This document shows, piece by piece, positions 1 to 39,329 of a stretch of 39,329 nt of DNA. Source of the DNA: Ectocarpus siliculosus (Eukaryota > Sar > Phaeophyceae > Ectocarpales > Ectocarpaceae); contig FN649728.1 in the NCBI GenBank assembly GCA_000310025.1, forward strand, positions 4,579,647 through 4,618,975, in the 5' to 3' direction. Both the position numbers and the translations under genes were made by a program. The notes beneath the pieces were generated by a model. The model did no database searches. It saw nothing but the letters and a program-made list of their open reading frames with translations, and was not told the DNA's origin. Positions within the stretch are counted from its first letter, which is position 1. The number at the start of each line of letters is the position of its first letter.

Positions 1-2
1 GG

Positions 3-227
3 GGCGGCGACGGCGGCAATAGCAGCCCTGAGCGATGGAATCCCGACTCTGGCCCGCTTGAAGGCATCGTCGTCGCCGGCAGGAATAGCGGCGGCGGCGG
101 CGGCGGCAGCGGCAAGAAGAGGGCGGAGAGGACCAAGACCGCCGCCGCGCAAGCCGCTGCTGCCGGAGCCCGGACCGTTGGGACGAGCGACTTCTACACC
201 AAGCGCCACCGACCAAAAAAAAGCTGA
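3..227 (+). CDS. 3' terminal exon of an unidentified gene (5' end outside window)
   Basis: The frame opening at base 3 stays open to a TGA at 225-227 without needing a start codon, as expected for the last exon of a gene entering from the left. The predicted tail is about 74 residues. It starts Gly/Asn/Ser-rich, has a mixed segment with RWNPDSGPLEGIVVAGRN, then a poly-Gly run, a Lys/Arg/Ala-rich stretch and the basic end SDFYTKRHRPKKS. No domain is recognised. The mixed composition of this frame, against the poly-Ala and poly-Arg products of the other frames over the same bases, is why it was chosen. The basic C-terminus could be a nuclear or nucleic-acid-binding tail, which is a guess. Simple GGC repeats make the call uncertain. 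Confidence 0.45.
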   Translation, partial: GGDGGNSSPERWNPDSGPLEGIVVAGRNSGGGGGGSGKKRAERTKTAAAQAAAAGARTVGTSDFYTKRHRPKKS

Positions 228-3200
228 ACTGCCCATTCCCGTCAGCTGTAGCGAGGAAGTTTGTTGTCGGGAAGGTCGACGAAGGTTAGGCCGCTACTTT
301 TCTTGCTTGATAGGCTGGCCGGCGGCGCTGCTGTGTTGCGGGCGGGACCGGCAAACCAGAGCCGGTTCGTTTTTTTTTTTTTTTTTTTACCGATGTTGCG
401 GTTTGGTGTGTTTTGATGGTGGCGGCGAGACCTTGGAGCGGAAGTAGAGCCTTGCGTGACTGTTGTCTCGCGTTAAGGTTTGTGACGAGCACCAAGTGTT
501 TCAACTTCAGCCGTTCGATCGTTTGGTCCGTGTCTCGTGCGCATGGGAAAAGCATTCTGGGGAGAAAACGCGGTCTGATTTCCGCGGAAAACGTTCGGGG
601 GGAGGGGGGCAGGATAGAGAGTGGGAAGGAGAGGGTGCGTTAGTATGTTGCTGCACGGGTTCTTGTTGAGTGGAGTTGTGCACCATGGTGCCGAAAGGCG
701 GGCCAAACCAAGGATTGCGCGGGGCCGCTTGAGGTGTTGCTATCTTGACGTTGTGATTGGTGGCCGGCCGCACCTGCGCTCTCCCGCGTGGGTGCAGCCT
801 TGGCGGTAAGGGTGAGGTGGCGGCGGGCTGGCTTTGGGGGGGGGAAGTTGCGGTGACAGTCGTCACGGCAGCGACCTCAGGAAAAACACCCAACATCTTG
901 TCTTTTTTGTGCACGTGGTTCGACAAAACGGAGCAGAAGAAGCGTCTGACGACGTCGATCAACAAGGTTTTTCGACGAAGAATTGTGTGGGGTTTCCAAT
1001 TTGGAAGCGGTTGTCGGTCGGGACCTGCCACTGGTGGGTGCGGGCGACGTTTCAAGTACATTACATGTAGTGGGGGTCCCTCGGTAGTGCCGGTTGCATA
1101 GTTTTTTTTACCACTACCCGGATTAGTGCCCGTGAAATTGCGTGATGTGGATGAAGTACATTGTATTCAAACAGTGTGATTCTCTGAGTAGCATCCGGTG
1201 CCCCGGCAAAGGGCCGGTGGATCTGGCAGGACCCCGCTGCAGATGGGGCGTGTTTCTCGCTCGGAAGCACCAGAAAAGGGACCGGGGGAACTGCTAGCGT
1301 GACGAGATGGGCTGAACAGAGGTGCCTATCTGAGAGCGTGAATGTCAGAGCGACGGTGGGCCTGTAGACTAGGTTGTTGCTCTGTTAGCTTAGGCCGCCG
1401 GCTTTTTTTCGTGGTGGCAGGTGTACGCGCGAGTTGCATTTTTGTGCTCGGGAAGATTTGTTCGTGCCATGGGTGTGTTTGCCCTTACGGCTGATTTCCG
1501 TATCATGTGCGTGGAGTACTTGTTCTAGATATGTATGCTATACAATACAACCCCGGAGGATGCCGGCAAGTACAATAAATGGACGAGACACAAACCAACA
1601 ACCGTGAAGGAACAAGGAGAGCGCGGACGTCAGTCAGTAGTTGGTGTCGTGCAGCGGTTGATTGATCGTTGTTGGACTTTTCCAAGAATCGAAGGCGAAC
1701 CACTCTTCGGAGGCGCAAAAGCCTCTGAGTCGTCTTGCTTCAGCAAGAGGCACCAACAACACCGTTCGTTGTCACCACAAACAACTACAAAGTACGTACT
1801 GTAATACCTACCCGTGCTCGCTACAAAAAAAAAACGCCGTCGTACTACGTATTCTACCCAGACACGGCGTCAAGAAGACTGAACACACACACATGCAGCA
1901 GGAGTGCCACCACCTTCGTTATTTTCCGTTCGCCGTGACGCCAGCAACGAGCAGCAGTATTCGTTGTTATGTGTGAAGTACGTAACCTATCTACAACCTA
2001 TCTATCCATTCGTGATGCGGCGTCGTACCCAATCAATGAGGATTTTTGGAGTCTTCAGCAGTACACGGCCGTGCAACTGCTGTAGTACAGTACATTTCTA
2101 TCCCCATTCGCGACGCCATCATACCATGAAAAAAAAATCGATCGGGCAAGCGGCTGTGGCACACGGCAATCGACACCTACCAGCCCGCATGCTTGCTACA
2201 TGGACTAGGCTCCGTAAGCACCAAGGTTAGGTTGGCATGCGCGCACGGTTCATTGACTGCCACCAACATTTTGGTCGTATTTTCGTGTTTCGACCGGATT
2301 GCGACGTGGCCGCCCGAGAGAACGCGATATCACAAAACCGGTCGATGGTCATGTGGTTCCGGCAGATTTGTTTGGTGTGTCGGCGCGTGTACTGCGTTAT
2401 CACGCTCGCGGGCTCTTGTCGAGAGCGTTTCTGCACAAACGATTGGCTCAAGTTCCTTGTAATAACGTACCCCGCTCGGAGATCTCGGAGACTTGTATCC
2501 TGCCAAGTACACACACACAACTTGGCATGAAATAGCACGACATTGTCGTCACCGTTTCGTTCTCTTTGTTTGGTGGCGGCTTCATTAGTCGTCGAAACTT
2601 AGTGTCGGAGCTGATCCAACGTACTTACTTTGGCTTGTTTTTCGCGCAATTTGCTCATGATCGACAGAGATCAACTAAATACACATACGTTTTTGAAATC
2701 CGCCGCGGTTTTTTTACTAATCAGCGAACTGCGTGCCACAAATGCTACATACGTTAGGTTGACTAGCTAGCCCTATCAGTAGGACAGGTTCAACATTTCA
2801 ATTGGTCAGTTACATGGCTACAATCGTGCAAGGTTCGCCGCAGCAGCTGCCGCAGTTGGTTTGTTGCGCATTCTCGAAAACAGAGCGGCGCGATAAAGCG
2901 TCCAGGTTTGTTATGATCGTGTTGCACCTTGAAATCGAGCGACAGTATAGCGCGATTGCCCATCTTCTACATGTAGTGAACATGTTTGACGCATCCTGCA
3001 TCGTTACGCGTGCGAGAAAGGGCAAGGTTTGCACCTATGTGTAGCTTCAACGTGTAGCACCACAGGCAGTCAGCATGTAACATGTCACAGGTCAAATTAT
3101 TGGTTGATTAACGGCGGTGCGTGCCGCTGTGATCTACACGATGTACCGACTGGGGTGAAAGACTATTTCCCCGCACACGATCTACGAAAAAATGCACACC

Positions 3201-3782
3201 AGTTTCATGTTGGCCGTTGGGCGTCGAACGATCTAGTCTACGGTCTGCGCGCGGGTGGACGAGAGGATATGTTCGCCATCGTCTGAGGGGTACAAAATCC
3301 TTACCTGACGCAGTGCACCACTCTGCTCTCAATGTACAGACCCGCGTGAGAGTAGCGCCAGCCCGAGCGAACAGCGACGGCAGCAATCTCACGCGAAAAT
3401 CACAGCACAAGGAACGACAAACGAGCAAGTCCGGTACTGCTGTATGTAGCGGGACACGGCAGGCAAGACGCATTGCCGACATCTACAAGTAGGTACATAC
3501 GCTCACGGTTGAGAAAGAAGCCTTGGCACCGACCACGGACCGTGTGAAAAATGACTGGATCCATTGTTTGAGATCAGAGTTTCAGAAGGCTCCGGAGAGG
3601 ACCAGCAGAGACGGTGACGACGGAATATATCGGCAAGGAAGATAGACCACCGCAGGGGTAAGTTCGTACGGTGGACAGTGGCATAAAGGACACCCAGCCA
3701 GGCAGAAGGTGACTCTGCAGGGAAATGTACGCCGGTGGCAGCTACATCTATCTACGGGAAAAGCAAGACGGACCACGAGGAG
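228..3782. other. Gene-free stretch: probable 3' UTR and intergenic DNA
   Basis: No exon with convincing composition and splice borders was found on either strand. The first kilobase after the stop at 227 is T- and G-rich (for example the T run at 370-387) and may be a long 3' UTR. The rest holds scattered short open frames whose products are Cys/Arg/His-rich and look like noise. Non-coding RNA or promoter elements of the next gene could lie here without being visible by eye. Confidence 0.5.
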
Positions 3783-3820
3783 ATGTCTCCTGCTCCTCCT
3801 CCTGCTCCTCCTCCTGCTCT

Positions 3821-3851
<31 letters not shown>

Positions 3852-6051
3852 TCAAAGATCGCAACAACAACGCTATATGCAGCGGATCCAGCGCCGGAAG
3901 AACTTCACCGATACAGACGGGAACAAGACTGCAGGTGTATCTGCGATACACCAACGGCGCCTCCTGCCGCGAGCGAAAGCGCACCACGAACGTCGCTTCT
4001 TAGACCGTTCTTGATTCGCTCCTTGGCAAGACAGAAGTCGGCCGACGATGGTCAAAGCGTTGTCCCAACAGCAATGTCTCCGCGCGTCAGAAGAAGAAGG
4101 CCGTGCCCCGATATAGGTGCACCTAGACGAGTACTTACCGAGGAAACAAGAGCGGCCGAGGCGGAGGAACTTATACTAAGAGATACAATGTTGTTCAAGG
4201 ATGAGCAAGAACCTAGGAGCATGGCTGTCGTTCCTCCCAACACAAAGCCGTTTCCAGACTGCCGGGCTAGCAGAAGCAACGCTGCTTCGAACGGTAAGCT
4301 GCCTCAACATCAAACGCCGAAGTACGTAAAATGCCCGACCTCCGACACCAATGGACCGGGCGTCACGTCGATAGTATTCGAAGGACAACGGGGGGGGGGG
4401 TGTTGTCCGTGCCTATGGTTCGAAAAATTGTTGGGAAGATACGCCGAGGAGCTGGAAAAGCGACCGTTGATTTGGAAGTGCGCGACTTCTGCGCTGGTGG
4501 GGGCACTGGGGGACGTTATCTCTCAGGGCGTTTATTGGGCGATTCGAGGAGGTAGGGCCAACGCAGTGTGGCACGACACCAACGTGAGTGTGGTGGCGTA
4601 TGTGCGTACAATCAGTTTGCTGTTGTTGCTGCGCTCGTCTCCACTCGAAACCTGCCCACGTGATACTTATCCGATGTGTAAGTACTATAGGTCGCTCCGA
4701 TCCTGGCTGGGGAGGCAACCAACCAACAACGGGCAAGGGAATGTCGCCTAAAATATAACTTCGCATGCATGTTTTTTAGAAACAACATGTACGTATGGTT
4801 ATTTGCTTCTTAGCGCCATCACGTAGACGTTTCTTAGCCCTGCCACAAGCCCTTTACACCCAAAGAAACATGGCTGGATGACTGGGCACCGACGACGAAC
4901 CGTGCCTGTGCAGACCGTCCAATCAAGTATGTTTATCACCAATAAGATGTGCGCTTGTCTTTAACGCCATCGTGCCCACGATGGGACTTCCTCCTCCTCC
5001 GCAGGCAGTGCGACAGTCTCTGGCCGTGGCGATCGATGGCTTTTGCGTCAGCGCCCCTCTTCTCCACCTCGCGTACGGCGCGTTGGACAGGTGTGTGTGC
5101 GCGTGTGTGTGTGGTCGTGGGAACATAATCTCGATGTTGTGTCATCTTATCATGGCTGTATCTCGGATCCCCGTTCTCCTCTCAATCCGAAGGCGTACCC
5201 TCTGTGACCCGAACCCTGGAGCACGTGCACGAAAAGCCACGAAAGAAACACACGCAACCGCATTCCATGAGTGCACCCTGTAGATGGCAGGTCCTGTAGC
5301 AGTGTTGACCGTCGTCCCGCCTGAAAACAGTAGGCGCAGCGCTTAGTGCCCAAGGAGTTGATCACTACCACAAGAGAAGGAGGTAGGCTTCCCAACAGCC
5401 ACCCTGACCGCTACTTTGTGCGGGGTGCGTTGTGCGCAGCACGATGTGGCTTGAAGCGGTCTTGGCATGCGCTGGAGTGGTGCAGCACAAATCACCGTTT
5501 GTTTATTCGCGACGATTTGTTTAGGGAGCAGGTCTCCCGGCTAGGTGTGGCGTAGCCGGCGCTTCCCTTCTCCGAACAAACCCACACATGCACAACCCCG
5601 AACGAAGTAGAAACGTTGCCCCATTCCCGGCACATCCTTCCGCTGCTCTCCGAACGGTCTGCCTCGAAAAACCCTCTACCAAACAAGGTGGTTGCCCGCG
5701 GAGGAGAGCAAGGCCTACGCGTTGGCACAAGTCCTCGTGGACGTGTTGGTCCTCGACCCGATATTTGGGCTGTTGTTCATGGTCACGACCGGGCTTCTGG
5801 AGGGGAGGTCTTTCAGCCAAGAGATCATCCGCACAATCGAGGACGACTACGTCACCTTGGTGTTCTGGCTTGTTGTGATCGGGCTGGCCCTGGCCCCACT
5901 CCAGGTCTACACGTTCAACCGCTTCCCGGTTAAGTGGCGTGTCCTGATCTCGGACGGGATGGACGTGCTGTGGACGTTCGTGGCGTGCTTCGTTATCGGA
6001 CCCTTGGAACCACGACGAGACAGCAGCCCCGGTACTTGGGGCGAAGAATAG
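3783..6051 (+). CDS. Mpv17/PMP22-family membrane protein, paralogue 1 (three exons)
   Basis: Exons 3783-4583, 5005-5090 and 5688-6051 join in phase (0, then 2) across GTGAGT...GCAG and GTGTGT...CAAG introns and end at a stop. The family comprises small four-helix proteins of mitochondrial, peroxisomal or plastid membranes linked to channel activity and organelle homeostasis. Family marks in order are RPLIWKCATSALVGALGDVI (about residues 228-247), AVAIDGFCVSAPLLHLAYGA, LDRWLPAEES across the second junction, a hydrophobic VLVDVLVLDPIFGLLF, then WLVVIGLALAPLQ and FNRFPVKWRVL. The product is about 416 residues from the ATG at 3783, or about 319 from the ATG at 4074. The family core needs only about 180, so the N-terminus is a long extension. 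The early part is a CCT-repeat poly-Pro run that may instead be the pyrimidine tract of an acceptor at about 3859, so the true start is uncertain. The sequence suits an organelle-targeting extension but does not prove one. Confidence 0.8.
3786..3851 (+). repeat. CCT/CTC microsatellite at the 5' end of the first Mpv17 gene
   Basis: This is a pure-pyrimidine run of CTC/CCT/TCC triplets that ends in TCTTTCAAAG. Read as coding it gives only Pro/Leu. Read as intron it is an ideal pyrimidine tract before an AAG acceptor at about 3859. It decides where the coding part of the first Mpv17 gene begins. Confidence 0.7.
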
Positions 6052-9000
6052 AAGATGGTGGGGTTTCGAAGGAGGTCAACCTGGACGCCTCTCAAACCGT
6101 TGTTCTTGGTCGGGAGCAGTAGTCTGGGTTTTTTGTATCGGCTCTGCATGCCATGGCCGAGTGCTAGGGAATAGGATTGCCTCGTTTCGAGCTGATCGAG
6201 CGATGTCGGAGCGGGTGGCATGTATACGTTGGTTTGCCGTTCATCGATGGTTTGGTTTGGGGTGAAACACCTGTGGAGGCAAACCACGGCTTGGTGTTGT
6301 GGTGTTGAGGGAAGGAGACAGCAAGTCGTGCCAAGCACCTGCAGTTTTGTCCAGAACCTTCACGTACCGAAAATAGAAAGTTCGTAGGTCTTTGCGTCCC
6401 GGACAAACGGTTTGGAAGAAAATGTATTGTTTAGTGCAATGGTCGAAGAGTGATTCGTCGTATCCCCCTTCCAGTCCCAACCCCGTCCTCCCGCACATAT
6501 TCTACTGTGCCGAACCACAGGTGGTGCAATACAACCGGTCGTGTTTTTCAAACGTTTGCGAAGTTGAAATTTCTGCCTCTTCTGGGCCGAGAAGTAAGGG
6601 ACGTTTGTTTGTCGACGAAGCCAAAGTGCGGCCCGCACGTCCAAATCCGTCCTAAACACTTCCCGAAAAAACGGAGCGGGCCGTCGTTGTGCCCAGAAAG
6701 AAACCCGAGACCTCCTCGGAAACCCGTCCGCTAAATCACACGGTGACGCGCTGTATCGGCTCGTGTTGTCCACTCTGTTTCCGGCTCGTCGCTGCCGAGC
6801 GCGTCTGCCGGCTGGCAAGCCTCTGCAGCCACCACTGTTGTTGTGTCTGTCGCGTACGACCGCTGCCGCCGCAGCGCCTCGCAACCGCTGCCGGCAGAGC
6901 ACACACACGTCAACATTACTGCGCCGCCTGCTACTCTGCTAGATACTAACCTCGAGCCGTCGGTGGCCCCGCCCGTGACCGCCAAGGAAGATCCCCTCCT
7001 CCATGACTGTGCGCAAAAAACATTTCTCGCATAGACTGACTGGTTGTTCTTGTTGTTCATTTTTTTTTTTGTCAGCGCTCACAGCATTTTCGGTCGGGTA
7101 TAGGCGCTGCAATCCGTGGTCATTTACAAGGGCTCTTCCCCCTGAGGCCCCCTACTCCCTCTTCCTTGGATTATGGAATAGGTGTCGGACAGTGAGTGCT
7201 TGGCGGCCATACACTTTGTGTCTTTAGGATTTCCCGACGGTCCTTTCGGACAGTTCCGGCATCATTTGCCTTTCTTTTGTGCACGACGGCTGCCAAACGG
7301 GCCGGAGAAAACATGCCCGCCTGATTTTGAGCAAGTTTCGGCAAGAGAGGCTGCACGCGCAATCCGGCGGGGGTCCATCGGGCACACAACCCATCGGGCC
7401 TGAATCACCGGAACGAACACACTGGAGGAAAACACCAGAGGAAACACCAGGCAGAGGGAAGGGAATAATACAAGTCAGTGAGCCAACTCCGGCATCACAA
7501 TGCATGGCCCCAAACGGCGAAATTCCCAAAGTGGAGACACCTGTTAAAGGCACGTATCATACGGCAGCCCGTCACGCAGCTCACGTGGGGAAGCCCACCG
7601 AAGCCGATGTTCAGCGTCAACATGTTCTGTGAAAAAAGATCAGTGGAGACGCAGCTACAGGTCTGACATATCCAACACTGTTGGAAGGACCCAGCGCTCT
7701 CCCATAAAGCCGTGGCGGCCCTCTCACGAGAGAGTCGGGTATTCGTTTTGAAAGAGAGAGCAAACGTCAAGCCTTAGCGCCCAGAGTGCAACGAAAATTT
7801 CCTCCCAAGTCAAACGACGCTCGAGCTCCGCCCCTGTCCCTACGAAGCCAAGTGGGGCCTCTTTTGAGGGTTGAAAATAAACTAGTCGGTCTGTGCTTTC
7901 TCTGTGCTTTCTCAGGCGACGAAAAGTACTGAACTATTGCAGTCATTCTTGCTGTAGTCTTTCTGTTATTCAAGTGTCACGAAGCGCTACTGACGATAGC
8001 AACGGCAGGCCGTTCATTTCAACCGGTCTTATTAGTCACCGCTCACCTACAAGAGACCATCACCTCCTAGGATCTCTGCTGCACGCAGTTAGATTCGACT
8101 GAGACAATCACCTTCTCTCCTGCGTCAGATCGTTTTCGACCTCATCAAAGAAGCGCACTTAGAGCCGACCATGCCCCGAGTCCAACACCACGTTGCGTTC
8201 TCCCGGAGAACACTGTCATGGACGGCAAGGGATCAAGTCCGTTGCTCCTAGCTTCGGGTACTCATAGTTGTCGTCTGATTTCATGTTTTAGCCTTCTAGA
8301 CCAGGTCCGCTCAGCACTCACGCCCGAGAGTGCGGGAGCGGGGCTGGGATATTGATCATCTTCCCTCAAGCTACTGCAACACCCCAAAACGACGCCAAAT
8401 ATCCATATAAATTATATCCAACGAAAATGTTAAGTACCGCTTAAACTCTGACACAACGCTCAAAGAGCGTTCTGTACAATGCTCACGCACTAGTTGCTCC
8501 ATTACTGCTGAACACCCAATCACACTCATGTTGTTATCTAAAACGTTCGAGAGCACATCCACTAACACAAACAATCACATCAGGGCCAGGGCCGCCGCCT
8601 AAGCTGATATTACCAAACACACACGCATGCACTCCCGCGTGTAGCACCCACGGTCAATCAATCATACACACAACTGATACATAACAATCATGACAAGTCT
8701 GCAACCCCTCCTCCAGACACAAACAAATCCTAGGGACATAGAACACACCTTTTGCCAAGAGAGGGAGGGGCCTAGAGGCCTGACAATGACAAAGAAACGG
8801 TCTCTATACATCATGCACCACTAAACTTAGAACTATTGTGAATGCAGGACCACAATATCTTCCTTCAATACAGAAACGTAAACAAGATATTACAAAAAAA
8901 TCAAGATACAATCGCCAACAAACATCGTCCTCGACTGCACAACCGTGTTATTCTACGCTGCACACCAGAGACCACGCGGCACATGGCAGTAGCTTTGTGA

Positions 9001-9247
9001 GCAGTGTTTTCCGGGCGTCACTCTAACAATGTGTGCATACCGAACCCAACGAAAACCAACACAGTAATAACGCCAAATCGCGACACGCCGGACAATATAG
9101 TCGTACGTTGGGAGTGGACAGAATCCATGCCGGCGTGACTGGTCCTGACGCCGATTTTGCTCTAAAACAAGGCCTTGTCGCGCACAAACTGGAGCTAGCG
9201 ATGTGGTATTACTATTATAGTCTAGAGGCCAAACATAGGTGCTATTT
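6052..9247. other. Gene-free stretch between convergent Mpv17 genes
   Basis: This is the 3' side of the first Mpv17 gene followed by intergenic DNA. No exon with credible composition was found. Short frames on both strands are Arg/Cys/Pro-rich and lack family resemblance. A T run lies near 7060-7072. I see no dispersed repeat matching other parts of the window. Confidence 0.5.
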
Positions 9248-9250
9248 TAA

Positions 9251-9461
9251 AACCTAACCCTAACCCTAAACCTGATACGCTAGCTAACCCTAACCCAATC
9301 CCTATATAATAGAGGCTAAACAATAAAAGTCAGCCCCGCAAAGGGGTCGTCCAGGTTGTGGCTTTTCAAAAGCTAACGAAAGCATCTAGGCTACATCAGG
9401 TTCACCGTCCGAACAATTAGCCATGCCGAAATCCTAACTCTAACCCTTACCCTAACCCTAT
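9251..9461. repeat. Interstitial telomere-like CCCTAA patches
   Basis: Two short clusters of degenerate CCCTAA units lie at 9251-9297 and 9432-9461 (for example CCTAACCCTAACCCTAA and CCTAACCCTA). The complementary strand reads TTAGGG. They lie just beyond the stop codon of the second Mpv17 gene. They are too short and broken for a working telomere and resemble interstitial telomeric sequence left by end repair or fusion. Confidence 0.7.
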
Positions 9462-9566
9462 CTGGCAGTTAATGCAGGCACACACATGCAAATATAATAG
9501 AAAACATAGACTACAACACATACGCACGCACAGGCTAAGCGCCACGCTGCCGGCCTCGAGACCGGC

Positions 9567-11211
9567 TCATTTGACGTGAGAGAACAAGCTCGACACGCAG
9601 GTCCACACGAGGTCGATCAGATCAGCCGTGAGCACCCTGTACTGGACCGGGTAGCGGTTGAAGAGGTAGATCTGGATCGGAGCCCAGCCCACGCCTATGA
9701 CGATCAGCCACAGCACCAGGGTCGGGTAGTGATGCACGATGGTGGGGAGTATCTCGCCTCGCACGGATCGGCCTTCGATGAGCCCGGTGGACCATACGAA
9801 CATGAAGGCGAACACGGGGTCGATCACAAGGACGTCGACGCAGACCTGGCCATAAAAATGGTGGGGGCAGGAGGAGGTCTGGGAAACGAAGAAGAAACTG
9901 CACGTCGGCGGCATGTACCTGCGGCGCCCTTTACGCTGTGCAGCAGCAGCAGCAGCAGCGGTGGTGACACGCCTCCTGCAAGCTACGTGTGTGTATGCTG
10001 TGTGGGTGTGCTTTGTGCAGGTGTACATGCTTTCCTAAACGCCTTGCCACAGTCTTCCGCCGCTACTCGGTTTGGAGCTGGTTGGTTCGCTCGATGGGTT
10101 ACTACGTTGCGGCGGTTGCCACTGCGTCAACGCCCACCCGGGATGGCAGCGCTGCGATGCTTCGCGCCGCAGGCGCCCCATCGCTTATTGACAACCCGCG
10201 CCCGGGCCGCGCACGGGGGCAGTACCGACAAATCAGTATAGGAATGGATTTTTCGACAGCGTATATTATTCGACTTCGGAACCTTCTCTCGGATCATCAT
10301 AGGGACATAACCGAGGGTGGAGTTTCGAGATATTGGCGCGTTTGTTCACAACAATTTGTGATAGGTTCTAAACCCTGGTAGCGCTACGAGCGCATTGGCA
10401 CACAGAGCAAAGAGTGCAAGATAGAAACAGCTAGGCTCGAAAACAAGCACCAGAGAATACCCCTTCGTCTACTACTTGGGTGGCCCACACGGCTTTTCCC
10501 GAAACAACCAGCGTCAGGGACCTCAATGCACAGGCGTTCTTGTGTTCTAGCTTGTCATGGGACTTGCCCTTGATCTTCTTTGTTGAGTCACAATTTGGTT
10601 TGTAGCCGCAGCAATCTGTCCCGATGCCAAATAGAGGAAGGAAAAGGAGGATGCCGCATCGTTTTGGGTTTGGCAACACCAACAAGCAGCAACAACAACG
10701 ACAAGGGGAACAACGAGTGTCAAAGGTCACCTGAGTCATAGCTGCGAGGATACTGTCCCCGGCCGGCATACGGGACTCGAGCATCTCGTAAGCATAGTGC
10801 AGCAGTGGGCCGTTGATGAGGAGACCGTCGATCATTACCGCGCAAGAGCGCCACACCATCTGCCCCCCCCCCCCAAAGGTCACGGTTGCAGGCGTCGGTA
10901 CACGCGGGACAGAATAATAGAGGAGGTAAGATTATACACAGTTATTACCGAAGACCAGTTGTTGTATGGATACTTCAAATACCAATTAGAAGCGCGTTTA
11001 CGCAGGAGGCTGTCCTCTCGAGAATACTAAAAAGAAAGGAGAAAGAAACCTCCACAACATGTCAACCAATACTCACTCACAGCCGTTGTTTTCCACGGGG
11101 GAAAGGCCGCTCCAAACAAGTACTCCACCCATTGCGCCAGCACATCGCCGAGCAGCCCGATGAATCCCGACGAGATCGATTTAGTCAGTACCGGGTACGC
11201 GTCCAGAGCAC
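9567..11211 (-). CDS. Mpv17/PMP22-family membrane protein, paralogue 2 (5' end not found)
   Basis: Reading the minus strand, exons 11211-11081, 10859-10731 and 9845-9567 join in phase 0 (donors GTGAGT and GTGACC) and end at a stop. About 178 residues are recovered, close to the whole family core. In order they show YPVLTKSISSGFIGLLGDVL, then MIDGLLINGPLLHYAYEMLE, then VCVDVLVIDPVFAFMF, WSTGLIEGRS, WLIVIGVGWAPIQIYLFNRY and a C-terminal WTCVSSLFSHVK. A GD-LAQ element and four hydrophobic segments are visible. The product is expected in an organelle membrane, probably as a pore-like or homeostasis protein, by family analogy only. A first exon carrying the start and any targeting peptide must lie beyond 11211, but no good candidate stands out; the frame starting at 11416 meets a stop. 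The gene converges on its paralogue at 3783-6051 and shares its first intron position. Confidence 0.85.
10863..10874 (-). other. Poly-G tract directly before a splice acceptor
   Basis: On the coding strand of the second Mpv17 gene, the intron ends in about 12 G followed by CAG and then the exon starting at 10859. A pyrimidine tract normally occupies this place. The acceptor choice is supported by reading phase and by family similarity of the following exon. Confidence 0.6.
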
Positions 11212-11940
11212 CTTTTCACACCGAAACGAGCACGTGGGGATTAATTAAGGCACCAGAGCAGGAAAAAGAGAAGAAAAGTGTTTGTTGTGTAACGGAGAAA
11301 GTTCTAGCACGTGTTTGGCTGTTTTGGCTGATGTTGTCGTGGTGAGATCTGGACCAGAAAAGGGACAAAAATGGTAAAGGTCGCTTCACGTCGCTCGCAT
11401 TAGAATCTCCAGGCATGAGACCCAGAGCAACAAAGAAACCGAATTCGATGCTCGTCCCAGGCGTGGTGGTAGGTGATAGAGCACGCGCGGGAGGAACTAA
11501 AACGGTCCGCCCCGGTGTACGTATTTAGACTGATGCTACGGCGGTAGGGAGGTGCACGTTCTGGGTGAAATCTTACACGTAGTTCTGTTTCGGTGATGGT
11601 ACGGCGAAATTGGACACTCCCAACGGGTTTACGTAAAAGTGTGTCTCCCTCCTCGACACAGTGTAAGATGTAAGATGAGGGGATCCCCCTATCGTAGCAT
11701 CACTCATTATAATTAGTATTCCACCACGACAAGGCTTCCATGTGGATCAAGAGGGGGGAGAGAGAGAGAGTGGAGCTCACTCCATTTATAGATTAGGCTT
11801 CTGTTTAGCAGAGGAGCGCCCCTTTGGTCTAGTTAATGACCTTTACTTTCGAAACGAGAGGCACAGAAAAAGTTGGAGCGGTTGGTTCCAATTTCTTGCT
11901 TGATGCAACACAACAAATTCATCTCAGTTTGGAAATCTCG
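11212..11940. other. Gene-free stretch upstream of the second Mpv17 gene
   Basis: This should contain the missing first exon or promoter of the second Mpv17 gene, read on the minus strand. The only ATG-initiated frame of note, starting at 11416, ends at a stop at 11216 and offers no convincing donor. A GAGA run lies near 11758-11770. Nothing else is recognised. Confidence 0.4.
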
Positions 11941-11944
11941 ATGT

Positions 11945-12325
11945 TGAGAAGGTGGAGGCAAATTGTTGGTGTTGTTGTCGTCTTTACATTCAAAATCGTT
12001 CCGATCTCTCTGCCCAGTACAAAAAATCTGCACGTACGTACGTACCGATCTACCACTTTGACGGGTTCGATTTCCGTGATCACAGGCTACACAACTTAAC
12101 CTAAAATATATACCCGCAACAAAAAATGGACCCGAAGGGTCCGCAAAAAAACAATAAAAATCAGAAATAATACAAAAAAAAAAGTAGTCTGGATCGAGCC
12201 CTTCGCTCCCCTGTACACGCTATTATTATGTGAGGTAAAAATGAAACCGGAAATAAATCAACATCACGGGCCGGAGAGGTGCATCCCCTGTTTCAATCTT
12301 GGTGCACCATACTCTGCAGGCGGGT
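11945..12325 (+). repeat. Dispersed repeat family Y, copy 1
   Basis: This matches the block at 21027-21375 in the same orientation over about 350 bp. Shared landmarks in the same order are a TTG-rich start, CGTTCCGATCTCTCT, a ...GATTTCCGTG(A/G)TCACAGG segment, ...GGGTCCGCAA, and GGGCCGGAGAG followed by TTCAATCTTGGT. The copies are clearly diverged, with gaps. No protein coding or terminal repeat was found, so the class is unknown. Confidence 0.7.
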
Positions 12326-12748
12326 TGGTCCGTGTCGGATTCTCGCCGGTCAGGTCGAGTCGACAAACAAACTGGGTCCTCCCCCACCGAAAAACAGAAC
12401 AACAAGTCGAAGACGTGATACATACGCGGGGAGGAAATGATGCACCGCCGTACTCCCGGTCTTCCCGTAATAGGACACATAGCTGCGCAGAGACCAGAGA
12501 GGGACGCCTGGGAAAGAAAATAACAATTTAAATGACCAACGAAGGGCTACTCAGGCTGAAAATGCGTGGACGCGGACCGATTGGAGGGTCGCAGACCAGA
12601 CGAAAGAACAACATCTGTTGTTGATCCACGCACGTACGTCAAGATATAAACATCAACATGATACGACGAACTAACCGCGTTAATTTTATTACGAAATGAA
12701 AGTGTTATATATCTTTTCGCCTAGAGGAAAGAAAACGGCAAACCGCCG

Positions 12749-13135
12749 ATGATGATCATAACGATGCTACGAAAGATCGCAGTTTGTACTGCTGCTTGCA
12801 GTGCTGCTGTTGGTGTAGCGGGCCGCTCGGTATATTGCCTACATTCATTCTCGGTGTTGGTCGAGAAAATGATAAGAAGATTTAAGAAGACTGTTTGCAC
12901 GGCGCGTTACTTGGTTTTGAGTGCGCCATCATGGAAAACGGCCCTACTTTGCAGTAAGAAATATAGAGAGATGCGTTATGAAAATACCGACGGTAGAGAT
13001 AGTTGGTTGTTGTGCCCCCTCGCCTCCTCTGTCCTCTCTTTGTGCCCCGCGCGCGCCCTGGTAGATATTTTAGAGACATGGACGCTTGTTGTGCATTTTC
13101 AGTCGGTAGGGGACGCTCGTTTCCCTGAAGTTTAA
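12749..13135 (+). CDS. Small hypothetical ORF with a signal-peptide-like start (doubtful)
   Basis: A 128-codon open frame begins ATGATG. Its N-terminus has a short basic patch (LRK) followed by an Ala/Val/Cys-rich hydrophobic run (AVCTAACSAAVGVAG), which resembles a secretory signal. The rest, including a Lys/Arg-rich patch and a final DARFPEV, matches nothing I recognise. It stands in repeat-rich DNA without visible introns, whereas the firm genes here are heavily split. Chance is a serious alternative. Confidence 0.15.
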   Translation: MMIITMLRKIAVCTAACSAAVGVAGRSVYCLHSFSVLVEKMIRRFKKTVCTARYLVLSAPSWKTALLCSKKYREMRYENTDGRDSWLLCPLASSVLSLCPARALVDILETWTLVVHFQSVGDARFPEV

Positions 13136-13138
13136 CAG

Positions 13139-13260
13139 GAACCGCCTAAAAAGAACCGCCACATTGCAGTACCGCCGAAAAAGTACCGCCGTACTGCAGT
13201 ACCGCCGTAAACGTACCGCCGTACGTACTGCAGTACCGCCAAAATAGCACCGCCATACTG
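13139..13260 (+). repeat. GTACCGCC short tandem-like repeat, left part
   Basis: The core ACCGCC recurs with A-rich or TACTGCA spacers at irregular spacing, about nine times, for example in AGTACCGCCGTACTGCAGT. The same motif resumes right after the adjacent SINE at about 13597-13622, so the SINE appears to have landed inside this array. The spacers form small palindromes such as GTACTGCAGTAC. Confidence 0.7.
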
Positions 13261-13594
13261 CCGGTCGCCCCGGTGGTCTAGTTGGTATCCTCGAAACCTT
13301 CTAGAGGTGAGGTCAGGTCAGGGGTTCGAATCCCGGCGTAAGCGAGCTTTTGTTGCAACGTGAGTTTTTCTCTCGCTTCCGCTTCTGGCCTACCTAGTGG
13401 ATAGCGCTAGTTCGTGTGTACACAGAGGGAAGAGAGTGCTGAACTCTTCTCGCATTAAAAAAGAAGGCAAAGTACCGCAGGAGGGGAGGGTAGAGAGGGG
13501 CTCTTCTGTGTGACCACGGGTTGGAGTAAATGGCACTACGAGTAGTGCTGTGAGCGCTAATTTGAAGTGAAGACAAAACAAAAAACAAAAAAAC
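13261..13594 (+). mobile_element. tRNA-derived SINE, copy 1
   Basis: The head carries split Pol III promoter boxes: box A TGGTCTAGTTGG at 13274-13285 and box B GGTTCGAATCC at 13323-13333. A body of about 230 bp follows, with GTGTGTACACAGAGGGAAG and GACCACGGGTTGGAGTAAA, and then an A-rich tail (ACAAAACAAAAAACAAAAAAA). Near-identical copies lie at 15509-15846 (+) and 19391-19706 (-). The element codes for nothing and would depend on a partner LINE for movement. Clear target duplications were not identified. Confidence 0.85.
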
Positions 13595-13830
13595 TACAGT
13601 ACCGCCGTAGAAGTACCACCATGTCGCACGAGCCTGTGAGGCTGTCGCACCTGGGAGAGAAGTAGGCTAGAAGGGAGTTAGTTCTAAGGACGATATTCCG
13701 TGTAGAACAGTGGTCCGAGTCCAGCTGGCCTGCATCTGATCTTCGTTCATCTTTTTTCTTTTTCTTTGTTCTCTTTCGTCATATTTTTATATTTTTTATA
13801 TTTTTTATTTATTTATTTATTTAGACTATT

Positions 13831-14267
13831 TGTGGAGACCACCTTCATAAAGGTAGAAACTCCCCAACGTCTGTCGAGGACGATTCCCTCTTTTCACAAT
13901 GGCGTCGACGTGAGATGTCAGGGCGTCTGCTTTTGATTGCAAAAGACACGGGTTCAAAACCCGCTGGTCACCAAATTTTCTTTCGGAAAACGAAAAAGAA
14001 AAACGGTGGGCGGGCCAAGGGAGGACGCACTGGCTATCGAACTCGGAACTTCTGTAAACGTGGCGGACGTAGCGAATCCGTAAAACACGTACAGAGGAGT
14101 GTGAGGAATGTGAATCGCCCCGCCGCCAGCCGGTCGGGTTCCGGTTACCCCAAGAAGACTTCTCTTGCCTGGAAAACAAGAAAAAGTCTCGAAAAAAGGG
14201 GGGGGTAATGTGGTGACCACCTTCATAAAGGTAGAAACTCCCCAACGTCTGTCGAGGACGATTCCCT
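13831..14267. mobile_element. Candidate miniature LTR element (TRIM/SMART-like)
   Basis: Two 59-bp direct repeats (13831-13889 and 14209-14267), identical except near position 6, enclose 319 bp without a credible gene. Each starts TGTGG. Ten bases after the first repeat comes TGGCGTCGACG (from 13900), which could act as a tRNA primer site. Directly before the second repeat is a purine run of GAAAAAAGG followed by six more G (14191-14205), as in a polypurine tract. AGACT occurs on both flanks (13823-13827 and 14268-14272), though three bases separate it from the left repeat. The interior also has a tRNA-like T-arm, GGGTTCAAAACCC. A simple segmental duplication is the alternative. Confidence 0.45.
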
Positions 14268-15034
14268 AGACTGTCGAACCGTATGCCAATCGTACTCAAT
14301 AAGCAAAACGATTGCTTACACCCAGCGGTATGGTTACGCGAACCAGAACCCGCACAAAGTACAAATTCTTGATACCTAACAAGAATAAACTTTGACATAT
14401 CATCATTGATTGACATCAATAACTGGTAGCTTGTACGAGCCTTGGAGAGATTAAATCCGTACGGTGTTGCTTTCAACACGTGTGTTTTCCACACGGCACT
14501 GTCAGCTGTCTTCGGATAGTGAGGGAGAGATTTAATTTTCGAAAAGCTGTATCTGGATCCAATGATACATCCATACCTGCTCCACTACAATTAACATGCA
14601 AACATGCATGCGCGCCAAAACCCAACTTCAACAAGCTGAGCTTTCGGCGAAGAAAAAGGGGGGCTATGTGGAGGTCAGGATATGGAGATTCAGGGAGCAC
14701 AGATACACGTACATAAAGAGTAGGATCTGAGAGGATAAGTGATAATAGATTACCGTTCTTCGAGGGTCTATGACTCTTACGATTCCCAACGGCTGCGAAG
14801 AGTTGATGAATCTTTAGGAGAATGGGAAAAGGGTCCACGAAGGCTCGCCCACTCTCCTCGCCACCCTAGCTTGACTGAGTTCGCTCGGTCACGCTTGGCA
14901 TTCCTCGCCACATTGCACCAAAGGAAATAGCCAACCTCCGGTGGCAGGACATAGCCACCACACTCCCGGACTCTCTGCTCAGCCAGAGTAGAGGGCTTCC
15001 ATATATTTGTTTATTTATTTATTTTTTTCTTAAT
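14268..15034. other. Gene-free stretch in repeat block
   Basis: No supported gene. A 121-codon minus-strand frame (14838-14473) has no recognisable domain and spans non-coding-looking sequence. TTTATTTATTTATTT microsatellite sequence lies near 15005-15025, next to the following repeat. Confidence 0.4.
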
Positions 15035-15450
15035 ATGACACAACGAATCCATCTCTATCATAGAGTCTGAGACAGATTAGCAATGAATTCATAGCGTAGC
15101 GTCAGAAAGTACCTGTCTGTATGTCTACGGTTTCCCAGACAGTATATATATAGGGACATCTCCCCTGCGGGTAACAGGCTCAACAAGACAGTTTGGTAGC
15201 TGTCTTGTGTGTCTCATATATATATATATATGTTATGTTGGGGAGGTGCAGAAGAAATAAATAAATGTGTTAGGTACTGGTCGGGCGTTTTGTGTGTGGC
15301 ACCCTTCCTTTTAGTCGTAGGGCATGCATCTCCCTCAGTTTTCAAACGTATTTTCAATGTGGTACGCGTATGTACCGGGTATGTATGTATATGTATAATA
15401 TGTATGTGTGGACACATTTCGGAGTATGTATGTATAGTATATAGGTATCG
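15035..15450 (-). mobile_element. Retroposon-like repeat family X, copy A
   Basis: Plus-strand landmarks are TATGACACAACGAATCCATC, GACAGATTAGCAATGAATTC, GGTTTCCCAGACAG, CAACAAGACAGTTTGGTAGC and, further on, GTCGTAGGGCATGCATC and GGACACATTTCGGAGTATG. Related blocks are at 17070-17380, in reverse at 18530-18655 plus 20739-21035, and truncated at 22595-22710. Copies A, B and D have a T-rich run just before the shared start, which would be a poly(A) tail if the element is read on the minus strand; the strand is assigned on that basis. No ORF is visible. Confidence 0.65.
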
Positions 15451-15508
15451 GTTTCGAGGCATAATGCGAATGAATTTGACTCTATCTAGTCTTTGGTTGT
15501 TTCCATTA

Positions 15509-15846
15509 CCGGTCGCCCCGCCCGGTGGTCTAGTTGGTATCCGCGAAACCTTCTAGAGGTCAGGTCAGGGGTTCGAACCCCGGCGTAAGCGAGCTTTTCT
15601 TGCAAAGTGAGTTTTTCTCTCGCTTCCGCTCCTGGTCTTCTAGTGGATAGCGCTAGTTCGTGTGTACACAGAGGGAAGAGAGTGCTGAATTCCTCTCGCA
15701 TTAAAAATCGAAGGCAAAGTACCGCAGGAGGGGAGAGTAGAGAGAAGCTTTTCTGTGTGACCACGGGTTGGAGTAAACGGCACTAAACGGCACTACTAGT
15801 GCTGTGAGCGCTGATTTGAAGTGAAGATCAAAAAAAAAAAAAAAAA
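15509..15846 (+). mobile_element. tRNA-derived SINE, copy 2
   Basis: Same family as 13261-13594. Box A is at 15526-15537 (TGGTCTAGTTGG) and box B at 15570-15580 (GGTTCGAACCC). The body is nearly identical, with a local duplication of AACGGCACT near the 3' end, and the tail is about 16 A. It has an extra GCCC in the head compared with copy 1. Confidence 0.85.
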
Positions 15847-17069
15847 CGCTCTCCCATACAACGGCTACAACAATGTAACTAAAAATAGACCAAGTAAACT
15901 ACTACTACTAGTAGCCTACGGTACAACAAAAAAATACAGGACATAATATATTCATATCATAGTCGTTGTCTACGCAATGAGCACCCACGCACCGCTGTAC
16001 ATCAATAGTAGCCTCCCGAAACAGTTCGTGGCCCTCTTGACTCCCAATTCGGCGCCCTGCTCCTGACGGGAACCCTCCAGATCGAAACGATGGGCATCAT
16101 CACTTGTTGGTGCCGCCGTAGCATCTCCGCCATCAAGCTCTTCTTCCTCCTCCTCGTCATCAACAGGAACGATCGTGGCTGATAGTGTGCGCCCTTTGGG
16201 AGGCGGAAACAAGAAACGGCGAACTGCATGCCCTTGTCTTGAACAGGGTCGTCGCAGTGGTGGCTGGTCATGGGGGGGTGGAATTGCTGGTGGTGGTGCT
16301 TTCGCTTCTTCTCTTCCCGAACCTTGCGAAGCAGCCAAGCATTCCCCTTGGCACGGCGCGATGTTCATCATGATGGTTGATGATTCTGATGTCTGTCTTC
16401 AATCAACGGACCACCCAATTTACTTTTGTGCGTGGTGCACAGCACCCACCACCCGCTGAGAGATGTGTAGTGTAACCCAGACGATTTTGCCTCTCTCTCT
16501 GTGCCGCCGGCGGGTGCTTTCAGAGGATGGAAACCAAGGCAAGCGCGCTGTCTCACAGAGTGGTCTTAAAACTTGGTTTCGGCCCTCTCCGCCCTATCTT
16601 GCCGGACAACATCCGATCCGAGGATCCTCGGAAGAGACCGAAGGATCTTTGAGAGGAAGGGAGCTAGTAGACTATATGCAACTCAACTTTCGAAATTAAT
16701 TCCACTCCTCTTTGATCCTCGGTGGTTTCTTTGCCGTTTTGGGCGTGATCGGCGTCATGACTGGAGGAAAACGAATCCATCCACGATCGATCTTGCTTGT
16801 TTGTGGTGGTGGTGGTCACTCCCAACTTTTGGATGCCAAACACATGTATGTATGTATGTATGTGTACGTGCGTGTATGTTCGTGCGCTCTGTGCGGTAGT
16901 CCACCACGACAACATATTGTATATGGCAAATGCAAAACAGTCTGTCTGTCTGTCTGTCTGGTGCCTACTGCTGCTAGGTTACATACATACATACTTTGGA
17001 ATAACAACATAGTCTACATACAGCAGTTAGTTGTAGCCGAGAGTCTGGGAATGCGAACGATTTTTTTAT
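15847..17069. other. Repeat-block spacer without a firm gene
   Basis: Apart from the doubtful minus-strand ORF at 15970-16371, I see simple repeats only: ACTACTACTAGTAG near 15900, ATGTATGTATGTATGTATGT near 16843-16862, and CTGTCTGTCTGTCTGTCTG near 16940-16960. Confidence 0.4.
15970..16371 (-). CDS. Hypothetical acidic-run ORF (tentative)
   Basis: A minus-strand frame of 133 codons starts ATGATG at 16371. It has a Pro/Arg-rich first half, a strongly acidic run (DDEEEEEELDGGD, about residues 71-83), a DAHRFDLEG segment and a hydrophobic end (RLLLMYSGAWVLIA). The mixed composition is more protein-like than neighbouring frames, but no family is recognised and there is no conserved context. It lies between repeat copies. 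It could be a small tail-anchored-type protein, one exon of a longer gene, or chance. Confidence 0.25.
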   Translation of the reverse strand: MMNIAPCQGECLAASQGSGREEAKAPPPAIPPPHDQPPLRRPCSRQGHAVRRFLFPPPKGRTLSATIVPVDDEEEEEELDGGDATAAPTSDDAHRFDLEGSRQEQGAELGVKRATNCFGRLLLMYSGAWVLIA

Positions 17070-17380
17070 TCCATAGACTACATGTACACATGACCCAACG
17101 AATCAATCTCTTTGATCGAAGATACATAGATATACAACGAATCCATGGGAGTCAGCGAAAGTTCTGTTTTTCCACGATTGATTTCCCGAGAGAGAGCAGT
17201 ATGTCTACAGTCTACACAGACAGACAGTGACATCTCCCCCGTGGGTAACACGAGGGTCAACAAGACAGTGTGGTAGCCGTCTTCTATCTATCTATCTATC
17301 TGTATGTTATGCTGGGAAGGTGTAGAGGGCAGATGTTGGGTGGTTGGTTCGTCGGGTGTGTGCATGGGCACCAGCCAGCC
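17070..17380 (-). mobile_element. Retroposon-like repeat family X, copy B (diverged)
   Basis: This shares with copy A, in the same order, an ACCCAACGAATCAATC segment after a T run, AGTATGTCTACAGTCTACA, GTGACATCTCCCCCGTGGG, CAACAAGACAGTGTGGTAGC and TGTATGTTATGCTGGGAAGG. It is clearly older than the other copies, with insertions, including the duplicated ACAACGAATCC segment and a CTAT tetranucleotide run near 17284-17300. Confidence 0.55.
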
Positions 17381-18529
17381 ATGAATCATCGAATGAATGA
17401 ATGAAAGAACGAATGAAAGTGGAGAAGCAGAGGCAAATATTTCAAACCGTCGTATTTGATGGGTTTGATAGGTTTCAGAATTGGTTTTCGCAAGGCTTCT
17501 TCAGCGCGGAACGCGTCCGTCCCCGGGGTTTTGAGCCAGTCAGTTTTCGCAACTTTGGCCGTCAACCACACGCGCCACGGAGGCCTATCGAGCCCCGGGC
17601 ACGGGCGTTAATGTGCCGACGAGCCTCCTGCGTGCCCCTGTGAGAAGGAACCGCGATAAAAGACTCGCTGCCGCGAGAGAAAGTAACGCCGAGGCATGAA
17701 AAGTGACCGTATCTTATATGTACATACAATCGAATGTTCTCCCGTGCCCCCTGCACATACATTTAAACAACGATACTTTCCTACACACACACACACACAT
17801 TCTGACATGTCGGCTACATCAAATAAATGCACACTATCCCATAGTAAAATAAAACGGCCTTTGTATATAATTAAGGAATAATAAAAAAACACACACACAC
17901 ACAGAAAGACTACCCATTCGAGATATATATATACCCAATCCCATAGGGGTGACTCTTCGTGTCATCGCGTTGTCCAACAACAGCAGTACCAGGTCCTACG
18001 TTTACTACACTTCGCAGCGGGCCAACCAAGTGTAGACAAGTCTGAGAGCATGCATCCAGCCGCAGTGTTGAACATGTCCCATTTATTTGTGGTGTTGTTT
18101 CTGCTTCAAATTTGGGTCTCATCGGAAATAATCTGCCATCATCAATCAAAGAGGTCATGGAAGTCTGAGTTTTCGCTGCCAAAATATTGTCCGCTCGAGC
18201 TGGCTCCAATAATTAATGTAGAATAACAACGTGCACGATGTTTTGTGCGGAAGAAATACAATACAAGCGTTGTAAGACATACAGTCCCTCTTCGGGCAAT
18301 GCGCATGTTATGTGGCCTTGCGTCATCTGAGGGAGGGTAGTCACCCACCACGTCCCGAAGGGAGACCTTGTTGTAAGGAATACAGCCGTTGATCCAGCCG
18401 TCGTGCGATACTAATCATCTCCGATAGGACTTGAGGAGGAGAAAACTGTAGTAGACTAGTATACTGCACTGCGTCTGCTCCTTGCTGCTGCTCTTGGCTG
18501 ACCCAGGACTCCGAAAAATCCCAACAGGT
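17381..18529. other. Repeat-block spacer without a gene
   Basis: I see nothing that supports a gene. AATGAATGAATGAAAGAACGAATG lies near 17392-17417, ACACACACAC tracts lie near 17785-17800 and 17889-17902, and ATATATATAT lies near 17922-17933. Short open frames on both strands lack recognisable composition. Confidence 0.4.
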
Positions 18530-18672
18530 ACGAAAAATCCCCCGTGTGTCCGCAAATACATACTCCGAAATAAATGTGTCCGCACACATGCATACATACA
18601 TACCCGGTACATACATACATACGCGACCACACTGAAAACACGTTTGTTTGAAAATGGGAAATAGACACACAA

Positions 18673-18686
18673 GTGGGTATACCCAC
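18673..18686. repeat. Palindrome GTGGGTATACCCAC (subterminal, left outer)
   Basis: This perfect 14-bp palindrome lies 17 bases inside the left end of the fold-back element. The same palindrome is at 18914-18927, 20461-20474 and 20708-20721, so there are two per arm at mirrored places. AAGTGGG/CCCACTT half-sites lie around them. Subterminal motifs of this kind often bind transposase, which is an inference here. Confidence 0.8.
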
Positions 18687-19242
18687 CCCTTTTCTCGGAC
18701 AAAAAAAGTGGGTCCTCGAAAATCCAGCGCGCGCGCACTCCATAGGCGACCCCCAAACGACTCAAAACCCCATTCTGACACCTGGGCGACACAGCCAGGG
18801 ACCATACACAGCACGGGCATCGTTTTTTCCCCACTTTTAGGCACACCTTTGGCCCTAATACCGCCGACGCGCGCAAGGCCTCACCAGAGTGCCCACTTAT
18901 GTCCGACATCGCGGTGGGTATACCCACCGGCGTCAACGAATTTTTTCATGTACCCACTTGTGTCTGTATTTTGACCCACTTTTTTTGTCCAAATTGTACC
19001 CACTTTTGTCCACTTACGGACGGCGGAAATCGAGCGGAAATCGACCTCCACGTCACCGCACGGCAGAACATCGTGTTAGTGCACTGCCGCCCTCAGCGGT
19101 CTGTGGTGTTGAGACTGGGGACTATGTTATCCCAGGAACAGCTGATAAAAAAGGACCATGTATTGTATATATTCGTCACGCAAGCCCCTCAGGCAAGCTG
19201 GTATTCGACACGCAAGCCCCTCAGGCAAGTGCCGGGAGCACA

Positions 19243-19311
19243 CCAAAGACTATGACTATAATAACCATTATTATTATAGTCATAGTCTTTGGAGCACACC
19301 GCCGTGTGCTC
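19243..19311. repeat. Perfect hairpins
   Basis: CCAAAGACTATGACTATAAT at 19243 onward (22-base arm to 19264) pairs perfectly with 19271-19292 around a six-base loop. A second stem follows at once: GAGCACAC (19292-19299) pairs with GTGTGCTC (19304-19311). Confidence 0.9.
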
Positions 19312-19390
19312 CCGGGGGCCCCGCACTTGGGCCACAACCGCACACATACCCTCACACCCATACTTCCAATACGCGTATCCCCCACAGAGG

Positions 19391-19706
19391 ATTTTTTTTT
19401 TTTTTTTGTTCTTCACTTCAAATCAGCGCTCACAGCACTAGTGCCGTTTATTCCGACCCGTGGTCACACAGAAGAGTCCCTCTCTACCCTCCCCTCCTGC
19501 GGTACTTTGCCTACGATTTTTAATGCGAGAAGAGTTCAGCACTCTCTTCCCTCTGTGTACACACGAACTAGCGCTATCCACTCGGCCAGGAGGAGCGGAG
19601 GCGAGAGAAAAACTCACTTTGCAAGAAAAGCTCGCCTACGCCGGGATTCGAACCCCTGACCTGACCTCTAGATGGTTTCGAGGTTACCAACTAGACCACC
19701 GGGGGG
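19391..19706 (-). mobile_element. tRNA-derived SINE, copy 3
   Basis: This is the reverse-strand copy of the SINE at 13261-13594. The poly(T) at 19392-19407 is the tail. Box B in reverse (GGATTCGAACC) is at 19644-19654 and box A in reverse (CCAACTAGACCA) at 19687-19698. The body matches the other two copies closely. It lies inside the ACATCG-flanked insertion. Confidence 0.85.
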
Positions 19707-21026
19707 ATGCACAGATCGGACTCATATCCAAGTACCACAAACACATCGCCTCGGAATGTCTCAGAACCTCCCAACACGGTACGTATCCATGGCATATTTC
19801 CCATCATCCATGGCTGCCGACTGCGGACCGACCACGGAAGGAACATGTCAGAAACATGCCAGACCCCTTCGTTCGGTACCGGCACGGCAAGATACCAGGT
19901 ACGGGAAGATACCCGCGGCAAGCCTACTCTGTTGACGTGACGAGTCGGTGTGCACTCGTACTGGTGGTTGGTGTTTTTGTGTGTGTGTTGTTGCTGTTTG
20001 CGCGTCTTTTTGTTCTGTATGCCCGACCCGTTGGTTGTGTTGTCCGTTGTGTGTCACGCATTTATTTGTAACGTACCGTTAGTAGTAGTGCGCTGCTTGC
20101 CGGGCTTGCCGCGGGTATCTTCCCGTGCCTGGTATCTTCCGGTGCCGGTACCGAAGGGGTCTGGCATGTTTCTGACATGTTCCGTGGTCGGTCCGCAGTC
20201 GGCAGCCATGGATAGGAAATCTTAATTAAGGAATGATAAAAACACGCGGAAATATGCCATGGATACATACTATACCGCCGTGTTGGGAGGTTCTGAGACG
20301 TTCCGAGGCTATTCGATGTTCTGCCGTGCGGTGACGTGGAGGTCGATTTCCGCTCGATTTCCGCCGTCCGTAAGTAAGTGGACAAAAGTGGGTACAATAT
20401 GGACAAAAGTGGGTCAAAATACAGACACAAGTGGGTACATGAAAAAATTCGTTAACGCCGGTGGGTATACCCACCGCGATGGATGTCGGACATAAGTGGG
20501 CACTCTGGTGAGGCCTTGCGCGCGTCGGCGGTATTAGGGCCAAAGGTGTGCCTAAAAGTGGGATAAAAACGATGCCCGTGCTGTGTATGGTTCCTGGCTG
20601 TGTCGCCCAGGTGTCAGAATGGGGTTTTGAGTCGTTTGGGGGTCGCCTATGGAGTGCGCGCGCGCTGGATTTTCGAGTACTACCCACTTTTTTTGTCCGA
20701 GAAAGGGGTGGGTATACCCACTTGTGTGTGTATTTCCCTTTGAAAATGGAGGGAGTTTGCATGCCCTACGACTAAAAGGGTGCCACACACAAAACGCCAG
20801 ACTACCAACAAGTAGTAGTACCTAACAAATTTATTTCTTCTGCACCTTCCCAACATAACATATATACATGAGACACACAAGACAGCTACCAAACTGTCTT
20901 GTTGAGCCTGTTACCCACAGGAGGGATGATGTCCCTATATATATATATGCTGTCTGGGAAATCGTAGACATACAGACAGGTACTTTCTGACGCTATGAAT
21001 TCATTGCCAATCTGTCTCAGACTCTA

Positions 21027-21375
21027 TTGTTGTTGTTGTTGTTGTTGTTGTTGTCTTCACATTAAAAACCGTTCCGATCTCTCTCTACCCAGTACCTTCG
21101 TATAGTATGTATGTCCGTACTGATCCAACACTCGACGCGGTCGATTCCCGTGGTCACAGGTTAACTTACCCTAAAAAGGTACACTCAAATAAACTGGCCC
21201 CGAGGGGTCCGCAAGTAGTCAATAGAAGAAATCAACGACAGATATTTATTATTATTCTGGAATCCTCCACTCCCTCTGCGCGCTATGCGAGGTATCAACT
21301 GAGACTATAGGAGTCACTATCTATCATGGGCCGGAGAGAAAGAGGTACACCCCCTTGGTTCAATCTTGGTACTAC
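21027..21375 (+). repeat. Dispersed repeat family Y, copy 2
   Basis: Same order of landmarks as 11945-12325: a TTG run, CCGTTCCGATCTCTCT, GATTCCCGTGGTCACAGG, GAGGGGTCCGCAA, CGCTATGCGAGGTA, GGGCCGGAGAG and TTCAATCTTGGTAC. It directly abuts the broken end of family X copy C at the TTG run. Confidence 0.7.
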
Positions 21376-21977
21376 TTCACAACGCAAGCAGAGACAAGGC
21401 CATCTGGCACAGAAAAAGAGAGAAAAAAAGAAAGAAAAAGAGAAAAAAGAGAAAAAAGAGAAAAAAGAGAAAAAATGGAAACAGACAGTAAGAAGAAGAG
21501 AAGATGATAAAAATGAAAACAAAATGAAAAGAGCGAGGACAAAAAGGGACCAGGCCGAAAATAACAAGAAATAAGAGGCAGAAACAGGCACACGGTGGAG
21601 AGACCACTAACGAACAAACAAGCAAACACGCAAACATGGCCACTAACCAGCGATACATTGTAATGGTACGTCATCACTACTACTGGGGGTTGGTGCAATG
21701 GTACTGGTGCAGCGTTGTGGGGGGGGGGAATTGGCTATAATAAATTCAATCCGGCACGTATCGTGCCGGTCCGTCTCTTCTCGTAGTACAAGTTACCTTT
21801 CCTTTCAACGGATGGACTATTTTTTTTTTGTGCCCCCCCAAGGCCCCCCTCCTAAATACACTACAACTGCTGTTGATATATATATATATGTATGTATAGT
21901 ATGTACAGCAGCAGCAGCAGTACTTTTATTCTGCGAACATCTCATCCCCCTGACTGCTACTGCTGCTGTGTCACTCA
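21376..21977. other. Repeat-block spacer with purine-rich run and CAG tract
   Basis: A long GA/AAAG-rich purine tract fills about 21405-21490. A T run lies at 21821-21830, ATATATATAT near 21878-21888, and CAGCAGCAGCAGCAG near 21906-21921. No gene is supported. Confidence 0.5.
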
Positions 21978-22575
21978 TGCGCCACAACCGCGGCCGCTCT
22001 GGGCGCGAGACACGGCGTGCCGCACCTTGCGTGCCTCGGTCTCTCTCCGCGCGAAAGGAGAGCGCTGGATTGATTGGTAGCCGTGAGGTTGTTCCAAGAC
22101 AGTACTGAGTAGGGACCTCAACGGCACAGCACAGCAGCAGCAGCAGCAGCGCACCCCAAATAAACCGATTTCACCTTTTTTCGTGTGTACCGCAGAGCCG
22201 GTTGCGGCGCCACCCCCGCAGACTCACCGCGCCATGACCGCGGCCGCGCTGGGCGCAAGACGCGGCGGGCAGTGTCTTTTGTGCCTCGGTCTCCCTCGAC
22301 GCGAAAGGAAAAAGCACTAGATTGATTCCTTCGTAGCGGTGAGGTTTCTGTAACAGACAGAGCACAGCAGCTAGCTGCACACAGCAGCAGCAGCCCCCCC
22401 CCAACACGATTTGACCTATTCTTTGTGTAGCGCAGCCGGTTGCGCCGCCACCTCCGCACACACACTGCGCCACCGTCGCGGCCGCGCTGGGCGCTGGGCG
22501 CGAGACACGGCGCGCAGCACCTTGTGTGCCTTGGTCTCCCTCCTCGCGAAAGAGCCGGAGGCTGAAACATCGAAC
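21978..22575. repeat. Tandem repeat, about 240-bp unit, two and a half copies
   Basis: Units start at about 21978, 22228 and 22466 (periods about 250 and 238). Each begins with a GCGCCA...CGCGGCCGC(G/T)CTGGGCGC block, then a GTGCCT(C/T)GGTCTC segment and GCGAAAG. The first two units go on through a GTGAGGTT segment, a CAG-repeat tract and a CGCAG(AG)CCGGTTGCG segment. The third unit breaks off after GAGGCTGAAAC. The copies differ by substitutions and small gaps, so the array is not recent. The GCGGCCGC core forms a perfect palindrome. Confidence 0.8.
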
Positions 22576-22594
22576 AGCGCGTTTTTTTTTTTTT

Positions 22595-22710
22595 AGTATG
22601 ACACAACGAATCCATCTCTATCATAGAAAAGAGTCTGAGACAGATTAGCAATGAATTCATAGCGTCAGAAAGTACCTGTGTGTCTACGGTTTCCCAGACA
22701 GCATATAGCA
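22595..22710 (-). mobile_element. Retroposon-like repeat family X, copy D (truncated)
   Basis: After a T run (22581-22594) the sequence reads TATGACACAACGAATCCATC and continues through CAATGAATTCATAGCG and GGTTTCCCAGACAGCATATA, matching copy A, then stops matching. About 115 bp remain. Confidence 0.7.
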
Positions 22711-23424
22711 TTTTTGAAAAGGGACGACAACAACAACAACAACGACGACGACGACGATAACAACAACGGCCTCTGCAGTGTTTCATAGGTTCAGATAATA
22801 TTCGATTATTTTTTCGGATCAGAACCAAACCGAACGCGGCGATTCCTCTGCCGGTTCGCCTAAAAACCGTCAAATGTTTGGTGGCGAAATACGACGACTT
22901 TACCACTTTGCTAGTGCGACCAGGAGTTGAGTAAGACGCCTGGTGTGTTCACCATTCGTGTGCACCACACCACACGGCATGCATCTCGTAAATAAGAGTG
23001 GCTGAGAGGTTCTTCTGACCATAAACTTTGACGCACGCTTCGGGAAAGTACCAGCATCTACAGAGCCTTTGTTAATAGGGCACAGGCGGCCGGGCGGGCA
23101 AAACATACAGCAGTACGGGCGACAGAGTCGTGTTGTTCAGTTTAGGACAAAAAACAGTTTACAGGAGCCAATAGACCAAAGCATACAGTGGCGGTAGGGT
23201 GCTGCTACTGAGGAGGAAGTAGTGTGGGGTTGGCGGAAATGCATCGGCGTCGGCGGCATTGTTGTCTACGCCGAGGGAAGCGCAAAACTCACCACCAAAC
23301 CATGATGGGGGCGGCGGCTTATGGTGGGAGCAGCAGCAGAATCTCTTTTGCTGAAGGAATGAGTTTTATTGGTCCGCGAGGAGAAGACCTGCCCAATGTT
23401 ATTCGTGGAAGAAGCAAGGCTCGA
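22711..23424. other. Upstream region of the propeller-TPR gene
   Basis: A CAACAACAACAACGACGACGACG microsatellite lies near 22727-22760. The rest is the likely promoter and 5' UTR of the following gene. In-frame ATG codons at 23239, 23302 and 23359 precede the chosen start at 23425, so the 5' UTR could be shorter and the protein longer. Confidence 0.4.
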
Positions 23425-26400
23425 ATGACCCGGAAGAGTAACAGCAGGGTGACCGTGTCAGCCACAGCAGTGCTGGGCGTGCTGGTTGGTTTGCTCACGG
23501 CCGAGGGAGCTTTGGCGCAGCAAGTAGGAAACCTAACGGGTGAGAGTGATGTCAAGGATTCAGCTTCTCCATAAGAAATGAATGCAGCAAGGAGCATGAT
23601 CATACGACCTTCGACACTTTGAGAACCGATGAATGTGAACACTCCTCTCACTACTGTATGTGGTCAGAGACTTACAACAGTAAATAGTTGTGCTGCCTGC
23701 CCCAAGGGGGCGTCGTCCAAACAGGTTGGAAATCCAGTGGGCCAGAGCTATGTCCACGTAGAGCTTGCCGGAGAAGGCTTGCCATGCGTCTCCACAGTAG
23801 CTTTTGGTCACACATGAACTTGTTAGATTATGCATACAAACACAGAAAGGCTTAAGCGAGGAACTTTGGCGCGAGGCAACAAGGCAAAGACCACCAACAA
23901 CGTCCTTAATGCTTTGAAGTTGCTACCGTAGGAAGGACCGTATGCCTTCACACAATGAAAGTTCATCGCGTAATGTCGGGGGACATCGCTAAGTTGCCGT
24001 GAAAAGAAATATGAGTAGATTCGCCGGAATAACTTCTTGAAACACAACAGGAGAGGCCGGAATATCGTAAATATTGCCAAAACCGTTTCTTGGCCGCAGG
24101 TTCCCCGTTTTCCAGGGCCATTTCTCACAAAGCAAGCTCTCAATTTTCAGCGCGGTCAGCGAAAAGCCCAGAGCCTACAGAGACAATAAAGACGTCATCC
24201 CACAAGAAACCCATGTCCCCGGCCTTCATGAACAAATGTGAATTCGACCCACGACTACGGACAGGCCACACGATAGGGTCGTGCTACACAAGCAGCATCT
24301 GCCGATGTAGATTACCCTTACTGCGGTGTAGTACGGTATTGATTTATTGGAGAGACAGAGCTGACCCTTCACGAGGAATTGATGTTGCACTATATCAATC
24401 TAAGAACGGAGCGTCTGATCGCATGAAATCAGGACTACATTACCGAGGACAACAGGCAGTAGAGTACCAGCGTCGCTCAAAGCCGTAAGCGCGCAAATAG
24501 GCAACACCAAACTACAGTATTAGTCGTAAGGTTGCGCGTACTCTCTTTTTCGATGCTAGCAGATGCTGCATTTGTCCGGCGGGTTTCGATTCCTCTCGAT
24601 TTCAACAAAGACGTTCCGTTGGCTTTGCTCGCAGTACCCACCCGTAGGAGCCCCAGCGATACGCTAGACGTCATCGGCCCCGCTGCTGCCCGCTGATCCG
24701 TCTATCTACACGCGGAATACTCACTCGTTTTGCATGGAACCCCTGAATGCGCGTTTCTCGTTATTTTCCCACGAAGGCCTAAGTCGCGGATACTCCGTGA
24801 ACTTGACCGGGTCGTCACTAAACAACCCCTTCGACGACACGTCTTTCAACCCGGCCTCGGCTATCGGGGTAAGCGATTGCTGCAGGGATTCCGCCGAACC
24901 AGGAACCCCGACCGGTTTTGACTGGAGACTGGCTTTGATTCGGTCGCACTTGGTAGAAACGCAAGCAGTGAGATCGTAGTGAGAGAGAAAAACACAAGCA
25001 TCTATTCGCTCGTCTTCGGTAATACTTGTAGAGCGAGTTCATTTATGTCGATATCCTCTTCGTCGTACTGCGCTGGCCGAGAAGAGCTTCGACAGAAACA
25101 AATTTTGTCTCGTTACACAGCTTCTTATCTCTCATTGTTCGGTCGCACGGAGGGATTTCACTGAAACTATCAAATCCCAACGCGTAGCAGCGACGTTCGG
25201 TGTAGCGGCACCCTTGGTTGATGGATATGGCCGGAAGAATCCCACCTTTGGCTTGACCGGCAATATGAATGCACTTGACAAAACCTTTGATGCCACGGAC
25301 CTCTGGATTGTGCGTGCTTTCTCTCCCAATTTATTAAAGGTGTCCGCGGATGGGACAGGCGTGTACGTCGGGGGGGAGCTGGGCGGGCTGATCCACCTGG
25401 CGAGGAGCCCGGAAGACGGATCGCTCACAATGACCAGGGCTTGGGCTGCTTCGGATTTTGACGAAGCTCTTCAGGTACACGTAACTTTGAGAGCCGAGGC
25501 GATGGCACAGTGTACTTTTCTATGTGCCGCTCAACATTGTCTGTCTTGTCATCTGGCAGGACACATGCACCAGAGCTGGTATTGTCTAAATAGTTCTTAT
25601 GAAGAACTACGTAGGATGCTCAAACGATGTCTCCAAAAGTGAATGCCTAGCGTGAGCTCCAAAGCACGTAAGGTTAACCACAGTCGCCCGCACAGTCAAG
25701 TCGTAGAACCTGCACGTGGAGTGCTCTGAAGCCCATCAAAAGAGACGGAGTGCCATGTCGGGCGAACACGCTGTGTTTCTGTAGTCCTCATCTACAACCA
25801 AGCGTTCGCCCAGTGGACTCATGGCGAAAGTGGACTATTGCCCGTGGCTAGATGTTTCTCTCTAGACCCAAAGACGTTACCAAGAACGTTGCCAGAGTTC
25901 CCAAGCAGTGTCCAAGCATTTTTTTCTTTCATCATTCGACAATGTAGCACAAACCAGTGTCAAGACCGACACACGCGTATTTCTTTGGTCCCCCCCGGCA
26001 ACGATCCTCTCTGCCTTATCGTACCTGACATGTTTTTCTCTCGTAGTCCGTGGAGCAAATCGTTGTGACGCCGGACGGATCGAAGCTGATCACGCTCGGC
26101 AGCCGGGGGCTCGGCAGGGGGACATTCGGCGTCTTCAGGTGGGTGCAGCCAGCGAAGCCGCGACCTTGGTTTGACAAGTCAAGAGCACTGTCGAGGCCTC
26201 GTCGGCACCGCCCGCTCAGCAGTCCGTCAGTGTTACTTGTGGTGGAGGTCAAACTGTCAGAGATCCCAGTACAGCGAAGTTGCATCGTGGCTCTTCGTTC
26301 AAGTTGTCTAATGATGCGCTATGGGCAAACAGAGGGTGCGTACACTCTTTTTTTATCATAGCGGCACGTCGTCCTCCCTCCGAACCACCTATCTCCCCCG

Positions 26401-28809
26401 AAACGTTGCGCTCCGGTACGTGCGTTCGTGTACAGCATTTCCGCCGACGGTGACCTGCAGCTCCTGCAGGAGGATGACCACCGTGGGATCATCCGAGCAG
26501 GTTTTCCTGACTCTAGTTCCAGGGTAAGTGTTGTTGCTTTGTTGTTGTTTTGCTGTTGTTTTGCTGTTGTTTTGCTATTGTTGCTGTTGTTGTTGCACTT
26601 GCTCTTGTTCTTTCTGTTTTCTTCATACCAACACCTAACCCATACCCAGTGTTCGGCCAATACTCTGGACGCATGGATGTCGGATTGGTTTCCAAGCTGG
26701 AATACGACCCGTCCGTGGTATACAGCGGCCAAAACGCCATCACGATTATGATGCGGGCGACCCTTCAAATTCTGTTTCGACTCCTTTTCTTGAAAACAGG
26801 ACCTATACGCGATAGACGACGACCGAAGCGTGCTCACCCACTACACTTACGACGGTTCACGGTTCGTCGTGTCTCAGGTGATTGTTGTGCTGTGTGCTGC
26901 TGCTGTCGCCTTCACCGTACCATGTTACGTTCCAGCAACCTCTGCCGATCGTATGTACGTGAGGTGCGAAGGTCTGACAACAAACAAGGCACGCACGCAA
27001 CATCTACGTTCGGCGTACACACGGCTCGGACAAGTATTGGTATCGTCGGCCCTACGCCTATAATACAAGCAACGAGGACTTCTACTATTTCCATGAAGCG
27101 GATGTAGTAGTACCGGTCGCATCATGTCTTGCGCATCACAAGCGTCTTGGGTAGTAATGTGCCCTTCCACGCAACCCCCCTTATCCTCCTTTCTCCAACA
27201 CAAGCCACACTGACCCATGCATTCTCCCCGTTCAACAGCAACCCAACTCAACATTAACAGCTGAGCCGGTCCGCTGGCGTGCATTCCCGTGATGGAGTAC
27301 GGGCGGTCTATGCTATTTAAATTTTGACCTGGAAACTACTACGCCACCACCGAAGCTTAACCTTTCGTCTTCTTGTTTTTCTTACCTCTTTTTCGCGTCC
27401 TTTGTGAATCATTCTGTGCGAAGCTCGTCATCAAGAAAGTGTTGCTTCGGTCGACGTTTCCTACTCTTGGTGAAAGTGTCGATTTTCGTGTTGTCACCCT
27501 CCGGTTACGTAAGTCAAACCTTCTAAAACAGCACCACACGCTAGGAAAGCATGCCCTCGCACCCCCCGGACTCAAAATTCCCGAACCCGGAAGTATCCAT
27601 CATCAAGGTGTGTGCGCATGAGCATGCTCGTCGCGTGGTGTGGAACGTCGTGCGAGCGGGAGCCGCCGCATTTTCCGCCCGAGCCAACCCCACAACACGG
27701 GGGCGACATCGAAATACAGCCAAATCGGAATTTATTATGAACCCCTTTCGAGACTATAATCAAATGCGTACCACTAAGATGCTCCCCCTCCCCGGCTGAA
27801 CTAAACATGCACGCCGCACAAACGCGATTTGCCGATTCCATCTTCTTCATTCAGACGGTGGGCGGTTTCACGTGCCTGTACGGGCTGGGCGTCGCCCCGG
27901 ACGGCGCGAACGTGTACGTGGCCGACGACTGCCTCTACACCGTCACCAACTTCCGCCGCGATCCGGACACGGGCAGCCTGACGTTCCAGGACGAGCTAAG
28001 CGGTGACCCCCGCAACGGCGACGGCCTGGGCTGCCTCAAGTCCCTGTCCTTCACGGAAGACGGGGTGAGCAAAGGAGAGACGGAGAAAAGGCATATTGGG
28101 GGTCATGTAGATGCACGAAAGCACCCGTTGATTCTCCATCTCAACCTCACCCTACTTCTTGGTCTCCATCTCATCCATTCGTCACATTCTGGCCGCCCGC
28201 CCCGTTGGGGGGCAGGGGGCCAATCCTTTGCCCCTGATCACATAGATTCGCAAGCACGCCGCCACAGGCACGAAGGCGCAAAAAACATCAATGTCACTGG
28301 ACGACTTCCGCCCGAAGAGTAGCAATACATGGTTTATGAGTAACTCGAAGAGTATCACATATACCACCGATGCGAACATCCGTTGCTATCGTGTGCCTCA
28401 ATGGAGCTGCAAATCAAAGCGAGCACATCACGAAAAACGAACCCGACAACTGTGGTACCTCCGCCCTAACTTTCACACCTACAATAATTCGTCTCCGCGC
28501 ACATCACGTCCTGATATGCCCGCCCCCTCTTCGCTGTTCCTGTGTTTGCATGTGAAAGGCTTGGGTCGTTGGGCTGGACTCCTGCGACGACGTGATCTCG
28601 ATTCTCAAGAGAGACTTGGACACGGGCACGCTAACGCCGACCACGCTCATAAACACCGACAACCCGGACGGAAATACAATAAACATCGACAAGGTAGAGA
28701 TTGGATGTTTCTGCTCCTCGTTTCGAGCGTGCATTGATCCGAACAAGCCACGGGGTGAAGCTCGCCTTCGCTGAAGCCAAGACGCATGTGCCTGTTCCGG
28801 CTGCATCCG

Positions 28810-28876
<67 letters not shown>

Positions 28877-31800
28877 GATATTGTACAGTTGTCGCCCGTG
28901 TCATCGAGAAAATAATGCGTGTAACGCGCACGCTTTCCGCAGTGTTACCTAGAAACTCTACACAAGCTCTATGCACCTCATGTATACAATCATTGTCAGC
29001 TTTTTCCAACACGTTGCAAGCAACCTTGCTCGGCTCACGGCCCATGCAGCAGGCGGGGTGTAGTTAGGGTTGCCAGGACGATTTGATGTACGCTGTGAGG
29101 TAAGGACCTGTGGTCCATCCATCTAGCAACGCGTGGCCAATGCCCAGTGAGCGAATCAAGCCACCCAGCGAGTACGCGCCCCCTACAGTCCCGCGCTTGC
29201 TTACTACGTGTGTGCGAATATGTGTTTTTTAATTGTCTGCAGACATGGTCCGCTCTGGTCGTTTCTGATGGCTTGGGGGACATCTACGTCGCAGGTGAGA
29301 AGAAGTCATCACGAACTACTGTCGACGTAATCGTGGGATGTTGTTGGTCATTGTCAGTCGCTTCGGTTCTCGCCCTAGGCCGGCCACGTACACGGCTGTT
29401 TCTAGCAGAAGAACCGTTCGTCTTGTGCGATGCGTGTGTACCGGACGCGTGGTGGTAAAGCAACGCCACCGAAGAATCGGCGCCTTTTGGTATCCGCGGG
29501 AAACCCGCAAGAATTCAGGAGGCGCTCCTTCCTTGTCTCGACTGTAGGAGTGTATTCAATCAGCGACAAAAGAAAGGATTCCTTCCCAGTCTCACTTGGG
29601 TGAGGGAAAAGGAGAGGGGGAGAAGGGGGGGTGACAACAACAAAGAGATGGGGGGGAGAACGAGAGAGAGAGAGAGAGAAACACGACAGTCCCCGCAACA
29701 CAATCGGTTGGAGGGGTATTGTTGGGAAGGAGGAGACCACATGAATTTGCCCGCACCACGCCTGAGCTTGAACTACATCATGCCTCACCGTGGAGTTGTG
29801 TCCGAGCCATATTGCCTCGAAACGGTGGTGTGCTAGTTCCTGTGAGGGCGCGATTTTGGGATCATCATCACGAGCTTGTGAGAGCTCTATGCCCAGACAC
29901 ACTACTCTGGCCTTTGAAGCGGGGGGTACTGTAGGCACTAGTCCTGGAGCACACACGGAAACGCAACATTGACGCATGCTGCCTTAAACCAGAGCTGTGC
30001 CCTTCCCGGCGGACAGAGGTCACGTTCAGCAACTCGTGGGAAACAGAAAGTGTTTTACCCTTTGCTAGACCTACCGCAGCAAGAAGAGAGCAACGCAACC
30101 CACCGCACGATCCACGATCTGTACCTTGCCCTCCCGTACGAGTTGGTCGGATCGGAAGACCCCGTACCAACCGCAAACAACAAACAGACCCAGTGCCAAG
30201 AAATCCCTCCGAAACACAAAAACGACACCCAACGATTCTCATTCTGTCTGCAGACTGGTCGGATAGCAAAATTCTCTGGGTTCGAGCCGACTTCGGGGTT
30301 GGCGGCGACGGTTCCGTCATCAGCACCAACTGGTTCTCGCTGAGCTTCAAGCCGAGCACCCTCATCGCGTCGCCCGACCTTCAAACCGTGTACGTCGCCA
30401 ACAAGGTGAGACCTTTCTTATTGTGGAATCATGACGACCAGGGAACCTACTAAGTAACACCCGACCACGGCCGAATGACCTGCGGTTTGGTCGCTTGCAC
30501 GGTACTGATAGCAAGTCCGTACGAGGACGAAGGCGTCCTCTGGTGCTATGTACGTAGTTTAGGCAACCTTACACTCTGTGATTTGTTATCGTATTTTTGT
30601 GCTATGCGTGAGCGCCGCCTCACGGCCGTGCAACAACAACAGCGAAAGGACCAACCATGCTGCTGCTGCTGCCGTGTCCTCTCTCTTGCTGCCGTTCCAC
30701 CACCACGTCCGCCAGGAGAACGACGTTTGGGAAGGAGGTGCTTACCCGAGGGTGGCGGTGCCGACGCCGGATTCAGACGGGTCAGGCACGTCCGCCGTGA
30801 ACGTTACCCTTGCCGTGGCCCTGTCCGTGTCCCTCGTTGCCGCGATCGTGATCGCCGGAGTGGCGGCAAAGTTCATCCAAAGAAAGGTACGCCAACAGAA
30901 TCGCCAGCTTCCCGTTTCTGTCTGTCAGCCGTTTCACGATGATTGGGTTCGGAGTGTAGTTGTGCGGGGATTTGGGCGGGGTGGTGCTGTAGAAATGCGT
31001 AACGTCGGACCGACCGTTCGACGTAGTTGGCGGCAATTCACAGTGCATGCATCGCCACTCCCGAGTTCCGGTCGTCATCCATTATTTTAAAGTACCGCAG
31101 GGCAGTTCTCAGTTTCGAAACGGGACATTGAGAAGCAAGGCATACGGCAGAGTATCACGGACGAAGACATGAAGCAAATATTTGTGGTGGCGGTACCATC
31201 CGCGTAGATACCACCCGTTCTCGTGAGCATGCATGCCTCCTCGGCCGTACAATTCGTCCCGGTACACGGTTTCTATCCAAGAAACACCACGTAACAACGC
31301 GTCGTACAACGCCTCCCGTTCCATTCACGTGTGCATCTATCTATCCAAACGCAAGCATGTCGCGTCCTCCGTTGCACGGATCTCTCTACCGTCCGTCGAT
31401 GTTGTTCCCATTCGCGGTTTTTTTTCCCGCCAACTTGCTGTGATCGCCCGGTTTCGGTTTCGGTTTCCGAAGAGGAATATCAGCATGTACGCCGGCGAGG
31501 AGGAAACCCTTCGGGCGGCGCTGGAGGCCAACCCTAACGATGCTGTGGCGCACAACAACTTGGGGTACCTGATGGAGACGGTCTACAAGGTGACGATGGC
31601 TATTTCCGTGTCTGGCCGACTCAAGAAAAGGGGCGTACATTCGAAAAGGGGGCTGCTCCCGAGAACAACCTACAGAAGCGAAACTGTCGTCAAGAGTCAG
31701 GCAGCACCGGGGGGCGGGAGAGTTCGAGCTTTTCCAGCGGTTATTTCGCCAACGGAAGAAGTGTCAGGACGCAATTGCGCAGATATGAAAAACACTGAAC

Positions 31801-34426
31801 GCTCGGATATAGCCCATGCCCTTGTACCGCCTGCCTGTTGAGCCGCTTGAGGCCGTAGGACCACCGTGCAGTGGTTATTCTTTCTAGAACTGCAACCATC
31901 ACGATGCAAGTGTCCCCACCATTGGGGACAACGATTGGCTCGGTTTTTCTGGCCGATCGCTTTTCTGACACACGATTACCGTCCGCTAAGAAAACCAACC
32001 AAACCGCCGGAAACACCGCAGGACTTTGCGGAGGCAGAAGCCCACTACTCCGAGGCTCTCCGCATCAACCCGCGCGCGGCGTTTGCCCACAACAGCCTGG
32101 GGCACCTTTTGCACCACAGACAGAAGGTGACAAGAACGAGCCGAAGTAGACGTCGAACTGGAACTGATTGCGGGTCTCAGCGGGAGGTTTGACGTACATA
32201 AAATATGTGGTAGAACCTCGGGCTGGGCACGCGACGGCCGTTCTTCCCCCGTCTTGCGACAACCAGAGGCTTTGGTAGTGAAACTTGACATGTTTCGGCT
32301 TCTCTTACTCAAGGCTTGTCTGTTTACTTCCACGATATCACAAGCTGGATCCCCAAGGCAATAGGCTATCGTATTTTTCTTGCGTCTTGCTGGCGCTCTC
32401 ATCCCGAAGAAGCTCGTACCGCCTATCGAACCACCTAAGCCTTCTAGCCTATGGGGCGTCGTTCTAGTTGCCTTCCCAAGAGAATCGTGGCATTAGTGAC
32501 CGTCTGCCGTGATCCCGCCTGAATGACCCCTTGGCGGTGGGGTCCTTCCACAGTCGGAGTGAACCGTCCAGGGGGGAGCGTATTACAGAGCCGGAGATTT
32601 GTCTCGTTTTCGTTAGCAGTGCAGCCCGTGGCAACTCCGTTCAGGAAGGAGTGGTACGAACACTGTCGAGAACAGAAAGAGACCAAGCATTCTGTCGCAC
32701 ACGCAAAGCCCAACCTACCCCCTCCCGCTGCACGCCTTCTTTCTTCGTCCCCGCCGTCAGGACTACGACGCGGCCGAGGAGCACTACCTCAAGGCCATCA
32801 ACCTCCACTGGCGCTCCCCCGACGCGCACTACAACCTCGGGTGCCTCCTGCAGCACCACAAGGGGGACGTGGCGGAGGCCGAGAAGCAGTACCGCCACGC
32901 CATCAAGTGCGATCCAAAGCACGGCATGGCGCAGTACAACCTCGGCTGGGTGCTGGAGAAGGTGAGCCGAGGGGGAGAGGGAGGAGGGAAGCAGTAATTC
33001 ACGACGTTTTTTTGTTTTTTCAGCGGGGGTTGTGTTGCGGGGAACAAGCTGGCCCTGCTGTGGCCCCCTTCAACCTCTCGGTTCTGAGTTGTCCGAACTA
33101 TCTCTGCGCCCCTTGTTGGAGGAGGGTGGTTAGGTGATCGTCAGACCGCGCCCCCTCTATTTTGTACACGGCACACTTTGACGCGAGGTGACTTCGTACC
33201 ATCGGTGTACCGAGAGGCCCATAACACCAGTGAAGCACGCATGACAGCCGTTTTCGAGCGTCCTGCCTAGTACTTCCACGGCATACGTTGTCGCCCAAGT
33301 ACCTGCCCTTCAGGGTAGAGATTCCGAACAATGTGTAAGGTGACGTGGCATGCGCTTCGAGTATTCACGAAGGAAACGAACCAGTGAGCCTCACACTCGT
33401 GCCATTCCCACCAAAACGATTGGTGCTTGTCCAAACGGTGAAGGTAAAGCAAGACTTGAAGGGCGCGGAGGCGTGCTACCGCGCAGCTATCGAGGCCGAC
33501 CCGGAGGACAAGGATGCCGCCCGACGCCTCGCAAAGGTGCCAGAAAACGCGTTATGTTTCTCTCAGTGTTTCCGGGGTTCTGTTGTTGGGTTATCACGAC
33601 CCTGTTACTGCACACAGATGGTGCTATTGGACGATGCGCTTTTGACGCGGACTGCTAGGTTTACGTGTCTCACCTACGCACAACTATGTACATAAGGCAC
33701 ACTTTTGGTGTTCATAGTGGCGCGCACATCGAACGGAAAGAGACGCCATCAGAACCGCCGAATACATATACCATGTGATAGATGACCGATGGCCCTAGAT
33801 TTTGTCGAGATGGCAGCAAAATCGCAAACTTTTTCAACATGGATAAACTTGTTTCGTCGCCGCTTTGGGTTGCCCCTTCTCCGCGACCGACTTGGGCCTG
33901 CCTACGCTACCACAGCTTTGCGACCGATCGAGGTCTCGTCAAGAAACAGTCGCTACACGCTTCGAACTTAATCAGAGTGCCGACGACGGCAACAGTTTGC
34001 CGATCACGGTCATCGGATGAATTTAGGGCGCGAACGCCATTATTTGCGCCTGCCTGTACTGCACCCGTTCCACCCGAAAAAAATGAAGAAAGCATGAAAG
34101 ACCGACTGCCGACACGCACCAGCTAAAGCAGCCTGTTGTTCGCCGACCGACTGGCAGATGTGTTGGCCTCTTTTACCCTCAAAACGGTGTCTGGTTGAGT
34201 AAAAGTGAGGGATGCATGGGGCGCGCACCACGGAACGGAGAAAGCGAATAGTTTCAACAACACAACCACGGCAACCTCTTACAAGGAATATTTGGACGAC
34301 GCCACGGTGGCGGCGACAAAGATTCACGTGCTTCTTGACGTCCACGTCCACCAACGCCTTCTACCAATATCAACCGCCTCGCAGGTGGTGGCACAAATGC
34401 AGGCCGAGGAGGAAGGAAAGCACTGA
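23425..34426 (+). CDS. Predicted receptor-like protein: signal peptide, lactonase-type beta-propeller, TM helix, TPR array
   Basis: Exons joined by splice motif and phase: 23425-23539, 24777-24868, 25121-25474, 26047-26138, 26436-26500, 26650-26717, 26800-26877, 27855-28064, 28559-28693, 29243-29294, 30254-30405, 30716-30886, 31473-31589, 32022-32126, 32761-32961, 33450-33536, 34385-34426. They sum to 2136 nt (711 aa). Residues 1-32 form a signal peptide (core ATAVLGVLVGLLTAEGALAQ). About 130-480 is a YVTN/lactonase-like propeller. About 501-522 is one TM helix followed by KFIQRK. About 530-700 are TPRs. The predicted layout is propeller outside and TPRs in the cytosol, suggesting ligand sensing or adhesion coupled to a TPR scaffold, which is inference. 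Weak points are the start of exon 3 (25085 or 25121), the exon 5-6 join (a stronger GTAAGT lies at 26524 but breaks the frame), and the TM-TPR join, since an ATG at 31485 could start a separate TPR gene. Confidence 0.7.
25121..30405 (+). other. Beta-propeller exons of the receptor-like gene
   Basis: Repeats of the form (V/F)xxDGxxVYVxxxxxxLxxLxRDxxTGxLT recur: KVSADGTGVYVGGELGGLIH (blade 1), VVTPDGSKLITLG (2), DLYAIDDDRSVLTHYTYDG (3), GVAPDGANVYVADDCLYTV with RRDPDTGSLTF (4), SFTEDGAWVVGLDSCDDVIS with KRDLDTGTLTP (5), VVSDGLGDIYVADWSDSKIL (6) and IASPDLQTVYVANKENDVWE (7, ending in the TM exon). Several blades are cut by introns mid-strand (for example DIYVA|DWSDS). Seven blades is my count and blade 3 is the least secure. 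The lactonase-like fold includes enzymes and pure binding proteins, and no catalytic residues can be assigned. Confidence 0.7.
28809..28877 (+). repeat. (GTT)n microsatellite in an intron of the receptor-like gene
   Basis: About 23 perfect GTT/TTG triplets lie in the intron between exons 28559-28693 and 29243-29294. On the opposite strand it would read poly-Gln, but no exon supports that. Confidence 0.95.
30716..30886 (+). other. Transmembrane exon of the receptor-like gene
   Basis: One 57-codon phase-0 exon carries the end of the last blade (ENDVWEGG), a Pro/Asp/Ser/Gly-rich stalk (VPTPDSDGSG), the hydrophobic helix NVTLAVALSVSLVAAIVIAG and a basic stop-transfer end (AAKFIQRK). An N-glycosylation-type NVT stands at the outer edge. 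If the exon were not spliced, the frame would run on to a stop at 31090 and give a single-pass protein without TPRs. Confidence 0.75.
31473..33536 (+). other. TPR exons of the receptor-like gene
   Basis: Four phase-0 exons encode consecutive TPR units: EEETLRAALEANPNDAVAHN with NLGYLME; DFAEAEAHYSEALRINPRAA with HNSLGHLL; DYDAAEEHYLKAINL with AHYNLGCLLQ; DVAEAEKQYRHAIKCDPKHG with YNLGWVLEK; and DLKGAEACYRAAIEADPEDK. Consensus TPR positions (A-x-x-x-Y/H, AL/AI, P at repeat end, N-LG) are clear. About five repeats of 34-37 residues fit a curved peptide-binding array. Exon ends fall after the LGxLL(x)nK segment in each case. Confidence 0.85.
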
Positions 34427-36666
34427 TGATGGTGGCGGTGGTTACCGTGGCATCATCAGCTCATGAGGCCAACAACCAGATGAACAAGACCGAGTGTGCC
34501 CCGAGATCGCCATCCCGTGGGTTGTGGCGAGGCGTTTCTTTCACTGTCGTGATGATGAGTTGAAGGAGGTTCCCCCTAGTCCAGGAAATAATTCCAGGAC
34601 GAGCTTGGAGCTTGAAAACACCGTTAACGCCGGGCATGAAATGGGGTCTAACACAGTGGATTCAATCGCAGCACGAGCGCGGGGTCTTCTCGGATCGATT
34701 AGTACAGATGTAACTTTGGCTACAACATCGACCAGCATCAAACAAATAGAAAGAGCCACGATCTCTTGCGAAAACATTACGAGCTGCTCGGAATGCAGAC
34801 TATTCACAACGAACCAGAGGGTGCCTGTTGTGTTGTTTCCCGGGGATGATGTAGAACCCGCGAACAGTTGGACCTTGCTCTGTTCTTCAGGTCGGGGGGG
34901 ATCGACTATTATTCAGCAGTCCGCGCCGTATTCGGGTGTTGAATTCGGAAAAACGTCGGTTGCGGGCTCGCGGTTTGTATTTTTACGTAGAATGTAGAGC
35001 GATCCACGAGGAGCAAAAAAAAAAGGTTCCAATTTCCCGCAGAAAGTGCATACCGTGCTGTAGATAGTGTTGTTCTGGTGGTACAATAGTAAAGTAGGGA
35101 AACACATCTGGAGGGCGGGTAGGAAGGGGGGGGGGGGGTGTGACTGAGTCTACCATCCCACTGACTTGACACTCCTGTTTATTGGAACTGCTTAGTGCAC
35201 CCACGTATTAGTCACGCTGCTAGTTTCATGTGTGTACGGTACCACCGAGGGCTGAAAGGCGGGGAGGCGGGGGGTCACGTTTCTAAATAGGTTAGTGGGT
35301 AGAGAATATCGTTTTACATGAACACCGTCTACCTGTATGCAACGTGTTGGACTTCATGCATGAGAGCAAGGTTAGCATGCGGGGTGCAACGGGCTACTGT
35401 AGTAGTAGATACAGATCTTACTTTAGACTGATGAACCCATGAGCCGTGGGCCGGTTAGAGTTGTTGGTATGGCCCCGAGACTGACCACGCAGTCACCTAC
35501 GCAAGGGCACACAAACACAACCTCTAGAGGCTCAACGGCTGGTTGTTGGCATGCAGGTGGGGAGCGACAACATAAGCGTGTGTAGATGTCGACCGACAGC
35601 TGCAGCAGCAGGCAAAGCCTGGAGTCATGAGAGGGGTCAAGAGGGCGCTTCCGGGCGGGGCGAGCGCGATCGAGTCCGCCAACTCAGCCACTCGCCCGAG
35701 TGATGAGTCAAGTCTGTGCTTCTCCTTCTGGGAGTGTTAATCGTTCCTTCCTGCAAAGCACAAAAAGTATTGCCCTCCAGCAATGCCCGCCAGCAAATCG
35801 TTGCAGAGGGTACTAAACTCTTTACTAAGCGCCGAGGGCCAAGCCTGAGGCCTGAAATAGCACACAAAGAAGAAAAAAGAGCACCGGTCACGAGGCCAAG
35901 AGCGTCGAACAGTCGAGTGGCCCCTCGATCACTCACGAGTGGCAGCAGCATATATATGCTCTTCGCCCTCAATGTGTGCTACTGGCGGCAACTTGACCCC
36001 CCGCTTCGCCGCAAGCGACGTCTGCCCTTTCCATGCACCTCTTTGGCTTGTGTGTTCGCAGTTACAGCAGCATATGCCCAATATACTTTAGTCTTATGTC
36101 ACGCGCTTTGTACCCCACGGTGTTGTCGCGTAACAGAAGAACTGCCTGCCTCCGTGCCTCTCTCATTTCTCCTTCCGCATTTACAACCACGCCTTGAAGG
36201 CGCCAGCCCCTTTGTCCATAAAAATGTCCATTGTCAAGGGCGCGGACGCGCATAAAAACAACCAAAAATTCCCCGTAGTACCTACACAAGACGAGTTTGA
36301 ATATACCAACAGTACGTGTTGTACTTAAAACGTATGGTACAGAGTCACGTCTCCGCTACTAATCTATCCGCACGAATCGAGACAAACAAATAAGCATACA
36401 GAGATCTAAAACGTTGCCTCTCTAGAAGCTAACATTTGGTACATTGCTGAATGAACACAACACACACAATAAACAAGCTAACTTATGCCTCCGCCGAGCC
36501 AGCCCCGCCTCCCCCCTTCTATGGAGCGTCGGTTTGCTTGAGTTAAAAATATAAGCAGAAATTGTGTTGGTTGTGCCACGTTGATGGTTCAGCTCGAAAG
36601 GGACGCCTGTGTCACAACTAAGGCAGCAACAAGGAACAAAGACCCTCCATTTCTCACACTTTTTAA
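34427..36666. other. Intergenic region between convergent genes
   Basis: This contains the 3' flanks of the propeller-TPR gene and of the PH-domain gene. A 167-codon plus-strand frame (34494-34997) and other short frames show no domain or splice logic. A G run lies at 35128-35139. No gene is supported. Long 3' UTRs probably occupy part of it. Confidence 0.45.
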
Positions 36667-39329
36667 CTACGGTTCTTCTACCAGCCGGGTAAACACGGCC
36701 CCCCTCAGGCCGTCACACAGGGCCTCCGCCTCGGCAGCCTCCAGGCTCTCGCACCCGACAAAAACGCTCTTGTAGGGGTGCCTCCCTAGGAGCTCCTCCC
36801 GCCCTCCAGGGCCTCCTCCGCTGGGTGAGCTGCTCTGAGACGTGAGCCAGTTCACCCACTCCCGCAGCGAGGCGTGGCTGCCATGGGAAACAGAAGGGGG
36901 GGGGGGGGGGAGACGATAGAGGCGACATGTTCGTGCTCTTCGTACGACAGAAACAGGAAAGAAACAGGCGCGATCAACGACGAAAAAGTGTGACAGCAGC
37001 CCAGCGCCTCGAAGTGAAAGCGAACGGGGAGCTCAGAAACGTACCTGTCTGCCTGCAGCACCACCTCATCGACGGTTTTCTCCTCCAGCACGGAGGCAAG
37101 CCTGGCGCTCGCAGTCACCACGGGCAGACCGCTGGGGTCGCGGCTCCGCCCACCAGGGTTTGGCGCCCTGCGTGTGTCCCAAGGAAGAGAGGGGTCAACA
37201 GCGTAAGGTGGGAGAGCGGGGGGGGGGGGGCACGCAGAGAGAGAGAGAGAGGCCGAGGGCGGAATGGCATAAAAAACTGGCGCACAACGAGGCATCCGAT
37301 GGTGGGCGTGAGGGTCAAGCGCACGCGGCTGGCGCCAAGCTGTGCAGGGGTGTAGACGGTCTCGCGAGACGGTAGGTAGCAGCCTCGGGAGTTGCTCCAG
37401 GATGTGGTGCACGCAACCGTCCGTGTCTTTCTTTTCTCGGTAAACTTGCGCAGGTGTCGTCTGTCGATGTTGATCCTCTCACCTGAAGATCTTTAAGGCT
37501 GTGCTCGTTCCCCTCTATCCTCCCCGTCTTGATGGAGACCCCCGATAGCGGCAGCACCGTCGTCAACGTGTACGGGTAGCCGGGCCGTCTCGCGGTTGCG
37601 CCGCCGCCCTTCACAGACTTCTTCGAGCCCGCCGGCGGCGGAGGCGTGTTTGACCCGTCAGGCAGTGCGTCCTGAGCGTGTGGGGGTGTTGAGTCAAGGT
37701 CCGATCATGGAAAACACAAAACGGCACACAAGTATGGGTATGTGCTTTCAGGCAGTGTGTCATGGCTTGGCTGCGTTGGGTGGATATTTTGGTATGTTGG
37801 GGAGGAGCTTCGTCGTGAGGAAAAAGTACGACAAGTAGAAAACTGCAACCGGAAGTAATACCGACATGAAAATAAAACATCGCATTCACTGTCTCAGCAG
37901 CGATCGAAAGCTTGCCGTGATTCGTGATAACATTCTTTCGATATGTCACAGAGCCAGCAGACACAATCTTGACGAGGAGGAAAGCAGGCAGGGACAAAAG
38001 CTTGCGGGCCACTTCACCTCTGCCTCATGCACTTCGATTACAACCTCTACCCAACAGTTGCGACGACGATCGTTACCTCATGTGACATACACGAACAAGG
38101 GTCTGGCAGCCGCCTGACGCACCTTTCTGGGAGTATATTCGTACAGGATGCCGTTCGCGACCGCGTACCAGTGTCGCTCGAGCGTCGTCAAGAGCCCCGA
38201 GCTGTGCATCCTAATCAGGTGGCCCTGAAGACAGATGGAGTACTTGTGCGGCCTGACCAGGTGGATCTGGGCGAACTCCGGCCCCATCGAACCCTGGGGG
38301 AAAAGAAGATCCGAAGAAATTGTGCGCCGAGGAACAGCAGAAAGATGTAAGCTACCAACGGCACAGATGGAGTGCAAATCAGTTAAAGCACGTGATGAGT
38401 TGTGTGCCGGAGCTGTAAGTAAGACTGACGGCCGGCCCCAGAGAGCCACAAAATTTTTATCACTTCCCCGATATCGTGCTTTAGCGGACTTGCCTCCCCA
38501 CCTCGAAACACGACGCAGCAAAGTCAATCCACTCCCAGACCCCGCGGTCATCGCGATCGTTTGGGCGAAGAAACCGCGGTTTGTCAAATGAACCCACGAA
38601 ATGTGCACCCAAAAAGACTGGAGACCCGACTAGGGTGCGTACAACGCGCCTAAAAGGGTATGTGCAATGTTGATTGCCCGACAAGCTGGAAGCCAAGGTG
38701 TCCGAAACGAGGCCCCATCCCGCTTGCCCCAGGCCTTGCACTTGGGGTAGGCCCCTCCCGCCGCCCGGCAAGGCCCCTACTTGCATCTCTCTGTCTGAAA
38801 TAAGGCGGGGATGCCTTGGGCCTGTCCCCGCTCTCGTTGCTGCGGCTGCCCCCCGCCGCAACTGGCGGTGGTAGGGGCAGCAGCAACATCTGGAGCAGGG
38901 CACAGACAGTCCCAAGGCATCCTTCTTGGACAACAAAATGGAAAAATGGTGGCGCGGGCCTCTCCGCTCTACCTCGGTTGCAACATCTGGGGCAGGCAGG
39001 ATGGGACCTCGTTTCCGACACCGCGGCATCAAGCTCGTCGGGAAAAATCAACTGCACCTTCCGTCTTCGACGCACATACTGGTCGAGTTCCGAATGTTGG
39101 CTCAAGGTCCGTGGGTTGATAGGCAAGCCGCAGTTTCGCTCGGTTAGGCTGCAGTGTCGTTTAGCGGGTTTGTCGGCATACACACAGACAGCTCCTTGGT
39201 AGCATGCGCTCCAACAATTACAACGCTGCTGCCCCAACGGCGAACTACGAGTGTGTGCCGGCCAACCGGTACAGGGCCGTGAGATCGCCTAACATCTGCA
39301 GCTGCCGTTTTTCCGTTTTCACGTACCTG
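36667..39329 (-). CDS. PH-domain protein (5' end outside window)
   Basis: Minus-strand exons are 38293-38123, 37671-37483, 37167-37045 and 36877-36667 (stop TAG). The first carries the start of a PH fold: PHKYSICLQGHLIRMHSSGL, then LERHWYAVANGILYEYTPRK. The second has a Pro/Gly-rich insert, then YPYTLTTVLPLSGVSIKTGR. The third and fourth join (AG|C) to give DEVVLQADSHASLREWVNWL, the classic last strand and C-terminal helix with its invariant Trp. PH domains bind phosphoinositides or proteins at membranes; ligand specificity cannot be told. After it come about 50 residues ending RLVEEP. The second and third exons differ in phase, so a small exon between about 37480 and 37170 is missing from my model. 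A possible exon (EWIDFAASCFE, about 38570-38500) precedes the first. A donor-like CAG|GTACGTG stands at the right edge. Confidence 0.7.
38560..39150. repeat. Imperfect 600-bp inverted repeat (fold-back) in the PH gene
   Basis: The left arm (about 38560-38850) matches the reverse complement of about 38870-39150. Paired landmarks are GTCCGAAACGAGGCCCCATC on the left against GTCGGAAACGAGGTCCCATC in reverse on the right, GGATGCCTTGGG in both, and AACCCACG near both outer ends. The arms look roughly three-quarters identical with several gaps. Because both arms are related, plus- and minus-strand readings each give a VSETR(P/S)HPACPR peptide. No flanking target duplication was found. Confidence 0.75.

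Follow-up and report, generated by a model that had tools for sequence, protein, structure and literature searches.

The window, by which we mean the whole 39,329-nt stretch of Ectocarpus siliculosus FN649728.1 that was analysed and whose positions are used below, carries on its plus strand an open chain of 17 exons running from an ATG at 23425 to a TGA at 34426. Rebuilt from the raw sequence, this chain encodes 644 residues and is laid out as follows:

23425..23539, plus strand: exon 1, MTRKSNSR-VTVSATAVLGVLVGLLTAEGALA followed by QQ, a signal-like hydrophobic stretch at the N terminus; start codon uncertain
24777-24868, 25340-25474, 26047-26138 and 26436-26523, plus strand: exons 2-5, the N-terminal strand and approximately the first two blades (borders by eye)
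26800-26877, 27545-27607, 27855-28064 and 28559-28693, plus strand: exons 6-9, the middle blades, with Cys 228, 247, 281 and 300
29243-29294 and 30254-30405, plus strand: exons 10-11, the last blades; codon scores near zero
30716..30886, plus strand: exon 12, the stalk, a single predicted transmembrane (TM) helix (residues ~434-455) and basic KFIQRK
30887..31472, plus strand: intron 12, 586 bp, the disputed join; read-through scores as noncoding
31106..31207, plus strand: candidate alternative last exon inside intron 12, a 33-aa short tail, FSVSKRDIEKQGIRQSITDEDMKQIFVVAVPSA and stop
31473-31589, 32022-32126, 32761-32961 and 33450-33536, plus strand: exons 13-16, the TPR array; codon scores 0.23-0.60 bits/codon
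34385..34426, plus strand: exon 17, the final residues and TGA

An earlier note on this DNA had described seventeen exons with agreeing phases and a product of 711 residues. The open chain from 23425 to 34426 stands, but the agreement of phases is weak evidence for it, because 13 of the 16 introns are in phase 0 (two are in phase 1 and one in phase 2); the 711-residue model, for its part, was not recovered, and beside the 644-residue protein we obtained only variants of 664, 677 and 646 residues. All 16 introns, of 247-1237 bp, have GT-AG borders, an agreement that is built in since we selected every splice site by hand. A codon log-odds model, for which 3446 codons from the same genome served as training set, scores above zero in 15 of the 17 exons and sums to 167 bits, with exons 2 (-0.15) and 7 negative and exons 10 and 11 near zero; the training set included TPR genes and the paralogs L002 and L003 introduced below, so the scores of the TPR exons are somewhat favoured. 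With splice matrices built from 21 other hand-picked sites each, the acceptors of exons 5, 7 and 16 score below zero, that of exon 16 being poor at -8.6.

The three variants concern exons 3, 16 and 17. In-frame starts at 33444 for exon 16 and at 34286 for exon 17 give 646 and 677 residues respectively, the latter by adding 33 residues, and a start of exon 3 at 25188 leaves the chain open at 664 residues when exon 2 is skipped. The longer exon 3 in combination with exon 2 was rejected, being out of frame. The stretch upstream of exon 3 (25188-25339, beginning LTGNMNALDKTFDATD) aligns weakly by tblastn with exon 2 (beginning LTGSSLNNPFDDTSFN), and because of this resemblance the two may be mutually exclusive alternative first-strand exons; the codon score of 25187-25339 is -0.05 and, like exon 2, it does not score as coding. 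All three variants leave the TM helix and the join of 30886 to 31473 untouched. Elsewhere in the window, we saw no extra TPR exons when the TPR part was used as a tblastn query at E<=1, as 12 of the 14 rows fall on modelled exons and the other two lie outside them at 0.59 and 0.78; likewise, none of 10 hand-picked long ORFs has a Pfam family at E<=0.01. The intron between exons 9 and 10 contains a run of 22 TTG triplets (28812-28877).

Turning to the encoded protein, its N-terminal half matches the Pfam Lactonase family (PF10282) at 1.8e-8, with 34.4 bits against a cut-off of 21.7, over residues 234-320, and the SGL family at 3.3e-6, also over the Pfam cut-off, over residues 276-344. We count about seven blade-like segments, number and borders both by eye, so that the approximately seven lactonase/YVTN-like blades proposed earlier are borne out. 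Their repeated motif, SxDG.xVYV, is common to the Lactonase/6-phosphogluconolactonase-like seven-bladed propellers (PF10282; PDB 1ri6, 3hfq and 1l0q), whereas the window propeller differs from these known ones in being joined to a TM helix and a predicted cytosolic array. A profile of three algal proteins matches 1l0q (2e-6), 6igb, 3hfq, 4qrj and 1ri6, albeit from a poor underlying alignment, and phmmer with just the window ectodomain as its query gets no further than E 0.026. Residues 32-430 have a pI of 4.2, four Cys and two N-glycosylation sequons; two further sequons, 433 and 463, lie at the edges of the membrane segment. Rather than bind something, this propeller may be a membrane-held enzyme.

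Membrane segments were judged by hydropathy only. The strongest hydrophobic window comprises residues 436-454 (KD 2.64) and is followed by KFIQRKR, the final R coming from exon 13, just as the earlier claim of one hydrophobic helix with a basic end would have it; outside this region and the N terminus, the best 19-residue window reaches a KD of 1.44. The N-terminal hydrophobic stretch has a KD of 1.82 and ends in ALA. Considering that among the 45,215 stop-free 19-residue windows of the six-frame translation a KD of at least 2.6 is rare (12 runs) and one of at least 1.6 is common (200 runs), the evidence for the TM helix is stronger than that for the signal sequence. By hydropathy, then, the protein has a single TM helix with basic residues toward the predicted cytosolic side, one of the features of a single-pass type I protein.

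The N terminus itself could begin further upstream, as additional in-frame ATGs precede 23425, at 23239, 23302, 23305 and 23359. A start at 23302 or 23305 would make the N-terminal segment an uncleaved signal anchor and give the protein two membrane segments. Judged by the Kozak rule, by which we compared start contexts, ATG 23305 combines an A at -3 with a G at +4, and ATG 23425 has C at -3; moreover, the codon score of 23302-23424 is neutral (-0.002). However, the ALA-QQ end fits a cleaved signal sequence, for which an AxA-like ending is the rule, and we regard an uncleaved anchor as a somewhat doubtful option, weighed here separately from the main reading, with which it is compatible. Indeed, the main reading survives it, because, whichever ATG is used, the propeller would end up on the lumenal side and the TPR array on the cytosolic side.

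C-terminal to the TM helix lie four to five TPRs, which agrees well with the five or so of the earlier account: TPR_17 matches at 5.8e-25 (85.9 bits, four stretches) and TPR_11 at 1.1e-21 (76.7 bits, five stretches), both above their Pfam cut-offs, so that at least three tandem repeats are present. This part (residues 461-644) has a pI of 6.0. Its closest natural solved relative is the TPR region of O-GlcNAc transferase (2e-35), which three engineered consensus TPR proteins outscore, and the likeness would appear to be largely one of TPR consensus; the window protein, unlike O-GlcNAc transferase, is without a glycosyltransferase domain. The TPRs of that enzyme carry an Asn ladder that binds the peptide backbone, and the position-6 Asn found in three of the four helix-A motifs of our array recalls it. 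A carboxylate-clamp TPR, with its Lys5/Asn9 motif, was rejected by eye, both residues being missing from the first complete repeat. The first TPR, again by eye, is without a helix A of its own, and for this reason it is interesting to consider that the TM helix may, with its cytosolic end, fill the position of the missing helix. Exons 13-16 are all phase 0-0 and thereby suited to exon shuffling, though most introns of this gene are in phase 0.

Does this chain represent one gene, or two that happen to be neighbours? Everything hinges on intron 12. The propeller-TM half and the TPR half are, from the sequence, probably joined by a splice of 30886 to 31473, and in our own judgement the odds are about four to one in favour of a single gene over two. 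Donor 30886 is strong, with 8.0 bits, in the top 1.2% of the 2591 GTs in the window. Acceptor 31473 is mediocre, its 3.09 bits being matched or beaten by 19% of the 2413 AGs in the window, and three AGs in the gap score above it, at 31101 (10.29), 30929 (8.79) and 31093 (3.15). Reading through past the donor gives -0.57 bits/codon, as against +0.17 for exon 12 and +0.46 for exon 13; the noncoding set of this main scoring included intron 12, which counts against any tail within that intron, and when intron 12 is dropped from that set the read-through stays negative, at -0.18 to -0.49. An unspliced exon 12, which would stay open to a stop near 31090, was rejected on its intron-like score.

Acceptors in the gap were scored from at least 50 bp after the donor, and their tails were read to a stop only, with no inner exons ending at a donor. 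Scored in this way, 18 phase-0 acceptors have open tails of at least 15 aa, namely 31473 and 17 alternatives that score between -0.58 and +0.04. The frame of 31473, read to its own first stop, reaches only +0.06, because the read runs into intron 13. Amongst the near-zero alternatives, 31106, 31133, 31136 and 31151 share the tail end DEDMKQIFVVAVPSA, whilst 31356 runs into exon 13 in exon 13's own frame. Spacing is another element to consider. Introns average 588 bp in Nemacystus, 530 bp in Cladosiphon and 740 bp in Ectocarpus according to PMC6418280, and PMC12477816 gives Ectocarpus autosomal medians of 524 bp for introns and 1302 bp for intergenic regions, so the 586-bp gap fits an intron better than it fits intergenic space together with UTRs.

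Two genes would mean a propeller-TM protein with a short tail, such as the charged 33-aa one from 31106, followed by a separate cytosolic TPR protein that starts at Met 31485. This Met is in frame and has A at -3, the tail exon at 31106 is open for all of its 33 residues, and acceptor 31473 is merely average, all of which speak in favour of such an arrangement. Yet the codon score of the 31106 tail is close to zero (-0.06) and its acceptor weak (1.78 bits); a 3' UTR, a promoter and a 5' UTR would all have to fit into 586 bp, where the intergenic median just cited is much larger; and a TPR protein starting at 31485 would open, by eye, with a lone TPR helix B. On balance, we hold two genes to be unlikely. 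A single gene with alternative 3' ends, which makes both the full propeller-TM-TPR form and a short-tail decoy, is very improbable: the tail at 31106 is in the top tenth of stop-free intron windows (a fraction of 0.096 of 2799 score at least as high) and 31101, the strongest AG of the gap, would give a tail of 23 aa, but the codon scores of these tails are neutral or negative (-0.06 and -0.28, respectively).

We thus return to one gene joined across intron 12, in which case the product is, with good probability, a single-pass membrane protein with its propeller outside the cytosol and its TPR array inside. The proposal that an extracellular propeller, a TM helix and cytosolic TPRs belong to one gene explains the sequence best. 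Codon and splice-site scores favour the join on balance, and the splice of 30886 to 31473 itself is a probable one.

Are there other proteins of this kind in Ectocarpus? The genome has the stamp of a brown alga, in that EsV_1_7_cys (PF19114), a family expanded in brown algae, matches all 150 scored out of 880 candidates and none in 14 control genomes, a weak control since these are prokaryotes; the long introns make a brown alga likely too. We searched the genome (189 Mb, 492 contigs) with the PF10282 profile and obtained five matches at three places, one of which (L001) was left out of the comparison owing to N in its sequence. The other two are:

C11:1853500-1863400: L002, a Lactonase propeller, a P/S/T-rich stalk, a TM-like helix and a conserved Cys-rich tail
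C48:247500-257000: L003, a Lactonase propeller, a P/S/T-rich stalk, a TM-like helix and a conserved Cys-rich tail

L002 and L003 are 66% identical in their large propeller exon, which matches Lactonase at 1.3e-15 and 1.5e-14, respectively, and 60% identical in their last exon; by eye, each propeller has about seven blades. This last exon alone contains the seventh blade, the stalk, the TM-like helix, basic residues and the tail, and because all of these lie in one exon the step from blade to tail needs no splice inference. Both tails contain the motifs CPAC, CSC, CPHC and CAPC and look zinc-ribbon-like by eye; no Pfam family is above its cut-off in the last exon of L003 (the best is WD40, at 26.7 bits against 27), and with this exon as the query just two matches turn up in the genome at E<=0.1, on C48 and C11. 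Considering these two loci, the Ectocarpus genome does encode Lactonase propellers that are anchored in the membrane and carry a cytosolic module, and here the earlier generalisation that lactonase-type propellers usually stand alone does not apply.

L002 and L003 have in common with the window protein the Lactonase match, the approximately seven blades, the P/S/T-rich stalk, one TM-like helix and basic juxtamembrane residues. On the other hand, they possess a Cys-rich tail, absent from the window protein, in the place where the latter has TPRs, and their propeller is encoded in fewer, longer exons. The window ectodomain is 25 and 30% identical to these two paralogs in a forced, loose alignment, and common descent of the three receptors is therefore unsupported beyond their shared Lactonase family.

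With residues 1-500 as the query, 13 of 13 matches at E<=0.1 are its own locus; with the TPR part, four of five are its own exons, and the fifth is a weak match at C16, the nearest other TPR, around which we saw no propeller in the forward frames. We saw no other gene in the genome that pairs a propeller with TPRs, an absence that is weak because the family searches are insensitive and did not list the window gene either; as this gene, with its short exons, was missed, other short-exon genes of the kind could be missed too. The YVTN family TIGR02276 has no match above the cut-off in the genome and two weak ones, whilst the SGL family PF08450 has five matches, on C18 and C20, and SGL-type propeller exons lie at C18:4097518-4099920 and C20:1699898-1701325. 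Beyond Ectocarpus, viral contigs yielded five candidate stretches and no relatives, and prokaryote genomes two relatives among 174 candidate stretches, both in Chloroflexi/Dehalococcoidia MAGs, at 33 and 24%.

How, then, might such a protein function? We envisage that the N-terminal hydrophobic segment would send it to the ER and the secretory pathway, and that the Lactonase-like propeller, held on a stalk of about 25 residues, would face either the lumen or the cell exterior. A single helix would span the membrane, with KFIQRKR holding the C terminus in the cytosol, as basic residues stay cytosolic under the positive-inside rule. The propeller could bind a ligand or partner, be it a wall polysaccharide, a protein or a lactone-like compound, and the TPR solenoid of four to five repeats could dock a cytosolic partner, thereby recruiting a signalling or trafficking protein. 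The likely role would be recognition in the lumen or at the cell surface, linked to a platform of TPRs on which partners dock, for which we infer ligand, location and function alike. The part in cell-wall sensing or defence that the earlier note put forward would be speculative.

Together with L002 and L003, the window gene suggests a small modular set whose members have had their cytosolic module exchanged, and exon shuffling could have performed the swap. TPR exon shuffling is mentioned for brown algal NB-ARC-TPR genes in PMC11378527. Could these proteins even belong to a brown algal class of modular single-pass receptors, with Lactonase ectodomains and a cytosolic module exchanged via phase-0 exon shuffling, separate from the plant and animal receptor kinases? 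We offer this as a tentative idea, possible and nothing firmer.

Multicellularity arose independently in brown algae, whose means of sensing walls and microbes are largely unknown. Regardless of how such a class fares, the propeller-TM-TPR protein and the two propeller-TM-Cys-rich paralogs provide concrete receptor candidates, in each of which the parts inside and outside are defined and open to testing for ligands and partners.

To conclude, the layout that we propose has counterparts amongst well-known receptors. IRE1/PERK, the plant CRINKLY4/ACR4 proteins and integrin alpha chains all place a propeller, or a domain resembling one, on the non-cytosolic side of a single TM helix and their working part on the cytosolic side. 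The window protein would follow the same order from outside through the membrane to inside, a likeness of layout; however, where the inside part of these proteins is a kinase/RNase or a short tail, ours has TPRs, and no kinase family is present among the 19 Pfam families that match it at E<=1. The brown algal NB-ARC-TPR genes, whose TPR exons are described as shuffled in PMC11378527, resemble the window gene in their possession of TPR exons, and NB-ARC is likewise absent from those 19 families. In the open-licence literature, as judged by titles and the starts of abstracts, we found no architecture that combines a lactonase/YVTN propeller with TPRs or a TM helix. Taken together, these comparisons place the window protein, probably and as far as its sequence can tell, as a variant of the single-pass receptor-like protein, in which a propeller outside and TPRs inside make an unusual combination.
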